From Chromatiaceae bacterium (lineage in GTDB: Bacteria; Pseudomonadota; Gammaproteobacteria; Chromatiales; Chromatiaceae): a DNA stretch of 64,000 nucleotides. The stretch covers positions 1 to 64,000 of the forward strand of contig REDK01000107.1 of NCBI GenBank assembly GCA_007693535.1, given 5' to 3'. A program made the position numbers and the translations under genes. Below are positions 1 to 64,000 of this stretch, in pieces; the stretch's first letter is position 1; every line of letters begins with the position of its first letter. The notes under the pieces were generated by a model. The model did no database searches. It saw only the letters and a program-made list of their open reading frames with translations, and was not told the DNA's origin.

Positions 1-103
1 TGGAGACCCTCTCATGCCGCTCCGCCGCTTGCGCGGCTCCCGGACGGCACGCGGCGAGCCGTGGAAAATCGCGACAGCGCAGATGTCTCCAGGCGATCGC
101 GGC

Positions 104-132
104 TTGCGCTCCGCAAGTTCCGCGCATATACT
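104..132 (+). promoter_or_regulatory. sigma70-type promoter of the initiator tRNA
   Basis: TTGCGC at 104-109 and TATACT at 127-132 are separated by 17 bases, and the tRNA begins 12 bases after the -10 element. Nothing else is recognisable in bases 1-103. Confidence 0.7.
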
Positions 133-144
133 GAGTCGCTCAGT

Positions 145-221
<77 letters not shown>

Positions 222-230
222 CATCCAATA

Positions 231-262
231 GGGCCTATCGCGGAAGCGGTAAGCCCTTTTTT
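231..262 (+). terminator. intrinsic terminator of tRNA-fMet
   Basis: An 11-pair stem with one mismatch and one G-U pair (231-241 with 246-256) closes a GGAA loop and is followed directly by six T residues (257-262). Confidence 0.85.
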
Positions 263-341
263 GTTGCCTGCGCGGTCTTGCAGGCGCTGGTGATCAGGGC
301 TGGAAGCCCTGACTATGCACAGTGCCCGAGCCGCTGGCCGC

Positions 342-364
342 GATCACGATCACGATCACGATCA
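342..364. repeat. 6-base tandem repeat, unit GATCAC, 3.8 copies
   Basis: GATCAC is repeated perfectly between the tRNA terminator and the 3' end of minE. Short hexamer arrays like this are prone to slippage; no function is evident. Confidence 0.8.
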
Positions 365-382
365 AGGCCGGGAACGGCGGCC

Positions 383-655
383 TCAGGAGCGTGCACTGCC
401 CTCCGGCAGGATGATGTTGAGTTCGAGGATCTCGTGGGTGTCTTCCTGCTCGTATTTGACTGAGATTGCGCTGTTGTCGACTTCCACATATTTGCGGATC
501 ACGGCCAGGATCTCCTGCTGCAACTGCGGGATGTAGGACGGGCGATCGCGGGTGGACCGATCGTGGGCGACCAGGATCTGCAGACGTTCCTTGGCCACCG
601 CGGCACTGCCGCGACCGCGGCTGGCGGGACTGCGAAAATAGTCGAGCAGGCCCAT
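383..655 (-). CDS. minE: MinE, cell division topological specificity factor
   Basis: MinE stimulates the ATPase of membrane-bound MinD and drives the Min oscillation that keeps the division ring at mid-cell. The 90-residue length is normal for the family. An amphipathic N-terminus (GLLDYF) is followed by the MinD-contact segment RLQILVAHDR at residues 24-33 and the dimerisation domain from about residue 36 to the end. It starts at an ATG three bases after the minD stop, so the two are almost certainly translationally coupled. It is the last gene of minC-minD-minE. A GC-rich hairpin without a clear T tract lies just downstream. Confidence 0.97.
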   Translation of the reverse strand: MGLLDYFRSPASRGRGSAAVAKERLQILVAHDRSTRDRPSYIPQLQQEILAVIRKYVEVDNSAISVKYEQEDTHEILELNIILPEGSARS

Positions 656-658
656 GGG

Positions 659-1468
659 TCACCCCCCGAAGAGACGGCTGAATAGCCTCTTCTTCCCTGA
701 TTCGAGAAAACGCATCGGTATCTCCTCCCCAAGGTAGCGCGCCACCATGTCGGCATAGGCCTGGCCCGCGTCGGACTCGCTGTCGAGAATCACCGGCACC
801 CCCGCGTTGGAGGCATTGAGCACGGCCTGGGATTCAGGAACCACACCGAGCAGCTTGAGCGACAGGATCTCCTGGACATCGGCAACGCTCAGCATCTCGC
901 CGCGAGCCACCCGCTCCGGTGCGTAGCGGGTCAGCAGCAGATGCTCGCGAATCGGCTCTTCATCGTGCTCGGCACGACGTGACTTGCTGGCCAGGATGCC
1001 GAGCATACGATCGGAGTCGCGCACCGAGGAGACCTCGGGATTGGTTACCACCACCGCATCATCAGCATAGTACATGGCCATGGTGGCACCGTGCTCGATG
1101 CCGGCCGGCGAATCGCAAATGACGAAGTCGTAGCTCTCGCCCAGTTGCGCCAGCACCTCGCCGACGCCCTCCTTGCTCAAGGCATCCTTGTCGCGGGTCT
1201 GGGAGGCGGGCAGCACATACAGGTTGTCGCAGCGCTTATCGCGGATCAGTGCCTGATTGAGATTGGCCTCACCGTTGATGACATTGACGAAGTCATAGAC
1301 CACGCGGCGCTCGCAGCCCATGATGAGATCGAGATTGCGCAGCCCCACGTCGAAATCGACAACGGCTGTGCGATGACCGCGCTGGGCCAGGCCCATGGCC
1401 ATGGCGGCGGCAGTCGTGGTCTTGCCGACTCCACCCTTGCCGGAGGTGATGACGATGATTCTGGCCAA
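659..1468 (-). CDS. minD: MinD, septum-site-determining ATPase
   Basis: MinD is a membrane-associated ParA/MinD-family ATPase that recruits MinC and is released from the membrane by MinE. The deviant Walker A GKGGVGKT lies at residues 10-17, followed by the VDFDVGLRNLD switch region. The C-terminus ends in a basic amphipathic helix (FLESGKKRLFSRLFGG), the membrane-targeting sequence. The start codon is TTG at 1466-1468, supported by GGGAGA seven bases upstream; no ATG precedes the conserved N-terminus. It lies about 70 bases after minC and three before minE. Length (269 residues) matches E. coli MinD. Confidence 0.97.
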   Translation of the reverse strand: MARIIVITSGKGGVGKTTTAAAMAMGLAQRGHRTAVVDFDVGLRNLDLIMGCERRVVYDFVNVINGEANLNQALIRDKRCDNLYVLPASQTRDKDALSKEGVGEVLAQLGESYDFVICDSPAGIEHGATMAMYYADDAVVVTNPEVSSVRDSDRMLGILASKSRRAEHDEEPIREHLLLTRYAPERVARGEMLSVADVQEILSLKLLGVVPESQAVLNASNAGVPVILDSESDAGQAYADMVARYLGEEIPMRFLESGKKRLFSRLFGG

Positions 1469-1538
1469 GGACTTGTCTCCCTAAACCTGTGCGTAGTCGT
1501 TGGAGTACGATGATGATCGCAACGCGGCCGGTGCCGCG

Positions 1539-2450
1539 CTACAGGGGATCGATCCGCAACACCTCGTGGTCCAGAAAGATCTGGACCTGGCGGCCGCGCA
1601 ATTCTGCCGGGATATTTTCGCTGACCCGGTAATGGCCAGCGATGGAGACAAGCTCTGCCTGCAGGTCACTGCAAAAGATGCGCGCCGCCTTGTTGCCCCG
1701 CAGACCAGCCATGGCACGACCGCGCAGCGGGCCGTAGACATGAATACTACCATCAGCCATCAGATCGGCCCCGGAACTGACCGGAGCAATCACGGTCATG
1801 TCGCCTCCCGCCGCATAGACCCGCTGCCCTGAACGCACCGGCCGGGTGATCAGCGACACCGTCTGATCCACGCCACTGGAAAGGTTGGCTGCACCGTTGC
1901 TATCGGCGGGCTCCGTCTCCGAGGTCTCGGTCCCCGCCGGCCGGCTACCGGCACGGGCGCGCGACTTCAATACATCGGCAAGGATGGCCAACTCCATCGC
2001 CTGCGCGGCCTGGTGCTGCTCGGCATTGCCGCCACGCACCCCCACCGGGATCATCCCCAACCCGCGCAGCAGCCCCACCAGTTGTGGAAAGTCGACCGCA
2101 TCCTCGGCCTCGGTGAGGGCACCAAGATCGACCACGACCGGGGTATTGCGGAAGAAGCCCGGGGCTTGCTCCACCCGGGCGGCCAGTTCCTCGGCAACCG
2201 CGTCCATGTCCAGTGCCAGCAGACGCAATACCGGCAAGGTGAACGCCGCCGCCTTCATTTCGAAGCTGGGATTGAGCGGACGTGCCGCCTGGCCGGAACC
2301 GGCGGCGCCCGAAGGATTGGTGGGTGCGAACGATGGCACGGGTGGCGAGGTCGCGGCTGGTGGGATGGAGAACCGCGGCGCTGCCGGCACTCGAGGTATC
2401 GGCAGCGCCGCATCGGGGATGCATGCTAACCCGTGCCAGGGCACGCGCAT
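1539..2450 (-). CDS. minC: MinC, septum-site-determining inhibitor
   Basis: MinC inhibits FtsZ polymerisation away from mid-cell as a MinD partner. The family N-terminal domain begins near residue 62 (FEMKAAAFTLPVLRL) and runs to about 165. A low-complexity linker follows, then the C-terminal beta-helix from about residue 195, which binds MinD and dimerises (GGDMTVIAPVSSGADLMADG). About 60 proline/alanine-rich residues precede the normal domain. The true start is uncertain: the ATG at 2450 has no clear ribosome binding site, and an internal GTG near 2340 is an alternative. Either way it is longer than the 231-residue E. coli protein. Confidence 0.93.
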   Translation of the reverse strand: MRVPWHGLACIPDAALPIPRVPAAPRFSIPPAATSPPVPSFAPTNPSGAAGSGQAARPLNPSFEMKAAAFTLPVLRLLALDMDAVAEELAARVEQAPGFFRNTPVVVDLGALTEAEDAVDFPQLVGLLRGLGMIPVGVRGGNAEQHQAAQAMELAILADVLKSRARAGSRPAGTETSETEPADSNGAANLSSGVDQTVSLITRPVRSGQRVYAAGGDMTVIAPVSSGADLMADGSIHVYGPLRGRAMAGLRGNKAARIFCSDLQAELVSIAGHYRVSENIPAELRGRQVQIFLDHEVLRIDPL

Positions 2451-2515
2451 AGAGACATGCTGATCGATTGGCCGTGCACGCTAACCTCGCTGACCACGGC
2501 ATCCGCGCCCGCGGC

Positions 2516-2860
2516 TCAGCCCGGCGGCCACTGTAGCGGACGCCCGCCGAGCACGTGCAGGTGCAGGTGAAGAACGGTCTGCCCGCCAGCGGCATTACAG
2601 TTGATCACGGTGCGATACCCGGCCTTGGCGATGCCCTCCTGACGGGCGACCTTCGCCGCAGCCACCAGCAGCTTGCCGAGTAATGGGGCATCTTGGTCAT
2701 CGACCTGCTCCAGCGAGGGCAGTGGCTGGCGCGGAATCACCAGGATGTGCACCGGGGCCTGGGGATTGAGGTCGCGAAAGGCCACCACATCGGCGTCTTC
2801 GTAGACGATGTCGGCCGTGATCTCGCCAGCGGCGATTTTACCGAAGATGGTATCGGACAT
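2516..2860 (-). CDS. HIT-family nucleotide-binding protein (HinT-like)
   Basis: A 114-residue histidine-triad protein of the HinT branch, which hydrolyses nucleoside phosphoramidates and AMP-lysine-type substrates in the cytoplasm. The active-site triad HLHLHVLGG puts histidines at residues 98, 100 and 102. The N-terminus MSDTIFGKIAAGEI is typical of HinT and fixes the ATG at 2858-2860. Downstream of recR on the same strand with a gap of about 75 bases, it probably ends the dnaX-ybaB-recR run. The physiological substrate cannot be told from sequence. Confidence 0.93.
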   Translation of the reverse strand: MSDTIFGKIAAGEITADIVYEDADVVAFRDLNPQAPVHILVIPRQPLPSLEQVDDQDAPLLGKLLVAAAKVARQEGIAKAGYRTVINCNAAGGQTVLHLHLHVLGGRPLQWPPG

Positions 2861-2936
2861 GACTGCCTCTGCCGGTGAAAGGAAACCAAGCAATATGCAC
2901 GTCTGGGGCTCGGTGACGCACGGCTGCCGGGATCGG

Positions 2937-3533
2937 CTACAAGACCCGACGCCCGGCGAAGGCATGCGCCAGGGTGCCGCCATCGACGTATTCCAGCTCG
3001 CCGCCGAGTGGCACGCCATGCGCGATCCGGGTCAGGCGCAGCGCCGCGCCGCGGGCCAGTTCTTCGATATAGAGGGCCGTGGCGTTACCCTCGATGGTCG
3101 AGCTGACGGCCAGGATTGCTTCGCGGACCACGCCATCATGCAGCCGGGTCGCCAGCCGCTCCAGCTCCAGTTCGGCGGGCCCGATCCCATCGAGTGGCGA
3201 CAGGCGCCCGCCGAGCACGAAATACAGGCCCCGATAATCAGTGGCCTGTTCGATGGCCACCAGATCGGCAGGCTGTTCGACGATACAGAGCAATGCGGGG
3301 TCGCGCCGGGGATTGGCGCAGATGTCGCACACTGGTTGCTCGGTCAGGGTGCGGCAGCGTTCACAGCGGCCGATACGCGTCATCGCCTCAGCCATTACCG
3401 CCGCCAGTTCGCGCCCGGCCGCCCGGTCGCGCTGCAGCAGATAGAAGGCCATACGCTGTGCCGACTTGGGGCCGACCCCAGGCAGGGCGCGCAGCGCCTC
3501 GATCAGCTGCGTCAACAGACTCTGATCAGGCAT
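2937..3533 (-). CDS. recR: RecR, recombination mediator
   Basis: RecR acts with RecO/RecF to load RecA on gapped DNA. The 198-residue protein has an N-terminal helix-hairpin-helix ([14 protein letters not shown], about residues 17-30), a C4 zinc finger (Cys57, 60, 69, 72), a Toprim domain starting around residue 78, and a C-terminal Walker-B-like segment. The ATG at 3533 gives the canonical start [10 protein letters not shown]; longer in-frame options lack similarity. The order dnaX, ybaB, recR on one strand is a widely conserved cluster. Confidence 0.97.
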
Positions 3534-3730
3534 GAAATGGCCGCCGGTTAGCGCCCGCTGCGCCCGGAGGTTCGGAAAGCGGAGCCGGCCGTCTGGTCGT
3601 CGTGTAGTGGGCGGTCGGAACCCACACCAAGGCACGGGGCCGGGCGCTCACCCGATGACTGGTGCATCTGCCGGCGCCCGAAGGCCCCGGGACAGCGCGC
3701 CGCGACGCAAGCAACCATCGGTGCGCCGAC

Positions 3731-4054
3731 TCAGAATGGTAGCTTCATGCCCGGGGGCAACGGCAGCCCGGCAGTGATCTCGGCCATGTTTTCCTGCACC
3801 TTCTCGCCGACCCGGCGGACGGCATCGTTGACCGCGGCGGCGATCAGGTCCTCGAGCATCTCCTGGTCGTCGCCGAGCAGCGAGGGATCAATCGCCACCC
3901 GGCGCACCTCGTGGCGACCGGTCATGGTGACCTTGACCATGCCCCCGCCAGACTCGCCAACGACCTCCTCTTGGGCGAGCCGCTCCTGCGAGCGCTTGAG
4001 ATCCTCCTGCATCTTCTGGGCCTGCTTGAGCATATTGCCGAGACCACCCTTCAT
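3731..4054 (-). CDS. YbaB/EbfC nucleoid-associated protein
   Basis: A 107-residue YbaB/EbfC family DNA-binding protein that forms a tweezer-like homodimer and acts as a nucleoid-associated factor. Visible family features are the N-terminal coiled coil ([20 protein letters not shown]), the glycine-rich turn ([14 protein letters not shown]), the RVAIDPSLL strand, and the Met/Pro-rich end ([11 protein letters not shown]). The ATG at 4054 is the canonical start. It lies 31 bases after dnaX and 197 before recR, so it probably shares a transcript with dnaX. Confidence 0.96.
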
Positions 4055-4085
4055 CGCCTGTACCTCGCCTCTGTGTCGATTACTG

Positions 4086-5873
4086 TCAGTCCGCCGCCTG
4101 GATGCTGTCGGGCAGCCAGTCGGCATCGAAACGCTGTTGCAGTTCGCACGCCGCTGGATCGGCGGCGAGCAGGTCCGCAGCCGCGGCCCGGTGCCGCGCC
4201 TGATCCTCGGCCCGGCGCGCGGCCGGGGTCGCGGTGCCGCGCGCACTGGCAGAGGCATCGGCAGGCGCACTGGCGTCGATCTCCAGTCGCACCGTGCCAC
4301 CGAGGGCCACGCTCAGGGCCTCGGTGAGGCGCGCCTCGACCGCCGCCGCGCGCAGATGTCGCAGGCTCGGGTCCAGATGCAGGCACAGCCGCCGCCCGTC
4401 CCAGTGCCGAAACGCGCAATGCTGGACGAGTTGGCTGGCGAGTCCGGTCAGCGCCATGCCCTGCACCAGGCGATACCAATCCTCGGGACCGGTCAGCGAC
4501 GGCCGCTGCGGCTCTTCATCCGGCCGACGAGCTGACGCGGAGTCGGCACGGGGCTTAGGCTCCAGGCTGTCACCGGCCAGCTCCGCCGCGGGCGCTGCCG
4601 GCCCTGAGGTAGAACTGGGCGCTGGTGTGTGGGTAGCCGCAGAGGTCGCCGCGGGGGGGGCGGCACCAGATACCAGGCCGGCGGAGCGCCTAGCTGTGGT
4701 GGGCGCTGCCGTCGCTGGGGTCTCCGAGGCGGCGCTCGCGGCCGGACCCGGGGCCCCTGCGCGATCAGCGCCGGTATTGGTCTCGCCATCGTCGGGCCGA
4801 AACGCGAGTGCCCGCAGCAGAACCATCTCCAAGCCGCTGCGCGGGTCCGGGGCGAGTGGCAGATCGGCCTGGCCCAGCAGCATGATCTGATAGAACAGTT
4901 GCACATCCTCAGCGGGGATGCGCGCGGCCAGGGCGGTGATGCGCTCCCGATCCGGATCATCGATGGCCAGGGTCGCAGGAACCTGCTGGGCCAGGGCAAG
5001 GCGATGGAGCATGGCGATCAGGTCCGCCAGCACCCCGGCGAAGTCCGGGGTGAGTTCGGCGATCCGCGCCACCTCGGCCAGCACCCGTGCCCCATCGCTG
5101 GCAGCCAAAGCGGCAAGCAGGTCCAGGGTGAGATCGCCGCCGCGGGTACCGAGCATCGCGCGCACATCGGCCTCGCCGACCCGTCCGGCACCGAAGGCGA
5201 TCGCCTGATCGAGCAGGCTCAGCCCATCGCGCATGCTGCCGTCGGCGGCGCGCGCCAGCAGGTTCAGGGCACCAGCCTCGAAATCGACGCCCTCAGCCCG
5301 CAGCACGGTCTCGAACTGGCCACGGATCTGGGTCGGCAGCAGGCGCTTGAGATTGAACTGCAGGCAACGCGACAGGACCGTGGCCGGCAGTTTTTGCGGA
5401 TCGGTGGTGGCGAGGACGAACTTCACGTGCGGCGGGGGCTCCTCCAGCGTCTTCAGCAGGGCATTGAAGCTGCTGGTGGAGAACATGTGTACCTCGTCGA
5501 TCAGGTACACCTTGAAGCGCCCGCGCACCGGCGCGAAGGGAACATTATCGAGCAGATCCCGGGTCTGATCCACCTTGGTCCGGGAAGCGGCGTCCACCTC
5601 GATCAGGTCCACATAGCGCCCGCTGTCGATCTCCACACAGGTACTGCAGACGCCGCAGGGTGTGGGACCGATACCCTGCTCGCAGTTCAGCGTCTTGGCC
5701 AGGATGCGGGCGATGGTGGTCTTGCCGACCCCGCGGGTGCCGGTGAATAGGTAAGCATGGTGCAGTTGACCCCGCTCCAGCGCATTCACCAGGGCGCGCA
5801 CTACGTGCTCTTGGCCGACCAGATCAGCAAAGGTGCGCGGGCGCCACTTGCGGGCCAAGACCTGGTAGGTCAT
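4086..5873 (-). CDS. dnaX: DnaX, DNA polymerase III tau (and possibly gamma) subunit
   Basis: This is the clamp-loader ATPase of the replisome. The 595-residue product has the canonical start [15 protein letters not shown] at ATG 5873, Walker A GTRGVGKT at residues 45-52, a zinc module with cysteines at 64, 73, 76 and 79, the Walker B LIDEVHM, and the sensor/lid domains to about residue 370. A Pro/Ala-rich linker and a C-terminal tau-specific domain follow. In the linker a run of eight C residues (mRNA sense, 4653-4660) sits at codons 405-407; a -1 shift there would end at a TGA at 4570-4572, giving about 434 residues, close to the 431 of E. coli gamma. Whether this happens is unproven. 4.5S RNA lies upstream. 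Confidence 0.96.
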
Positions 5874-6070
5874 TGGATCAAGCCCGCGGGATGGAAGGCT
5901 GACCGACCATCCGGTGACACGAACATCGCGGCCGGGGCGTTGGGCAGGATCGGGATGACGCGGGGCGGAGCCATGCGGACGAGTGTAGCGCAGTGCCGGT
6001 GATATCCGCACCCGGCGGGGGAGGACCGACCCGAGGTCGGGCGCAGCACCGCCGGCTCCGCGCTCGCAGC

Positions 6071-6099
6071 AAGCGCCCGGCGCAGTCGGGACCGGGCGC
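6071..6099 (-). terminator. candidate terminator of 4.5S RNA
   Basis: A perfect 8-pair GC stem (6092-6099 with 6073-6080) with an 11-base loop lies about 23 bases past the RNA end. Only two T residues follow, so termination is plausible but weak. Confidence 0.4.
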
Positions 6100-6121
6100 G
6101 GGGGCTGACGGCGGCAATGGG

Positions 6122-6235
6122 TGGCGGATCGCACCAGCCGCACCCCGGCGCCCGCATCCACCGCTGCGGCTGCTCCCTTCCGGGCCTGACCGGGTTCACG
6201 GCTTCGCGTCGCGAGGGGACCGGCACGATCCACCA
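6122..6235 (-). ncRNA. ffs: 4.5S (signal recognition particle) RNA
   Basis: The minus strand carries the universally conserved SRP RNA core GGTCAGGCCCGGAAGGGAGC, which includes the GGAA tetraloop and the asymmetric loop that bind the M domain of Ffh. The 5' end (GGTGGATCG) pairs with the 3' end (CGATCCGCC) with one G-U pair, giving a single long hairpin of about 114 bases, the usual bacterial short-form length. It lies upstream of dnaX on the same strand, a placement also seen in Bacillus. Ends are set by the terminal pairing and are accurate to a few bases. Confidence 0.93.
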
Positions 6236-6251
6236 TAGAAATTCTGTCGAG

Positions 6252-6273
6252 CCCGGTGCACACCCGGTGCACA
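6252..6273. repeat. tandem 11-base direct repeat upstream of ffs
   Basis: CCCGGTGCACA occurs twice head to tail. Each copy holds the palindrome GGTGCACC-like core TGCA. It lies in the promoter region of the SRP RNA. Confidence 0.75.
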
Positions 6274-6274
6274 C

Positions 6275-6304
6275 AGGGTTGCTCGAGTCAGGGTTGCCCG
6301 GGTC
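6275..6304. repeat. tandem imperfect 15-base direct repeat upstream of ffs
   Basis: AGGGTTGCTCGAGTC is followed directly by AGGGTTGCCCGGGTC (two differences). With the 11-base repeat it forms about 50 bases of repeated DNA where the ffs promoter should be. Confidence 0.7.
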
Positions 6305-6429
6305 AGGGCAGCCGTGGCGCGTGCGCAGGACTGACCGAATCCAGAAGTCTAGCGGACGACCCGATGACTGACAACCAGAGAAACTTGCTAGAGTGTCGGC
6401 CCTGCTCCACCCACCACAGGCACGCCCCG

Positions 6430-7698
6430 ATGCCCAAGCGCCTGCTGCTAGCGCTGCTGTTCGCCTGCATCGGCATGCTGATCGGACCCGGCCGCCTGGC
6501 TGCCGACGACGACAACGAGGCGACCCGCTGGGATCGCTACCGCACTACCGCCGCGGACTGGTGGCAACGCTCACGCGCGGCCACCCACTCGGCCTGGGAA
6601 TCGGCCTGGGAACAGGCTCGCGCCGCCTTGAGCCCGGCCGAGGCAGATGCCTTCCAGCAAGTCTGGACCGGGGTCCTGCCGCGCCTGGAGGCCGGCCTGG
6701 CACTGCAGGAGGTGCGCCGGGAGCTGCCGGAACGGGCCTGGTTCCGCCGCGACCAGACCGACGCCGATGCCGACCTCGATGCCCTGCTCGGCGAGGCCGT
6801 GGCGCTGCTCTCCACCTCGCCGGTGCAGCAGTACCGGACCCGCATCCAGGCCCTGCAGGCCGAGATCCTGCGCGCCCGCGCCGATCTCGACACCTACCGG
6901 CGCCAGCGGGTGGCCGCCCCGGCCGAGTCTCGGTTCGGTCGCAACCAGGCCGACTACGACGCCCTGATCGCCCGTCGCCAGGCCGACATCCGCGGCTATC
7001 AGGCCGAACGCGATGCCATCAAGGCGACCTTCGCCAATGAACTGCGCGGCATTGGGCTGGCGCTGACGCCGGACCAGGTGGAACTACTGCTGGCCACCGT
7101 GGTGGGCGACAACCTGGTCGATCTCGGCATCGTCTTCGACAACGTCAAGGCGATCACCGAGCAACTGGAGCGGCTGGTCCGCGAGAGCGGCGAGGACCTA
7201 CAGAGCGCCCGGCGCTATTACGGCATGTACGTGATCCTGCTGCGGGCGCTGGCCCACATGCACACCGAGGTCGAGACGCGGATCGCGACCGTTTACCTGC
7301 CCCGCATCGACGACATCGCCACCCGCGCCCGGCAATTGAGCGAAGAGACGCGGGCGCTGCGCCGGGCACAGCCGGACCAGGCCGAGTTGCTTGATGCCAA
7401 CCTGCGCGCCCAGGCTCTCACGATCGAGGCGGCCCGGGTCTATCGCGCCTATCTGCTTGAACAGCAAGCGCAGGTGGCCGCTGCCACCGCCACCCTGACC
7501 CGCGACATCGAGGCTGCCTGGAATACTTATGAAACAGTGCGTGTCTCAGGCGAGCTGGTCGACCTGGTGCAATCCAGCCAGCGCCTGATCAGCAGCCTGA
7601 TCGAGCGCGAGGTGCCGGCCCTGCGGCCGTTCCAGAACCTGGAGATGCAACGCGAATTCCAGAAGCTCACCGAGCAGTTGCGCCGGGCTGAGGGCTGA
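6430..7698 (+). CDS. secreted coiled-coil protein of unknown function
   Basis: A 422-residue protein with an N-terminal signal peptide (MPKRLLLALLFACIGMLIG, cleavage near the Ala-Ala at about 24-26). The rest is almost wholly helical, rich in Ala, Arg, Glu and Leu, with heptad-like stretches at about 140-200, 245-330 and 340-420, indicating long periplasmic coiled coils. I recognise no catalytic motif or named domain. It starts at ATG 6430, divergent from ffs, and stands alone. It could be an envelope scaffold or a periplasmic adaptor-like protein; that is only a guess from shape. Confidence 0.85.
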   Translation: MPKRLLLALLFACIGMLIGPGRLAADDDNEATRWDRYRTTAADWWQRSRAATHSAWESAWEQARAALSPAEADAFQQVWTGVLPRLEAGLALQEVRRELPERAWFRRDQTDADADLDALLGEAVALLSTSPVQQYRTRIQALQAEILRARADLDTYRRQRVAAPAESRFGRNQADYDALIARRQADIRGYQAERDAIKATFANELRGIGLALTPDQVELLLATVVGDNLVDLGIVFDNVKAITEQLERLVRESGEDLQSARRYYGMYVILLRALAHMHTEVETRIATVYLPRIDDIATRARQLSEETRALRRAQPDQAELLDANLRAQALTIEAARVYRAYLLEQQAQVAAATATLTRDIEAAWNTYETVRVSGELVDLVQSSQRLISSLIEREVPALRPFQNLEMQREFQKLTEQLRRAEG

Positions 7699-7740
7699 GA
7701 GCCAGCAGGCCGCCAGGCACGCCGGCAGCCGACCGCGTGC

Positions 7741-7920
7741 TCACTCCTCGGTCGCCACGACCACACCCTGGCCATCCTTGCCCTCCACCAGCACCAACTT
7801 GCCCAGGGTCGGATGGCGCACCGCGGTGACGGTAAAGGTTGGATAACTCCGCTCGACGACGATCTGACCCTCATCCTTCAGGTCAGCGATGACCTGCCGC
7901 TCCCCATCCAGCATGCGCAT
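7741..7920 (-). CDS. small conserved-looking protein, 59 residues
   Basis: The sequence MRMLDGERQVIADLKDEGQI... continues with alternating beta-type hydrophobics (VVERSYPTFTVTAVRHP, GKLVLVEGKDGQGVVV) and looks like a small beta-barrel or SH3-like fold. The ATG at 7920 has GGAG about eight bases upstream. A second Met two codons on is an alternative start. It is convergent with the coiled-coil gene and divergent from the DUF2325 gene. No function is recognised; coding status rests on the ribosome binding site and the protein-like composition. Confidence 0.7.
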   Translation of the reverse strand: MRMLDGERQVIADLKDEGQIVVERSYPTFTVTAVRHPTLGKLVLVEGKDGQGVVVATEE

Positions 7921-8348
7921 AGTCTTTGCTCCGCTGAGTGCCGACGGTCCGGCCCGAGTGTATGAGGTCCCCGCGCAGGGACAGCCGCGCAGGGCCTGCG
8001 CCACTGCCAGTGATCGCTGGCGTTCACTGCTGTTGCGGGGCACAGACCCGCGCCAGGATAGTGACCGAAGCCAGGTCGCACCCGCAACTGTCCGCCGCTG
8101 GTTTGGCGCTGGTTTGGTGCTGGACATTAACGATAATAGTTCTTATTCTCGTCTCTGCGCCTTCTGATGCCACCAGGGGTGTCGTCGCCAGCGCTGCGCC
8201 ATCAGCAGCCGGCCTCGCCGCACCTCGCTCAACCCTGCCAGCCAGTCCCCGGCCCGCCAGTCATGGCCAGCGCCGGGACGGTCAGCCCGCGCCTCCGACC
8301 GACGCCGCCTGCCGGCGTCGTCCACGACCCAACAGCGGAGAACTGACC
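7921..8348. other. 428-base intergenic region between the small protein and DUF2325
   Basis: No gene is seen. It holds an AT-rich Fur-box-like operator at 8129-8147 and a possible promoter TGGACA (8121-8126), 16 bases, TTATTC (8143-8148). The leader of about 200 bases after it is GC-rich and shows no recognised riboswitch. Confidence 0.5.
8129..8147. promoter_or_regulatory. Fur-box-like operator upstream of the DUF2325 gene
   Basis: AACGATAATAGTTCTTATT matches 14 of 19 positions of the consensus AATGATAATGATTATCATT and overlaps the best candidate promoter. It is an AT-rich island in otherwise GC-rich DNA. Confidence 0.55.
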
Positions 8349-9794
8349 ATGTGCGACCATCATGCCACAGTCCCTCTTACGACCCCGCGACGGAGCGACC
8401 AGCAACCCCGCTGCCGGCAGCCGCAGCCCGCCGCTCTGGCCGCCGCCCTGGCTGCAGCCAGTCCGCTGGCGCTGGAGACAGCCCTGCCCGAGGACCGCGG
8501 CACGACCCTGGCCAGCGCTACCCGCCCCTGGACCAGCAGCGGCCGGCGCCGGCTCTGGGAGCTGCCCCACAAGTACCATTGCCCGATCATCGGGACCTGT
8601 CTGCATGTCGACGAGTTACGCACCCTGGCACGCAAGGCCGGCACGCCGGCGCGCACCCGACTCAGCGACTATGAGATCCATGTCAGCTTCGTCGCCGCGG
8701 CCACCGACCGTAATCCCCTCGCAGTGGCTGCCCAGAAGGCCCTGGAGCGCAAATATGCCAGCACCATCAAGCGCCTGGCCCGGATACAGACAACCGCCGA
8801 ACTGGCCGAACATTGGCAGACGGCCGGTGCCGAGGGCCAAGTGCCAGCAACGCTCTGGGCAATCATGACCCATGCTCGGGCCGACGACGCACTGCGCGTG
8901 CGTCTCTATGAGGATGTGCACATGCTCTCGCATCAGATCGGTGCCGGCCTCAGCGCCGACATGCGCGTCCTGACCGAGACCCGCGCGGCCTTGGCCGCAG
9001 CACGCCAAGCAGCCGCCGCGGAGGCCGAGCGACACGCCCGCCGCCTGGCCGCTCGCGATGCCCGCATCGCTCACCTGGAGGCCGAGATCAGCGCCCGGCA
9101 GGATGCGGCGCGGGCGCTCAGCACAGCGCAGACACGCATTGCCGAACTTGAACAAGGCGCGGAACTGGCCGCCTTGCGCGCGCGCGTTGCCGAACTCAGC
9201 GACCTGCTCGCCGACTGTACCCGGCAGGGCGCATTGGCGCGGCAGCGGGCAGCAGCCTTGGCGGCACGCCTGGAAGCCGCCACCGCAGCCAGCAGCGGCG
9301 GGCCCGTTGCCAGGTCGCTTGCCGGGTCGGCGCCAGGCGCCACCGCCTGCAGCGGCGACTGTGCCGACTGCAATGAGGCAGACCCAACGCCCATCGACCT
9401 GGGCGGCCGGCGCATCCTCTGTGTCGGCGGTCGCGGCTCCCTGACCACCCGCTATCGGGACCTGGTGAGGCGCTGCAAAGGAGAATTGCTACGCCACGAC
9501 GGTGGGCTGGAGGACAGCCGCCAGCGCCTGGAGACCCTGCTGGCGACGGCCGACGCCGTGCTCTGTCCGGCAGACAACTGCAGCCATGACGCCTATCAGC
9601 GGGCCAAACGCTTTTGCAAGCGCACCAACAAACCCTGCCTGCTGCTGGAGCGCTCGGGCATCAGCGCGTTCACCCACGCGCTGGCCACGCTCGCCACCGC
9701 GGCCAGCGCGCCGGCGCCTGGCCACGGCGCGGTGCGTGGCCTGCCGGCGCACCGGCCCCTGGACCTCGATCAGGCGGTGGCAGCGATGGCCTGA
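8349..9794 (+). CDS. DUF2325 domain protein, possibly iron-regulated
   Basis: A 481-residue cytoplasmic protein. The N-terminal part carries the segment LWELPHKYHCPIIGTCLHVDE found in DUF2325 proteins (about residues 69-90). The middle (about 200-320) is an Ala/Arg/Glu coiled coil. Next come a cysteine cluster CSGDCADC (from residue 334) and the C-terminal DUF2325 domain (about 354-445) with ILCVGG, the HDGG turn and CPADNCSHDA. The domain has a nucleotide- or ligand-binding-like fold but no known reaction. The start is ATG 8349. The Fur-like operator upstream and the HMA protein downstream suggest a role in iron or metal handling; this is inference. Confidence 0.88.
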   Translation: MCDHHATVPLTTPRRSDQQPRCRQPQPAALAAALAAASPLALETALPEDRGTTLASATRPWTSSGRRRLWELPHKYHCPIIGTCLHVDELRTLARKAGTPARTRLSDYEIHVSFVAAATDRNPLAVAAQKALERKYASTIKRLARIQTTAELAEHWQTAGAEGQVPATLWAIMTHARADDALRVRLYEDVHMLSHQIGAGLSADMRVLTETRAALAAARQAAAAEAERHARRLAARDARIAHLEAEISARQDAARALSTAQTRIAELEQGAELAALRARVAELSDLLADCTRQGALARQRAAALAARLEAATAASSGGPVARSLAGSAPGATACSGDCADCNEADPTPIDLGGRRILCVGGRGSLTTRYRDLVRRCKGELLRHDGGLEDSRQRLETLLATADAVLCPADNCSHDAYQRAKRFCKRTNKPCLLLERSGISAFTHALATLATAASAPAPGHGAVRGLPAHRPLDLDQAVAAMA

Positions 9795-9972
9795 GTGCGA
9801 CCACCCGAGCTGCCCTGATCCGGCCGCTGCCCTGCTATCGACCAGCCACCAGGAGGGCCCTGAGCACCGGTCCCGGGCGGCCACCCGGGGCCGCCACCGC
9901 GGCGGATCACCGGCGCCCGCCTGGCCGTGCGCGGGCCAAGCAAGCGGCTGGCCAGGATCAGGATGAAACCGC

Positions 9973-10000
9973 TTGCACAACGCGGAACAACGCATATAAT
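9973..10000 (+). promoter_or_regulatory. promoter of the HMA-like gene
   Basis: TTGCAC (9973-9978) and a perfect TATAAT (9995-10000) are 16 bases apart. The -10 hexamer overlaps the Fur-box-like operator, as in typical Fur repression. Bases 9795-9972 show nothing else. Confidence 0.75.
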
Positions 10001-10016
10001 GCAAATCGTTCGCATT
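9998..10016. promoter_or_regulatory. Fur-box-like operator upstream of the HMA-like gene
   Basis: AATGCAAATCGTTCGCATT is a 9-1-9 inverted repeat with seven of nine arm positions symmetric. It resembles Fur boxes of the form AATGCGAATGATTCGCATT. It overlaps the -10 element. Confidence 0.65.
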
Positions 10017-10048
10017 TGGTTTTGCGCTGATCCCGGAGCTGCACCGCC

Positions 10049-10405
10049 ATGAGCCAGTACATTCATCACATCCCCGGTCGCATTCGCGTCCGTTCCAACG
10101 CCTTCCGCTGCAGCGCCCATCGCAGCGAGGCCGCCAGAGAACATCTATTGTCGATGGACGGTGTCGAGGCAGTCCAGATCAACCCGCGGGCGGGTAGTAT
10201 CACAGTCAACTACGATCCCGCCCGGCTCACCCATCCGGAATTGCTCGGCACCCTGGAGCGCCTAGGCTGCATGGGCACGGTGCGGCGCACCACCAACAAC
10301 GGCGCCCGTCGCGCTGGCGAGCTGTTTGGCAAGGCCCTGGTCACGGCCATGGTACAAAAGGCGGTGGAACACTCGGCCCGTAGCCTGGTCGGCGCCCTCA
10401 TCTGA
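10049..10405 (+). CDS. HMA2-type protein lacking the CxxC metal motif
   Basis: A 118-residue protein with one ferredoxin-like HMA fold (about residues 1-70; IHHIPGRIRVRSNAF, then DGVEAVQINPRAGSITVNYDP). It lacks the CxxC pair that binds copper or zinc in true HMA domains. The C-terminal third is a short amphipathic or weakly hydrophobic helix region (LVTAMVQKAVEHSARSLVGALI) that could touch a membrane. ATG 10049 has CGGAG ten bases upstream. The perfect -10 with an overlapping Fur-like operator suggests induction under iron limitation. Such proteins often lie near ferrous iron transport genes, but none is here. Confidence 0.85.
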   Translation: MSQYIHHIPGRIRVRSNAFRCSAHRSEAAREHLLSMDGVEAVQINPRAGSITVNYDPARLTHPELLGTLERLGCMGTVRRTTNNGARRAGELFGKALVTAMVQKAVEHSARSLVGALI

Positions 10406-10767
10406 ACCGACCGTCGACGCCTGCTTCGGGCCAGGCTGTCGGATACGGGGGACATCGGCCAGTTCATCCCTCCTCACGGGGATCTGCCCATCAAGATCGG
10501 CAGGGACCACCAGCCTCGCTAGTATCAGCGGCGTCGCCTCCCGACCCCCGTGGAGAGGACTGCGCCGATCGCCGCCCTCGCTGCAGCTGCCCCGGCTGCT
10601 GCTCTGCTTGCCGATCCTGGTTGCCTGCCCTGGCCGATCCCGATTCGAGACGTCATTCGCCCATCCGCCGCACCGTCCGGCTGCCCACACTTGCCCTGTG
10701 CCGCTCGGCAGGCAGGCGAGGGGCCTGTTAGGCTGCCCGCTCCCAGCCCGTCTGCCCGGAGACCTCA
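10406..10767. other. 362-base region without a supported gene
   Basis: GC-rich spacer between the HMA gene and comF. A short reading frame ending in a stop near 10521 (IGQFIPPHGDLPIKIGRDH) looks protein-like but has no start and may be a remnant. No promoter is clear. Confidence 0.4.
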
Positions 10768-11505
10768 GTGGCCACCCCCGCCACCATCCTCGCGGCCGCC
10801 ACCGCCCTGCTCTTCCCTCCGACCTGTGTCCTCTGTGGCGCCCCAGGCAGCGCGGGGTACGATCTCTGCCCCGGCTGCCGCGCCGAGCTGCCCGGTATCG
10901 ATCCCTGCTGTCCGCGCTGCGCCCTGCCCTTCGCCCCTGGCCAGCCGCCGGATCAGCCCTGTGGGCGCTGCCTGCGCCGCCCGCCCCTGTTCAGCCGCTG
11001 TCGAGCGGTGTTTCGCTACGAAGACCCGCTGCCGATGCTGGTAGGCGGCCTGAAGTTTCGCGCCCGCACCGAGCTGATCCGCCTGCTCGGGCAACTCATG
11101 GCCGATGCCTTCGCTGCCCCCGAGCGCGACCGGCCGGCCCCGCGGATGCCGTTCCGTCCCGATGCCATCGTGCCGGTGCCGCTGCATCCGCGGCGCCTGC
11201 GCGAGCGCGGCTACAATCAGACGCTGGAACTGGCCCGCATCCTCGGGCGCCGCCTCGCGCTGCCGGTGGATCACCGCTGTTGCGCGCGGGTGCGAGCCAC
11301 CCCGCCCCAGGCAGCCCTCGACCGCCGCGCCCGTGCAGCCAATATCCGTGGCGCCTTTCGCGCCAGCGGTGCGCTCGCCGGGCGGCGGCTCGTGTTGCTC
11401 GACGATGTGGTCACCACTGGCAGCACGGTGGCCGAGCTGACCCGTACCCTGCTCGCGGCCGGTTGTGCCGAGATCGAGGTCTGGACCCTGGCGCGCACCC
11501 CCTGA
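10768..11505 (+). CDS. comF: ComF-family phosphoribosyltransferase-like protein
   Basis: A 245-residue ComF/GntX family protein. In naturally competent bacteria it helps bring in transforming DNA; in others it supports use of DNA as a nutrient. The N-terminal zinc-finger region has paired cysteines at 20/23 and 34/37 and a second set at 48/51 and 65/68. The C-terminal phosphoribosyltransferase domain carries the PRPP loop VLLDDVVTTGST (about residues 213-224). The start is GTG 10768 with GGAGA five bases upstream. It appears monocistronic. Confidence 0.93.
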   Translation: MATPATILAAATALLFPPTCVLCGAPGSAGYDLCPGCRAELPGIDPCCPRCALPFAPGQPPDQPCGRCLRRPPLFSRCRAVFRYEDPLPMLVGGLKFRARTELIRLLGQLMADAFAAPERDRPAPRMPFRPDAIVPVPLHPRRLRERGYNQTLELARILGRRLALPVDHRCCARVRATPPQAALDRRARAANIRGAFRASGALAGRRLVLLDDVVTTGSTVAELTRTLLAAGCAEIEVWTLARTP

Positions 11506-11564
11506 ACCGGCGCCCTGAACCAGACCGCTTGACCGGATCGCCTGGCCATCCTGGCGGACCGGCC

Positions 11565-11984
11565 TCAGCAATCGGCCCCGGCCGCTGTCCCTCCACCGTA
11601 ATCGAAGGTCAGCTCCTCGCCGCTGGCGATATCGCGCAGGGCATAAAGCTGGAAACCATCGAAGACGGTATTGGGCTGGTCGCTGTGGTTGAGCCAGCGC
11701 AGCAGATTGCTGCCGCTGCGCCCGCTCCAATTGCCCTGGTCATCGCCGACCCAGAGCACATAGGTGCCGTCGCGGGTGGTCGGGGTGCCTTCGTAGGTGC
11801 CGATCCAATCCCCGGCCCGAAACGCGATGCGGGCAAAACAGCCCAGGCCGTGGATGGACGACGGCGCCCGGCCCACGCGATCGCGCAGGCGCGCACCGGG
11901 ACTGGCAGCCCCAGCGGTGACCGGCGCCGGCGCGCAGGTCGAACCATCGGTGCTCGCACCGGCATTGCCTGCAGGCTTGGTCAT
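11565..11984 (-). CDS. small SET-domain lysine methyltransferase-like protein
   Basis: A 139-residue protein made almost entirely of a SET domain. Visible motifs are IHGLGCFARIAFRAGDWIG (SAM-binding N-terminal strand with the G-x-G turn), RWLNHSDQPN (the NHS/NH motif), and GEELTFDYG (the ELTFDY motif with the catalytic tyrosine). No pre- or post-SET cysteine cluster is seen. SET enzymes methylate lysines, in bacteria on ribosomal or other proteins; the target here is unknown. ATG 11984 is chosen; further upstream starts would only add non-conserved residues. It is divergent from mnmA. Confidence 0.85.
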   Translation of the reverse strand: MTKPAGNAGASTDGSTCAPAPVTAGAASPGARLRDRVGRAPSSIHGLGCFARIAFRAGDWIGTYEGTPTTRDGTYVLWVGDDQGNWSGRSGSNLLRWLNHSDQPNTVFDGFQLYALRDIASGEELTFDYGGGTAAGADC

Positions 11985-12087
11985 GTCGCGGCCCTGGTCG
12001 TCGCGGAATGGCTGGTCATGAATCGGACAGGGGATCGGGGCAAACACGCGGATCACCGCCGAGCGCGCGCAAGTATAGAATCCCCCG

Positions 12088-13257
12088 ATGACCTTCGCTG
12101 CTGCCTTTTCTGCCCCCTCCCAGGCAACGCCGCGACCTCTACTGATGGTAGGGCTTTCCGGCGGGGTCGATTCGGCCGTCGCCGCCCACCTGCTGCTGCA
12201 GCAGGGGTGCCGGGTCGAGGCCTTGTTCATGAAGAACTGGGAAGAGGACGACCACGCCGGCTACTGCGCCGCGGCCGCCGACCTGGCCGATGCCCGAGCG
12301 GTCGCGGACCGCCTGGGCATCCGACTGCATACGGTGAACTTTGCCACTGAATACTGGGACCGGGTCTTTGCACAGTTCCTGGCCGAGTACCGCGCCCTGC
12401 GCACCCCAAATCCGGATGTGCTTTGCAACAGCGAGATCAAGTTCCGCGCCTTCCTGGAGCATGCCCAGACCCTCGGCGCCGCGGCGATCGCCACTGGCCA
12501 TTACGCCCGCGTCCGCCACCACCCGCACGCTAGCCACCTGGCCCTGGCGGCCGATGCCAACAAGGATCAGACCTATTTCCTCTATCGCCTGACCCAGATG
12601 CAACTGGCCCGCGCTCACTTCCCGCTGGCCGACCTCACCAAGGCCGAGGTGCGCGCCATCGCCCGCACGCTCGGGCTGGGCAACGCCGCCAAGAAAGACA
12701 GCACCGGCATCTGTTTCATCGGCGAGCAGCGCTTCGGCAGCTTTCTGGCGCGCTGGCTGCCGGCCGACCCGGGACCGATCATCACCCCGAGCGGACAGGT
12801 CCTGGGGCAGCATCGCGGCCTCGCCTGGCACACCATCGGGCAACGCCAGGGGCTCGGCATCGGCGGCGTGGCCGGCGGTGGCGACGCCCCCTGGTACGTC
12901 GCCGCCAAGGACCCGGCCCGCAATGCTCTGATCGTGGTCCAGGGAGACCGGCACCCGCTGCTCTATGCCCAGACCCTGGACGGCGAGCAACTGCATTGGA
13001 TCAGCGGTACGCCGCCGGCGGCAGCGCCGCTGCGCATGCAATGTCGGCTGCGCCACCGCCAGCCCCTGCAATGGGCGACGCTGGTCGAGTACGATAGCGA
13101 GCGCTGCCAGGTCCAGTTCGACCAACCCCAGCGCGCCGTCACGCCCGGCCAGTCGGCCGTGTTCTACCAGGGGGCGGACTGCCTCGGCGGCTGCATCATC
13201 ACCGCCGCGCGGTCCCACCCCGCGGCCCCGCTTCCGCCGTCCGCCCGACGGCCCTGA
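12088..13257 (+). CDS. mnmA: MnmA, tRNA-specific 2-thiouridylase
   Basis: MnmA puts sulfur on U34 of tRNA-Lys, -Glu and -Gln, using ATP to adenylate the base and persulfide sulfur delivered through the Tus/IscS relay. The 389-residue protein has the PP-loop SGGVDS at residues 24-29, the nucleophile Cys113 (NPDVLCNSEIKF) and the catalytic persulfide Cys209 (STGICFIGEQRF), followed by the beta-barrel C-terminal domain. ATG 12088 gives a short extra N-terminus relative to E. coli. It is followed by hflD, the usual gammaproteobacterial order. Confidence 0.98.
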   Translation: MTFAAAFSAPSQATPRPLLMVGLSGGVDSAVAAHLLLQQGCRVEALFMKNWEEDDHAGYCAAAADLADARAVADRLGIRLHTVNFATEYWDRVFAQFLAEYRALRTPNPDVLCNSEIKFRAFLEHAQTLGAAAIATGHYARVRHHPHASHLALAADANKDQTYFLYRLTQMQLARAHFPLADLTKAEVRAIARTLGLGNAAKKDSTGICFIGEQRFGSFLARWLPADPGPIITPSGQVLGQHRGLAWHTIGQRQGLGIGGVAGGGDAPWYVAAKDPARNALIVVQGDRHPLLYAQTLDGEQLHWISGTPPAAAPLRMQCRLRHRQPLQWATLVEYDSERCQVQFDQPQRAVTPGQSAVFYQGADCLGGCIITAARSHPAAPLPPSARRP

Positions 13258-13323
13258 TCGCGCCCGCCGTGGCGCTGGCCGTCGCCGCATCCCGATCGTT
13301 CAGCCATCACCTCAGCCTCATCC

Positions 13324-13959
13324 ATGCCTCACAGCGACCAGGATCGTCTCATCGCGCTGGCCGGCCTCTACCAGGCGGCCCACTGCGTGCAACGCATCGC
13401 CAGCCGCGGCAGCCTCGACACCGCCCACCTGCAACCCTGCATCTACAGCCTGTTTCAGATCGATGCGGCAAACGTCCCCGCGGTGTTCGGACCGCCGGGG
13501 GCAGTAGCGACCGGCGCCCGTCAAATCATCGCCCAGCTCACCGGCCAGCCCGAACGCAATCTCGACCTGACCCGTTATGTGATCGCCCTGCTCGGCCATG
13601 AACGCACCCTGGCCGGCCGCAGCGACATGCTGGCGGCGATCCGCGACGGGATCGAGGTGGCCGCGGCGGTGCGCGGCGACCGCCCGCTGCTCGAGCGCAC
13701 GGTGATCGAGCGCCTGGCCAGCCTCTATGCCGCCACCATCAGCAAGCTGGAGCCGCGCATCGTGGTGCGTGGCAATCCGCTGTACCTGCAAAACCTGGAA
13801 AACCAGGAGCGCATCCGCGCCCTGCTGCTGGCCGGCATCCGCGCCGCCATGCTGTGGCGGCAGGTCGGCGGGCGGCGCACCCAGATCCTGTTCGGCCGCC
13901 GCCGCCTGCTGGAACTGGCCCGCGCCTATCTGGACGCCAGTACCGACGCGCGCGCCTGA
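13324..13959 (+). CDS. hflD: HflD, high-frequency lysogenization protein homologue
   Basis: A 211-residue helical protein of the HflD family, a membrane-associated protein that in E. coli binds phage lambda CII and blocks its action; its housekeeping role is unclear. Family features are QDRLIALAGLYQAAHCVQRIA at the N-terminus, GHERTLAGRSDM in the middle, and RIRALLLAGIRAAMLWRQVGG near the end. It lies 66 bases after mnmA on the same strand, the classical mnmA-hflD arrangement, although purB, the usual next gene, is missing here. Confidence 0.95.
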   Translation: MPHSDQDRLIALAGLYQAAHCVQRIASRGSLDTAHLQPCIYSLFQIDAANVPAVFGPPGAVATGARQIIAQLTGQPERNLDLTRYVIALLGHERTLAGRSDMLAAIRDGIEVAAAVRGDRPLLERTVIERLASLYAATISKLEPRIVVRGNPLYLQNLENQERIRALLLAGIRAAMLWRQVGGRRTQILFGRRRLLELARAYLDASTDARA

Positions 13960-14268
13960 ACGGGGCGACCGGGGACGTCGCCGCGGGATCAGCCTGGCAT
14001 TCAAACAAGCCTGTTGCGCAACGGTTTGGTTGTGCTGCATGGCCGCGGCGCGCTGGTGAGCGAGAACTCGCGCGGGCCGCTGAGAGACACGATGGGCGCG
14101 ATCCCCAGAGGGACGCACCGCCGCCCGGCGCATCTACGATTGGCTCGCTGCGCCGGGCCGCCGGCGCGCCGCGGGGCTGAAGCGACCCGGCGCGGCGCCT
14201 GCACCGGGGCGCCTGTAGTATCCTGGCCGGTCAGTCCCCTTGAACCACCGCTGCGGAACCCCAAGCCC
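13960..14268. other. 309-base spacer before hemE
   Basis: No gene is supported. It is very GC-rich, with several inverted GC runs. TAGTAT at 14216-14221 is a possible -10 element for hemE, but no matching -35 is seen. Confidence 0.35.
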
Positions 14269-15336
14269 GTGTCCGAACTCAAGAACGATACCTTCCTACG
14301 CGCGCTGCTGCGCGAACCCGTGGAATACACCCCAGTCTGGATGATGCGCCAGGCCGGCCGCTACCTGCCCGAATACCGCGCCACCCGCGCCAAGGCCGGC
14401 AGCTTCATGGACCTCTGCCGCTGCCCGGAACTGGCCTGCGAGGTCACCATTCAACCGCTGGATCGCTTCCCGCTCGATGCCGCCATCCTGTTTTCGGACA
14501 TCCTGACCATCCCGGATGCGATGGGGCTGGGGCTCTCTTTTGCCGAGGGCGAGGGACCACAGTTCGCCCATCCGGTGCGCAGCGCGGCCGACGTCGAACG
14601 CATCGGCGTGCCGGACCCAGAAGGGGAACTACGCTACGTGATGGATGCGGTGGCCTTGATCCGTCAGGAACTCGGCGGGCGCGTGCCCTTGATCGGCTTC
14701 TCCGGCAGTCCCTGGACCCTGGCCACCTACATGATCGAGGGCGGCAGTGCCAAGGGGTTCACCCGTAGCAAGGCGATGCTCTTCGACCGGCCCGACCTGC
14801 TGCACAGCCTGCTCGGCAAGCTGGCCGACGCGGTCATCGCCTATCTCAACGCGCAGATCGCCCGCGGTGCCCAGGCCGTGATGGTGTTCGACACCTGGGG
14901 CGGGGTCCTCGCCCCGAGCGATTTCCGCGAGTTCTCGCTGCGCTACATGGAGCGCATCGTCGATGGCCTGACCCGCGAGGCCGCGGGCCGGCGGATACCG
15001 GTGATCCTGTTCTCCAAGGGTGCCGGACAATGGCTCGACCGGATGGCCGAGACCGGCTGCGATGCCCTCGGCGTGGATTGGACCCTGGACCTGGCCGATG
15101 CGCGGCGCCTGGTGCAGGACCGCGTCGCCCTGCAGGGCAATCTCGATCCCTGTGCCCTGTATGCCGCCCCAGAGCGCATTCGCCGCGAGGTCGGCCGGGT
15201 ATTGGCCAGCTACGGCGCTGGCAGCGGCCATGTCTTCAACCTGGGCCATGGCATCCACCCGGATGTCGACCCGGAGCATGCCGCGGCCATGGTCGCCGCC
15301 GTGCATGAGCTGAGCCGCCCCTATCACGCCCGCTAA
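14269..15336 (+). CDS. hemE: HemE, uroporphyrinogen decarboxylase
   Basis: HemE decarboxylates the four acetate side chains of uroporphyrinogen III to give coproporphyrinogen III in haem (and here probably also bacteriochlorophyll) synthesis. The 355-residue protein shows the signature [15 protein letters not shown] near residues 21-36, the catalytic aspartate region [19 protein letters not shown], and [17 protein letters not shown]. The conserved N-terminus [17 protein letters not shown] identifies GTG 14269 as the start, with GGAA upstream. It is monocistronic as far as can be seen. Confidence 0.98.
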
Positions 15337-15524
15337 GTGCAGCCCCGCGGCCACACCCAACGCGGCAGCGGGGCAGCAGGCACAGCGGCAACAACGAACA
15401 CCCCGCCCTGCCGCGCCGCCCTGGGTGGCTGGCCCCGGGCGGCGTGCCTGCCGATCGCCGTGCCGGCCACCCTGTGGAACCTGACCTGCCTGGTAATGAC
15501 CTGACGACGGTCGCGGCTGAACAG

Positions 15525-16070
15525 CTAATCCGCTGGCCCGGTCGGGTCCGATCGGCCTCGGTCGTCGGGCTTCGGTAGCACCGCCAACCCTCCGAACCCT
15601 CCGATTTCGAGCAATTGCCGGACCAGTTCGCCGGTATCGTCGGGCTGCCCCAGGCGCGCCGCCGGGGTCCAGGAATGATCCGGCTCCAGCCGATAACTGC
15701 CGATCCATGGATGCGGCGGCTCGCCCTGCCAGTCGGCCGGCGCCAGCAGCGAGAAATAACGGCTGCCGTTGGCCCGGCGATAGAGGTGATAGATCTGCCC
15801 CGGCCGGCGCTGGAACGCGCATTCGGCCTGGGTCAGGGCCTGCTCCTCGCGGGCCTCTTGCAGCACCTTGCGCGCCTCCGACTGCAAGGCCTTGATCTGA
15901 TCAGCAATCACGCGCAGCTTCGCACCGGTGCGCGCGCTCAGCATGGCCTCGGCCCGGACCACCTCGGCGGCCAGGTCGGGGGCGGCAAAGGCCGGCGCCA
16001 GGCGGCTGACCGGATAGGGGGAACTGCGGTCACCGCCGCGGTGCCGCAGGGGGCTCTCGTCTTGGCTCAT
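15525..16070 (-). CDS. DUF2452 family protein (C1orf50-like)
   Basis: A 181-residue protein matching DUF2452, a family shared with the eukaryotic C1orf50. Characteristic segments are IADQIKALQSEARKVLQEAREEQ (helical), the cysteine-containing AECAFQRRPGQIYHLYRR, SRYFSLLAPADW, and IGSYRLEPDHSWTP. ATG 16070 is chosen since the residues before it are not conserved-looking. The function of the family is unknown. It is downstream of, and on the same strand as, the pteridine reductase gene with an 81-base gap. Confidence 0.88.
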   Translation of the reverse strand: MSQDESPLRHRGGDRSSPYPVSRLAPAFAAPDLAAEVVRAEAMLSARTGAKLRVIADQIKALQSEARKVLQEAREEQALTQAECAFQRRPGQIYHLYRRANGSRYFSLLAPADWQGEPPHPWIGSYRLEPDHSWTPAARLGQPDDTGELVRQLLEIGGFGGLAVLPKPDDRGRSDPTGPAD

Positions 16071-16151
16071 AGAATGCAATCGGCTCTGCGTGGTGGGCGC
16101 GGGCGCCGCGGGGTGGATCTGCTCGCCGGGCAACCTAAGGCAGCGGCCAGC

Positions 16152-16919
16152 TCATTGCTGCAGCGTGCGCCCGCCATCCACTGCGATGATCTGCCCGGTG
16201 ATGTAGGGCGCATCCCGGACCAGAAAGATGAGGGTGCGCGCGATATCGGCGGGGGTCCCTGGCCGCTGCAAGGCAGTGCGCGCGAGGATGGTCTGCTTGG
16301 CCTCCTCGGCGAGCCCCTGCTCGGGCCACAGGATGGCCCCCGGCGCGATGCCATTGACCCGCACCTCGGGACCCAACTCCCGGGCCAGGGTGCGCACCAT
16401 CATGGCATTGCCGGCCTTGGCGATGGAATAGACTGAGTGCGCCGCCAGCGGCCGCTCGGCATGGATATCCACCAGATTCACGACCTGGCCATGGCTGGCC
16501 CGCAGCAGCGGTGCCGCGGCCTGGGTCAGGAAGAACGGCCCCTTGAGGTTGGCCGCCATGAGGTCTTCCCACTGCTCGGTCTGAACCTCGCCAAACGGGG
16601 TTGGATAGAAGCTGGAGGCATTATTGACCAGCAAATCGAGGCGGCCGCGCCACGCACTGGCCGCCTCGATCAGCCCCGGCAGCGTGGCCAGCTCGCCCAA
16701 GTCAGCCCGCACCAACCGGACCGAATCGTTACGGATTCCGTTCAGGTTCGCCGCCAGGGACTGCGCCGCGCTGCCCGAGCGACGATAATGCAGCAGCAGA
16801 TCCACGCCCTCGGCATGCAGCTGGCGGGCAATCTCGGCGCCGATCCGCTGGGCGGCGCCGGTAATCAGGGCGACTTGACCTTGCAACTGGCTGGGATGGT
16901 CGTGATCGAACAGGGCCAC
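16152..16919 (-). CDS. pteridine reductase-type short-chain dehydrogenase
   Basis: A 255-residue Rossmann SDR. The dinucleotide motif is TGAAQRIG, the TGxxxRxG form typical of PTR1/FolM pteridine reductases rather than the TGxxxGxG of most SDRs. The NNAS motif and the catalytic YSIAK (YxxxK) are present, and VNGIAPGAILWPEQ is also PTR1/FolM-like. It likely reduces dihydropteridines using NADPH. GTG 16919 is chosen because AGGAA precedes it closely; a TTG at 16964 is possible but has no such site. The folE2 gene in the same window fits a pterin pathway role. Confidence 0.9.
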   Translation of the reverse strand: MALFDHDHPSQLQGQVALITGAAQRIGAEIARQLHAEGVDLLLHYRRSGSAAQSLAANLNGIRNDSVRLVRADLGELATLPGLIEAASAWRGRLDLLVNNASSFYPTPFGEVQTEQWEDLMAANLKGPFFLTQAAAPLLRASHGQVVNLVDIHAERPLAAHSVYSIAKAGNAMMVRTLARELGPEVRVNGIAPGAILWPEQGLAEEAKQTILARTALQRPGTPADIARTLIFLVRDAPYITGQIIAVDGGRTLQQ

Positions 16920-16989
16920 GCGATGATTCCTGCAATCAGGGTCGGTATAGCGCAGTCGCACCAAGCAAGCTCAGCTCAGGGCATCACCG

Positions 16990-18276
16990 ATGACAGAACG
17001 GCAATCTGGCCGCGACCCGGCCGCAGCAGCGCTGGCTAAGGCCGACGGCGCAGTCGATCAAGGCAGCGCGCCGACTGGCGAATTGCTCAACGTCCGGCGC
17101 AACGATGCCGCCGGAGCCAGGATCAGCGCCCAACTGCAGACGGCGATCGGTGCCGCCATCGACGCCGCTGGCGGGCGCCTACCCTTCGACCGGTTCATGG
17201 AGCTGGCCTTGTATGCGCCCGGATTGGGCTATTACAGCGCCGGTGCTGTGAAGTTGGGGCCGGCCGGGGATTTTGTCACCGCCCCTGAACTCTCGCCCCT
17301 GTTCGGACGCTGCCTCGCCGCCCAGGCGGCCGAGATCCTGGCCGCGCTGCGCGCTAGCGGCCACGGGCCGGTCCAGATCCTGGAATTCGGGGCCGGTTCC
17401 GGCGCCCTGGCGGGCGAATTGCTGACCGCCCTGGCCGCCGCCGGCATGTCGCCGGATGCCTATCTGATTCTGGAACCCAGTGCGGACTTGGCGGCACGCC
17501 AGCGCGAGCATCTGGCAACACGGGTACCGAACCTGGCGCGCGTGCACTGGCTGCAACGGCTGCCGGCCAACGTCAGTGGCCTGGTCATCGCCAACGAGGT
17601 ACTGGACGCGATGCCGGTACACCGTTTCTGCATCGACGCCGCCGGCGCCATCCAGGAGGTCTTCGTCACCCGCACCGACGCCGGCCTCGCCGAGTGCAGC
17701 GCGCCGCCGGTCTCGCCGGGCCTGGCTGCCGCTGTCGGCGCATTGCAGGCGGCCGGACTGGCCCTGGCGCCCGGCTATTGCTCCGAGATCAACCTGCGCG
17801 CCGCGCCCTGGCTGCGGGCCCTCGCCGCCGCGCTCACCGCCGGCCTGGTGCTGATCTGCGATTACGGCTATCCACGCCACGAGTTCTATGCCCCCGCGCG
17901 CCGCACTGGCACCCTGCTCTGCCATCATCGCCACCGCGCCCACACCGATCCCTACGTACACATCGGCCTGCAGGACATCACCGCCCATGTCGACTTCAGC
18001 GCTCTCGCCGCCGCCGGCCGCGCCGCCGGGTTGGATCTGGCCGGTTACACCACCCAGGCCCACTTCCTGTTGGGCTGCGGGATCGACGACCTGCTGACCA
18101 CGGCCGCCGAGACCGCCGACCCGCTCACGCTCGCCAAGCTCAACGCCGGTGCCAGGCAGCTCTTGCTGCCGACCCAGATGGGCGAGCGCTTCCAGTTCCT
18201 CGGCCTCGCCCGCCAGCTACCGGCCGACCTAATCCCCTGCGGCTTCAGCATCCGCGACCTGCGTCACCGGCTCTGA
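16990..18276 (+). CDS. MidA/NDUFAF7-type class I SAM-dependent methyltransferase
   Basis: A 428-residue methyltransferase of the MidA family (COG1565). The mitochondrial member NDUFAF7 dimethylates an arginine of complex I subunit NDUFS2. Conserved stretches are PFDRFMELALYAPGLGYYSAG, GDFVTAPELSPLFGRCLAAQ, the SAM loop LEFGAGSGALAGELL, and LVIANEVLDAMPVHRF. About 55 variable residues precede the domain. ATG 16990 has AGGG upstream. It is divergent from the pteridine reductase (70-base gap) and convergent with an NDUFA9-like gene, a suggestive complex-I-themed pairing. The substrate in this organism is unknown. Confidence 0.93.
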   Translation: MTERQSGRDPAAAALAKADGAVDQGSAPTGELLNVRRNDAAGARISAQLQTAIGAAIDAAGGRLPFDRFMELALYAPGLGYYSAGAVKLGPAGDFVTAPELSPLFGRCLAAQAAEILAALRASGHGPVQILEFGAGSGALAGELLTALAAAGMSPDAYLILEPSADLAARQREHLATRVPNLARVHWLQRLPANVSGLVIANEVLDAMPVHRFCIDAAGAIQEVFVTRTDAGLAECSAPPVSPGLAAAVGALQAAGLALAPGYCSEINLRAAPWLRALAAALTAGLVLICDYGYPRHEFYAPARRTGTLLCHHRHRAHTDPYVHIGLQDITAHVDFSALAAAGRAAGLDLAGYTTQAHFLLGCGIDDLLTTAAETADPLTLAKLNAGARQLLLPTQMGERFQFLGLARQLPADLIPCGFSIRDLRHRL

Positions 18277-18390
18277 GACCACGCCTGGCCTGGGACCGCC
18301 GCATAGCGCCGGTTGCTCCCAACCGCCTGCCGCGCTGCCGCAGTTGGCCCGAGGCGCCCGGGGACACTGGACCCGGCAGCGGCGGCGCCC

Positions 18391-19302
18391 TCACAGATAG
18401 GTCGGGACCACCGTCTCGATATCGGTGGGATGTACGCCCAGTTCCAGCAGGCCATTGTGCTGGCCACAGATGCTCGCAGTCTTGAGCGACAACAGGTTGT
18501 CGCGGGTCAGCGGCTTGCCCGGCAGGTACTCCAGGAGACGCGCCTGCAGCGCTGACTGACGCTCGTTCAGCGGCAAGATCAGCACCCGCCGGCCGATCCG
18601 CCGGGCGCTGTACTCGACGATCTCGCGCAACGTGAAGATGCGCGGTCCGCACAGGTCATAGCGGCGCCCGGCACTTTCGGGCAAGGTCAGGGTGCGCACC
18701 ATGGCCTCGGCCACATCCCCGGCCCAGACCGGGGCGAAGCGGGCATCTGGCGCGGCCAGCGGCAGGATGCCCGGGGTCAGACGCAACAACGATGCAAACC
18801 GGTTGAACAGGCTGTCGCCACGGCCGAACACCACCGATGGGCGGAAGCTGGTCACCGCGAGCCCGGGAGTGGCTGCACCAATGGTATGCGCCAGATCCTC
18901 GCCGAGTCCCTTAGAGCGCAGATAGGCACTGCTGCCCCGCTCGGCATGCGCCTGCAGGGCGCTCATGTGCAGCAGCCGCGGCACCCCAGTGTCGCTCAGG
19001 GCCGCACCGAGGCGCTGCACCAATTCCACGTGCACCTCGGCAAAGCGGGTATTGCCCTGCTCGTTGAGGATGCCGATCAGGTTCACCACTACATCGCAGC
19101 CGGCCATGCAATCGGCCAGGGTCGCCTCATCGAGCTGGATGATCTCGCGCAGGGTGGTCTGGGGAACCAGCTTGAGTTCCCGGTGGCGGTGCGGCCGGCG
19201 GGTGGGCACCACGCACTGATAGCCAGCCTTGCCCAGGCGCATCAGCAGATGCTGACCGATAAAGCCGGTCCCGCCGAAGATGCAGGCTTTGCGTTGTTTC
19301 AT
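18391..19302 (-). CDS. NDUFA9-type NAD(P)-binding atypical SDR
   Basis: A 303-residue extended/atypical SDR with the N-terminal dinucleotide loop GGTGFIGQHLL. The segment VVNLIGILNEQGNTRF and the MSALQAHAERGSSAYLRSKGLGE stretch are those of the complex I NDUFA9-like family. The typical YxxxK is present in the degenerate form YLRSKG. Bacterial members are thought to bind NADPH; a catalytic role is unproven. ATG 19302 is the clear start. It ends 114 bases from the convergent MidA-like gene. Confidence 0.9.
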   Translation of the reverse strand: MKQRKACIFGGTGFIGQHLLMRLGKAGYQCVVPTRRPHRHRELKLVPQTTLREIIQLDEATLADCMAGCDVVVNLIGILNEQGNTRFAEVHVELVQRLGAALSDTGVPRLLHMSALQAHAERGSSAYLRSKGLGEDLAHTIGAATPGLAVTSFRPSVVFGRGDSLFNRFASLLRLTPGILPLAAPDARFAPVWAGDVAEAMVRTLTLPESAGRRYDLCGPRIFTLREIVEYSARRIGRRVLILPLNERQSALQARLLEYLPGKPLTRDNLLSLKTASICGQHNGLLELGVHPTDIETVVPTYL

Positions 19303-19700
19303 CTCGGATTGACTTCCTTCGGTTGAACCCGCGGGCCGGCGGTACCGCTCACGCGGGCAGGCGCGCGGGGGGATGCGCGGCGACAGGCCAACCGCGGCGA
19401 GTACACAGCAAGGTCCGGGGATGCCGACCAGGGAGACGCCACCCGGGACAGCACCCAGGGGCCTGGCAGACACCGGCGCCATCCGCACACTGCTGGCGAC
19501 CGGCACAGACCCGGTGCGGCGCCGCTGCCCGGCCAATGCGGCGGCGTATTATGCCCAACGCGGCGCGGGAATGGCAGTGCGCTGGACGGACCCGACGTGC
19601 CAGCACCAACCGCTGGTGGTGGCCAGGCAGTGCGGATCAGGTCTCGCGATCTCGGGATGAAAAAGGCTCCGACAGGCCGGCCGGCTCAACCACCGGCGCC
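19303..19700. other. 398-base spacer without a supported gene
   Basis: GC-rich DNA between two minus-strand genes. It should hold the promoter of the NDUFA9-like gene, but no convincing -35/-10 pair is visible. The reading frames present have no ribosome binding site or recognisable motif. Confidence 0.35.
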
Positions 19701-20321
19701 TCAGTCCTCCGCGGACTCGGCCGAGGGTTTGCGCCAACGTCGCTTGGGAGTTGCCGGGGCAGGCTGCAGCTCCAGCGCCGGCACCTCGCTCTCGCCATCG
19801 AACAGCAACCGGTTGGCGACTAGGGTCTCGTGCGCCCGCTGACGCTTCTCCTGCCGCAGGCGCACGGTGTAGCCAAGCGCGGCACCACCGGCCGTGGTAG
19901 CCGCCAGCAGCCCCAGAAACACCGACTGGGCCAGCATCATCGCCACCCCCAGACCGGCCACGCCGCCAACGGCCAGGCCAGTGCGTAGATTGGCCCCGCT
20001 CTTAGTCTTCTTGACCGCGACCTTGGCCCGCTCGCGCTCGGCTTGCACCCGCAGCCGTTCGCGCTCCCTTGAATAACGCTCGCGTTCCTTCGAATGACGC
20101 TTTTGCTGTCGCGCCAGGGTCTGCTCGCGCATCGACCCCAGCACCGAGTCGAACCAGAGTGCCACCAGTATCCCCAGGCTGGCAGCAAGGGCGGCAAACA
20201 GCCAGGCGGTCTGCTCCAGATCGGTCTTGAGGGCAGTATAGGTGAGCAGGGCGGTGGCCCCCTGCAGCAGCAGGATGCCGATCAGAAAGCGGAATAGACC
20301 GCCAAGACGGGCGCCGAACAT
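19701..20321 (-). CDS. membrane protein with basic coiled coil, unknown function
   Basis: A 206-residue protein. Two N-terminal membrane helices (about residues 10-30 and 38-60) are followed by a highly charged helix (RQQKRHSKERERYSRERERL, about 70-105). A glycine/alanine-rich hydrophobic segment (about 112-150) comes next, then a charged tail. ATG 20321 has a near-perfect GGAGG site nine bases upstream. No family is recognised. Topology would place the Arg/Lys/Glu coiled coil in the cytoplasm, where it could bind nucleic acid or acidic partners. Confidence 0.85.
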   Translation of the reverse strand: MFGARLGGLFRFLIGILLLQGATALLTYTALKTDLEQTAWLFAALAASLGILVALWFDSVLGSMREQTLARQQKRHSKERERYSRERERLRVQAERERAKVAVKKTKSGANLRTGLAVGGVAGLGVAMMLAQSVFLGLLAATTAGGAALGYTVRLRQEKRQRAHETLVANRLLFDGESEVPALELQPAPATPKRRWRKPSAESAED

Positions 20322-20379
20322 GGGTCGCCTCCTGTGGGTTCAGCCTGACAACGGCAGATGGACGGCAGCAGACCCTGCC

Positions 20380-21576
20380 TCAGGGGCCATCGGCGAGCAT
20401 GCCAGCGGCACGCATCGCACCGGCAGCAGACGGTGACGGTGCCGCAGCCGGGTCGGCCGGATTCGCCGGCGACCGCGTGGCGGCAGGCGGGGTGCCCACC
20501 AGAAACACCCAGTCGGCCGCAGCGGGGGCGGCCACCACCGCGGCCAACGGAACATCGGCGGCCGCGGCCAGCCCGGCCGACTCCGGAAACAGCCCGAGCA
20601 GGCGTTGCTGCACCGGCAACAGCCCATCCGGGGTCCCAGCCAGTTCCGCGGCGACCGGGCGGTCGTAGACATCCACCACCGCGTACATGTACTCGGGGCC
20701 AATGTCGCTGAGATCCACCACCAGCCGCGGGGCACGCCAGTCTGCCGGGATCAGGGCCGGATCGGCAGCCGTGATCAGGAATGGCCCCGCCGCCTGCTCC
20801 AGCCGGCTCGCCAGTCCGGTATGTCCCTGCACCTGCAGATGGCGCACCAGCGCCGCGCGCAGCGGGGCGGCCAGTGCCGGATCGGCCTGCTCCAGCAGGT
20901 CGGCACCGCTGCGCTCCGGGCGCACCGGCACCAGGAAGGCATGGGTCTGCGCCCGCGGCAGGCCGGCGTCCGGACCAATGCTGCCGACAGCGGCGAGGAC
21001 ATAGGTCTCGATCACCCGTAACAGTTCGCGCGAGGTGATGTTATCGGCAGCAGCGGCCGGCGCCCCCACCAGGATAAAGGTATAGAGCGCATAGCCGGGC
21101 TCAGCCTCCCCCGCGAGGGCTTGCGGATCGCTCGCCTCGCGCACCGCGGGGTCGGTGGCGGCCGTCGGGAAATACCGCATCGCGGCGCGCGGCCCGATGC
21201 GGGTCGTGACCGGCGCCGGCTGGGTCAGCCCCACGGTGGACTCCCAGCGCGGCGGGTGCTCGAGATCCCCAGCCGTGGTGGGCTCGGCATTCGGGGTCGT
21301 GACCAACGCCACCGCATCCCCGGGGTCGGTCGCGGGTGCCGCCCGGCGCAGCCCGGGAAGATCGGCACCGCAGCCACCGACGGTCAGTGCCAGCAGTAAC
21401 GCTGCGATTACGCTAGAGATGGACCATGGCCGACGTCGCAGCAACCCGTCGCGTTCCCTGACCGATGTAAGGTCCCACGCAGCGAACGGCACCAGCAGCG
21501 GGCGAATGGCGACCAGCACTGCCAATGGGGCAGCGCGACAGACCTCGATAGCAGGGGCCAGGGCAGAGTAGTGCAT
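20380..21576 (-). CDS. putative lipoprotein of unknown function
   Basis: The C-terminal 350 residues begin with a lipoprotein signal (SVIAALLLALTVGGC, lipobox LTVGGC) followed by a Pro/Ala/Thr-rich stretch and a globular region with LYTFILVGAPA, THAFLVPVRPE, LVVDLSDIGPEYMYAVVDVYD and DWVFLVGTPP. The ATG at 21576 would place more than 60 residues before the lipobox, unusually long. A TTG at 21444 would start 25 residues before the lipobox cysteine and fits better. No domain is recognised. It is divergent from the DUF938 gene. Confidence 0.75.
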   Translation of the reverse strand: MHYSALAPAIEVCRAAPLAVLVAIRPLLVPFAAWDLTSVRERDGLLRRRPWSISSVIAALLLALTVGGCGADLPGLRRAAPATDPGDAVALVTTPNAEPTTAGDLEHPPRWESTVGLTQPAPVTTRIGPRAAMRYFPTAATDPAVREASDPQALAGEAEPGYALYTFILVGAPAAAADNITSRELLRVIETYVLAAVGSIGPDAGLPRAQTHAFLVPVRPERSGADLLEQADPALAAPLRAALVRHLQVQGHTGLASRLEQAAGPFLITAADPALIPADWRAPRLVVDLSDIGPEYMYAVVDVYDRPVAAELAGTPDGLLPVQQRLLGLFPESAGLAAAADVPLAAVVAAPAAADWVFLVGTPPAATRSPANPADPAAAPSPSAAGAMRAAGMLADGP

Positions 21577-21790
21577 AGGCGTGACACGGGGTCTTGCGAC
21601 AGCAGCAGTGCGACGCGGCCATGATAGCGGATTCCCCCATGCGGATTCAGGGCCATGCCGCCATGCCGCCGGTCCCCGTGGGATGCTGCTCTGGACTTCG
21701 CCACCGGGGCGCGCGATGGCGCCCGGGCTTGCACCCCGGGGCCAGCAGCCACAGTTGCCAAGGGCTCCCCCCTGCTCCCCGGCCCAGACC

Positions 21791-22390
21791 ATGACTATGA
21801 ATAAGCCCTTTGCCCCCGCCTGTGAAGAGAACCAGGCCCCCATCCTCAAGGTGCTCGCCCCGCGCCTGCAAGCGGCCAGGCAGGTATTGGAGATCGGCAG
21901 TTGTACCGGCCAGCACGCGGTCCACTTTGCCGCCGCCCTACCCCATCTGACCTGGCAATGCAGCGACCTAGCCGAGTATCTGCCCGGGATGCAGCTCTGG
22001 ATCGACGAGGCCGCACTGCCTAATCTACCTCCGCCGCTGGTATTGGATGTGGACGGCCCCTGGCCCAGCGGACCCTTCGATGCCGTCTTCAGCGCCAACA
22101 CCGCGCACATCATGTCGTTGGCACAGGTCGAGCGCCTATTTGCTGGGGTCGGTCGCCTGCTACCGCCAGGCGCGCCGTTTCTGCTCTATGGTCCGTTTAG
22201 CTACGGTGGTCGCCACACCAGCGAGAGCAACGCCCGCTTCGACGCCTCCCTGCGCTGGCACGACCCCGCCAGCGGCGTCCGCGACCTGGACGCGTTGCAA
22301 GGCTTCGCCGCCACGGCCGGGCTGACCCTGGCCGAAGACCTGCCGATGCCGGTCAACAACCGCACCCTGGTGTGGCGGCGGCTGGATTAG
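21791..22390 (+). CDS. DUF938 class I SAM-dependent methyltransferase
   Basis: A 199-residue protein of the DUF938/METTL26 family. The N-terminus NKPFAPACEENQAPILKVL is diagnostic, with the SAM loop VLEIGSCTGQHAVHFAAALP, then QCSDL, FSANTAHIMS and the late block PFLLYGPFSYGGRHTSESNARFDASLR. The substrate is unknown; human METTL26 is equally uncharacterised. ATG 21791 (MTMNKPF) or the ATG two codons later is the start. The protein is soluble and apparently monocistronic. Confidence 0.92.
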   Translation: MTMNKPFAPACEENQAPILKVLAPRLQAARQVLEIGSCTGQHAVHFAAALPHLTWQCSDLAEYLPGMQLWIDEAALPNLPPPLVLDVDGPWPSGPFDAVFSANTAHIMSLAQVERLFAGVGRLLPPGAPFLLYGPFSYGGRHTSESNARFDASLRWHDPASGVRDLDALQGFAATAGLTLAEDLPMPVNNRTLVWRRLD

Positions 22391-22619
22391 CGCGTTGCCA
22401 GCGGCGCGGACAATACCGGGCAGCCCCGCCGCCCCGCCTTGCCCTGCTGTGGCGCATGTGGGCGCCGACCACTCGCACAGTGTCGCGCATTGCCGCGGTC
22501 TGCCGCAGGCCACCCCCTGGCTGGGCAGGGGTCGAGGCCAGGCGTAAGCTAGGTCGGCCTGGCGCACCGGGGTCAGCCCGGACGACCAGGCGCCCCGCAT
22601 TCCGCCCCCGGAGTTCCAG

Positions 22620-23981
22620 ATGCAGACCTTCCATTGCCAGCATTGCGGCAATCCCATCTATTTCGACAACGTCGCTTGTAACCATTGCGGCCACACCCTG
22701 GGGTTGCTGCCGGACCTGCTGACGCTATCGGCGCTGGAACCGGCCAGCGACGGGCAATGGCGGGCGTTGGCCCCGGAAGCGGCCGGCCGGCTCTATCGGC
22801 AATGCGAGAACTACGCAGTGCATCAGGTCTGTAACTGGATGGAACCCGCTGCCAGCGGCGAGGCCTTCTGCCTCGCTTGCCGTTTCAACCGCGTCATCCC
22901 CAACCTGACACGACCGGAGAACCTGGCGCGCTGGGCCCACATTGAGGCCGGCAAGCGCCGGCTGATCTTCGAACTGCGATCACTGGGACTGCCGCTGCCC
23001 AACCAACGCGATGATCCGGATCGGGGACTCGCTTTCGCGTTCCTGTCGAGTCTGGATGCCCCCCCTGACGGCCTGCCAACGACGACCGGTCATCATCAGG
23101 GGTTGATCACCATCAATGTTGACGAGGCCGACCCGGCCCTGCGCGAGCGCACCCGGCTCGATCTCGACGAGCGCTACCGCACCCTGATCGGGCACTTCCG
23201 CCACGAGATCGGCCACTTCTACTGGGATCTGCTGATCCGCGACAACTGGCCGGCCGCCGGCGGCGGCGCGGCAGGCACAGACGGGCCGAGCCGGCTAGAG
23301 GCCTGCCGCGCCCGTTTCGGCGACGATCAGAACGACTATGGCGAGTCGGTCGCCGCCTATTACCGCAACGGCCCGCCACCGGACTGGCAGGAACGGCATA
23401 TCTCGGCCTATGCCAGCGCCCATCCATGGGAGGACTGGGCCGAGACCTTTGCTCATTATCTGCATATCGTCGATACGCTGGAGACGGCGACCGGTTTTGG
23501 CGTGCAGACCGAACGCTGGCTGCCGGACGGCCAGGTCCAGCGTGCCGCGCCCGCGGCTGATCTCTGGCATCAGGCCAGCTTCGCACCGATCCTCGAACAA
23601 TGGGTCGCGCTGACCTTCGCGCTCAACAGCCTCAACCGTAGCATGGGGATTGCCGACCTCTATCCGTTCGTGATCTCGCCGGTGGTGGCGGACAAGCTCG
23701 GCTTCGTGCACGAGATCGTGCAGGCCGTGGGCACGCCGCCGGCCGCAGCCGCCGCGACCGCGGACGCTGCCGGCCCCGAGTCTGCGCCGGCCGCCACCCA
23801 CAACGACGGCCCGCACCAGGACGACCTGGACCCGGCAGCACCGCCCCAGGCCGCGGCGGCCCCGCCCACGGCGACCACCGCGGCAACAACGAACCCGACC
23901 ACCATCGCGCCGAGCCGACCGCGCCGACGGGTGTTCTGGTTCCTGCGCGAGCGCACTAAGACCAGCAACCAGGGCCGCTGA
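22620..23981 (+). CDS. putative zinc-binding metallopeptidase with zinc ribbon
   Basis: A 453-residue protein. It has an N-terminal zinc ribbon (CQHCG at 6-10, CNHCG at 20-24), a second Cys group (CNWM, CLAC), and a gluzincin-like motif HEIGH at residues 195-199 (FRHEIGHFYWDLL). HPWEDWAETFAHYLHIVD follows, whose acidic and His residues could give the third ligand. The core matches the putative zinc-binding metallopeptidase family formerly called DUF2248. The last 90 residues are a Pro/Ala/Thr-rich tail. ATG 22620 has CGGAG upstream. No signal peptide, so it is probably cytoplasmic. Confidence 0.9.
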   Translation: MQTFHCQHCGNPIYFDNVACNHCGHTLGLLPDLLTLSALEPASDGQWRALAPEAAGRLYRQCENYAVHQVCNWMEPAASGEAFCLACRFNRVIPNLTRPENLARWAHIEAGKRRLIFELRSLGLPLPNQRDDPDRGLAFAFLSSLDAPPDGLPTTTGHHQGLITINVDEADPALRERTRLDLDERYRTLIGHFRHEIGHFYWDLLIRDNWPAAGGGAAGTDGPSRLEACRARFGDDQNDYGESVAAYYRNGPPPDWQERHISAYASAHPWEDWAETFAHYLHIVDTLETATGFGVQTERWLPDGQVQRAAPAADLWHQASFAPILEQWVALTFALNSLNRSMGIADLYPFVISPVVADKLGFVHEIVQAVGTPPAAAAATADAAGPESAPAATHNDGPHQDDLDPAAPPQAAAAPPTATTAATTNPTTIAPSRPRRRVFWFLRERTKTSNQGR

Positions 23982-24281
23982 GCGCCTGCCACCGACCCGG
24001 TCAGTCAACCCGACCGCCGGCGCGGATCGCTGGCGTCTGCCCGCCAACCGCACCAGGCGGCGGTTTGCCCAGCCCGCGCGGCTCCGGGATAATCGGCAGC
24101 CAGCCTCGGTTCTGGCCGCCCCCGGCTCGCCCCTTGCGGCTGCCGACCGCCACCAAACCCCGCTGCCACGACCGTTATCGGGCAGACCCGCCCCGGCCGT
24201 TTTGGTCGCCAACCGACCGGCCCCACCTTCGGTCCATTGCCGAGGTATCGGCCCCGCGACCCCGCTCAGAGGAATCGTTCC

Positions 24282-25124
24282 GTGGAATCCGCGCTGCATA
24301 AGCCTTCCCCCGTCCGTACCGAACTGGACATCGCCGATGTCCAGTCCAGCGCCGACAGCCGCCGAATCGCCATCGACAAGGTCGGCATCAAGGACATCCG
24401 TCATCCGGTGCGTATCAGTGACCGCAGCGGCAGCGAACAGCACACCGTGGCCAGCTTCAGCATGTACGTGTTCCTGCCGCACCACTTCAAAGGGACTCAC
24501 ATGTCGCGCTTCGTCGCCATCCTGAACGGGCACGAGCGCGAGATCGGCGTCGGCACCTTCAAGGAGATGCTCACCGAGATGGCGGAACGGCTGGAATCCG
24601 AGGCTGGCCACATCGAGATGCGCTTCCCGTTCTTCGTCAACAAGCGCGCACCGGTGAGCGGGGTCGAAAGCCTGCTCGATTACGACGTCACCCTGATCGG
24701 CGAGATCCGCAACGGCCGCCCGCAGCTCTCCATCAAGGTAGTGGTGCCGGTGACCAGCCTATGCCCCTGCTCCAAGGAGATCTCCGCCTACGGTGCCCAC
24801 AACCAGCGCTCCCATGTCACCGTGGAGGCGCGCACCCACGGCTTCCTATGGATCGAGGAACTGATTGAGATGGTCGAGGCAGAGGCCTCATGCGAACTCT
24901 ATGGGCTGCTCAAGCGCCCGGACGAGAAATTCGTTACCGAACGCGCCTACGACAATCCCAAGTTCGTCGAAGACACGGTGCGCGACGTGGCGCGCCGGCT
25001 CAGTGCCGATGAGCGCATCGCCGCTTACGTGGTCGAGGCAGAGAACTTCGAATCGATTCACAACCATTCCGCCTACGCCATGGTGCAGCATGACAAGGAG
25101 GCGGTGCTGCGCGTGGTGGACTGA
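24282..25124 (+). CDS. folE2: FolE2, type IB GTP cyclohydrolase
   Basis: FolE2 makes 7,8-dihydroneopterin triphosphate from GTP, the first step of folate and queuosine synthesis, and unlike FolE it does not strictly need zinc. The 280-residue protein contains [34 protein letters not shown], the active-site cysteine region [18 protein letters not shown], and [13 protein letters not shown]. The start is GTG 24282 with AGAGGA eight bases upstream; an upstream ATG lacks a site. It ends 22 bases from the convergent metallophosphoesterase. Confidence 0.97.
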
Positions 25125-25146
25125 CGATCCCCCGCGACAGCGCTGA

Positions 25147-26193
25147 TCAATTCCCCCGCAACGCCTCGAGCTGCCCCAACGCCCTCGGATTCTGGCGGGT
25201 CACGCGAAACGGTACCGGCGCGTCCGTCGCCACCTCGACCCAGACCCCGGCCACGAACGGGAAACCCGGTACCTCCAGGCGCCACAGGCGCGTCACCGGC
25301 GCCCCGGTGTGGGGGTCGTGCAGGGGCTGGTCGAAGCGAAACTGATGGGTATCGCCGTGGATCAGCAGCAGCGGTCCGTCGAACTGCCGCAGCAGTTCGT
25401 GCAGGTCCTCGTGCAGGGGTAGGAAGCCGGCCGGCGGCGCGGCGCGCTCGAGCATGGGATTGGCGTGGCAGATCACCAGCATGGCGCTCGCCCCGCGCGC
25501 CCGGGCCGCCGCCGCCGCCTCTCTCAGCAGGGCGCGATTGGCGGCGCTGCGGCGTTGGAACTCGGCCATCGCGGCGGCCTCCGCCGGGCGTCGATGTTTA
25601 TTGCTGCCGACCACATGCACGAGTGTGAACATGACCCCGCCGTGGATGAAATAGGCGTTCTCGGGATAGTCCGGATCGGGCTGCACCGGTTGCAGCGCCG
25701 TCATGCGCAACACCAGTGGATCGGCGAAGAACAGCCGGCGCAGCACCTGCAGGCGTTCCAGCGGCTCATAACCACCGGCGGCGGCGCGCCGGCAATCGGT
25801 CCATTCGTTGTCGCCGGGGGTATAAACCACCGGCACCGGCTGGTCGCGAAACAGCGAGGCGATGCGGGCGAATGCGGCCTCGGTGCAAGGGGCATTGCCG
25901 GCCTTGATGTCGCCGACATGCAGGATGAACGGGGGCTGCCGGCGGTTGGCCTCGGCCAGTAGGCGTGTCAGTTGCTCGTATTCCGGCTCTGCATAGGGGA
26001 CATCGCCGAGGGCGAAGAAGCGCACCGCTGCCGCTGCGCCCAGCTCGGCCGGGACCGGCTCGACCCCGGCGGCGCTGCCGAGGAGCAGGAGCAGGGCCGC
26101 CGCGCACCAACCCGAGCGCGCCTGGCGCGTGCCGGCGGCTGGCCTCTGCCCACGCCCCCAGCGGCAGTCGCCAGTGCTCAGTGCTCGCGCCAA
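25147..26193 (-). CDS. secreted metallophosphoesterase
   Basis: A 348-residue calcineurin-like phosphoesterase with a probable signal peptide (hydrophobic core AAALLLLLGSAAG, about residues 31-43). Metal-binding motifs are GDVPY, GDIKAG, GDNEW, CHANPM and HGDTH. The start is TTG 26193, which lies inside the 3' end of the preceding gene (16-base overlap), so translation is probably coupled. The long charged n-region suggests the real start could be a little later. The substrate is unknown; periplasmic phosphate ester hydrolysis is likely. Confidence 0.87.
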   Translation of the reverse strand: MARALSTGDCRWGRGQRPAAGTRQARSGWCAAALLLLLGSAAGVEPVPAELGAAAAVRFFALGDVPYAEPEYEQLTRLLAEANRRQPPFILHVGDIKAGNAPCTEAAFARIASLFRDQPVPVVYTPGDNEWTDCRRAAAGGYEPLERLQVLRRLFFADPLVLRMTALQPVQPDPDYPENAYFIHGGVMFTLVHVVGSNKHRRPAEAAAMAEFQRRSAANRALLREAAAAARARGASAMLVICHANPMLERAAPPAGFLPLHEDLHELLRQFDGPLLLIHGDTHQFRFDQPLHDPHTGAPVTRLWRLEVPGFPFVAGVWVEVATDAPVPFRVTRQNPRALGQLEALRGN

Positions 26194-27743
26194 ATGGTCT
26201 GGTATAGGTCATGCCGGCGGTCCTTGAGGTTCTGCACCGTCCCCTCATAGCGGGCCTCGCGCAGGGCCTCCAGGCGCAGATCGGCGAAGGCGACCGTCTC
26301 GACGTTGGGGGTAGTATCGGCAGCGACGCCGTCACGCGCGAACGGAAAGTCGCAGGGGGTCAGGATGCAGCTCTGGGCATACTGGATATCCATGTTGGCC
26401 ACGTTCGGCAGGTTGCCGCAATTGCCGGACATGACCACGTAGCACTGGTTCTCCACCGCGCGGGCATGGCAGCAATAGCGCACCCGCAGATAGGACTGGC
26501 GCTCGTCGGTACAGAAGGGCACGAAGATGATGTTGGCGCCCTGATCGGCCAGGTGCCGGGCCAGTTCCGGGAACTCTGCGTCGTAGCAGATCAGCACCCC
26601 GATCGGCCCGCAATCGGTATTGATCGCCGCGAGTTCGTTACCGCCCTCGATGTTCCACCAATAGACCTCGTTGGGCGTGGGATGGATCTTGGCCTGCTCG
26701 TAGACCTCGCCCCCGCGCAGGCAGATATAGCAGATGTTCTCCACCCGGCCGTTCGCCATCATGGTGGGATGAGAGCCGCCGATGATGTTGATGTTGTAGC
26801 GCACCGCCATCTCGCGCAACGCCTCTTTGATTGGCGCGGTGTAGCGAGTGAGCGCCTCGATCGCCTGGGTCGGGGTAAGCTTCTGATCCTCCATCGACAG
26901 CAGTTGCAACGAGAACAACTCGGGAAACACGCAGAAATCGGCGCGATAGTCGGCGGTGACGTCGACGAAATAACGCACCATGTTGATGAATTCATCGAAC
27001 GAGGTCACCCGGCGCTGCTGGTACTGAACCGTGGCGACCCGCACGATGTCGGTATAGCGCCCGCCGTAGTTCTTGGCCCGCGCCTCCTCAACCTCGTCCG
27101 GGGCCTGGGGATTGCGCCACAGCAGGTGCACCCCGTAGCCCAGCGATTGCTGATCCTCCGACCAATAATGGGGCAAGAGGCCGATCACCTTGAAGTCATT
27201 GCGCAACTGGAAGGTCAGCACCGGGTCCTTCTCGCGGCCGGCCTCGACCTCGGCGACATAGGCCTCGGCACTGTCGTAGCGCTCCAGGGCGGCGGCCAGG
27301 GTCGGCAGGCGACCGCCATAGATGATGCCGCGCAAGGCCCAGGACTGGGCTAGCTTCTTGCGCTCGTCATAGAGGCGCTGGCCGATGCGCAGACCGCGGA
27401 AGTCGGGATCGACACAGACCTCCATACCATAGAGGTAATCGCCATCGGGATCATGCCGGGTGGCATAGCCGCCGCCGGTGATCCAGTTCCAGTCGTGCGG
27501 CTTGAGGCCGATCTCGCCCTTGGTCAGGAAGCTGGAACAGAAGCCGATGATGTTGCCCTGATATTCGACCACAAACTGCCCCTCGGGGAATTTGTTGATC
27601 TGACCGCGCAGCATGGCGGCGCTATAACTACTGACCCCGCTGCCGGCATAGGCCCGTTTGAACAGGGCGCGGATCGACGGGATGTCGGCGATGGCGGCAT
27701 TGCGCACCAGCAGTTGGGTGACGGTCTCGCTACGGTCGGACAT
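26178..27743 (-). CDS. GNAT acetyltransferase / nitrilase-family amidohydrolase fusion
   Basis: A 521-residue two-domain enzyme. Residues about 10-200 form a GNAT domain (VCVDPDFRGLRIGQRLYDERKK acetyl-CoA loop). Residues about 230-510 form a carbon-nitrogen hydrolase with the Glu of FPELFSL, the Lys of AKIHPTPNE and the nucleophile Cys in GVLICYDAEFPEL. The fusion is a known architecture in proteobacteria, but its substrate is not established; an acylated amide would let both domains act in sequence. ATG 27743 is the start. The metallophosphoesterase overlaps its end. Confidence 0.95.
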   Translation of the reverse strand: MSDRSETVTQLLVRNAAIADIPSIRALFKRAYAGSGVSSYSAAMLRGQINKFPEGQFVVEYQGNIIGFCSSFLTKGEIGLKPHDWNWITGGGYATRHDPDGDYLYGMEVCVDPDFRGLRIGQRLYDERKKLAQSWALRGIIYGGRLPTLAAALERYDSAEAYVAEVEAGREKDPVLTFQLRNDFKVIGLLPHYWSEDQQSLGYGVHLLWRNPQAPDEVEEARAKNYGGRYTDIVRVATVQYQQRRVTSFDEFINMVRYFVDVTADYRADFCVFPELFSLQLLSMEDQKLTPTQAIEALTRYTAPIKEALREMAVRYNINIIGGSHPTMMANGRVENICYICLRGGEVYEQAKIHPTPNEVYWWNIEGGNELAAINTDCGPIGVLICYDAEFPELARHLADQGANIIFVPFCTDERQSYLRVRYCCHARAVENQCYVVMSGNCGNLPNVANMDIQYAQSCILTPCDFPFARDGVAADTTPNVETVAFADLRLEALREARYEGTVQNLKDRRHDLYQTIWREH

Positions 27744-27907
27744 GGGACGCTACTCTGGACTGGCCTCTGGGACTGGCCTCCGGGGCTGGCCGGCACCTGG
27801 GCAGCGCCGCATCCCCGGGCAGCACCCGTGATGACGGGATTGTGCCAGCAGCGCTGCAGCGGTGCGAACGAGACAGCCGCACAACGGCGACGGGATTGTC
27901 GCCGGGG

Positions 27908-28591
27908 CTAGCGATCGGCGTGCGGATCCTGTGCCGGGGCGGGCGCCGTGTTGGTGGGGCGGCGCCAGGCCCGCTCCAGCGGCAGGCCGCGCGCCGCGCG
28001 CAGCCGCGAGACCGGGAATGGCGCCCGATCGTCCACGCAGGTGAGATAGGCCGTGACATCGCCCATGTAGGCCGACAGGACCTCGTTGACTCGCTGCAGC
28101 GGTCCGATCGGCCGGCCGGTGGCGGCGATGACGAGGTATTGCAGGATGGCGATGCCGAACACGGTGTAATTGATGATCTCGAACACCACCGCATAGACCA
28201 GCATGAGCACCCCCCGCAGCAGGGTCCGTCCCAGGCGTTCCAGCAGATTGGGGACGTCGCCGAACTCCATGCTGTATTCACGCCAGTCTCCCTCGTCGGC
28301 TTCCGCCTCCCATTCTGCCCCCGCTTCTGTGTCCGCCACGTCCGCTGCCCCGGTCGTGGTCGCATCCGCCGCCGGGCGGCCGGCGGCCGGCGCTGGTGGT
28401 GCGACATCCGAGCGCGATTCGGGTGCTGAGGTCGCTGCTGCCGGCGGTGTAACGGGGGGCGCCGCGGTCGCGGGATCAGGGGCGGGCGCTGCCGCCGGCT
28501 GGGGCGGGTCCGACCGCTGCGGGGGGGCGCCTGCCGGCTGCTCCCGGTGCGGTTTCTGCTGCTGATCTGTGGGGCCGGGTTGGTTCTCCAC
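27908..28591 (-). CDS. DUF4389 membrane protein with disordered N-terminus
   Basis: A 227-residue protein. The first 90 residues are Pro/Ala/Gln-rich and presumably disordered, followed by an acidic stretch (TEAGAEWEAEADEGDW). The DUF4389 core lies at about 118-195, with one hydrophobic hairpin (VLMLVYAVVFEIINYTVFGIAIL) and the conserved tail LSAYMGDVTAYLTCVDDRAPFP. The start is GTG 28591 with GAGG upstream. DUF4389 proteins are membrane proteins of unknown role. Confidence 0.88.
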   Translation of the reverse strand: MENQPGPTDQQQKPHREQPAGAPPQRSDPPQPAAAPAPDPATAAPPVTPPAAATSAPESRSDVAPPAPAAGRPAADATTTGAADVADTEAGAEWEAEADEGDWREYSMEFGDVPNLLERLGRTLLRGVLMLVYAVVFEIINYTVFGIAILQYLVIAATGRPIGPLQRVNEVLSAYMGDVTAYLTCVDDRAPFPVSRLRAARGLPLERAWRRPTNTAPAPAQDPHADR

Positions 28592-28762
28592 TGCACACCT
28601 CTACCGGATCGAATAAGACTGCATAAGATGCTAACCCAGGTCGCGGCAGCGAGGTAGGTGTGGATCGGCGGGCGCGGGTCCTGGTCACGGGCGCTGCCAC
28701 CGCACCGATTGGCCAGCACCGGCCACGGGCAGTCCTCCCGCGACCGCCACCCTGGCCCTACT

Positions 28763-29446
28763 TCAGTCCGCCAGACGTTTCTCGCAGAACAGATGGGTGA
28801 TCGCCGTGCTTGAATTGGCCCCGTCGGCCATCGGCACGGCGGCGTCCGGCGGCGCCACGCCGAACCCGGCGCTGGCATAGAGGGCACGCGCCGGGGCATT
28901 GTCCCCGCGCACCTCCAGGGTGATCTTGCAATAGCCCCGCGCCCGCGCGATTGCCTCGACCGCGGCCAGCAGCCGCCGGCCGATGCCACGGCCGCGCCAG
29001 GCCGGCAACAGGGCCAGATCGTGCAGATTGAGCAAGCCGCGCGCCTGAAAGGTCGAGAAGCCAGTGAAACAGACGGCAACACCGACGGCGAGCGCGCCGG
29101 CACCCGCCATGGTCGCCACCGGGGTCGCCACCAGGACCGCCTCTGGAACCGCCAATGGGGCTGCATCGGGGGCATGCGCCGCGGGCGGGGCCGGCGGATC
29201 GGCAGCGCCCCAGGCGGCTGGATCGACCACCGCGAGCAGGACCAGTGCATCAGAGACCCGGCGCAGGGCCGGGATCAGGCAGGCCCGGGCCTCGCGGGTG
29301 AGCGGACGGCCCTGGCCCATCGGATCGCGGGCATAGGCATCGAGCAGCCCCAGCACGGCGGCGGCATCGGCTGCAGCGGCCAGATCGGCCGGGCGAATGG
29401 CGACGGCATGCGCGGCCGCCGGCGGGCTGAGGCGAGATTGGTTCAT
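28763..29446 (-). CDS. GNAT-family N-acetyltransferase
   Basis: A 227-residue GNAT protein. The acetyl-CoA-binding motif is LHDLALLPAWRGRGIGRRLLAAVE (R-G-x-G-I-G), followed by ARGYCKITLEVRGDNAPARALYASAGFG. A Pro/Ala-rich insertion sits between the N-terminal helices and the core. ATG 29446 is preferred; upstream in-frame residues read through the helicase fragment region and are not part of the protein. The substrate is unknown. Confidence 0.9.
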   Translation of the reverse strand: MNQSRLSPPAAAHAVAIRPADLAAAADAAAVLGLLDAYARDPMGQGRPLTREARACLIPALRRVSDALVLLAVVDPAAWGAADPPAPPAAHAPDAAPLAVPEAVLVATPVATMAGAGALAVGVAVCFTGFSTFQARGLLNLHDLALLPAWRGRGIGRRLLAAVEAIARARGYCKITLEVRGDNAPARALYASAGFGVAPPDAAVPMADGANSSTAITHLFCEKRLAD

Positions 29447-29488
29447 GGCCACCACAGGCTGCGACAGCCGCGGAATCTTTGCAAGCAG

Positions 29489-29770
29489 ATGACCGTGCAG
29501 GGCGCCAGGCAGAGGAAGGTCGGCAAGCTGCGCTTGCTGCTGGCCGACGACCCCGCTGCCGGCAAGACCATCATGGCCGGGCGACTCATCAAGGAACTGA
29601 TTGCGCGCGGCGATCTGCAGCGCTGCCTGGTGGTCTGTCCGGGCAGCCTCGCTGAGCAGTGGCAGGACGAACTCTACCGCCGCTTCCAGTTGCCGTTCGA
29701 GATCCTGACGAACGACAAGCTCGAAGCCGCGCGTACCGGCAACTGGTTCCTCGAAACCAACCTCAGAGAA
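29489..29770 (+). pseudogene. SNF2/DEAD-type helicase fragment
   Basis: About 92 codons encode the start of a SNF2-family helicase core: RLLLADDPAAGKTIMAGRLIKEL (the Walker A region of DISARM-type and SNF2 helicases, normally DDAGAGKT), LVVCPGSLAEQWQDEL (motif Ia), and PFEILTNDKLEAARTG. Homology ends near base 29770, where the frame runs into unrelated sequence, and about 850 downstream residues are missing. The middle Gly-Ala of the Walker A is changed (PAAGKT). It starts within 45 bases of the divergent GNAT gene. This is clearly a remnant. Confidence 0.85.
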
Positions 29771-29962
29771 CCTGATCTCGCCCCTCGGACCCAGGCTCAT
29801 TCGAGGCCAAACATTCCTTCGCTGATCAATAACAAGCAAGTGGGTGAGCGCTGCGTCGGCCGGGTCGCTTCAGTCGCCGGTTGGATTCTGTAACGATACC
29901 GTTTTCGGCGCCGAGGGCCGTGCGCCGATGGTCAGTCGTTGCGAATCCAAGGGAGCAAGCCG

Positions 29963-30343
29963 ATGCCTCAGACCGCGTTTCCGTTCTTCCCCGAGGGGGT
30001 CACCCACATCACCGCGCTGTTGGCGTTCCGCAAGCAGGACGCACGGATCACCTACTTCAATGGTGCCATGCCGGTGTTCATCCATGACGAAGACGACCTA
30101 GACTCGTTTCGCATGATCACCGCGCCGTTCTGCGTCAACGGCAATGCCAAGCACGCGGACATCGTACGCGCGTTCGGGGTGACCAAGATCAGCCTCGAAC
30201 GGGCGGTGAAGCGTTATCGCGAGGACGGGCTGCGAGGCTTCTACATCGCACGCAAGCGGCGCAGGCAGGCGGTACTCACCCCACCGGTGTTGGCCGAGGC
30301 GCAGCGCTTGTTCGACACGGGGCTGGAGACCTCGGAGGTGGCC
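29963..30343 (+). mobile_element. truncated transposase gene (HTH part only)
   Basis: The N-terminal 127 residues of a transposase-like protein: FPEGVTHITALLAFRKQDA, NGAMPVFIHDEDDLDSFRM, and a helix-turn-helix region ADIVRAFGVTKISLERAVKRYRE. ATG 29963 has GGGAG eight bases upstream. The reading frame leaves the family after GLETSEVA at 30343, exactly where a DUF499-like sequence begins, so the catalytic half has been deleted. I cannot assign an IS family and see no terminal inverted repeats. It sits between two defence-gene fragments. Confidence 0.75.
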
Positions 30344-30348
30344 GGCTC

Positions 30349-30673
30349 ATGGTGCTGGGTGTTGATCACCCCTACAGCAAGAAGAAGGGCAACCCGGCCG
30401 AGGTCGCTGCAAAGACGATTCTGGAATCACGCGGCAACGCGCCAAGGCTCTTTCGCAACACTTTGGGTTTTCTCGCGCCGGACAAGACGCGGCTGTGCAG
30501 GACCTGGACGAAGCCGTGCGCCATTACCTTGCGTGGGAGTCGATCCTCTCGGAGCGCGAGCAGATGAACCTGTCGTCGAGGACTTCGCCAAGTACCTGTA
30601 TCTGCCGCGACTGCGCGAGTCAGCGATGCTGCTCGATGCGATCACAGCGGGCGTCGCGTTGCTGACCTGGGAG
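30349..30673 (+). pseudogene. DUF499-type ATPase gene fragment with frameshifts and deletion
   Basis: Three pieces read as one protein in different frames. 30349-30494 gives VLGVDHPYSKKKGNPAEVAAKT and FRNTLGFLAPDKTRL. 30495 to about 30570 gives DLDEAVRHYLAWESIL. About 30571-30673 gives VEDFAKYLYLPRL and AMLLDAITAGVALLTWE. These are the late parts of DUF499 AAA+ ATPases that occur in defence islands with DUF1156 methylases and helicases. A frameshift near 30494 and an internal deletion near 30570 inactivate it. Its 5' end abuts the truncated transposase. Confidence 0.75.
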
Positions 30674-30691
30674 GTGCTGCAGTCGGGACGC

Positions 30692-31084
30692 CTATTCCAG
30701 AACATCGTCTTCGTCGTCTGCGAGCGCAAGCAGGTCGAGCAGGATGCGCCCGTCGCGCACGACGATCGGCAGCGCGGTCAGCGCGTCGCCGAGGCAGGGA
30801 CCCTGCACGCACGCACCGCTATCGACTCGGAACAGGGCGCCGTGCAGCGTGCACTGGAGCTGGTCGGCGTTGTCGCCGGGATAGCGGTCCGGGGTCCAGG
30901 CAAGCGGGGCGCCGATGTGTGGACAGCGGTCGCGCCAGGCACGGAGCGACCCACTGCGGTGTACGAGAACACCGGCCAGGCCGCCGATCTGGAAGCCGCG
31001 CGCGCTAGGGTCCGGCAGCTCAGCCACTGGCCCGAGGTCGATCCAATCGGCAGCATTGGCATTCATGCGGGTGTAGGCATTCAT
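30692..31084 (-). CDS. Rieske [2Fe-2S] domain protein
   Basis: A 130-residue soluble Rieske ferredoxin-like protein. Ligands are Cys54 and His56 (RDRCPHIGAP) and Cys78 and His81 (LQCTLHGALF), spaced as in small Rieske proteins of dioxygenase or nitrite-reductase type. No membrane anchor. Two in-frame ATGs at 31084 and 31066 lie in a short duplication (ATGAATGCC twice), so the start may be either. It is intact, though it is bounded by gene debris on both sides. Partner oxidoreductase unknown. Confidence 0.88.
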   Translation of the reverse strand: MNAYTRMNANAADWIDLGPVAELPDPSARGFQIGGLAGVLVHRSGSLRAWRDRCPHIGAPLAWTPDRYPGDNADQLQCTLHGALFRVDSGACVQGPCLGDALTALPIVVRDGRILLDLLALADDEDDVLE

Positions 31085-31094
31085 ACGGATGTTG

Positions 31095-31320
31095 CGGCGT
31101 GCTTGACTTCCAGCCAGTGATTCTGCGCCGATGCCGGCACCTGCCTGACATCGGCAAACAGCTAGGTCATCTCGGCGACGCGCCGGCCGAGTGTGTTTGC
31201 GGTATCGAAGTCGAACGTATCCCGCCTGATGTCGAGGTTGTTGATCAGCATCACCCTCTTTGCCAACAATTGCGCGTTCGCCTGCTCGACGAACCGATGA
31301 GCCCAAACTGAAAAGCCTGC
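31095..31320 (-). pseudogene. stop-interrupted gene remnant, unrecognised
   Basis: On the minus strand one frame reads FSVWAHRFVEQANAQLLAKR, then VMLINNLDIRRDTFDFDTAN and TLGRRVAEMT. It meets an in-frame TAG near 31164 and continues as LFADVRQVPASAQNHWLEVK. The composition and length of conserved-looking sequence on both sides of the stop indicate a decayed gene. The frame lacks a start. I do not recognise the family. It lies upstream of the Rieske gene in the same direction. Confidence 0.6.
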
Positions 31321-31338
31321 CTTCCTGATGTAATGGTC

Positions 31339-31365
31339 CTGAGGGATTGTTTGACGCTCCCTCAG
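31339..31365 (-). terminator. hairpin at the 3' end of the MgtC/DUF4010 gene
   Basis: A perfect 8-base inverted repeat (31339-31346 with 31358-31365, loop 11) overlaps the stop codon. No T tract follows, so it may be a weak terminator or a 3' stabiliser. Confidence 0.4.
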
Positions 31366-32657
31366 TCCAGCAATATTGGCATGAACCAGACCTGCGCGAA
31401 CAGCGCTGGGCCGGCAATAACCGCCGCAACCATCGGCAACGCCACGCGCATACCCAGGGCGCCGCCACCGATGACCCAGGCCATGCCCGCCTTGACCAGG
31501 GTATTGACGAGACAGGCGATCAAAATGCCGATACCGGCGGTCAATACAAGCAGTTCTTCGGTGCTCGCCATACGCGCCAGGGACAAGGTGATCGCATCGA
31601 CATCAGCAATGCCTGAGGCGGTGGCCAACACATAGATGCCGGCATTGCCGAACCACTCGGTCAATGCCCGGCCAAGCAGCATGACCAGCGCCAGGATTGC
31701 GCCGAAGAATAGGGCCGCTTGCAGCTCCAACGGATTACGCTGCAGCAGATCCTCAGCGGCATCGGTGCGTCCCGCGCGCCACACATAGACCGCAGCCGAG
31801 GCGTACAACACCAGCATCATCGCCAGCACCGGCCACAGCAACTTCCAGAATAATGGGGTATAGATGACCGAGGCAATCAGCAAGATGCGTGGAAACATCG
31901 TCCCGCAGGCCAGCAGGATGCCGGCGGCCGGGAGTGCAGCACTGCTGGCAGGTTGGCTTGGCCCGTCCCGATGAACGCGCGCGAGGTTCAGTGTGGTCGC
32001 GGTCGACGACGCCAGCCCTCCAAACAGACCGGTGAATAGCGTACCCCGGCGCGCGCCGGCAATGCGGACGGCGAAGTAGCCGACAAACGAGATCGTCGCA
32101 ATCAGTACCACCATCCACCAGATCACGTACGGGTTGAGTATCTCCCATGGACCGAAGCCACGATTCGGCAGCAGGGGCAGCAGCACCACCGAGATCAGCA
32201 GGAGCTTGAACGCGGCATGCAGTTCAGGCCGATTCAGGGCTTCGAGCCAGCCGTGCAGCTCTGTCTTGTAACCTAGCAACAAGACCATGACGACGGCACC
32301 GGAGGCGGCGATCGCGAGTTGACCCAGGCCCGCCATCACCGCCAACAGCAAGGTCGCCATGGCCGCGACCTCTGTGGTCAGTCCGAGATCGCCGCGGCGG
32401 ACCGAGGCGATATGCGCAGCACTCAGCAACAGGCCCAGAGCGACAACGATAAAGCCGATCAGCACACCGCCGACCAGATCGACCAATAAGCCGGCCACCC
32501 CTCCGATCAGCCCGATCAGTGCCATCGTGCGCAGGCCCACCTCGCGCTCGCCTTCCTCGCAATGGCGGGTCTGCCAGCCGCGCTCCAGGCCGACTAGCAC
32601 GCCGATTGCCAGCGCCACGGCGAATTGCCAGGCCCATTCAAACCCAATCTCGTTCAT
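31362..32657 (-). CDS. MgtC/SapB-DUF4010 membrane protein
   Basis: A 431-residue polytopic membrane protein with about 11-12 hydrophobic segments. The N-terminal third is MgtC-like (FAVALAIGVLVGLERGWQTR, then EVGLRTMALIGLIGGVAGLL). The rest is DUF4010 (FGPWEILNPYVIWWMVV, GLFGGLASSTATTLNLAR). ATG 32657 gives MNEIGFEWAWQF, the family start. The combined architecture is widespread; MgtC proteins are linked to magnesium and ATP synthase control, but the role of the fused form is unknown. Confidence 0.92.
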   Translation of the reverse strand: MNEIGFEWAWQFAVALAIGVLVGLERGWQTRHCEEGEREVGLRTMALIGLIGGVAGLLVDLVGGVLIGFIVVALGLLLSAAHIASVRRGDLGLTTEVAAMATLLLAVMAGLGQLAIAASGAVVMVLLLGYKTELHGWLEALNRPELHAAFKLLLISVVLLPLLPNRGFGPWEILNPYVIWWMVVLIATISFVGYFAVRIAGARRGTLFTGLFGGLASSTATTLNLARVHRDGPSQPASSAALPAAGILLACGTMFPRILLIASVIYTPLFWKLLWPVLAMMLVLYASAAVYVWRAGRTDAAEDLLQRNPLELQAALFFGAILALVMLLGRALTEWFGNAGIYVLATASGIADVDAITLSLARMASTEELLVLTAGIGILIACLVNTLVKAGMAWVIGGGALGMRVALPMVAAVIAGPALFAQVWFMPILLD

Positions 32658-32963
32658 CACCGAAAAGGCTGCCACAGGATCTGACCCAACCGGTTGAGGT
32701 GATGGGAGCAGCAACGGCCGGTTGGCAAGCCGAGTGGCGCCGGTATCACCACGCGGAGCACCGCACCGCGCTGTCGGTTACACCCCCGCTGCCACGGCGC
32801 TAGCCGACCACATCTGCGCCGCCCTGGTTGTCGCGGCGCGGCCGATCCCACAGAATCTGCACCAACCTGAACCCACCTGGCCCGGCCCGCGGGCAGCAAC
32901 GAGCGCGCGCCCATCGTCGGGACGTCCCGGCGCCCGGATCATCCCCACCACTGGAGGTCATCG
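32658..32963. other. 306-base divergent intergenic region
   Basis: It separates the MgtC-type gene and the dienelactone-hydrolase-like gene and should hold both promoters. No convincing promoter or gene is seen. Confidence 0.35.
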
Positions 32964-33767
32964 ATGCAACCTGCCACTTCCATCCGCCGCCTGCTGCCAC
33001 GCCTGGCCATGTCGCTGGCCTTGCTGCTCGCCCTGCCGGCAGCCTGGGCCGAGCTGCAGACTCAGACCATCGAGTATCAGGACGGCGACACCAGCCTGAA
33101 GGGCTACCTAGTCTACGACGATAGCATCGAAGGCCCCCGCCCCGGCATCCTGGTCGCCCATGAGTGGTGGGGCCTCAACGATTACATCCGCCAGCGCGCC
33201 GAGATGATCGCCGAGCTGGGCTATGTTGCCTTCGCGCTGGACATGTACGGCGATGATCGGGTCACCGAGCACGCCCCTGATGCCCAAGGCTGGATGCAGC
33301 AGATCACCGCCAATCTCGACACCTGGCACCAGCGCGCGCGCGCGGGACTCGAAATCCTGCAGGGGCAGGAGCAGGTGGACGCCACGCGCCTGGCCGCGTT
33401 GGGCTGGTGCTTCGGCGGTGCCACCGTCATGCAACTGGCCTACGCCGGGGCGGACCTTGCTGCCGTGGTGAGCTTTCACGGCTCACTGCCGCCGGCCCCG
33501 GACGGGGTGACCATCAAGCCCAGCGTGCTAGCCGCCCATGGCGCTGCCGATGACTTCGTGCCGCCAGAACGGGTGCAGGCCTTTCAGGACAGCCTGACCG
33601 CCGCTGGCGCCGACTGGCAACTGGTCAGCTATGGCGGCGCCCGCCACGGCTTCACCAACCCCCTGGCCGGGGACTACGGCATGGACAACCTGGCTTACGA
33701 TGCCAACGCCGACCGCCGCTCCTGGGACCTGATGCAGGCCCTGCTGGAGGAGGTCTTCGCAGATTAA
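32964..33767 (+). CDS. secreted dienelactone hydrolase family protein
   Basis: A 267-residue alpha/beta hydrolase with signal peptide (cleavage after AWA at residue 29). The nucleophile is Cys149 (GWCFGG, the DLH-type cysteine elbow). The acid lies in HGAADDFVPP and the His in GGARHGFTNP. The N-terminal domain reads GILVAHEWWGLNDYIRQRAE, typical of the family. The natural substrate is unknown. ATG 32964 has GGAGG six bases upstream. It ends 91 bases before the photolyase gene on the same strand. Confidence 0.93.
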   Translation: MQPATSIRRLLPRLAMSLALLLALPAAWAELQTQTIEYQDGDTSLKGYLVYDDSIEGPRPGILVAHEWWGLNDYIRQRAEMIAELGYVAFALDMYGDDRVTEHAPDAQGWMQQITANLDTWHQRARAGLEILQGQEQVDATRLAALGWCFGGATVMQLAYAGADLAAVVSFHGSLPPAPDGVTIKPSVLAAHGAADDFVPPERVQAFQDSLTAAGADWQLVSYGGARHGFTNPLAGDYGMDNLAYDANADRRSWDLMQALLEEVFAD

Positions 33768-33858
33768 GCCGGGCAACCCGAGCGAGCACACCGGCCGGGC
33801 CGCTTGCGCGGCAGCGGCCAAGACCCCGGCCAGCTGCCGCGCCGACGAAGCAAACGAG

Positions 33859-35334
33859 ATGTCCGCCATCACCCTGCTCTGGCTGCGGCGCGACCTGCGC
33901 CTGGCCGACAATCCGGCCCTGCACGCCGCCGCTGGCGCCGAACGCCTGCTGCCGGTCTATATCCATGCCCCCAGCGAGGAGTCCCCCTGGGAACCGGGAG
34001 CCGCCTCGCGCTGGTGGCTCCATCACAGCCTGGCGGCCCTCGACGCCGACCTGCGCGCGCGCGGCAGCCGCCTGCTGATCGCCCGCGGCCCGAGCCTGGC
34101 GACACTGCGCCGGCTGGCCGCGCAGACCGGGGCGAGCGCGGTGCATTGGAACCGCTGCTACGAGCCTGCCCTGATCCAGCGCGACGCTGGAATCAAGCAG
34201 GCCCTGCGCGCCGCCGGCCTGGCCTGCCACAGTCACAACGCCGCGCTGCTGTTCGAGCCATGGCAGTTCAAGACCAGCGGCGATCGGCCCTATCGGGTCT
34301 TCAGTGCCTACTGGCGGCGCTGCCAGGCAACCCTGGCCGACCTGCCGGCGCCCTTGCCGATTCCGCCGACCCTGCCGCCCTGGCCGTCGGGCCTGACCAA
34401 TCCCGCCGGGGAACCGCTGACAGCGCTCGCCCTGCTGCCGCGCATCCACTGGGACAACGGCCTGGCCGCCTGCTGGCACCCTGGTGAGGCCGGGGCCGCA
34501 GCGCGGCTGGCCGCCTTCGCCGCCGGGCCAGCGCAGGACTACGCCAGCGCCCGCGACCTGCCCGCCGTCGCCGGCACCTCGCGCCTCTCGCCCCATCTGC
34601 ACTTCGGCGAGATCGGCCCGCGGCAGGTGCTGGCCCACCTACGCGCCCAGGCACCCGTTCTAGAGTCGGCAGCGGATGCGGATGCGAACCGCCTGGAACC
34701 CTTTCTGCGTGAACTCGGCTGGCGGGAGTTCAGCCAGCAATTGCTCTATCACTTCCCAGCCACCCCCGACCAGCCCCTGGACCAGCGCTTCGCCCGCTTC
34801 CCCTGGGACGCGCCGGACGAGGCCGCCCTGCGCGCCTGGCAGCGCGGGCGGACCGGCATCCCCATTGTCGATGCCGGGATGCGTGAACTCTGGCACAGCG
34901 GCTGGATGCACAACCGGGTGCGGATGCTGGTCGCCTCGCTGCTGACCAAGAACCTGCGCCGGCCCTGGCAGGACGGCGCGCGCTGGTTCTGGGACACCCT
35001 GGTGGACGCGGACCTTGCCAACAACACCCAGGGCTGGCAATGGACCGCCGGCTGCGGGGCTGATGCTGCCCCCTATTTCCGCATCTTCAACCCGGTACGC
35101 CAGGGCGAGCGCTTCGACCCGGACGCTGTCTATGTCGCACGCTGGTGCCCGGAACTCGCGCGCCTGCCGGCGCGCCACCGCCATGCCCCCTGGGCCGCCC
35201 CGGCAGCGCTGCTAGCGCAGGCCGGGGTCCGGCTCGGCCAGGACTATCCCCGGCCGATCGTCGATCTGGCCGCCTCGCGCCAGGCGGCCCTGGCCGCCTT
35301 CGAGCAGATCAAGGGCGCACGATCGCAGCCCTGA
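33859..35334 (+). CDS. phr: DNA photolyase (class I cryptochrome/photolyase family)
   Basis: A 491-residue flavoprotein that splits UV pyrimidine dimers with blue light. The N-terminal antenna-binding Rossmann part (ITLLWLRRDLRLADNPAL) is followed by the FAD-binding helical domain with WREFSQQLLYHFP, the signature WMHNRVRMLVASLLTKNL, and DADLANNTQGWQWTAGCGADAAPYFRIFNP. The latter carries the electron-transfer tryptophans and the FAD contacts. Class I CPD type is likely; the second chromophore cannot be told. Useful to an organism living in light. Confidence 0.95.
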   Translation: MSAITLLWLRRDLRLADNPALHAAAGAERLLPVYIHAPSEESPWEPGAASRWWLHHSLAALDADLRARGSRLLIARGPSLATLRRLAAQTGASAVHWNRCYEPALIQRDAGIKQALRAAGLACHSHNAALLFEPWQFKTSGDRPYRVFSAYWRRCQATLADLPAPLPIPPTLPPWPSGLTNPAGEPLTALALLPRIHWDNGLAACWHPGEAGAAARLAAFAAGPAQDYASARDLPAVAGTSRLSPHLHFGEIGPRQVLAHLRAQAPVLESAADADANRLEPFLRELGWREFSQQLLYHFPATPDQPLDQRFARFPWDAPDEAALRAWQRGRTGIPIVDAGMRELWHSGWMHNRVRMLVASLLTKNLRRPWQDGARWFWDTLVDADLANNTQGWQWTAGCGADAAPYFRIFNPVRQGERFDPDAVYVARWCPELARLPARHRHAPWAAPAALLAQAGVRLGQDYPRPIVDLAASRQAALAAFEQIKGARSQP

Positions 35335-35532
35335 CCCAGCGCCCATGCATCGCCACCGCCGGTTCCCGCTGTCGCCCGTGGCGACGACCCCAGCGGCCTG
35401 GTCATGACCTTTCCGGGCGGCTATCCGTTGGGCATCGCCGACATGCTCAACGAGGACTGAACGAGGACTGACCGCCCGCAGCAGTCCCCTGAGGTGATCC
35501 TGATCAGGCCTCGCTCAGGGACCCGGCCAGCG
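35335..35532. other. spacer with a short 3' remnant
   Basis: After the photolyase stop the same frame stays open to 35460 and ends in SGLVMTFPGGYPLGIADMLN, which looks like the tail of a lost protein. An 11-base tandem repeat (ACGAGGACTGA twice) follows the stop. No start codon with a binding site is present. Confidence 0.35.
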
Positions 35533-36099
35533 CTATCTCACCCGCACCTCGCCGCGGATCACATGGCGGAAGGAGGCGATGACGCCATCGCCGGGGGCCA
35601 GTTCGTCGAGCAGATCGGCGTTCTCGACCTCGAAGGTGCGGGTGGTCTCAGCACCGCGGATAGTCACTTGGCCGGCCGCCTTGTCCACCGCCACGACGGT
35701 GCCGTAGAGGGTGAGGTCTTCGGCGATGGTGCCGGCCGGCCGGCGGCCGGGCGCGGCATCGACCGTGGTCTCGGCGCGCGGCGCCAGGCCGCTGAGGTCG
35801 GTTCCCTTCTCGACCTGGATCAGCATGCTGGTGGCCTCAGTGGCCTCGACCCGGTTGCCGATGCGGATGCGCTCGATCCGCTCCACCTCCAGCGGCACAC
35901 TCAGCACCAGATAGGAGCCATCAGCCTGCTTCAGGGTCATCAGACGTCTGGTCGGATCAATCGCGACCACCTCGCCGCTGACCTCGCTGACGATCATGCT
36001 GGCGACCACCGGCTCAGGACTGGGAACCTCGGACCAGGCGCTGCCACCAGCGAGTAGGGCAGCCATGGCGACGACGGCGCGCATCGGGAATAGAAACAT
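35533..36099 (-). CDS. secreted protein with two repeated small domains, unknown
   Basis: A 188-residue protein with a signal peptide (MFLFPMRAVVAMAALLAGGSAWS, cleavage near residue 23). Two related all-beta segments follow: VSGEVVAIDPTRRLMTLKQ (from about 38) and LYGTVVAVDKAAGQVTIRG (from about 131). Each continues into a short helix and another strand, so it looks like a tandem OB/CusF-like fold. No metal ligands typical of CusF are seen. ATG 36099 has GAGGAG nine bases upstream. Function unknown; periplasmic ligand binding is a guess. Confidence 0.85.
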   Translation of the reverse strand: MFLFPMRAVVAMAALLAGGSAWSEVPSPEPVVASMIVSEVSGEVVAIDPTRRLMTLKQADGSYLVLSVPLEVERIERIRIGNRVEATEATSMLIQVEKGTDLSGLAPRAETTVDAAPGRRPAGTIAEDLTLYGTVVAVDKAAGQVTIRGAETTRTFEVENADLLDELAPGDGVIASFRHVIRGEVRVR

Positions 36100-36551
36100 C
36101 GCTGTTGCTCCTCAGGGTATCGATTGCTTGGGTTGGAGGCGGATTGATGCTGCGTCGGCGGACCGCTGCCCCTGCGTGCTTACGGACCTGCGCCGGGGGC
36201 GTCCGCCGGGGCGTCCGGCGCACCGGCAAGATCACGATCGGCGCTGCTGGTTCACCGCACCGGGCATGGTCGCAGGTGATCGTCATGCGGTCAGCCGGCC
36301 AGCCCCGAACCGAGGCCGGGCGATCAGGCCCCGCTGCCGGGTGCCGGCGCACCTTTGCGCTGGCGGCATAGCTGGGCCACCACCGCGGCAGGAGCATCGA
36401 GGATATCGACCTCAGCCTCGCCGCGCCCAACCGTCCCCTCGGCAGACGATGACGGCGCGATCGAAGTCCGCGAGCAGGTCGTCCGGGCTGCGCAGCCGCG
36501 TCAGCATCGCGGTTGCTGGATGGCTGTGCTCACCGGCTCGGGCATCCGACC
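36100..36551. other. 452-base region without a supported gene
   Basis: GC-rich spacer. Minus-strand frames contain short protein-like pieces (MLTRLRSPDDLLADFDRAVI from near 36509, and AEVDILDAPAAVVAQLC in a second frame), which suggests a frameshifted remnant, but nothing can be named. Confidence 0.35.
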
Positions 36552-37145
36552 TCAGAGCCGATCAATGCCGTGTAACCGCAGCAGACGCTCGATCTGATGG
36601 CGGTGGACGCGGTTGTGCCAGGCCGCAAGCACGTTCCACTCCGCAGCTGTCAGCGGTCCGAACCAAGGATGACGATAGCGCTCGCGGGCGCGCAACAGGC
36701 CGAAGCGCTCAACGACCTCCAGATAGCGCTCCACGGCAAAGGCCAAGGCCTCGATCTGCTCCGGCCCGACATCGGGATGGGGCTGAATATCCTCGATGCG
36801 GATCTCTACCCCCGGGTTATGCTCGGCACAAAGGGCATGGATCACCGCGGTGATGCCGCGGTTGACGATGACCAGATGCTCCACCGCCATGTATACCGAC
36901 CAACTCCGGCTGTTCTGCTCCATGCCCGGGCCACGGGCGATGCGCACCTGCTGCCGGCCGAGTGGCTCGGGGACTTGCGCGGCCAACCGCATCACCAGGT
37001 CGGCCTCGGTGCGGAAGGTGGCGAGCACCTGTTCCCGGTCCCGGAGGCGGGCCGCGGCCTTCACCCCCAGCAGCCCCGTCCAGCGTTCCAGGGCCGGCGG
37101 GCGACCCAGGCGCGGGTCCGTCTCTCGGTTTCGATCTGGCTTCAT
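36552..37145 (-). CDS. DinB-like / DUF1569-type protein
   Basis: A 197-residue four-helix protein. The C-terminal block RHPWFGPLTAAEWNVLAAWHNRVHRHQIERLL carries the H-x3-H-x2-Q type motif of DUF1569/DinB-like proteins, with candidate metal ligands His at AWHNRVHRHQ and an earlier His at AVEHLVIVNRG. DinB-like proteins are mostly thiol-dependent transferases; whether this one is active is unknown. ATG 37145 gives MKPDRNRETDPRLG. Monocistronic. Confidence 0.82.
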   Translation of the reverse strand: MKPDRNRETDPRLGRPPALERWTGLLGVKAAARLRDREQVLATFRTEADLVMRLAAQVPEPLGRQQVRIARGPGMEQNSRSWSVYMAVEHLVIVNRGITAVIHALCAEHNPGVEIRIEDIQPHPDVGPEQIEALAFAVERYLEVVERFGLLRARERYRHPWFGPLTAAEWNVLAAWHNRVHRHQIERLLRLHGIDRL

Positions 37146-37448
37146 GGATGACCTTACTGTTGCTGCTTGTCCCCGGCTGCCGAGCGCCACCGCCACTCGG
37201 TCGGACGATGCGGCATCGCGCGAGCAACCTCCCTGTTGCTGCCCTTCGCAACTGCTTGTGAAACAGCGGCATCGGTCGCTGCGGGCATGATTCGACCGGG
37301 AAGACGCCGGGGCATCGAACCTCCTGGCCGAACACCAGTGCAGAACCTGACAACGCGGTCGCCAGGTCTGTTCGACTGGAGCGCCCCAGGGAATCGAACC
37401 GCCGCCAGCAGCGATGGGTCGGCGTCTGCATGCGCGTTACCAGGCGCG
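37146..37448. other. 303-base spacer with tRNA-like scraps
   Basis: Two minus-strand T-loop-like motifs (GGTTCGATTCC near 37390-37400 and GGTTCGATGCC near 37311-37321) and, at 37439-37461, two copies of ACCAGGCGCGC whose complement TGGTAGCGCGCCTGGT resembles the D-arm region of tRNA-Pro. The stems do not pair as a full tRNA. No gene is called. Confidence 0.3.
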
Positions 37449-37868
37449 CTACCAGGCGCGCACGATGTCGCTATCCTCGATCACGTAGGGAAAGGCGATC
37501 TCTTTGCTGTTCGCGAGCGTGCCGTCCTGGCTCCAATAGCGGGTTCCCGCCGGCGCGATGAATTGGTAAAAATATTTGACGTCATCTCCCCACAGCCGTT
37601 TGACCATGGCGTCGCGAGTCCCATACTGCACTGCAAAGATCATCTTGCCTGAACCCAGCTGCTTTGTGGTTGCTGCGTCGAGCAGATATTCCCTGGCATA
37701 CAACGGTGAAAGCCCGAAGAGTCTGACCTGTTCACGCGTGACGTTGCAGGCGTGAACAAAGTTGGTGGGCGCACCCAGCGTCCCCTGCGCCCAGCCGGTC
37801 TTGGTCTCGATGCGATAGCCGAATCGCCGTGCGGTAGCCTCGTTGGAATACAGATGATATTCGATCAT
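37449..37868 (-). CDS. orphan protein of unknown function, atypical composition
   Basis: A 139-residue protein (MIEYHLYSNEATARRFGYRI..., ending SDIVRAW) rich in aromatic residues, with no signal peptide or membrane segment. Base composition is visibly lower in GC than its neighbours, and the gene is bordered by tRNA-like scraps, both signs of transfer. The gene is intact with ATG 37868. I do not recognise any family. It could be phage-derived. Confidence 0.7.
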   Translation of the reverse strand: MIEYHLYSNEATARRFGYRIETKTGWAQGTLGAPTNFVHACNVTREQVRLFGLSPLYAREYLLDAATTKQLGSGKMIFAVQYGTRDAMVKRLWGDDVKYFYQFIAPAGTRYWSQDGTLANSKEIAFPYVIEDSDIVRAW

Positions 37869-38030
37869 GGTCGCGCACTCTTTCCGAATAAGCCAGGATG
37901 ACCAAGCCCGGGTACGGTGTGCTGCAGCCTGCTGGCAGGCGGGCCGGTACGCAACCTCCGCGCCTGCGGACTATGCGGCACCCCGCGCCACAACCAACCG
38001 ATGGTGAGCACCAGCTTCCAGTCCCGCGTC

Positions 38031-39143
38031 TCAGACCTCCGCGGGAAACCCGTAGGGCGGCGGCTGCAGCGCCAACACCGGGCCATCCTCGCCCAGGCGC
38101 AGCTCGCCACCCTCGGCCATGGCGATCTCGGCCACCGCCAGCAGGGCATAGCGGCCGGGACCGATAGGGCGCGCATCGACGATGCGCCCCGGCACCTGCT
38201 CCGACTGGCTGCCGGGGGCAGCCAGCGGATCGCCTGGCTGGGGCGGCTGAACGCACTCCACCTCGGCCATATACATGCGCCGCTTGAGCTTGCCCAGGTA
38301 CTGCATACGTGCCACCACCTCCTGGCCCGCATAGCAGCCCTTGTGGAAACTCAAGCCGTCGACGAGGTGCAGGTTGGCCATCTGCGGCACGAAGGTATCA
38401 CTGGTCGCCGGCAGCACCGTCGGCAGACCGGCGCGGATATCGGCCAGCGCCCAGGCATCGGCGTCGGCGCGCTCGGCACCGGCACCAGCGACCGCCTCCC
38501 AGAGCGTCTGGGCGCTATCGGCCGGCCCAACGAACAGATAGCGCGGTTGCTCGCCGGCCACCCGGATCAGGCTCGCCGCACCGACCTGCAGCATCGCATT
38601 AGCCGTTGCGGGCAGGGGGTTGAAGCGCTCGGCCAGCGCCACCGCGACCGTCCCCGCGGCCTGCTGGCCAGCGCCATTATCGGCTGCGCGCAGCAGCAGC
38701 CCCAGGCAAACCAGTTCGTCGCTGGCATCAGCGAGGCTGACCTCGGACCTTAAGACGAACATCCGCAGCCGCTTGAGCAGCGTCTCCATCTGCACCCGCG
38801 GCAGCACCATTAGCAGGTCCTCGCCGACGCGCAGCATGCGGAAGATGGCCAGCATGCGGCCCTTGGCGCTGCAATGGCTGCTGAGCTGGCTGTGGGTGGC
38901 AGAGAGTTCCCGCAGGTCGTTGCTGACCTGGCCCTGTAAGAACTTGATCGCATCCGCGCCACTGGCGCGGATGATGCCGAGGTGGGAGAGATCGGTCAGG
39001 GCGTCAGCGCCTGCCGGCGCGCCCTGACCCAAGGCCGACGCGGGGGTTGGAGCGGGCGCAGATGCGGGGGCAAAACGGGCGGCGCCGTCAGCGTCGATGC
39101 GCGCGCCCTGGGCTTCGAGGAAGGCTCGCCAGTCTGGATGCAT
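38031..39143 (-). CDS. ygfZ: YgfZ-type folate-binding Fe-S assembly protein
   Basis: YgfZ/IBA57 proteins use a tetrahydrofolate cofactor and support maturation of certain Fe-S enzymes such as MiaB. The 370-residue protein resembles GcvT and carries the diagnostic motif KGCYAGQEVVARMQYLGKLKRR, with the conserved cysteine, followed by a C-terminal barrel. The N-terminal part has LGIIRASGADAIKFLQGQVSNDL. A Pro/Ala insertion occurs near residue 30. ATG 39143 is clear. It is divergent from the RNase II-type gene. Confidence 0.94.
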   Translation of the reverse strand: MHPDWRAFLEAQGARIDADGAARFAPASAPAPTPASALGQGAPAGADALTDLSHLGIIRASGADAIKFLQGQVSNDLRELSATHSQLSSHCSAKGRMLAIFRMLRVGEDLLMVLPRVQMETLLKRLRMFVLRSEVSLADASDELVCLGLLLRAADNGAGQQAAGTVAVALAERFNPLPATANAMLQVGAASLIRVAGEQPRYLFVGPADSAQTLWEAVAGAGAERADADAWALADIRAGLPTVLPATSDTFVPQMANLHLVDGLSFHKGCYAGQEVVARMQYLGKLKRRMYMAEVECVQPPQPGDPLAAPGSQSEQVPGRIVDARPIGPGRYALLAVAEIAMAEGGELRLGEDGPVLALQPPPYGFPAEV

Positions 39144-39270
39144 GGGATGCTCTCGCTTGCTTGCCGGCCCCGCCTGGGGCAGGCTGAAAGGATGGCCAGT
39201 AGGACAGGATGATAGCCGATCGCGGCAGGCACAACCGCCAGCACTGCTGTCCCCCTCACACCCGACAGCC

Positions 39271-41178
39271 ATGCACCGGTCCGGCCGCTGCCAGCCTGGC
39301 CGCCCTTACCTTCGCCTCCGGAGCCCATTCGCATTGTCCAGCCATCAAGCCAGCCCGCGCCCCGACAGCCTGGTGCTGTACAAGGTCCATCCGGCGCGCG
39401 TCCTCGCCGTCGCCGATAAGATCGATATCGAGATCGCGGGCGGTCAGACCAAGCGGGTGCGGCCCAAGGATATCGTCCCGCTGCACCCGGGGCCATTGCG
39501 CAGCCTGAGAGAACTCACCCCCTGCCAAGGCGCCCTGGAGGACGCCTGGGAGCTGTTGGAGGGCACCGAGACCGATCTCAAGGAACTGGCCGAACTGGTC
39601 TTCGACGCCTTCACGCCGGCCACCGCCTGGGCCACTTGGCAACTGCTCGCCGAGGGGGTGTGGTTCGAGGGCGAGCTGCATGCGATTCGCCCGCGTGCGC
39701 GCGAGCTGATCCGGCGCGAGCAAGCCGAGCGGGCCGCCAAGGCGGCGGCCGAGGCCGAATGGGCCGCGCTGCTGGCGCGCCTAGGCGCTGGCCGCTTCGC
39801 AGACACCGACCGCCCGCGTCTGGCGGAGGTCGAGCGCCTGGCGCATGAGCAGGGCGAACACAGCCGCATCCTCAAGGCCCTTGGGCATCCCGAGACGCCG
39901 GCCAGCGCCCATCGCTTCCTGGTGCGCATCGGCTATTGGGCGCCGGAGCACAACCCTCATCCGGTCCGCTGCGGGGCCACGCTGGCGGCGCCCGACCTGC
40001 CGGTGCCGGCGCTGGCAGCGCCCGCCGACGACACCCCGGCGCGGCTGGACCTGACCCATCTGGCGGCCTTCGCCATCGACGATGAGGGCAATCAGGATCC
40101 GGACGATGCGGTCAGCCTGGACGGCGAGCGCATCTGGGTGCACGTGGCCGACGTGGCCGCGCTGGTCACCCCCGACGATGCCCTGGATCAGGCAGCGCGC
40201 GCCCGTGGTGCCAATCTCTATCTGCCCGAGGGCATGATCAACATGCTACCGGGCGCGGTCACCGAGTTGCTCGGCCTCGGCCTGCAGCCGGTCTCCCCGG
40301 CGCTATCGTTCGGATTACGCTGTAATGCCGATGGCGACCTCGACGCAATCGAAATCCACCCCACCCTGATCCGCGCCACTCGCCTCAGCTACGCCGAGGC
40401 CGAGGCGCGCCTGCACGAGGAGCCGCTCGCTGGGCTAGCCGCCGCTGCCGCCCGCTACCGCGCCCGCCGCGTGGCCGCTGGCGCGGCCAGCATCGACCTG
40501 CCGGAGGTCAGCGTGCGCCTGCAGCAGGGCGAGGTGCTGATCCGTCTGCTCGACCGGCATGGCTCGCGCGCCATGGTCACGGATCTGATGCTCATGGCCG
40601 GCGAGGCAACCGCGCGCTGGTGCCAGGAGCAAGGGATTCCGATCCCCTTTGCCACCCAGGCGGCACCGGAGCGCAGCGAGCAACCCGAAGGGCTGGCAGC
40701 GATGTACGCCTATCGGCGCAAGTTCAAGCCCAGCCGCACCACGGTGACGGCTGACCGCCACTTCGGGCTCGGGCTGCCCGCCTACACCCGCGCCACCAGT
40801 CCACTACGCCGCTATGCCGACCTGCTGGTGCACCAACAGGTGCGCGCCCATCTGCGCGGGGCACCGCTGCTGTCGGCAGAGCAGATCAGCCTCCGCGCCG
40901 GTCAGGCAGAGCAGGCCGGACAACTGGTGCGGCGCGCCGAGCGGCTCTCCAACCAGCACTGGAAGCTGGTGTACCTGGCCCGCCGGCAACGCGACTGGCG
41001 CGACGAGGCGGTGGTCGTGGAGCTGGGCGAGCGCAAGGCGGTGATGCTCATCCCCAGCCTGGCGTTGGAGGCGCGGGTGCGCGCCCGAACCGAGCTGGGC
41101 CTGAATCAGCGCCTGACCCTAGGGGTGGCTGAGGTGGACCTGCCAGAACTGGACTGCAGCTTTCGCATTCGCGACTGA
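39271..41178 (+). CDS. RNase II/R-family exoribonuclease (RNB domain)
   Basis: A 3'-5' exoribonuclease. The RNB core shows FAIDDEGNQDPDDAVSLDGERIWVHVADV with the four metal-binding aspartates, YLPEGMINMLP, and the late block YTRATSPLRRYADLLVHQQVRAHL. Only a short N-terminal region and a weak C-terminal S1-like part flank it. It is the shorter proteobacterial form, not full RNase R. ATG 39271 gives 635 residues but lacks a binding site. TTG 39334 with CGGAG ten bases upstream starts near SSHQASPRPDSLVLY and is a good alternative. Confidence 0.92.
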   Translation: MHRSGRCQPGRPYLRLRSPFALSSHQASPRPDSLVLYKVHPARVLAVADKIDIEIAGGQTKRVRPKDIVPLHPGPLRSLRELTPCQGALEDAWELLEGTETDLKELAELVFDAFTPATAWATWQLLAEGVWFEGELHAIRPRARELIRREQAERAAKAAAEAEWAALLARLGAGRFADTDRPRLAEVERLAHEQGEHSRILKALGHPETPASAHRFLVRIGYWAPEHNPHPVRCGATLAAPDLPVPALAAPADDTPARLDLTHLAAFAIDDEGNQDPDDAVSLDGERIWVHVADVAALVTPDDALDQAARARGANLYLPEGMINMLPGAVTELLGLGLQPVSPALSFGLRCNADGDLDAIEIHPTLIRATRLSYAEAEARLHEEPLAGLAAAAARYRARRVAAGAASIDLPEVSVRLQQGEVLIRLLDRHGSRAMVTDLMLMAGEATARWCQEQGIPIPFATQAAPERSEQPEGLAAMYAYRRKFKPSRTTVTADRHFGLGLPAYTRATSPLRRYADLLVHQQVRAHLRGAPLLSAEQISLRAGQAEQAGQLVRRAERLSNQHWKLVYLARRQRDWRDEAVVVELGERKAVMLIPSLALEARVRARTELGLNQRLTLGVAEVDLPELDCSFRIRD

Positions 41179-41212
41179 GGCCGATTAGCCGCCACGGTTG
41201 CCAGCGCCGAAT

Positions 41213-41243
41213 GGGTCGGCTTATCTTCACCGGCCGACCCTTT
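41213..41243 (+). terminator. weak hairpin between the RNB gene and the MaoC gene
   Basis: An 8-pair stem (41213-41220 with 41233-41240, loop 12) followed by TTTC only. It may partially terminate the RNase transcript. Confidence 0.35.
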
Positions 41244-41266
41244 CAGCGCCCCGACAGGAACGGCCG

Positions 41267-41752
41267 ATGACCCAGCCCCGTTCGCCCCGGTGTCTGCCCG
41301 CCTCGATGCTCGAGGTCGGTATGCGCCATATTGCGCGACTGCGCTTCAGCCATGAGCAGGTCGCCCAGTATTGCGCCCTGACCGGTGACAGCAACGCCAT
41401 TCACCGCGACCTGGAGGCGGCCCGCCTAAGGTTCCCCGATACCCCCGACATCATCGTACCGGGCGGTCTGATCCAGACCTGCATCTCGGCGCTGTTCGCC
41501 ACCGATCTGCCCGGCGACGGCTCGCTCGGACTCGCCTTCACCCCGGAGCGGTTCCGGCGCCCCATCTGCCCGGGCGAAGAACTCAATGTGACCCTGGAGG
41601 TGACCCGCATCATCCGCGGGGGCATCGTCGAGGTGGACGTACTGGTAGAGGACAACGGCGGCCAGCGCATCAGCGCCGCCAAGGCCAAGGTGGTCGCCCC
41701 CGACGAAGCCTATCGTGCCTGGTGGGAACAGGCAGTGGCCGGCGCTTCCTGA
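41267..41752 (+). CDS. MaoC-like (hot-dog) dehydratase family protein
   Basis: A 161-residue single hot-dog domain. The hydratase motif is visible as ARLRFSHEQVAQYCALTGDSNAIHRD (catalytic Asp and His of the R-hydratase motif) followed by IIVPGGLIQTCIS. It is likely an enoyl-acyl thioester hydratase or a related thioesterase. ATG 41267 has AGGAA six bases upstream. It is convergent with the HD hydrolase gene, whose 3' end it overlaps by about 43 bases. Confidence 0.9.
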   Translation: MTQPRSPRCLPASMLEVGMRHIARLRFSHEQVAQYCALTGDSNAIHRDLEAARLRFPDTPDIIVPGGLIQTCISALFATDLPGDGSLGLAFTPERFRRPICPGEELNVTLEVTRIIRGGIVEVDVLVEDNGGQRISAAKAKVVAPDEAYRAWWEQAVAGAS

Positions 41753-42315
41753 GCAGTGTCAGCGGAACCCGCGGCTACCGCCAGACAGCGGGCATAGGCC
41801 TGATCGAACAAGGCCTCAAGCCCGGCATGAGTCCCGCGCAGGCGCTCCACCACGGCGCGCGCCCAGTCGCAATACTCGCGGCGCCGGGCCCCGTCCCAGG
41901 CCGCCGGCGGATGCTCGACCAGATCGCGCAGATTGGCGATCTTATCCGCCAGCTTGACCAGCCGGGCGCCATGGCCGACCTGCGCCGCGTGCTCGATCTG
42001 CAACCGTTTGCGCTCTGACCGCGGCAGGCGCTTGTTATCACTGACAGCGAGCACGATGGCGCAAACATCGGGACCGAAGACGGCGGTCAGTTCCGCCGGG
42101 GTGGTATCGGTGTCCTCGATGGTGTCATGCAGCACCGCGGCGCAGAGCACCTCAGGATCGCCGACCCCGGCCTCCTCAGCCAAGATGCCGAGCACCGCGA
42201 TGGGATGGTTGATATAGGGTGAGGCATGGACATCCTTGCGCCGCTGGCAGCGATGCTTCTCGGCGGCAAAGCGCAGGGCGCGGATCAACTGAGCGGAGGC
42301 GGCCGGGACAGACAT
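41710..42315 (-). CDS. HD-domain hydrolase, Mesh1/SpoT-hydrolase-like
   Basis: A 201-residue protein. It has HPIAVLGILAEEAG, the HD pair LHDTIEDTDTTPAEL, and the late block GARLVKLADKIANLRDL, all of which match the hydrolase domain of RelA/SpoT and the stand-alone Mesh1 family. It lacks a synthetase domain. It may hydrolyse (p)ppGpp or another pyrophosphorylated nucleotide; activity is inferred only. ATG 42315 is the start. Its tail overlaps the convergent MaoC gene. Confidence 0.9.
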   Translation of the reverse strand: MSVPAASAQLIRALRFAAEKHRCQRRKDVHASPYINHPIAVLGILAEEAGVGDPEVLCAAVLHDTIEDTDTTPAELTAVFGPDVCAIVLAVSDNKRLPRSERKRLQIEHAAQVGHGARLVKLADKIANLRDLVEHPPAAWDGARRREYCDWARAVVERLRGTHAGLEALFDQAYARCLAVAAGSADTAQEAPATACSHQAR

Positions 42316-42527
42316 CGGCAGAGGGTCTCCAAGGCAGCGTCGGCAGAAATCAATACGACCGGGATCAGTATGCCAGAGCGACCCGCCGGCAACTTGATCG
42401 GCTCCGCCCGGCCGCCCGGTGGCCAAGCGCCAGCCGGCGCGGCTGCCAGCCACTGCAGCAGGCCAGCGCCCGGGGCGCGGCGCATCCATGTAGCATTGGC
42501 GCAGTGGTCTTACCATGGAGTTGTGCC

Positions 42528-43331
42528 TTGCCCCCGCGCGTTTTGCCCCGGCACTTGCCGGCTGCCTGGTTCCGCCGGTCACTGATCCTCGCCACTGCAC
42601 TGGTCGGGCTGGCAGCACCGGCTTGGGCCACCGATGAATCCAGTCTGCGCATCGGCGTCGCCGCCGATGCGCCCCCGCTCGCCTTTCTCGACGAGGGCGT
42701 GTTGCGGGGGCTGGAGATCGATCTGGCCCAGGCGCTGACCAGCGCCCTCAGCCGGGAATTGCAACTGCTGGAACTGCCGCGACCGCGCCTGATCGATGCC
42801 CTGCGCGGCGGTCGGGTAGACCTGGTGTTCGCCACCCTGGACGCCGCCGAACTGGCCGCGCTGCGCCTGCAGGCGAGTGCGCCGTTGCTGGCCACGGGGC
42901 AGATGGCGCTGGTCCGCAGTGAGGATCTGCACCGCTTTCCGCGCAACCTCGACGTGCTGCTGACCAGCGACCGCGTCGGCTACGAGCGCGGCACCCGCGG
43001 TGCACGCTTGGTGCAGGACGCGATGCCCAATGCCGAGCGGGTCCCGCTGGCCGGCGCCAGCGCCGGCATCGCCGCCCTGCGCCGCGGTGGCATCCAGCTC
43101 TTCATCCATGACGCGCCCACGGTCTGGACCTTTGCCGCCGATCCCGCCGAGCAGGAGCTGGCGGGCATCTTCCGGCCACTGACCAGCGAGCATCTGGCCT
43201 GGGTCATGCGCGCCGAGGACGCGCTGCTGCGAAGACAGGTCAACCAGGTCATCGCACAATGGCGTCAGAGTGGCAGGTTGGCGGTCTTGTTCAACCGCTG
43301 GCTGCCGGTACAGGTGGAGGTCACCCGCTAA
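42528..43331 (+). CDS. periplasmic solute-binding protein, family 3
   Basis: A 267-residue protein with a signal peptide (SLILATALVGLAAPAWA) and the SBP-family-3 core LRIGVAADAPPLAFLDEGVLRGLEIDLAQAL. It continues with the hinge region LVFATLDAAE, then FIHDAPTVW and a C-terminal amphipathic helix. It probably binds an amino acid or small acid, though no transporter genes are adjacent. The start is TTG 42528 with GGAG seven bases upstream; GTG 42504 has no site. Confidence 0.9.
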   Translation: MPPRVLPRHLPAAWFRRSLILATALVGLAAPAWATDESSLRIGVAADAPPLAFLDEGVLRGLEIDLAQALTSALSRELQLLELPRPRLIDALRGGRVDLVFATLDAAELAALRLQASAPLLATGQMALVRSEDLHRFPRNLDVLLTSDRVGYERGTRGARLVQDAMPNAERVPLAGASAGIAALRRGGIQLFIHDAPTVWTFAADPAEQELAGIFRPLTSEHLAWVMRAEDALLRRQVNQVIAQWRQSGRLAVLFNRWLPVQVEVTR

Positions 43332-43390
43332 GCGCCCGACCGGGGCCAGCCTCGGAGGTCATGAAGAAACCGCCGGCCGTCGCGAGGGTG

Positions 43391-43420
43391 CATCCGGGGA
43401 CATCCGGGGACATCCGCAGT
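43391..43420. repeat. 10-base tandem repeat, three copies
   Basis: CATCCGGGGA repeats twice exactly and a third time partly (CATCCGCAGT) in the spacer between the solute-binding protein and the thioredoxin-like gene. No function is evident. Confidence 0.7.
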
Positions 43421-43601
43421 CGGTCGGCGCTTTTTTCACAAGCTCTTAGGACAACACCCGCACCGGCGGCACGGTGGTGACCGATCGGGAACATGACGTT
43501 GCGGTCCAGGTCAGATTCGACGCCGGCAACCCTCACCATGGGGCGACAATGGGCGGCGCCGGCCGCGGCCAATCGCGCCCACTTTTGTTCATAGCAGAAC
43601 C

Positions 43602-44210
43602 ATGTCCGACCCAAGCCCCGATCCTAAGTCGCTCATCGACCCGGCAGTATTACCGCGCTGGCGACGCCGATTGCCGGGAACCGGCCCGTCGCCGTCCGGC
43701 GGCACCCCGCGCCGCCCGGTGCGCGGGGTCATGATCAATCTCCTGATCGTCGCGACCGTGTTCATGGGCGTACAGTGGTATCAGGCGCGCCCGCTGGCCA
43801 GTGGCAAGGCCCCGCCCCTGCAGGCGGCCCTGACCAGTGCCCGCCCCTTCAATCTGGCCACGCTGCGCGGCGAGCCGGTACTGGTGCACTTCTGGGCCAA
43901 CTGGTGCCCGGTGTGCAAGCTGGAGGGTCCCAAGATCGATGCCCTAGCGGCGGATTTCCGGGTTATCACTGTGGCCATGCAGTCGGGCGGCGCGGCCGAG
44001 ATCAACCGCTATCTGCGCGAGCAGGGGCTGGGCTTCGACGTCATTGCTGATCCCGATGGGGAGATCGCCACCACTTGGGGGGTGCGCGGCGTGCCGGCCA
44101 GCTTCGTCATCGATCCCACCGGCCGCATCCGCTTCGCCCATGTCGGCTACACCACCGGTGCCGGGCTGCGCGGCAGGCTGTGGGCGGCGGCCCGGCTCGA
44201 TCGCGGCTGA
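43602..44210 (+). CDS. membrane-anchored TlpA-like thioredoxin protein
   Basis: A 202-residue protein with an N-terminal cytoplasmic stretch, one membrane helix (about residues 43-60) and a periplasmic thioredoxin fold with active site WCPVC (Cys102, Cys105). cis-Pro region GVRGVPASFVID. It belongs to the protein-disulfide oxidoreductase/TlpA type and could reduce or oxidise periplasmic thiols, for example in cytochrome c or copper-site assembly. ATG 43602. Confidence 0.93.
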   Translation: MSDPSPDPKSLIDPAVLPRWRRRLPGTGPSPSGGTPRRPVRGVMINLLIVATVFMGVQWYQARPLASGKAPPLQAALTSARPFNLATLRGEPVLVHFWANWCPVCKLEGPKIDALAADFRVITVAMQSGGAAEINRYLREQGLGFDVIADPDGEIATTWGVRGVPASFVIDPTGRIRFAHVGYTTGAGLRGRLWAAARLDRG

Positions 44211-44222
44211 CTCGGCAAGTGC

Positions 44223-44250
44223 TTGCCTCGGCGGGACCAATGCCTATAAT
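44223..44250 (+). promoter_or_regulatory. promoter of the Cys-rich FmdB-like gene
   Basis: TTGCCT (44223-44228) and a perfect TATAAT (44245-44250) with 16-base spacing, 41 bases before the ATG. Confidence 0.75.
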
Positions 44251-44291
44251 CCGCGCCATATTAGAGAACAGCAATACAGCGGAGAGACTCC

Positions 44292-44549
44292 ATGCCTACC
44301 TACGATTACCGCTGCGAGACCAACGGCCGCATCATTGAGGTCAGTCATCGCATGAGCGAGCAGCTCAGCACCTGGGGTGAGCTGTGCACGCGCGCCAGTG
44401 TGCCGACCGGCGACACCCCAGCCGAGGCCCCGGTCCAGCGGCTTGCCACCGGCGGCAATCTGGTGAGCAGCCTGGGTAGCGGCAGTGCCCCGACCCCGGC
44501 CTGCGGCACCGGCGGCTGCTGCCCCACCGGTGTCTGCGGCCTGAACTGA
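44292..44549 (+). CDS. small Cys-rich FmdB-like protein
   Basis: An 85-residue protein. The N-terminus MPTYDYRCETNGR resembles FmdB-type zinc ribbons, but the usual CxxC pairs are reduced to Cys8 and Cys32. The C-terminus is a Gly/Cys-rich tail (CGTGGCCPTGVCGLN) that could bind a metal or Fe-S precursor. GGAGAG precedes the ATG and the promoter is strong, so high expression is likely. Function unknown. It follows the TlpA-like gene by 81 bases. Confidence 0.85.
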   Translation: MPTYDYRCETNGRIIEVSHRMSEQLSTWGELCTRASVPTGDTPAEAPVQRLATGGNLVSSLGSGSAPTPACGTGGCCPTGVCGLN

Positions 44550-44678
44550 ACCCGTCTCTGAACTTCGGCGCCTCGGGGGGCCGGCGATTGAGCTGGCCCC
44601 ATCGGTCCACCAGCTCGGCTGGTGATCGCGCGATCAACACCTGGTCGCGGCCGCCGACCCGAGCCGCACATCGGCTCG

Positions 44679-45806
44679 CTAATCAAGGCCCTCGAAGGCC
44701 CCGCCCAGCACGACCCCGATGGTCTCGGAGCGGCCGCTGCGCAGGATGCCTAGAATTACCTCGTCGCCGATCTCGTAGCCCTCCAACAGGTCGAGCAATT
44801 CACCCATACTGTCGACCGGTTGCCCGTCCACCTGCTGAATAACATCCCCGGCCAAGATCTCGCCGGTACTGGTCACCACAGTCTCGACCAGCCCGGCGCG
44901 GGCCGCCGCTGAATCCGGCACCACCCGCAGCACCAGCACCCCCTCGACTCCAAGTTGCGAGAGGATCGGCCCGGCGACGGCATCATCACCGTAGATGCCG
45001 ATGCGCGGGCGCACATAGCGACCGCGGGCGATCAGCGCCGGCACGATGCGGTTGATGGTATCCACCGGCACGGCAAAACCGATGCCACTGAAACTGCCTG
45101 AAGGGCTGAAGATGGCGGTGTTGATCCCGATCAACCGGCCGGCGCTATCGATCAATGGCCCGCCGGAGTTGCCGGGGTTGATCGCGGCATCGGTCTGGAT
45201 CAGGCGGCGAATCTCGCCAGCCTCGTCGGTTGGGATGGTGCGGTCCAGCGCCGAGACCACCCCGGTGGTCAGGCTGTAATCGAAGCCGAAGGGGTTGCCG
45301 ATGGCGAACACCTTCTGTCCCACACGCAGATCGTGACTAGTGCCGATCGGCAGCGGCATCACGCGTTTGGGGCCGACCCCGATGCGCAACACGGCCAAGT
45401 CGTGCTCGGGACTCACCCCGACCAGGACGGCGCTATAGCTGCGGCGGTCGGCCAGGCGCACCCGGGCCGCGCGCGCCTCGGCGATCACATGGTAATTGGT
45501 CACGACATGACCGCGATCGTCCCAGATCACCCCAGAACCGGTGCCACGGCGCACCTCAGTGAGGTTGCGCCGCCAGGGACTGCGGATCGCTTCCTCGGTG
45601 GTGATAAAGACCACCGCCGAGCTGGCAGCATCGAAGATGGCGATGGTCGCCAGCTCATCGGCGGCAAGGTCGCCGCGGGCGGTCACCACGCGGGGCTCGG
45701 CGTTGCGGCCAAGCAGCCAGTGCTCCAGCAAGGGGCGGCCAGTCAAGACCAGCAGGAAGGCGATAGCCGCCCAGAATAGGGCGCGGGATAGCTTGAAACC
45801 ATTCAT
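44679..45806 (-). CDS. DegS-like trypsin-family periplasmic protease with PDZ domain
   Basis: A 375-residue S1C protease with an N-terminal membrane anchor (residues 8-24). The catalytic triad is His106 (VTNYHVIAE), Asp136 (HDLAVL) and Ser214 (NPGNSGGPL), followed by one PDZ domain (about 265-365; VEGVLVLRVVPDSAAARAGL). With one PDZ and an anchor it resembles DegS, which cleaves the anti-sigma factor RseA under envelope stress; DegP/Q-like work is also possible. ATG 45806 is the start. Confidence 0.94.
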   Translation of the reverse strand: MNGFKLSRALFWAAIAFLLVLTGRPLLEHWLLGRNAEPRVVTARGDLAADELATIAIFDAASSAVVFITTEEAIRSPWRRNLTEVRRGTGSGVIWDDRGHVVTNYHVIAEARAARVRLADRRSYSAVLVGVSPEHDLAVLRIGVGPKRVMPLPIGTSHDLRVGQKVFAIGNPFGFDYSLTTGVVSALDRTIPTDEAGEIRRLIQTDAAINPGNSGGPLIDSAGRLIGINTAIFSPSGSFSGIGFAVPVDTINRIVPALIARGRYVRPRIGIYGDDAVAGPILSQLGVEGVLVLRVVPDSAAARAGLVETVVTSTGEILAGDVIQQVDGQPVDSMGELLDLLEGYEIGDEVILGILRSGRSETIGVVLGGAFEGLD

Positions 45807-46203
45807 GGAGAGGCGCCCCAGCTGGGGTAACGGAATGGGCCGGGCGGCAGTTGCCGCGTCAACCAAGATCCCAGCGGCCCTGGACTGGCCGGGTTTCGAT
45901 GCCGGACGCCGACCAGTATACTGCGAGGCCCTGGCTGCAGCGGGGACAGCGCCTGAGCCGCGGTCATGCACCCGGACCGGTTGCCAGAGGCACACCCGCG
46001 TCACATCAACGCCCCGACGACCGACCGCCGTCCACTCACGAACGCTGGGCGCCGCCAACACCGGGGCGCCGCGCGCAATCTGCCGCCACTGCCCCCATCT
46101 TCCTCGGGAACCGGCTGGTCCGGGATGGCAATGCCCGGCCAAAGGGTCTAGCCTTAGCGACCGCGTAATCCGCGCGGTTTTTCACCCAGACGGAGAGTCA
46201 ACC
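45807..46203. other. 397-base divergent region between the protease and the DUF2892 gene
   Basis: No gene is supported. Near its right end a 6-pair stem (46160-46165 with 46173-46178, loop 7) followed by five T lies in the DUF2892 leader and could be a terminator or attenuator. Confidence 0.4.
46160..46182 (+). terminator. terminator-like hairpin in the DUF2892 leader
   Basis: ACCGCG pairs with CGCGGT around a 7-base loop and is followed by TTTTT, 22 bases before the ATG. A leader terminator would suggest attenuation, though the stem is short. Confidence 0.35.
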
Positions 46204-46413
46204 ATGAATCTGCCCAAGAACGTCGGTAACCAGGATCGCAACATCCGCTACGTTGCCGCCGGTCTATTCATCCTGGCCGGGATCCTAACCAACACCTGGC
46301 TGCTGACCGTGATCGGCCTGATCCTGCTCGCCACTGCTGCCACCGGCACCTGCCTGGCGTATATCCCACTGAAGATGGATACCCGCAAGCCGGGCGAAGG
46401 CGGCGCATCCTGA
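46204..46413 (+). CDS. DUF2892 (YgaP-like) small membrane protein
   Basis: A 69-residue protein with two membrane helices (about residues 18-32 and 34-52). The N-terminus NVGNQDRNIRYVAAGLFILAGI is diagnostic of DUF2892, and the GTCLAYIPL motif holds the family cysteine. In YgaP the domain is fused to a rhodanese; here it stands alone. Function unclear, perhaps sulfide or thiocyanate related. ATG 46204 has CGGAGAG upstream. Confidence 0.92.
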   Translation: MNLPKNVGNQDRNIRYVAAGLFILAGILTNTWLLTVIGLILLATAATGTCLAYIPLKMDTRKPGEGGAS

Positions 46414-46646
46414 GTCTTACCCGCCACCCCGACCTGATCCCGGTCTGCCCCCGGCCTCGACCGGGACCCCCCGCGTGACGGGTGCGACCGGGCGCCGTCA
46501 CGGCGACGCCCGGTCGCCGGGCGACATCCGGGCAGTGGCCATTATCCGGCCGGCACACCCAAGCCAGGGATCGGTCCTGCCCTGACCGCAGCTCGAACCG
46601 CGCGGTGATATTCCGCCTCCTGACCACGCCTTCCCCCGCACGCTCA

Positions 46647-47708
46647 ATGTGGCGCCGTATCTTCGCTATCCTGGTCGCCCGCAACCGTGAGTTCTATCGC
46701 GATCGGGCCGGGCTGCTGTGGAACATCCTGATGCCGGTGATGATGATCCTCGCCTTCGCCTTCATCTTCGGCGCCGGAAGTCAGGATCAATTCAAGGTCG
46801 GCATCATCGAGGGCGCGCAGCCGGAGGCTGGCGCCACGGCCTTCCTCGCGACTCGCCATCTTCAGTTCATCCCGGTGACCGCCGACGCGGTGGCAGCGGC
46901 CGTGGACAAAGTCGCACGCCATCAGCTGGACCTGCTGCTTGACCTGCACGATACTCCACGCTACTGGGTCAATCCCGAATCTGCACGTGGCTATCTGGTG
47001 GAGCGCCTGCTGCTCGGGGCCTATGCCGACCCCCTGCACGGAACCTCCCCGGGTCGACCTCTGGACGCGACGGTGGCGGCACCAGCGCGGCAGACCGCGA
47101 CCGGCCTGGCCCTGAGTTATGCCGACTGGGCCTTGCCCGGCATCCTGGCGATGAACCTGATGTTCTCCAGCCTCTGGGGCGTGGGCTGGGTGCTGGTGCG
47201 CTATCGCAAGAACGGCGTGCTGCGCCGGCTCAAGGCCACGCCTCTGTCGGCCTTCGAGTTTCTGGTCGCGCAGGTGGGCTCACGCCTGCTGGTGGTGCTG
47301 TTTTCCAGCCTGATGGTCTATCTGGGCGCCCTGCTGATCCTGGAGGTGCCGATGCGCGGCTCCTACCTGGCGCTGCTGCTGGTCTATATCGCCGGGGCCC
47401 TGTGCATGATCAGCATCGGCCTGACCATCGCTACCCGGCTGCGCACCGAGGAGTTGGCCGATGGGCTGCTGAACCTGATCTCCTGGCCCATGCTGTTGCT
47501 GTCCGGGGTCTGGTTCTCGATGGAGGGAACCAGCACCGCGGCGCAGACGGTCTCGCGGTTCCTGCCCCTGACCCATCTGGTGGACGCCGCCCGGGCGATC
47601 ATGCTCGATGGCGCCGGCGTGGTCGACAGCCTGCCCCAGATCGGCCTGCTGCTGGCCATCGCAACGCTGCTGTTGCTGATCGCCTCGGCCCTATTCCGCT
47701 GGGATTAG
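46647..47708 (+). CDS. ABC-2 type transporter permease
   Basis: A 353-residue membrane protein with six hydrophobic segments. The first is near the N-terminus (LLWNILMPVMMILAFAFIFGAG), followed by a large soluble loop (about 50-170), then five more segments including SSLWGVGWVLVRYRKNGVLRRLKATPLSAFEF, the coupling-helix region. ABC-2 permeases export drugs, polysaccharides or antibiotics. No ATPase gene is adjacent, so it must pair with one encoded elsewhere. ATG 46647 is chosen by the conserved start MWRRIFAILVARNREFYRDR. Confidence 0.9.
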   Translation: MWRRIFAILVARNREFYRDRAGLLWNILMPVMMILAFAFIFGAGSQDQFKVGIIEGAQPEAGATAFLATRHLQFIPVTADAVAAAVDKVARHQLDLLLDLHDTPRYWVNPESARGYLVERLLLGAYADPLHGTSPGRPLDATVAAPARQTATGLALSYADWALPGILAMNLMFSSLWGVGWVLVRYRKNGVLRRLKATPLSAFEFLVAQVGSRLLVVLFSSLMVYLGALLILEVPMRGSYLALLLVYIAGALCMISIGLTIATRLRTEELADGLLNLISWPMLLLSGVWFSMEGTSTAAQTVSRFLPLTHLVDAARAIMLDGAGVVDSLPQIGLLLAIATLLLLIASALFRWD

Positions 47709-47763
47709 GCAGCGTGCAGCGGCTCCCCTCAGCCCCCTCCCGCCGGCGCCAGGCTGCCGCTCG

Positions 47764-49464
47764 ATGGACCCCGTCTTCTTTCTGATCTTCCGGCGCATGC
47801 GCGCGCCGCTGCTGACGCTGATCGTGACTTATGCGGTCGCCGTCGTCGGCCTGACCCTGATCCCTGGCCAGGACGGGACCGGTGCCCCGGCCCACATGGA
47901 GCTGTTCCATGCCTTCTATGTGATGAGCTACACCAGCACCACCATCGGCTTCGGTGAGATCCCCAACGAGTTCACCGACGCCCAGCGCATCTGGGTGGCC
48001 CTGTGCATGTATGCGACGGTGGTGGTGTGGCTCTACTCGGTGGGTGCGCTGCTGGCCCTGGCCCAGGACAAGGCCTTGCAGCGGGCGCTGCGCATGCGCC
48101 GCTTCGCGCGTCGGGTGGCGGCGCTGCGCCAACCCTTCTACCTGATCTGCGGCTATGGTCAGGCCGGCTCCGGCCTGGTGCGCGCCCTGAGCGAGCGGGG
48201 ACAGCGAGTCGTGGTGATGGATAACAACCCCGAGCGCATCGACCTGCTGGGGCTGGATAATTTGCCGGAGTTCGTGCCGGCGTTGAGCGCCGACGTGCGC
48301 CGCCCCGATAATCTGCTGCTCGGCGGCCTGCGCCATCCCCGCTGCGCTGGCGTGCTGGCCCTGACCTCGGCCAACGAGGTGAATCTGAAGGTAGCCATCA
48401 CCGCCAAGCTGATGCATCCGCAGATCACCGTGATGTGCCGCAGCGATGCCGCCGAGGTCAGCGCCAATATGGCCTCCTTCGGCACCGACCATATCTTCGA
48501 CCCCTTCGATATCTTTGCCCGCTATCTGGCCGCCGCGGTGCAGTCGCCCTGCCTGACCCTGCTGAAGGACTGGCTCGGTGAGGTGCGCGACAGCGAACTC
48601 AAGGAGCCCAAGCATGCCCCTGCCAGCGGGCTGTGGATCATCTGCGGCTATGGCCGTTTCGGGCGCGCCCTGTACCGTCACCTGGGCGAACTGGACCTGG
48701 AGCTGACCCTCATCGAGCCCCATCCGGAACGCACCGGGAAGCCGCCTGGGCGCCTGGTGCTCGGCACCGGCACCCTGGCCGAGACCCTGCGCGAGGCCGG
48801 GATCGAGCGGGCAGTGGCCCTGGTCGCCGCGACCGACAACGACACCAACAACCTATCCATCCTGCTGACGGCGCGCGACCTCAATCCGTCCCTGTTCACC
48901 GTGATTCGCCACAACCAGGTGCCGAATCAGGCCCTGTTCGACGCCGTGGCCGCGGACATCGTGATGCATCCGAGCCTGATCGTCGCCCATCGCATCCGCA
49001 CCCTGCTCACGACCCCGCTGTTGGCGGACTTTATCGAAGAGGCCGGTCACGCGAGCGACGGCTGGGCCTGCGAACTGGTCAGTCGCATTGCCGCCCTGGT
49101 CGACGACCGGGTACCGGAGGTATGGGAAATCCGTATCGACGCGGCCGCGAGCGCCACCCTCACCGCGCTCGCACAGGCCGGCCACGCGCTGACCCTGGAC
49201 GCCTTGCTGCAGGATCCGCGCCGGCCCAATCACTGGCTGCCGGCCCTGGTCCTGCTGCGTCGCCGCGCCCGGCATCAGACCCTGCTGCCCGACCTGGCCG
49301 AGCCGGTGCGACGGGGCGACCGCCTGCTGCTGTGCGGCACCCACAGTGCGCGCAACCGCATGGGCTGGCTACTCCAGCATCCGGCCACCTTACGCGCGAT
49401 CCTCGCCGCGCGCGCGCAGGCACCAGCAACAGAGGAGCCGACGCGAGCGTCGCCGGCGCCTTGA
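47764..49464 (+). CDS. two-RCK potassium channel-like protein
   Basis: A 566-residue protein. Two membrane helices flank a pore loop with selectivity filter TIGFG at residues 60-64. Two TrkA-N/RCK modules follow, starting near 126 (LICGYGQAG) and 293 (IICGYGRFG), each with a Rossmann glycine motif. This is the architecture of ligand-gated K+ channels such as MthK or Kch relatives with duplicated regulatory domains. The filter GFG instead of GYG is a known variant. It probably senses nucleotides or ions. ATG 47764. Confidence 0.92.
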   Translation: MDPVFFLIFRRMRAPLLTLIVTYAVAVVGLTLIPGQDGTGAPAHMELFHAFYVMSYTSTTIGFGEIPNEFTDAQRIWVALCMYATVVVWLYSVGALLALAQDKALQRALRMRRFARRVAALRQPFYLICGYGQAGSGLVRALSERGQRVVVMDNNPERIDLLGLDNLPEFVPALSADVRRPDNLLLGGLRHPRCAGVLALTSANEVNLKVAITAKLMHPQITVMCRSDAAEVSANMASFGTDHIFDPFDIFARYLAAAVQSPCLTLLKDWLGEVRDSELKEPKHAPASGLWIICGYGRFGRALYRHLGELDLELTLIEPHPERTGKPPGRLVLGTGTLAETLREAGIERAVALVAATDNDTNNLSILLTARDLNPSLFTVIRHNQVPNQALFDAVAADIVMHPSLIVAHRIRTLLTTPLLADFIEEAGHASDGWACELVSRIAALVDDRVPEVWEIRIDAAASATLTALAQAGHALTLDALLQDPRRPNHWLPALVLLRRRARHQTLLPDLAEPVRRGDRLLLCGTHSARNRMGWLLQHPATLRAILAARAQAPATEEPTRASPAP

Positions 49465-49776
49465 GCATCGCGGCAACGGCCAGCGTCCGCACCCTTGCCC
49501 GACCTTGGAGCGGATTCCGGATCGGCCCCGGAACGAGGCCGGAACGGGGCCGGCTCCGGCAGGAGCCGCGGGAGGCAGCTTCGTCGGCGCACGCCTTTGT
49601 AAAGCCGCCGGCGCCAGCATATTCTCAGTATTGACAACAGCGATCTTGCCGCTGCCCACTGATCTCCCGCGCCCTCCGGCAACCGCCGGGTCACCCCGTC
49701 GCAGGTCCTGCTACCCGCGGACCACATCCCGCCGCCCCGCCACCAGCGGATCCGGCACTACCGAGAGGTCATCCGA
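49465..49776. other. 312-base spacer before the hemerythrin gene
   Basis: No gene is supported. A perfect TTGACA lies at 49631-49636, but no good -10 element follows at the right distance. Confidence 0.35.
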
Positions 49777-50322
49777 ATGAGCGAACTACTGGACCGGCTG
49801 AGTACCGAACACCACCGGCTGGGTCGCCTGCTCGACCTGCTGAGCGGCCTGCTCGACCAATTTCACGCCGGCGATGAGCCCGACTACGAGCTGATGTGCG
49901 AGCTAGTGGAATATCTCACCGACTATGCCGACCAAGTCCATCATCCTAGCGAAGACATGCTGTTCGAACGCGTCATCGCGGTTTCCGGTCAGGGCGAGGA
50001 TCTCCTGCGCCGCTTGATGCACGAGCACGCGGCCCTGAGTCGGTTCAATCATCGGTTCAAAGAGTCCCTGGAAGGCATCGTCCACGAGGAGGTCATGCGC
50101 CGCGACGAAGTCGAACAGCAGGGCCGCGAACTGGTCGGCCTGATGCGCGGCCATCTGCGCTGCGAGGATCTGGAGGCATTCCCGTTGGCGCGTGCCGCGC
50201 TCAGCGATGCCGAATTGGCCGAACTGGCTGCAGCAGCTCCCACCGCGGATGATCCAGTATTCGGCCGCGCCGATCCGGCCCGCTTCCGTGCCCTATACCT
50301 GAAGTTGCGCGACCAGGTCTGA
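49777..50322 (+). CDS. hemerythrin-like domain protein
   Basis: A 181-residue four-helix protein. The diiron ligand pattern is present: HHRLG at 12-13, VHHPSEDMLFE around 55-64, MHEHAALSRF with His at 82 and 84, and GHLRCEDLEAFP around 126. Hemerythrin-like proteins bind O2 or NO, or sense iron. ATG 49777 has GAGAGG seven bases upstream. It is upstream of hemH on the same strand, 345 bases apart. Confidence 0.9.
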   Translation: MSELLDRLSTEHHRLGRLLDLLSGLLDQFHAGDEPDYELMCELVEYLTDYADQVHHPSEDMLFERVIAVSGQGEDLLRRLMHEHAALSRFNHRFKESLEGIVHEEVMRRDEVEQQGRELVGLMRGHLRCEDLEAFPLARAALSDAELAELAAAAPTADDPVFGRADPARFRALYLKLRDQV

Positions 50323-50667
50323 GTATGGGGCCGGCCCCGCCTGCTACCACTGCTGCGACGCGCGATCTGGCCCGAGCCCCTGCTGCAGGCGGTGGTCGAC
50401 GAGTAACTGACCTGGCTGTCTTCCGATCTGCCCACGCTGTCGCCCCTCGACGACGGGATCAGCGGGCGCGGCTGGAACAACAGACCAGCGCCCAGCCGGT
50501 GGTCGTCGATGACCTGTGGCACCTCTATCCGCTGGTCATCGATCATCCCCGCTTGCGACCGACCCGAGTCGAGGCGCGGCTGTGGCGGGCTTGAAACCAT
50601 CGCCAGCGCGCGCCAAAGTGCGGGTTTGCCGAAGCCTTCGACCACGCCACGCGGAAATGGGAGCGAC
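50323..50667. other. 345-base spacer between hemerythrin and hemH
   Basis: A plus-strand frame reads PVVVDDLWHLYPLVIDHPRL before a stop near 50594 and a second frame reads LLRRAIWPEPLLQAVVDE before a stop near 50406. Both look like pieces of a frameshifted gene. No start with a binding site is present. Confidence 0.35.
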
Positions 50668-51738
50668 ATGAAATATAAGAGCATCGGTGCGTTCGAGCAT
50701 GGGACGCCAGAGAATCTCGGCGTAATTATGCTGAATCTGGGCACCCCGGAGGCGCCCACCCCGAGCGCCGTGCGCCGTTATCTGGCGGAATTCCTCGGCG
50801 ATCCACGCGTGGTCGAGGTGCCGCGGCCGGTCTGGTGGCTGATCCTGCACGGGGTCATCCTGCGTATCCGCCCCAGCCGCTCGGCCAAGGCCTATCAGGC
50901 GGTCTGGACCGATCGTGGCTCACCGCTGCTCGATGTCGCCCGGCGCCAGGCCGCCGGACTGCGGGAGCGCCTGCAGGCCCGCCTCGGCGACAACGTCCGT
51001 TTGGAATTGGGCATGCGCTATGGCAAACCCTCGGTGGCCGATGCGCTCGGCCGCCTCAAGGCTGCCCATGTCCGCCGGCTGCTGGTCCTCCCGCTGTATC
51101 CACAGTACTCGGGGACCACCACCGCCTCCACCTTCGATGCCGTGACCAACGAACTGAGCACCTGGCGTTGGCTGCCGGAACTGCGCTTCGTCAATCATTA
51201 TCACGACGAGCCCGGCTACATCGCCGCGCTGGCTGGCAGTATCCGCCGCGCCTGGGCCGACCGGGGCGAGCCCGAGCGGCTGCTGTTCTCCTTCCACGGC
51301 ATCCCCAAACGCTATTTCATGGCGGGTGACCCCTACCACTGTCATTGCCATAAGACCGCGCGGATGGTGGCAGATCAACTGCAACTGGCCGAGGACCGCT
51401 GGATGGTCTCGTTTCAATCCCGGGTTGGCCGCGACGAATGGCTGCAACCCTACACCGACGAGACCCTGAAGCTATGGGGAGCCGATGGCGTGCAAAGCGT
51501 GCATGTCATTGCTCCGGGCTTCTCGGCCGACTGCCTGGAAACCCTGGAGGAGATCGACGTGGAAAACCGCCGTTACTTCGTCGATGCCGGCGGCGGCGAC
51601 TACCATTACATCCCCTGCCTGAACGATGATCCGGCCCACCTTGACATGCTCACTGCGCTAGTAGAACGCCACTGTTCCGGCTGGCCGGAGACCGGCGCGG
51701 CAGCCGCCTGCCCGCTGGCCCTGGCCGAGAGCGCCTGA
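50668..51738 (+). CDS. hemH: HemH, ferrochelatase
   Basis: HemH inserts ferrous iron into protoporphyrin IX, the last step of haem synthesis. The 356-residue protein has the N-terminal LGVIMLNLGTPEAPTPSAVRRYL, the conserved LFSFHGIPKRYF with the catalytic His, and APGFSADCLETLEEI with the key Glu. The segment DPYHCHCHKTARM contains Cys residues that in some bacteria bind a [2Fe-2S] cluster, not provable here. ATG 50668 with GGGAG upstream. hemE lies 35 kb away in the window. Confidence 0.97.
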   Translation: MKYKSIGAFEHGTPENLGVIMLNLGTPEAPTPSAVRRYLAEFLGDPRVVEVPRPVWWLILHGVILRIRPSRSAKAYQAVWTDRGSPLLDVARRQAAGLRERLQARLGDNVRLELGMRYGKPSVADALGRLKAAHVRRLLVLPLYPQYSGTTTASTFDAVTNELSTWRWLPELRFVNHYHDEPGYIAALAGSIRRAWADRGEPERLLFSFHGIPKRYFMAGDPYHCHCHKTARMVADQLQLAEDRWMVSFQSRVGRDEWLQPYTDETLKLWGADGVQSVHVIAPGFSADCLETLEEIDVENRRYFVDAGGGDYHYIPCLNDDPAHLDMLTALVERHCSGWPETGAAAACPLALAESA

Positions 51739-52094
51739 CCCCACGCCCCAGCGATCCGCCCCACTCGCTGGCAGACCGGGCGGTCTGCCCTTCGGCTTGC
51801 TAGGCCGGCTACAACATCATTGAGAGGACGCCGATGAATGGCCATCCTGGCCAACACCAGCATGGCCCCGCACCCGACTCGCTCCTCCCCAGCCTTCATC
51901 GTCAGCGCCAGATCGCCGCCGAAGATGCCGGGGGACCTGCCCCGGGGACAACACTGGCGCCTACCCAACGCAAGCTCTAGAGCCAGCACTGATAACGATC
52001 GAGGCCGGCAACCGACGCAGGAGGGACGGCACATTGCAAATACCGTGTGGATCCTCACCTGCTAGGCAGTGCAACCTAACTCGGATCAGCACCG
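51739..52094. other. 356-base spacer without a supported gene
   Basis: Between hemH and the DUF971 gene. No motif, hairpin with T tract, or credible promoter pair is visible. Confidence 0.35.
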
Positions 52095-52517
52095 ATGGAG
52101 CAAAATCCCTTGCCGGTCGAGATTGCCCTACATCAGCAATCGCGTATCCTAGAGATCGCCTATGACGACGGCGCCCGTTTCCACCTGCCCTGCGAATACC
52201 TGCGCGTCTATTCCCCGTCTGCAGAGGTCCGTGGCCATACCCCGGAGCAGGCGAAACTGCAGGTAGGCAAAGAACAGGTCAATATCAAAGACCTGCAGCA
52301 GATCGGGAACTATGCGGTGAAGATCGTCTTCGACGACGGCCACAAGTCCGGACTGTTCGACTGGCAATACCTCTACAAGCTCGGCCGCGCCTGGCAGCCG
52401 CTGTGGCTCGACTATCTCGATCGCCTGCACGCTGCCGGCCGTAAGCGCAATGGTCCTGACCCCTTCGATACCTTACAGGCGCGCGGTCAGCATCCCTCGC
52501 AACTGCCGGCCGCCTAA
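52095..52517 (+). CDS. DUF971 (GBBH-like N-terminal domain) protein
   Basis: A 140-residue protein. The domain runs over about residues 8-105: IALHQQSRILEIAYDDGARFHLPCEYLRVYSPSAEV, then NYAVKIVFDDGHKSGLFDWQYLYKLG. It matches the N-terminal domain of gamma-butyrobetaine hydroxylases, which stands alone in many bacteria and is often near Fe-S or Mrp genes. The Cys and His residues may bind zinc. ATG 52095. Function unknown. Confidence 0.92.
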   Translation: MEQNPLPVEIALHQQSRILEIAYDDGARFHLPCEYLRVYSPSAEVRGHTPEQAKLQVGKEQVNIKDLQQIGNYAVKIVFDDGHKSGLFDWQYLYKLGRAWQPLWLDYLDRLHAAGRKRNGPDPFDTLQARGQHPSQLPAA

Positions 52518-52812
52518 ACTTGGCCGGTGGGTGGGCAGCCCGCAGCGAGAGAGGGCGGAAGCCAGTTCCGGGGCTGGGTTCCGGGTCTGGTCGACGTACA
52601 TCTGCTGGACGCTCGACCGACACCGCCGGCCGCCAGGTCGGAGGCTCACAAGAGCGACCGGCCTGCAGTCTGGACTTGGCCATGCCGCCATCGCCATCCT
52701 TGGCGGAGCGGTCGCTACCGGGGTTCGCTGTCAAGGCGATCACCGCAGCGGCGCCGGCATCAGCCCCAGCGTCGGCACCAGCGCTGAGCTGGCATTGACC
52801 CGACTTCGGTGC

Positions 52813-54033
52813 TCAACCACGCCGCCGCCCGGCCACGCGCAGGCGCAGCGCATTGAGACGAATGAAGCCGGTGGCATCACCCTGATCATAGGCCCCCGCA
52901 TCTTCCTCGAAGGTAGCAATGCTGGGATCGAACAGACTATCGTGCTCTGAGCGCCGGCCGACGAGCATCACATTGCCCTTGTACAGCTTCAGGCGTACCT
53001 CGCCATTGACGACCATCTGGGTCTGGTCGATCGCGGCCTGCAGCATCTGCCGCTCCGGGCTATACCAGTAGCCGTTATAGATCAGCGCCGCATAGCGGGG
53101 CATGAGTTCATCCTTGAGGTGCGCCGCCTCGCGGTCGAGGGTCAGGGATTCCATCGCCCGATGCGCCTTGAGCAGGATGGTCCCGCCCGGGGTCTCGTAG
53201 CAGCCGCGGGACTTCATGCCCACGTAGCGGTTCTCCACGATATCAGCACGCCCGATGCCATGTGCCCCACCAAGGCGATTGAGTTCAGCCAGCACTGCCG
53301 CCGGGCTCAGCTCCTCGCCATCGATTGCAGTGACATCGCCGCGGGTGAACCTAAGGGTGACCTCGATCGGCTGGTCCGGGGCCGCCTCCGGGGCGACGCT
53401 CCAGCGCCACATGGCGGCACCCGGTTCGACCCAGGGGTCCTCCAAGTCATAGCCCTCGTAACTGATATGCAGCAGGTTAGCGTCCATCGAATAGGGCGAC
53501 TTGGTGCCATCACGCTTCTGTTCGATGCTGATGCCATGCGCGGCAGCATAGGTCATCAGTTTCTCGCGCGAGAGCAGGTCCCATTCCCGCCACGGGGCAA
53601 TGATCCGGATCTCGGGATTCAGGGCATAGGCGGTCAGTTCAAAGCGGACTTGGTCGTTGCCCTTGCCGGTAGCGCCGTGGCTGATGGCATCAGCCCCGGT
53701 GGCAGCGGCAATCTCCACCAGGCGCTTGGCGATCAGCGGCCGCGCAATCGAGGTGCCAAGCAGATATTCGCCCTCGTAGAGGGCATTGGCGCGGAACATC
53801 GGATAGACGAAGTCGCGCACGAACTCCTCGCGCAGATCGTCGATATAGATCTCCCGGACTCCGGCTGCCTCAGCCTTGGCGCGGGCTGGCTCCACCTCTT
53901 CGCCCTGACCGATGTCGGCAGTGAAGGTGACCACCTCGCAGCTGTACTGTTCTTGCAGCCATTTGAGGATCACCGAGGTATCGAGTCCACCCGAGTAGGC
54001 CAGGACCACCTTGTTGACTGGGTTGCGTGCCAT
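52813..54033 (-). CDS. argG: ArgG, argininosuccinate synthase
   Basis: ArgG joins citrulline and aspartate in arginine biosynthesis, using ATP. The 406-residue protein shows the PP-loop [15 protein letters not shown] near residues 12-26, the second signature [14 protein letters not shown], and [22 protein letters not shown]. This is the type common outside the Enterobacteriaceae. ATG 54033 gives [15 protein letters not shown]. It is divergent from menE with about 100 bases between. Confidence 0.98.
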
Positions 54034-54140
54034 CTGAGGGCTCCATTGATCAGTTGGGCGGTGAGTATAAACTGCCACCCGCACACGCCGTTAAGGCAGG
54101 CAGCATCGGCAGCCGGCAAGCCGCGACCTTGAGCACATCC

Positions 54141-55610
54141 GTGTCAGCGCCCGCGACCATCATACCGGCCTGGCGCGAGGCCCCCTGGCATGCTGCCACC
54201 AGGGTGGTACTGGACGGTGCCGAGGGATGCTGGGACCATCCAGCACTGGCCGCCGCGGCAACCGCACTGGCCGGGCGGCTCGCCAACGAGGGTCTGCGGA
54301 TCAATCAGGTGGTGCTCGCCCCGGTTGCCCCGGCGCTGGGGCTGGTGTTGCTGCAATATGCCCTCGCACAGTTGGGTGCTGCCCTGTTACCGGTGCGCAC
54401 CGACCTGACGGGAGTGGAGCGCGCGGCGCTGGTGGCAACTACTGGTGCCGAATGGTACTGGGAACCGGGGTCGATACCAGCGGTGCCAATCCGGGACCAA
54501 TGCCCACCAGGCCGATTGCGCCCCACTGGGACGCCAACTGGGACGCCCACTGCAACACGGGTCCAGGGCAGCAACGACCTCGCGCTGCTGGTGCAAACCA
54601 GCGGAAGCAGCGGGACGCCCCGACTCGCGATGCTGACGCAACGGCAGGTGCTCGTCTCCTGCGACCTGATTAACGCCCGACTGGGACTTGGACCCGGCGA
54701 TGCCTGGCTCGCGGTCCTGCCCCGTCAGCACATCGGCGGCTTGGCGATCACCCATCGCTGTGCTCTGGCAGGGGCGACCCTCGTCCTGCAGGAACAGTTC
54801 GACGCGGCTCGGGTCGCCGCTGCCCTGACACGCCATCGCATCACCCATCTGTCCCTGATACCGGCACTACTGGACCGGCTGGTGGCCGCAGCGATCGCCG
54901 TACCGCCGGCCCTGCGCGTCGTCCTGCTGGGCGGTCAAGCCCTCAGCCCCACCCTCTCGCGCCGTGCTGCCGCAGCCGGCTGGCCGGTCTATCTGGGGTA
55001 CGGCATGACCGAGACCTGCTCCCAGGTTGCCGGTGCATGGCTGGACGCGAATGGCAGGCTGCCGGACCTCTTACCTCTGCCTGGCGTAGAACTGGCGGGC
55101 ACCACCGGCTGCGCCGAAACGCCGACAGGGCAAACGACAGGCCTGCGCATCCGCGGCCCGATGGTGATGGCCGGCTATGCCAATCGCATGCGCCAGGCTG
55201 GCGTAGGTCTGCTGCCAGGCGGCTGGCTACAAACCTCGGACCTCGCCTGCCTGACGACAGGTGGACGGATGCGGGTGCTCGGACGCGCGGACGGCGTGCT
55301 GATCAGCGGCGGCGTGAAGATCGTGCCGGAGATACTGGAGACACAGCTAGCCATGGCCCCGAATATCGGCGAGGTCGCGCTCACGGCCATTCCCGACCCG
55401 GCCTGGGGACATCGCTTGGTGCTTCTTTACACCGGACCAATCAGCCCAGCAGACCTGACTGATTGGTGTCGAACCCATCTGACCAGCGGCGAACGACCGC
55501 GTCTATTGCTAACCTGCCCAACGCTGCCACTCCTGGCCTCCGGCAAACCCGACCGACGCGCAATCGCGACACTGGCAAGCAAATTGGCATCCCCGTCAGC
55601 AGTGCGCTAG
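54141..55610 (+). CDS. menE: MenE-like o-succinylbenzoate-CoA ligase
   Basis: An acyl-CoA synthetase of the ANL superfamily. The 489-residue protein is short, as for MenE. It has the P-loop VQTSGSSGTPRLAMLTQ, the AMP motif YLGYGMTETCSQVAG, and the core GVLISGGVKIVPEILE with the A8 hinge, ending with SGKPDRRAI. It would activate o-succinylbenzoate in menaquinone synthesis. No other men gene is in the window, so another acid cannot be excluded. GTG 54141 has a weak TGAG upstream; TTG 54129 is possible. Confidence 0.85.
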   Translation: MSAPATIIPAWREAPWHAATRVVLDGAEGCWDHPALAAAATALAGRLANEGLRINQVVLAPVAPALGLVLLQYALAQLGAALLPVRTDLTGVERAALVATTGAEWYWEPGSIPAVPIRDQCPPGRLRPTGTPTGTPTATRVQGSNDLALLVQTSGSSGTPRLAMLTQRQVLVSCDLINARLGLGPGDAWLAVLPRQHIGGLAITHRCALAGATLVLQEQFDAARVAAALTRHRITHLSLIPALLDRLVAAAIAVPPALRVVLLGGQALSPTLSRRAAAAGWPVYLGYGMTETCSQVAGAWLDANGRLPDLLPLPGVELAGTTGCAETPTGQTTGLRIRGPMVMAGYANRMRQAGVGLLPGGWLQTSDLACLTTGGRMRVLGRADGVLISGGVKIVPEILETQLAMAPNIGEVALTAIPDPAWGHRLVLLYTGPISPADLTDWCRTHLTSGERPRLLLTCPTLPLLASGKPDRRAIATLASKLASPSAVR

Positions 55611-55860
55611 GGAGAGGCTGGTTATCGGCCATCCTGGCCGCAAATCAGCACCGCACCCGCTGCTGCGGTCGCCAGGATTCTTCGTTTGCAATCGCTCCTA
55701 AGCAACCAAAACCGATCAAACAGTCTTTGCATCCCGCGCGGCGGGAAACCCTGAATACTGCTGCATTTCCTTCATGCCGAAGCGTCAGGAGATGGCCAGG
55801 AGGCTGTCCGGGTTTAGCCAGGAGGAGTCCGGGGCGACTCGCATCCCAGCGCAGCCGGGC

Positions 55861-56664
55861 TCACCAGAGCCCGTAATGATGGGCCCCTTCCATCACTCCG
55901 CTGGTGTAATAACCGCTGAGCCCCATGAAGCCTCCTTGGGCATGGTAGACCCGCAATCCCGGCTGACTCGCCATCGCCCGGCGGACCTGTGCCACCAACT
56001 GCTCGTCAGCGTTGCGCACGAGCACACCGGCAAAGCCAGCGGTTAGCGGAAAGACATCATTGCCGCTATCACCGCAAAACACCACCGACTGCTTCTCCAC
56101 CCCCAGCGCCTCGGCGACGAATTCCAATGCCGTCTGCTTGGTGGCACTGGCTGGCAGCAGATCCAGCAATCCATCGCCACTCTGGGAGTCGTAGCTATAG
56201 ACGATGACCTCGTCGAAGCGGCCCTTCGCGCGGGTTTCTACCAACTGCAGGATCTCGGCCTGGCTGGCGTGGTCGACAAAGTAGCTCTGCTTGAACTGGT
56301 TGAGGTGCTCCTGCCCCTGCTCCACCAGCCCCGGGATGTCGTCAACCGCTGCCTTGATTGCTTGCGCATCCCAGCGCGGGCTTGCCTCCTGCACATGGGT
56401 AACCCAGCCGTCATCGAAGGTCCAGTCGCCCTGGTCGTACCGCCGGATCGAGGTTCCTACATCGCCGATCAGTATATCTGGCGGCCGCACCCCGTATTCG
56501 GAGATTGCGGCCCGGGCGAGATCGAGGTTACGGCCCGTCACATAGACGACGGTCACACCGTGCTTGACGGTCAACTCATTGAACAGATCGATCGCCCCAG
56601 CGTCGGCCGGCCACCGGCCATTGGGCAATAGGGTTCGGTCCAGATCGGTTGCCAATACCTTCAT
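55861..56664 (-). CDS. HAD-IIB phosphatase, sucrose-/glucosylglycerol-phosphatase-like
   Basis: A 267-residue haloacid dehalogenase hydrolase. Motif I is LATDLDRTLLPNG (Asp7, Asp9); motif II YVTGRNL; a lysine in ATKQTALEFVAEALG; and motif IV FCGDSGNDVF. The cap resembles sucrose-phosphatase-type HAD proteins (SYFVDHASQAEIL). It lies downstream of, and in the same direction as, the GH13 phosphorylase with a 125-base gap, which suggests a role in osmolyte or disaccharide phosphate turnover. ATG 56664. Confidence 0.9.
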   Translation of the reverse strand: MKVLATDLDRTLLPNGRWPADAGAIDLFNELTVKHGVTVVYVTGRNLDLARAAISEYGVRPPDILIGDVGTSIRRYDQGDWTFDDGWVTHVQEASPRWDAQAIKAAVDDIPGLVEQGQEHLNQFKQSYFVDHASQAEILQLVETRAKGRFDEVIVYSYDSQSGDGLLDLLPASATKQTALEFVAEALGVEKQSVVFCGDSGNDVFPLTAGFAGVLVRNADEQLVAQVRRAMASQPGLRVYHAQGGFMGLSGYYTSGVMEGAHHYGLW

Positions 56665-56789
56665 CGTTTGCCTTCCACAGGCCATCAGCCTGTTGCAGAT
56701 GGATGATGCGCACACCGTGCAGACCACAGCCGCCGTAGCAACTGGGCAGGGTGCATGTGATCTTGACCGGCATCGCCCTTGCCTACAGT

Positions 56790-58547
56790 TCAGGCATAGG
56801 AGTACACCTCATGCCGACCGAGTCCATCCTCGTGCTCGATACGGAAGGTGTGGTCGCGCAGGTCCGCGATCAGGGTGGCGCTGTGGCCATGATGCCGCCA
56901 GGCCAACTGCAATTGATGCGCCTCGCCCTCATCACAGACCTCAAGCATCCCATCGAAGGCCGGTGAACTGTTGCGCAGCCGGAGCATCTCGAGTTGGTCA
57001 AGTACGACCGGTCGCTGCAATCCCGCTTCCACCGCCTCCAAGCTCAGGTTGGTGCGGTTGATCTCCTTATGGCCGGCAGCCCCGCCACGATCGGCCGCGG
57101 GGTAATCGTTGCAACCAGCAAACAGGTCCAGGTACCAGACCTGGGGGATGCCAGGCATGAATAACTGAATCGCCCGCGCCAGACGCAACTTGCGTTCGTC
57201 CTCGCCCAAAGCGCTGAAGAAGGTGGCATTCACCTGATAATAGGAGATCTTTTTGCCATCCGGACCGTACAGGCTCTTGACCCGCCCCCCGCGCTCGGTG
57301 ATACGGGCCATGATGTTGTCGATCTGTTCGTCGGTGAGCAGTCCAGCGCGCACGATCCCATCGATCTCCTTGCCTTTCAGGTCGAGCACTGGAATACCGT
57401 CATGACAGCCCAGCATATTGATAGTCTTCAACCCCTTGGAGGCAATCTCGGTGACCCATCCCAGCAGATGCTCCCGAGTCCCACGCTCAAGCGCATCGAT
57501 CACGAGCCCCGGGAAAAAGAAATCATAGATGGGATAGCCCTTCTCTGCCACTTCTTCGTGGAGTCCGGCCCCGTACTCGGAATGAATCTCGGGGAAGATG
57601 ATCAGGTCGTATTTGCGGGCAATCTCCTTCAGCCGCTCAAGATACTCCCAGGTTCCGGGCCGGTTGAAGAAATTGGGCTGCCCCGGCTCCTTGTGCAGAT
57701 AGGCAAAGGCATCCAGCCGCACAATCTTTGCCCCATGATCGCGCAACTTGCGCAGGGTCTCGTCGTAGAAGTCCCAGACCTTCTCTGAGCGCGCATTAAG
57801 ATCCATCTGCCCGAGGTATTCGCGTCGACTTTCCAGGATCGCCATGACCGGCTCCTGAAAACCCGACCAGGCTCCGAGGTCTATCTGGTCCAACGGCTGT
57901 CGCGCATGGATCGCTGCGTTCACCAGTTCGGCGATGGCTGCGGCCTCATCGGCAGTTATGCCAGGAATGGCAGCCAGGTCCTGCGAACTCAGTTCGCGAT
58001 GGAAGATATCCTGGTAGAAAGTATTCCAGTAGAGCCGGTCTGAGCCGTCGGGAAACCTGACCTTCATCACCGGAAGGCCTGGTTTGCGCATGAACAACTT
58101 CTGCAGATACTCGGGTTGTGGAATGACGCACCCATCTGGCCCCAAGGTGCCGTGGGAATGCCAGAACTCATTCCAGTCGACAAAGAAATCGCTGTATTCG
58201 GAATCCTGCCCGTGGACGAGAAGGTCCTGAAACTGCGGCGAGCGTACCGACAGGTGGTTCAAGATCAGATCGAGCTTGAACATGATGTTCAGGTTGCGCA
58301 GGTCTACTAGGTCCTGGGGGCTCACCAGGTCCTCGTTGAGATCATAGTTGATGACCGAAAAGCCGCGGTCGAGATCGCTATTGAAGAAGGTGGGCAGGAT
58401 ATAGAATAGCGAGAATGCACCATGGCACTCGGGACGTTTGAGCATGGCCACCGCATCGGACAGGCGTGAGCCGATACTGTCGGGATAAGCATTCAACATC
58501 ACGCCCTGGGGCAGGGACTGCTTGGTAAAGATGGATTCGGCATTCAT
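56790..58547 (-). CDS. GH13 sucrose-phosphorylase-type enzyme (GH13_18-like)
   Basis: A 585-residue alpha-glucoside phosphorylase with (beta/alpha)8 barrel. Motifs are DLILNHLS, IVRLDAFAYLHKEPG with the nucleophile Asp, LIIFPEIHSEYG with the acid/base Glu, and MLGCHDGIPVLD with the third Asp. GH13_18 members use sucrose, sucrose-6'-phosphate, glucosylglycerol or glucosylglycerate and phosphate; the acceptor here cannot be told. ATG 58547. The adjacent HAD phosphatase points to compatible-solute metabolism. Confidence 0.92.
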   Translation of the reverse strand: MNAESIFTKQSLPQGVMLNAYPDSIGSRLSDAVAMLKRPECHGAFSLFYILPTFFNSDLDRGFSVINYDLNEDLVSPQDLVDLRNLNIMFKLDLILNHLSVRSPQFQDLLVHGQDSEYSDFFVDWNEFWHSHGTLGPDGCVIPQPEYLQKLFMRKPGLPVMKVRFPDGSDRLYWNTFYQDIFHRELSSQDLAAIPGITADEAAAIAELVNAAIHARQPLDQIDLGAWSGFQEPVMAILESRREYLGQMDLNARSEKVWDFYDETLRKLRDHGAKIVRLDAFAYLHKEPGQPNFFNRPGTWEYLERLKEIARKYDLIIFPEIHSEYGAGLHEEVAEKGYPIYDFFFPGLVIDALERGTREHLLGWVTEIASKGLKTINMLGCHDGIPVLDLKGKEIDGIVRAGLLTDEQIDNIMARITERGGRVKSLYGPDGKKISYYQVNATFFSALGEDERKLRLARAIQLFMPGIPQVWYLDLFAGCNDYPAADRGGAAGHKEINRTNLSLEAVEAGLQRPVVLDQLEMLRLRNSSPAFDGMLEVCDEGEAHQLQLAWRHHGHSATLIADLRDHTFRIEHEDGLGRHEVYSYA

Positions 58548-59213
58548 AGCAAGCCCTCGGCTATGGCTGCTCCCGCAACCAGGCGGGGAGCCAAGCGTCG
58601 TGCCGGACAGCAGGGTCCGGGATGGATTGGTGAAGCGCGGAAATCCAACCGTGTAGGGGAGGACAGCAGGCTCATACACGGTCGCCACAGGCAGCAGCAG
58701 GGCCTGTGCAACCGCCAGCTTGGCGCAGCACAACAGACCCGGATAGAGGGTGCCGGTCGCGCAAACTGGCGAGGAGACGGAGGTCAGCGCGGATAAAGAA
58801 AGGAGGTTGCAGTTGGTCTTTAGCGTTGGGATGGTTGCTTGACGCCGGGAGCGCGCCATTCGTAGTCTCGCACATCTCGGGTTGATGTCAAGGCAGGAAC
58901 TAGCTACCCAACTCATCCCGATCAGTGGGGAATTCGGTCATCCACCAGGGCAGGGAGAAAACCCGGGTCATGGCTGCGGGCGCATCAGCGTTGTCAGGTA
59001 GCCAACACGCTCAGCGCAATGCGGGCATTGGTCGATAGCAGCAATTGGGGGCAAAGGGTAGGGCGGAGCCGGATTGCCGTGTCTAGATTGCATCGCAACG
59101 GGCTGGAGACGGACTGCTTCACACGGGTCCGCCAGCGTGCACCTGTACGCAATCCACCCTGACCGGATTACAATGGCAAGCAGGCAAACAGGCGACGGCG
59201 ACTATGCAGCCGC
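58548..59213. other. 666-base intergenic region upstream of the GH13 gene
   Basis: It is richer in AT than its surroundings. It holds the candidate promoter at 58862-58891 (minus strand), implying a 5' leader of about 300 bases for the GH13 mRNA. No credible gene is seen; open minus-strand frames lack binding sites and family motifs. Confidence 0.45.
58862..58891 (-). promoter_or_regulatory. candidate promoter of the GH13-HAD unit
   Basis: TTGACA (minus strand, 58891-58886) and GACTAC (58867-58862) are 18 bases apart. The -35 is perfect, the -10 poor. The -35 is part of the palindrome TTGATGTCAA, perhaps an operator half. Confidence 0.45.
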
Positions 59214-59801
59214 TCACTGATCCCCTGCACCGTAGAAGCCGATCTCGGCAACACAGATATCTGCCCGCATAGGCTGCCCGATCGCAACCACGCCGAGCCG
59301 GCGCAGGCGCGCAACGTCTAGGGCTGGCACAAGACGGTGGGGTACGAACTTGTCGAAAGGTAATCGCACCTCATGCCAACCGAGCCCGGCATTAAAGGTG
59401 GCGCGATAGGATTGCCACGGCAGCCGGGTCGCGCTGGTTTTCAGGTGAACATGATAGCGTTCGCCGTTTCCTTGCACCACGAGCCGAATGCCTTGGAATC
59501 GTCGACCGTCCAAGGTGCCGTCAGGGGCCAGATCGAGATTGATCTGCACGAAGCCGCCGTTGTTCTCCAGGCGCACGTCGCCGGACAGGCAGAGTGCATG
59601 CCGGCCGTCGATCTCGCGCCACTGCATCCTGGCAGTGGACACGCCGCCCATCACCTGGTCGGTGGCTAGACGCCAGGCAGTACCCAGACGCGACCGCCCA
59701 TCGCGGACAGTAAAGTCGTCGATCAGGCCGGTATCGGCGGCGCGCGTCGGTGTGATCATGGCCGTGATCATCAGCAGTAGAATGGGCATGGGTTTACGCA
59801 T
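59214..59801 (-). CDS. CIA30/NDUFAF1-like secreted protein
   Basis: A 195-residue protein with a signal peptide (MRKPMPILLLMITAMITPTRA). A CIA30-type jelly-roll follows: LIDDFTVRDGRSRLGTAWRLATDQVMGGVSTARMQW, then GGFVQINLDLAPDG and RFQGIRLVVQGNGERYHVHLKT. Mitochondrial CIA30 (NDUFAF1) is a complex I assembly factor; bacterial secreted relatives have unknown roles. ATG 59801. It stands alone. Confidence 0.9.
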   Translation of the reverse strand: MRKPMPILLLMITAMITPTRAADTGLIDDFTVRDGRSRLGTAWRLATDQVMGGVSTARMQWREIDGRHALCLSGDVRLENNGGFVQINLDLAPDGTLDGRRFQGIRLVVQGNGERYHVHLKTSATRLPWQSYRATFNAGLGWHEVRLPFDKFVPHRLVPALDVARLRRLGVVAIGQPMRADICVAEIGFYGAGDQ

Positions 59802-59837
59802 GCTGACAGTTTGGCCCAGTCCGGCCACCCGTTGCAA

Positions 59838-60384
59838 ACCATCGTGTGGGCGTCAATCTGGCAGGCACAGGCGAGAGCTTGGGAAAAGACCGCCGACCTC
59901 CTGCGGACGCCCCCCCGGACACGCCCTTGTGACGGTCGGCGATTTCTTCACTACCTCTGCGTCGATGGGCGGACAGTCCTGTGGTGCGGTCGGTCGGGTG
60001 CCCTTATGTCAACCCGGAGCCACGGCTGATCGGTTCCTCAGGTTCAATGGGGTATGGTCCGCTAGCATGGCGCGGACCATGTTCCGGCCAACCGGGCTGA
60101 TGCCGCGACCTCGGCGCCCGCTGCAACGGCCACCGATCGGGACACTGGATTACCCCCTGGTCAGCGCCTGACCAACACCGCCGCCCTGGAGTTCCGCCTC
60201 CCCCCGAGGTGGCCGGACACGCCGCCGTCCCGGCGCAGGTGGTTTCGCGAGTGACTGGGCACCCGGTCGACCTGTGGCGGGCGATTCACGGCATCATGGC
60301 AACCGGTTGGCAGCTCCGGCGCGGCGCCGGCTAGGCGACCGAACTTTATGTGTGGATCTACGCAAGTGACTGGAGAATATAACG
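59838..60384. other. 547-base region before DUF302 with an inverted repeat and a remnant frame
   Basis: It contains the hairpin at 60054-60080. It also has a 41-codon frame from GTG 60209 to a TAG at 60334 (VSRVTGHPVDLWRAIHGIM...) that looks protein-like but has no binding site. No other gene is supported. Confidence 0.4.
60054..60080. repeat. 9-base perfect inverted repeat
   Basis: ATGGTCCGC (60054-60062) and GCGGACCAT (60072-60080) flank a 9-base loop. No T tract follows, so it is not a typical terminator; an operator or an RNA hairpin is possible. Confidence 0.7.
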
Positions 60385-60774
60385 ATGTACGGCTTTTCCA
60401 AGCGACTCGACGCCAACTTCGATGAGGCCATCGAGCAGGTCACCGCGGCCTTGAAGAGCGAGGGCTTCGGCGTCTTGAGCGACATTGACGTCAGTGCCAC
60501 CTTCAAGGCCAAGCTCGGCGTCGAGCACCCCCCCTATCGGATCCTGGGCGCCTGCAATCCGCACTTGGCCCAGCAGGCCATCAGCGCCGAACCGGACATC
60601 GGCCTCTTGTTACCTTGTAACGTTGTTGTCCGCGAAGAAGAGGATGGCGCCATCTCGGTGCTGTTCATGGATCCGGGCGCGGTCCTGGGGCTGGTAGATA
60701 ATCCGCAGATCGGCGCGCTTGCAGGAGAGGTTCGCGCGCGTCTTGAACAGGTGGCCAACATGCTGGCCGGTTGA
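60385..60774 (+). CDS. DUF302 domain protein
   Basis: A 129-residue cytoplasmic protein that is essentially one DUF302 domain: [55 protein letters not shown], then [13 protein letters not shown]. The conserved Cys in GACNP and LPCN and the Glu in GVEHPPY are family features. The role is unknown; relatives often occur in sulfur oxidisers. ATG 60385 has TGGAGA eight bases upstream. Confidence 0.94.
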
Positions 60775-60993
60775 CCAACAGACATCCCGCCGGCCCGCGT
60801 CCCTGCTGGCGGCAGGGCCGAACCGCTTCCAAGCTAAAGCGGCTCAAACGGCCGCTGCCAGGAGCCGCGCGGACACGGCCCCGCGCACCCACCGCACGTC
60901 CAGGAGGAGGACCTCCCGTCGTCGACCTTGCGGTGCCATGCGCCAAGCGTGTCTAATCATGGGTCATCAACGCCCGGACCGAGACTCGTCGCC

Positions 60994-63618
60994 ATGGCCC
61001 TGAACAATCCAGCCGCGCCAGTTGTCAAGGCGCAGCTGCAAGATGCCTATTTGCCGGCGCCGGGGCACTTTGACGAGATGCGCGGCACCGACGGAGCACT
61101 GCGGCCGCACTGGCGTTACCTGCTGGATGCTTTGCGCAAGCTAGGGCCAAACGGCATCGACGTGCGCTGGCAGGAAGCGCGCCGACTCATCCGCGATAAT
61201 GGCGTCACTTACAACGTCTATGGCGATCCACGAGGCATTTCCCGTCCTTGGGAACTCGACCCCCTTCCCCTGCTGCTGCGCGGCGAGGAATGGGCGGAAC
61301 TCGAACGCGGCCTGATCCAGCGTGCGGAACTGCTGAACGCGATCCTGCTGGATCTGTACGGGGCCCGCAGTCTGATCAGCAAGGGTCTGCTCCCCGCAGA
61401 ACTGGTGGATGGACATCCAGACTATCTGCTGCCCTGCCATGGCACCACGGTCGCCGCCGAGCGCCCTCTGGTCTTCTACAGCGCCGACCTCACCCGGGAC
61501 CCCAGCGGTCATTGGCGCATCATCGGCGACCGCACCCAGAGCCCATCCGGCGCCGGTTATGCACTTGAGAACCGGGTGGTCCTGTCGCGGGTGATCCCAA
61601 GCCTGTTTCGCGACTCCCATGTCCATCGGCTGGCCGGGTTCTTCCGATCGGTGCGACGGGCGATGATCCGGCTGGCACCGCGCCACGAGGATCATGCCCG
61701 GGTGGCGCTGCTCACACCGGGACCGAGCAACGAGGCCTATTTCGAGCATGCCTACCTGGCCACCTATCTCGGCTACACCCTAGTGCGCGGCGGCGACCTG
61801 TCGGTCCGCGACGGTGCCCTATGGTTGCGGACCTTGGGCCGTCTGGAGCGCATCGACGCGCTGTTGCGGCGGGTGGATGATTCCTGGTGCGATCCGCTGG
61901 AGTTGCGCGAAAACTCCCTGCTCGGCGTGCCCGGGCTGTTGCAGTCGGTGCGGGCTGGCAATCTGACCGTCGCCAATGCGCTCGGCAGCGGCGTCCTCGA
62001 GCACCCCGGGCTGATGGTATTTCTGCCCCGGCTGTGCGAGCACCTGCTGCGCGAGGAATTGCAACTCCCTCATCTGCGCACCTGGTGGTGCGGGACGCGC
62101 GCGGATCGCGACTTCGTGATCGGGAATCTAGAAGGACTGGTGATCAAGCGTGCCGGTAGCCCGGCCGGGCAACGCTGCCAATTCGGGCGCAAGCTCAGCT
62201 CAGCCGAACGCGAACGCCTGGTCGCAGCCATCCGCGCCGAGCCTTACCGATATGTGGCACAGGAGGAGGTGACGCCTTCCACTGCCCCCGCCTACATCGA
62301 CGGCATCATCGAACCGCGCCCGTTTGTGCTGCGCAGCTTCATGGTCGCTGAAGAAGAAGGCTACACCGTCATGCCAGGCGGCTTGAGCCGGGTTGCCCTG
62401 GGCGCCGATACACCGATGGTGTCGAATCAGCTCGGCGGGCTGGGCAAGGATACCTGGGTCTTGGCGACCGAGCCGGAGCGCCAGGAGACGCTCCTGGTAG
62501 CCAGTGACCGCGCCGCACCAGCGGTGGTCAAGGAAAGCGAGGTCTCCTCGCGGGTGGCTGACAATCTCTTCTGGATTGGCCGTTACGCTGAACGCGCGGA
62601 GGGTCTGGTGCGACTGCTGCGGGTCGGCATCATTCAACTCTCCGAGCGCAACACGTTTGCCGATACCACGGCGAGTGACTGCTGCCTGCCATTGCTGTTA
62701 GCAGCCCTCACCCATCAAAGTCAGACCTATCCTGGCTTTGTCGGCGATGGCTCTGCTGCACTACTGCTGGACCCAACCCCGGAGTTGCTTGGCCTAGTCA
62801 GCGATATCGAGCGTATCGGCGGCCTGCCCCAGACCCTGCAGGCCCTCGACCATGCCGCCTGGTCGGTGCGCGAGCGCCTTTCTGCTGATACCTGGCGGAT
62901 CATCAACGACATCGAACACCATCTGCAGGTGCTCACCCGCTCCCCGCCGCAAGCCCTTGCCAACGCATTGGATGTGCTTGACCCACTGATCACATCATTG
63001 GTGGCGTTTTCGGCACTCACGAACGAAAACATGACCCACAACGAGGGTTGGCATTTCCTTGAGGCAGGTCGCCGCCTGGAACGGGGAATCAATACCGCCA
63101 CCCTGCTCCGCTCGACCCTTGTCACCGTGGCTCCTGAACAGGGCGAAGGGATGATCGTCGAGGCCGTCCTCGGTGTCACCGACAGCCTGATCACCTATCG
63201 TCGGCGCTATCAAGCCGGTACCCGGGTTGGCGCGCTCCTCGATCTGGTACTGCAGGATGAGACCAACCCGCGCGCGCTCGCTTACCAGATTGCCCAGCTT
63301 GCCCGGCTGATCGACGAAATGCCGCGCGACGGCATGACTCCACGCCGGACCCCGGCACAGAAGCTGTCACTGCGGCTACTGGCAGACCTGCGACTCGCCG
63401 AAATCCACCAGCTTGCCCAAGCCGGTCCCGATGGCAAGCGCCGGGAGACATTGGCCGAACTGCTGACCAGTATCGAAGGCGATATGTCCGACCTATCCGA
63501 CGCGCTGACCGCCCAGTATTTCCGCCACGAGGAACAACCACACAACCTCATCGAACACCGGCAGACAATACGGAATCGACGCGCAATCAGCACGTGTGAC
63601 AATGGGTTCAAACAATGA
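60994..63618 (+). CDS. circularly permuted ATP-grasp / alpha-E fusion protein
   Basis: An 874-residue fusion. Residues about 20-510 are a circularly permuted ATP-grasp (DUF404/DUF407; ARRLIRDNGVTYNVYGDPRG, LLPCHGTTVAAERPLVFYSADLTRDPSGHWRIIGDRTQSPSGAGYALENR, EDHARVALLTPGP). Residues about 530-850 are an alpha-E domain (SRVADNLFWIGRYAERAEGLVRLLR). In most bacteria these are two genes. They occur with a transglutaminase and may form an amide-ligase or peptide-modifying system; the substrate is unknown. ATG 60994; its stop overlaps the next start. Confidence 0.95.
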   Translation: MALNNPAAPVVKAQLQDAYLPAPGHFDEMRGTDGALRPHWRYLLDALRKLGPNGIDVRWQEARRLIRDNGVTYNVYGDPRGISRPWELDPLPLLLRGEEWAELERGLIQRAELLNAILLDLYGARSLISKGLLPAELVDGHPDYLLPCHGTTVAAERPLVFYSADLTRDPSGHWRIIGDRTQSPSGAGYALENRVVLSRVIPSLFRDSHVHRLAGFFRSVRRAMIRLAPRHEDHARVALLTPGPSNEAYFEHAYLATYLGYTLVRGGDLSVRDGALWLRTLGRLERIDALLRRVDDSWCDPLELRENSLLGVPGLLQSVRAGNLTVANALGSGVLEHPGLMVFLPRLCEHLLREELQLPHLRTWWCGTRADRDFVIGNLEGLVIKRAGSPAGQRCQFGRKLSSAERERLVAAIRAEPYRYVAQEEVTPSTAPAYIDGIIEPRPFVLRSFMVAEEEGYTVMPGGLSRVALGADTPMVSNQLGGLGKDTWVLATEPERQETLLVASDRAAPAVVKESEVSSRVADNLFWIGRYAERAEGLVRLLRVGIIQLSERNTFADTTASDCCLPLLLAALTHQSQTYPGFVGDGSAALLLDPTPELLGLVSDIERIGGLPQTLQALDHAAWSVRERLSADTWRIINDIEHHLQVLTRSPPQALANALDVLDPLITSLVAFSALTNENMTHNEGWHFLEAGRRLERGINTATLLRSTLVTVAPEQGEGMIVEAVLGVTDSLITYRRRYQAGTRVGALLDLVLQDETNPRALAYQIAQLARLIDEMPRDGMTPRRTPAQKLSLRLLADLRLAEIHQLAQAGPDGKRRETLAELLTSIEGDMSDLSDALTAQYFRHEEQPHNLIEHRQTIRNRRAISTCDNGFKQ

Positions 63619-64000
63619 GATACCGCATCATCCATGTGACCCGCTACGGGTATGTGGACAGCGTGTCCCTATGTCACAGCATCGCCTATCTGAAGCCCAG
63701 GGACATGCCGCATCAGCAGTGCCTCTCAGCACAGGTGCGGGTTTCTCCCTGGCCTTCGGTCGCACGGGAGCACACCGACATCTTCGGTAACCGGGTCAAC
63801 TACTTCTCGGTACAACTGGCCCATTCCACCCTCGAGATCACCGCAACCAGTGAGGTCGAGGTGCAGGACCAGTTGGTCCCGCCATTCGACGAATCCCCAT
63901 CCTGGGAGCAAGTGCGTGACGGCCTGGCAGATGACCTCAGCGAACCCAGTATTGCTGCACGCATCTTTGCTCTCCCCTCCCCGGTTGCGCCATTGAGTCC
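63615..64000 (+). CDS. transglutaminase-family protein, N-terminal part (cut by window end)
   Basis: The first 128 residues of a bacterial transglutaminase-like protein: RYRIIHVTRYGYVDSVSLCHSIAYLKPRD and FGNRVNYFSVQLAHSTLEITATSEVEV, the Bact_transglu_N beta domain. The catalytic Cys-His-Asp domain lies beyond the window. Its ATG overlaps the stop of the ATP-grasp/alpha-E gene (ATGA), so the two are translationally coupled and probably act together. Confidence 0.93.
   Translation, partial: MRYRIIHVTRYGYVDSVSLCHSIAYLKPRDMPHQQCLSAQVRVSPWPSVAREHTDIFGNRVNYFSVQLAHSTLEITATSEVEVQDQLVPPFDESPSWEQVRDGLADDLSEPSIAARIFALPSPVAPLS

What the first reader, a model, noticed from the sequence alone, without database searches (positions are those of the whole stretch)
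60994..64000. Fused ATP-grasp/alpha-E protein translationally coupled to a transglutaminase
The usual two-gene pair is one polypeptide here, and its stop overlaps the transglutaminase start (ATGA). A ligase domain, a helical alpha-E domain and a transglutaminase in one coupled unit suggest a dedicated peptide or protein modification pathway whose substrate is unknown.
Basis: partly seen in the sequence, partly recalled or inferred. Interest (0 to 1): 0.55.

Follow-up and report, generated by a model that had tools for sequence, protein, structure and literature searches.

The report
Probable dead-ligase fusion beside a transglutaminase
This is a common bacterial two-gene unit of unknown function in which a protein that looks like an amide-bond-making enzyme, but seems to have lost its ATP-binding site, is fused to a helical domain and made together with a transglutaminase-like enzyme.

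Summary
Observation confirmed. Window 60994-63618 encodes one polypeptide, a circularly permuted ATP-grasp domain followed by Alpha-E. Its stop overlaps (ATGA) the start of a complete 296-aa transglutaminase-like gene ending at contig base 64505, past the window. 5S and 23S rRNA genes follow.

It is no oddity. All 80 named-genome loci kept from a scan with this protein carry the fusion; 77 of 80 have the transglutaminase next, and 63 of those 77 overlap. This genome also has the unfused pair beside an Anbu-like gene on another contig, and a DUF2126 transglutaminase/ligase on a third.

Of 132 fused sequences none has the Glu-x-Asn metal site, 1 has the first phosphate-binding Lys and 1 the full Gly-rich loop; 51 of 51 split sequences have Glu-x-Asn and that Lys. 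Fused and split separate on the tree. The transglutaminase triad is intact in 78 of 78.

Best reading: a conserved pseudo-ligase/Alpha-E adaptor for an active transglutaminase, accessory to the split system. From recall, Pfam already describes inactive fused forms; that text and Iyer 2009 were not seen here. The substrate remains unknown.

The parts
60994..63618 (+). Fused gene: N-terminal circularly permuted ATP-grasp-like domain and C-terminal Alpha-E domain (874 aa from ATG 60994; an in-frame TTG at 60928 would give 896 aa)
   Evidence: relatives L030 and L031 align from residue 1 and have an ATG there
61060..62466 (+). ATP-grasp-like domain (residues about 23-491), fold of PDB 3n6x and glutathione synthetases
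   Evidence: 3n6x E 8.3e-81; 3n6x Z 41.5, rmsd 3.3, 443 aligned; glutathione synthetases Z about 23-24
61525..61533 (+). Gly178-Asp179-Arg180, at the place of the Glu-x-Asn metal ligands of active relatives
   Evidence: Glu-x-Asn in 0 of 116 fused and 0 of 16 more; 51 of 51 split
62005..62007 (+). Pro338 where split relatives have the first phosphate-binding Lys (own split K328; E. coli Gss K498)
   Evidence: Lys in 1 of 116 fused and 0 of 16 more; 51 of 51 split
62146..62175 (+). Lys385 (kept here) followed by a degenerate Gly-rich loop (about residues 388-394)
   Evidence: Lys in 82 of 116 and 0 of 16 more; full G-G-x-G in 1 of 116 and 0 of 16; the three Gly columns are 51, 50 and 51 of 51 in split
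62545..63522 (+). Alpha-E domain with the conserved Glu-Arg pair (E533-R534)
   Evidence: all-helical model, mean pLDDT 93
63615..63618 (+). ATGA overlap of fused stop and transglutaminase start
   Evidence: overlap in 63 of 77 linked relatives
63615..64000 (+). Transglutaminase-like gene, 5' part (128 codons); the full 296-aa gene ends at contig base 64505. The Cys184-His227-Asp247 triad lies wholly past the window
   Evidence: triad in 78 of 78 aligned sequences

Best explanation
The unit is an ordinary member of a known, widespread, functionally unsolved module. The fused protein is most likely a pseudo-ligase: it keeps the glutathione-synthetase-like fold and many conserved residues, but not the metal and phosphate ligands needed to make an acyl phosphate. 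With Alpha-E it probably binds and presents a peptide or protein substrate to the transglutaminase-like enzyme encoded in overlap with it, whose triad is intact. It would be an accessory arm of the split ligase/Alpha-E system (here beside an Anbu-like gene on contig C71) and, in many genomes, of the DUF2126 transglutaminase/ligase (here on C17). Shown: architecture, overlap, residue loss, intact triad, nested occurrence. Inferred: loss of ligase activity, translational coupling, adaptor role, partnership. Unknown: the substrate.
For: Residue loss: of 116 distinct fused sequences 0 keep Glu-x-Asn, 1 the first Lys, 1 the full G-G-x-G; of 16 more from a divergent fused group 0, 0 and 0. All 51 split sequences have Glu-x-Asn and the first Lys (the smaller 42 v 51 set shows the same trend). 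In Cp1B, a structural relative (9cjn, Z 21.3), alanine at Arg139, Asp141, Glu163 or Asn165 abolished or significantly attenuated activity (passages of PMC12568646). The site is replaced, not just decayed: Arg for Asn in 106 of 116 and 16 of 16, Gly188 in 116 of 116, Glu247 in 106 of 116, Glu336 in 114 of 116. Fused and split are each one side of a branch, SH-aLRT 100, 117 v 52 rows. Transglutaminase Cys/His/Asp in 78 of 78. Transglutaminase adjacent in 77 of 80 and in 29 of 29 further loci. Nested occurrence: 78 of 249 phylum genomes show a fused match's list (16 of them, matched only over the first half there, were confirmed as fused), and all 78 have at least two Alpha-E matches, while none of the 65 genomes with one Alpha-E match is among them (recounted).
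Against: Loss of known ligands does not prove loss of ATP binding or of all catalysis; some pseudo-enzymes do other chemistry (general knowledge). The Asp equivalent to Gss D318 is kept in 115 of 116 and the second Lys in 82 of 116, including this protein. One fused sequence keeps the first Lys (L200) and one the Gly-rich loop (L175). The motif match to E. coli Gss rests on local patterns; the profile alignments were not significant (E 0.38 and 0.16). G006 (95% complete draft) has the fused form and no second Alpha-E. Two fused-bearing relatives, G001 and G005, and the more distant G035 show no DUF2126. No specific interactions among Anbu-operon proteins were detected in Yersinia bercovieri, though that operon is of the split type.
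Confidence: 0.65

Rival explanations
1. The fused protein is an active ATP-dependent amide ligase, forming a bond that the transglutaminase then transfers or trims.
For: Correct fold (3n6x Z 41.5); Asp equivalent to Gss D318 in 115 of 116 and Lys equivalent to K533 in 82 of 116, both present here. A Yersinia relative from an Anbu operon releases phosphate from ATP (PMC6376114 section 8).
Against: Glu-x-Asn in 0 of 132, first Lys in 1 of 132, full Gly-rich loop in 1 of 132. The Yersinia operon is described as separate ATP-grasp and alphaE genes.
Confidence: 0.12
2. The changed pocket has been recruited for another reaction or ligand, for example binding a carboxylate by the conserved Arg180, and the fused protein is an enzyme of another kind.
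For: The substitutions are themselves highly conserved (Arg 106 of 116 and 16 of 16, Gly188 116 of 116, Glu247 106 of 116, Glu336 114 of 116), which neutral decay would not give.
Against: No ligand or reaction can be named; the former Gly-rich loop is highly variable within the fused clade, which argues against a shared new phosphate site.
Confidence: 0.18
3. A self-contained peptide-maturation (RiPP-like) cluster whose precursor peptide lies nearby.
For: Ligase-like fold plus a cysteine-protease-fold enzyme, as in some peptide pathways (general knowledge; no call).
Against: No conserved small frame near the unit in 27 relatives other than frames overlapping the unit's genes or the CIA30-family gene; rRNA follows.
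Confidence: 0.05

Closest known systems
Inactive circularly permuted ATP-grasp/Alpha-E fusions of the predicted peptide-tagging system (Iyer 2009; Pfam PF04174/PF14403 + PF04168)
   Same: Same domains, order and transglutaminase neighbour. I recall Pfam saying that inactive forms are often fused N-terminal to Alpha-E; that text and Iyer 2009 were not seen here.
   Different: A large transglutaminase frame of the DUF2126 size lies just upstream in 41 of 80 fused loci but in none of the 27 nearest (under 3.6 kb upstream is held for 4 of the 27); here DUF2126 is on another contig, C17.
Anbu operon (ATP-grasp, alphaE, transglutaminase, Anbu), e.g. Yersinia bercovieri (PMC6376114, passages)
   Same: Homologous domains; this genome has a split pair beside an Anbu-like gene on C71.
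   Different: At this locus ATP-grasp and Alpha-E are fused, no Anbu was seen, and the ATP/Mg residues are lost.
Burkholderia cenocepacia I35_5080-83, NtrC/sigma54-dependent cluster (PMC5491218, passages)
   Same: DUF404/407, DUF403 (Alpha-E), transglutaminase-like and large transglutaminase-like genes together.
   Different: ATP-grasp and Alpha-E are separate genes there; a strict scan found no sigma54-like site upstream here.
Glutathione/homoglutathione synthetases, E. coli Gss, peptide-spermidine ligases YgiC/YjfC, fungal Cp1B
   Same: Same fold over residues about 23-491 (Z about 20-24).
   Different: Gss has Glu-x-Asn and both Lys and Cp1B has Glu163/Asn165; the fused clade lacks Glu-x-Asn. 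The others were not checked residue by residue.
Pseudomonas rlo operon (PMC12239564, passages)
   Same: An ATP-grasp protein paired with a transglutaminase-fold protein, one partner presumed inactive.
   Different: There the transglutaminase is the inactive, membrane-bound partner; no Alpha-E is mentioned in the passages read.

Membership tests
Active circularly permuted ATP-grasp ligase | ATP-grasp fold of the glutathione synthetase type | tested here: met
   (3n6x Z 41.5, 443 residues; glutathione synthetases Z about 23-24)
Active circularly permuted ATP-grasp ligase | Glu-x-Asn metal ligands (Gss E330/N332; Cp1B E163/N165) | tested here: not met
   Gly178/Arg180 here; 0 of 116 and 0 of 16 fused v 51 of 51 split
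Active circularly permuted ATP-grasp ligase | First phosphate-binding Lys (human GS K305, Gss K498) | tested here: not met
   Pro338 here; 1 of 116 and 0 of 16 fused v 51 of 51 split
Active circularly permuted ATP-grasp ligase | Second Lys (human GS K364, Gss K533) | tested here: met
   Lys385 here; 82 of 116 and 0 of 16 fused
Active circularly permuted ATP-grasp ligase | Gly-rich phosphate loop after that Lys | tested here: not met
   full G-G-x-G in 1 of 116 and 0 of 16 fused
Active circularly permuted ATP-grasp ligase | ATP binding / ADP formation | not testable with these tools
   needs purified protein
Inactive ATP-grasp/Alpha-E fusion of the predicted tagging system | ATP-grasp N-terminal to Alpha-E in one chain, ATP/Mg residues lost | tested here: met
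   the definition is recalled
Inactive ATP-grasp/Alpha-E fusion of the predicted tagging system | Adjacent transglutaminase | tested here: met
   77 of 80 relatives, 29 of 29 more
Inactive ATP-grasp/Alpha-E fusion of the predicted tagging system | Linked DUF2126 transglutaminase/ligase (common, not known to be obligatory) | tested here: not met
   Not at C85; the genome's one DUF2126 match is on C17
Anbu operon | Anbu (proteasome-like) gene in the operon | tested here: not met
   The proteasome-family gene found is on C71 beside the split pair; the frames listed around the C85 unit show none by eye
Alpha-E (PF04168) | Profile match and Glu-Arg motif | tested here: met
   252 bits v cut-off 20.8; E533/R534 invariant in 41 sequences
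Transglutaminase-like superfamily | Cys-His-Asp triad | tested here: met
   C184, H227, D247 in 78 of 78
Transglutaminase-like superfamily | Cross-linking rather than protease or deamidase activity | not testable with these tools
   sequence does not tell
RiPP/graspetide cluster | Conserved linked precursor peptide | tested here: not met
   27 loci, as far as flanks are held; rRNA downstream

The most novel reading that the evidence does not exclude
A strictly conserved bacterial pseudo-ligase is the substrate-recognition or regulatory half of a protein-tagging system: it pairs with the active split ATP-grasp enzyme (some glutathione synthetases are dimers) and, through Alpha-E, hands the tagged substrate to its own co-encoded transglutaminase. 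The fused/split pair would be an enzyme-pseudoenzyme couple, which would explain why all 78 fused-bearing genomes of the phylum sample also carry another Alpha-E copy.
Probability: 0.25. Interest if true: 0.6.

Novelty: new member of a known kind. Interest (0 to 1): 0.3.

Why it matters
The ATP-grasp/Alpha-E/transglutaminase/Anbu set is widespread and has been predicted since 2009 to tag or modify proteins; papers of 2017 say that the hypotheses are unconfirmed and substrates still to be found, and one of 2021 that no function is known for Anbu. The residue census tells experimenters which copy to assay for ligase activity (the split one) and which to treat as a likely pseudo-enzyme (the fused one).

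Tried and rejected
Substrate peptide or extra enzyme past base 64000: none; 5S and 23S rRNA follow. Conserved third gene: in 27 near relatives (flanks up to 6 kb, shorter on some contigs) only a CIA30-family gene on the other strand recurs, in 5 of 27; the other recurring frames overlap it or the two genes. The upstream DUF302 gene (60385-60774) had no match in two or more of them.

Nitrogen (sigma54) control, suggested by Burkholderia: a strict -24/-12 scan found no site upstream of the fused gene, the DUF302 gene or in the ATP-grasp/Anbu gap of this genome, nor in 23 relatives. One strict motif only, so not excluded.

Fold of Alpha-E: confident model (pLDDT 93); Foldseek's best PDB match had E 0.13, and VIA-align gave Z about 10 to unrelated helical proteins, under its guide value of about 13 for helical bundles. 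A weak match shows neither a new fold nor a function.

Profile alignment of either form with E. coli Gss was not significant; I rely on local motifs and the structure match. Catalytic residue numbers of Gss are recalled; one search confirmed only which letters stand there.

Literature: the listings of searches showed no title that tests a fused ATP-grasp/Alpha-E protein; listings were partial (20 of 221, 25 of 40, 30 of 36), and only titles, starts of abstracts and the passages named were read. Iyer 2009 is not held. The M. tuberculosis gene names were recalled; its single hit was not read. Passages of PMC3610870, PMC7701253 and PMC10318531 added nothing used here. NCBIfam gave no family.

Counting notes: the scan used peptides of this fused protein and kept the best 80 of 136, so it favours fused relatives. 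One search used only frames of at least 350 codons with at least 380 residues matched; those dropped were not counted. The 116 are distinct but not independent (they include the window's own copies in L002 and L003 and many Dyadobacter). One search's row list was cut off; rows are ordered by E and fused rows stood above split ones. One search's script called the transglutaminase adjacent in 24 of 29; domain coordinates gave 29 of 29.
Full report
WHAT IS THERE. Window 60994-63618 (+) is one open frame with a circularly permuted ATP-grasp domain and then an Alpha-E domain. Its stop shares ATGA with the start of a transglutaminase-like gene, which runs to base 64505 of contig C85 and is complete at 296 aa, with N-terminal and core transglutaminase domains. 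The contig stops at 65388, in 5S and 23S rRNA genes on the other strand. So the unit has two genes; the request to look past base 64000 is answered.

THE REST OF THE SYSTEM IN THIS GENOME. The genome (186 contigs; the first two named relatives listed, Halochromatium roseum and Lamprobacter modestohalophilus, match at 75%) has a second, unfused ATP-grasp (499 aa) and Alpha-E (316 aa) on C71, divergent from a 254-aa proteasome-family, Anbu-like gene, and an 1,139-aa transglutaminase/DUF2126 protein on C17. The set is spread over three contigs.

HOW COMMON IT IS. A scan of genome contigs with peptides of this protein kept the best 80 of 136 relatives; all 80 have a fused-length frame, with titles from Gammaproteobacteria, Alphaproteobacteria, Bacteroidota (Dyadobacter and others), Poribacteria, Verrucomicrobiales and Bryobacter-type bacteria. 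77 of 80 have the transglutaminase next, on the same strand; 63 of 77 overlap and 76 of 77 lie within 30 bases. The three without are L053, L073 and L105; each of those genomes has Bact_transglu_N proteins elsewhere. In 29 more loci from unnamed Pseudomonadota the transglutaminase domain lies directly downstream in 29 of 29, and a DUF2126 piece lies within 1.5 kb in 22 of 29, 3 of these on the other strand. Among 25 plasmid records listed (of 117 with a match), 6 carry the label 'circularly permuted type 2 ATP-grasp protein' under the match; the others listed have no annotation there. A frame of over 1,000 codons with a weak transglutaminase match lies just upstream in 41 of 80 loci and in none of the 27 nearest; upstream sequence is short (under 3.6 kb) in 10 of the 80, 4 of them among the 27.

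FUSED NESTED IN SPLIT. Of 249 genomes of the phylum, 145 have Alpha-E, 65 with one match and 80 with more. 78 show a fused match's list; 16 of these matched only over their first half there, and all 16 were fetched and carry both domains in one frame. Each of the 78 has two or more Alpha-E matches; none of the 65 is among them; two genomes with two matches (G085, G111) show no fused row in the list. Among 38 relatives Alpha-E is in 18 and the fused form in 9, of which one (G006) lacks a second copy. DUF2126 is in 11 of 38, all 11 among the 18 with Alpha-E and none among the 20 without; 6 of the 9 fused-bearing have it.

THE LIGASE DOMAIN LOOKS DEAD. I aligned 116 distinct fused and 51 distinct split ATP-grasp sequences (a first set of 42 v 51). 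In split numbering, split sequences have Glu167 and Asn169, Lys328 and Lys375 in 51 of 51 and the three loop glycines in 51, 50 and 51 of 51. Fused sequences have Glu-x-Asn in 0 of 116, Lys328 in 1, Lys375 in 82 and the full G-G-x-G in 1. Sixteen more, from a group divergent in Alpha-E, have 0, 0, 0 and 0 of 16. These positions match motifs of E. coli Gss (E330/N332, K498, K533) and correspond to features described for glutathione synthetases (acidic metal ligands, Lys305/Lys364 of the human enzyme, G-loop; passages of PMC2845819) and for Cp1B, where Ala at Arg139, Asp141, Glu163 or Asn165 abolished or significantly attenuated activity (passages of PMC12568646). The assignment to human residues is mine, by motif.

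WHAT THE FUSED CLADE KEEPS AND CHANGES. Kept as in split sequences (split numbering, fused of 116): Asp154 115, Glu240 116, Asp257 116, Arg282 116, Asp290 116, Arg437 116, Arg455 114, Lys474 114, Asp475 114. In the 16 divergent ones Arg437 is kept in 16 but Asp154 is Glu in 15 and Lys474 is Ala in 15. Changed but conserved (window numbering): Arg180 106, Gln182 104, Gly188 116, Glu247 106, Glu336 114. The pocket was thus changed under selection, not merely lost.

PHYLOGENY. On a quick IQ-TREE of 169 rows, fused (117) and split (52) are each one side of a single branch (SH-aLRT 100; 0 of 500 label shuffles as low). The tool warns of long branches and near-copies, so a single origin is favoured, not shown. 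The 16 are not in the tree.

STRUCTURE. The fused model (mean pLDDT 82) matches 3n6x at Z 41.5, rmsd 3.3, 443 residues, then glutathione and homoglutathione synthetases, YgiC, YjfC, Cp1B and Gss. YgiC and YjfC are annotated as peptide-spermidine ligases. Alpha-E alone gives a confident helical model without a convincing solved relative.

THE TRANSGLUTAMINASE LOOKS ALIVE. Cys184, His227 and Asp247 are present in 78 of 78 aligned proteins, this one included. Whether it cross-links, cleaves or deamidates cannot be told.

MECHANISM, WITH STATUS. Shown by sequence: one chain, overlap, loss of ATP/Mg residues, intact triad, nested occurrence. Inferred: coupled translation; no ligation by the fused protein; substrate presentation to the transglutaminase; the ATP-driven step done by the split enzyme and/or the DUF2126 ligase. 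Published context: a Yersinia ATP-grasp from an Anbu operon releases phosphate from ATP, and no specific interactions among the operon's proteins were detected (PMC6376114, passages and section 8); a Burkholderia cluster of this type depends on NtrC and sigma54 (PMC5491218, passages); in marine metagenomes these domains are associated with urea metabolism domains (PMC3597751, passages). A nitrogen-stress role is plausible, but my strict sigma54 scan here was negative.

COMPARISON AND NOVELTY. The gene set is in print (citing Iyer 2009). From recall, Pfam PF04174 states that active and inactive versions exist and that the inactive ones are often fused to Alpha-E; I could not see that text. My census agrees with it. 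What the pseudo-ligase does remains open.

Noticed in passing
L004:7795-11393 (contig C71 of the same genome): Split ATP-grasp (499 aa) and Alpha-E (316 aa), divergent from a 254-aa proteasome-family (Anbu-like) gene; neither Bact_transglu_N nor Transglut_core has a match on this contig.
   Followed up: partly
L120:5500-8919 (contig C17 of the same genome): 1,139-aa transglutaminase + DUF2126 protein, unlinked from the other members; neighbours look like a histidinol-phosphate aminotransferase and a glycosyltransferase (by eye).
   Followed up: partly
L003:6795-7389 (contig C85, past the window): 5S and 23S rRNA genes on the minus strand end the contig, a likely reason for the assembly break.
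   Followed up: yes
L206-L221: Sixteen fused proteins of a divergent group have Arg at the first-Lys position (16 of 16), Glu at the kept Asp (15 of 16) and Ala at Lys474 (15 of 16); possibly a distinct pseudo-ligase subtype.
   Followed up: partly
window 59214-59837 (-): CIA30-family gene near the fused gene, kept there in 5 of 27 near relatives on the opposite strand.
   Followed up: partly
window 60385-60774 (+): DUF302 gene directly upstream of the fused gene, not recurring there in 27 near relatives.
   Followed up: yes
window 55861-58916 (-): A sucrose-phosphatase-like (S6PP) gene beside an alpha-amylase-family gene, possibly a sucrose pathway pair.
   Followed up: no
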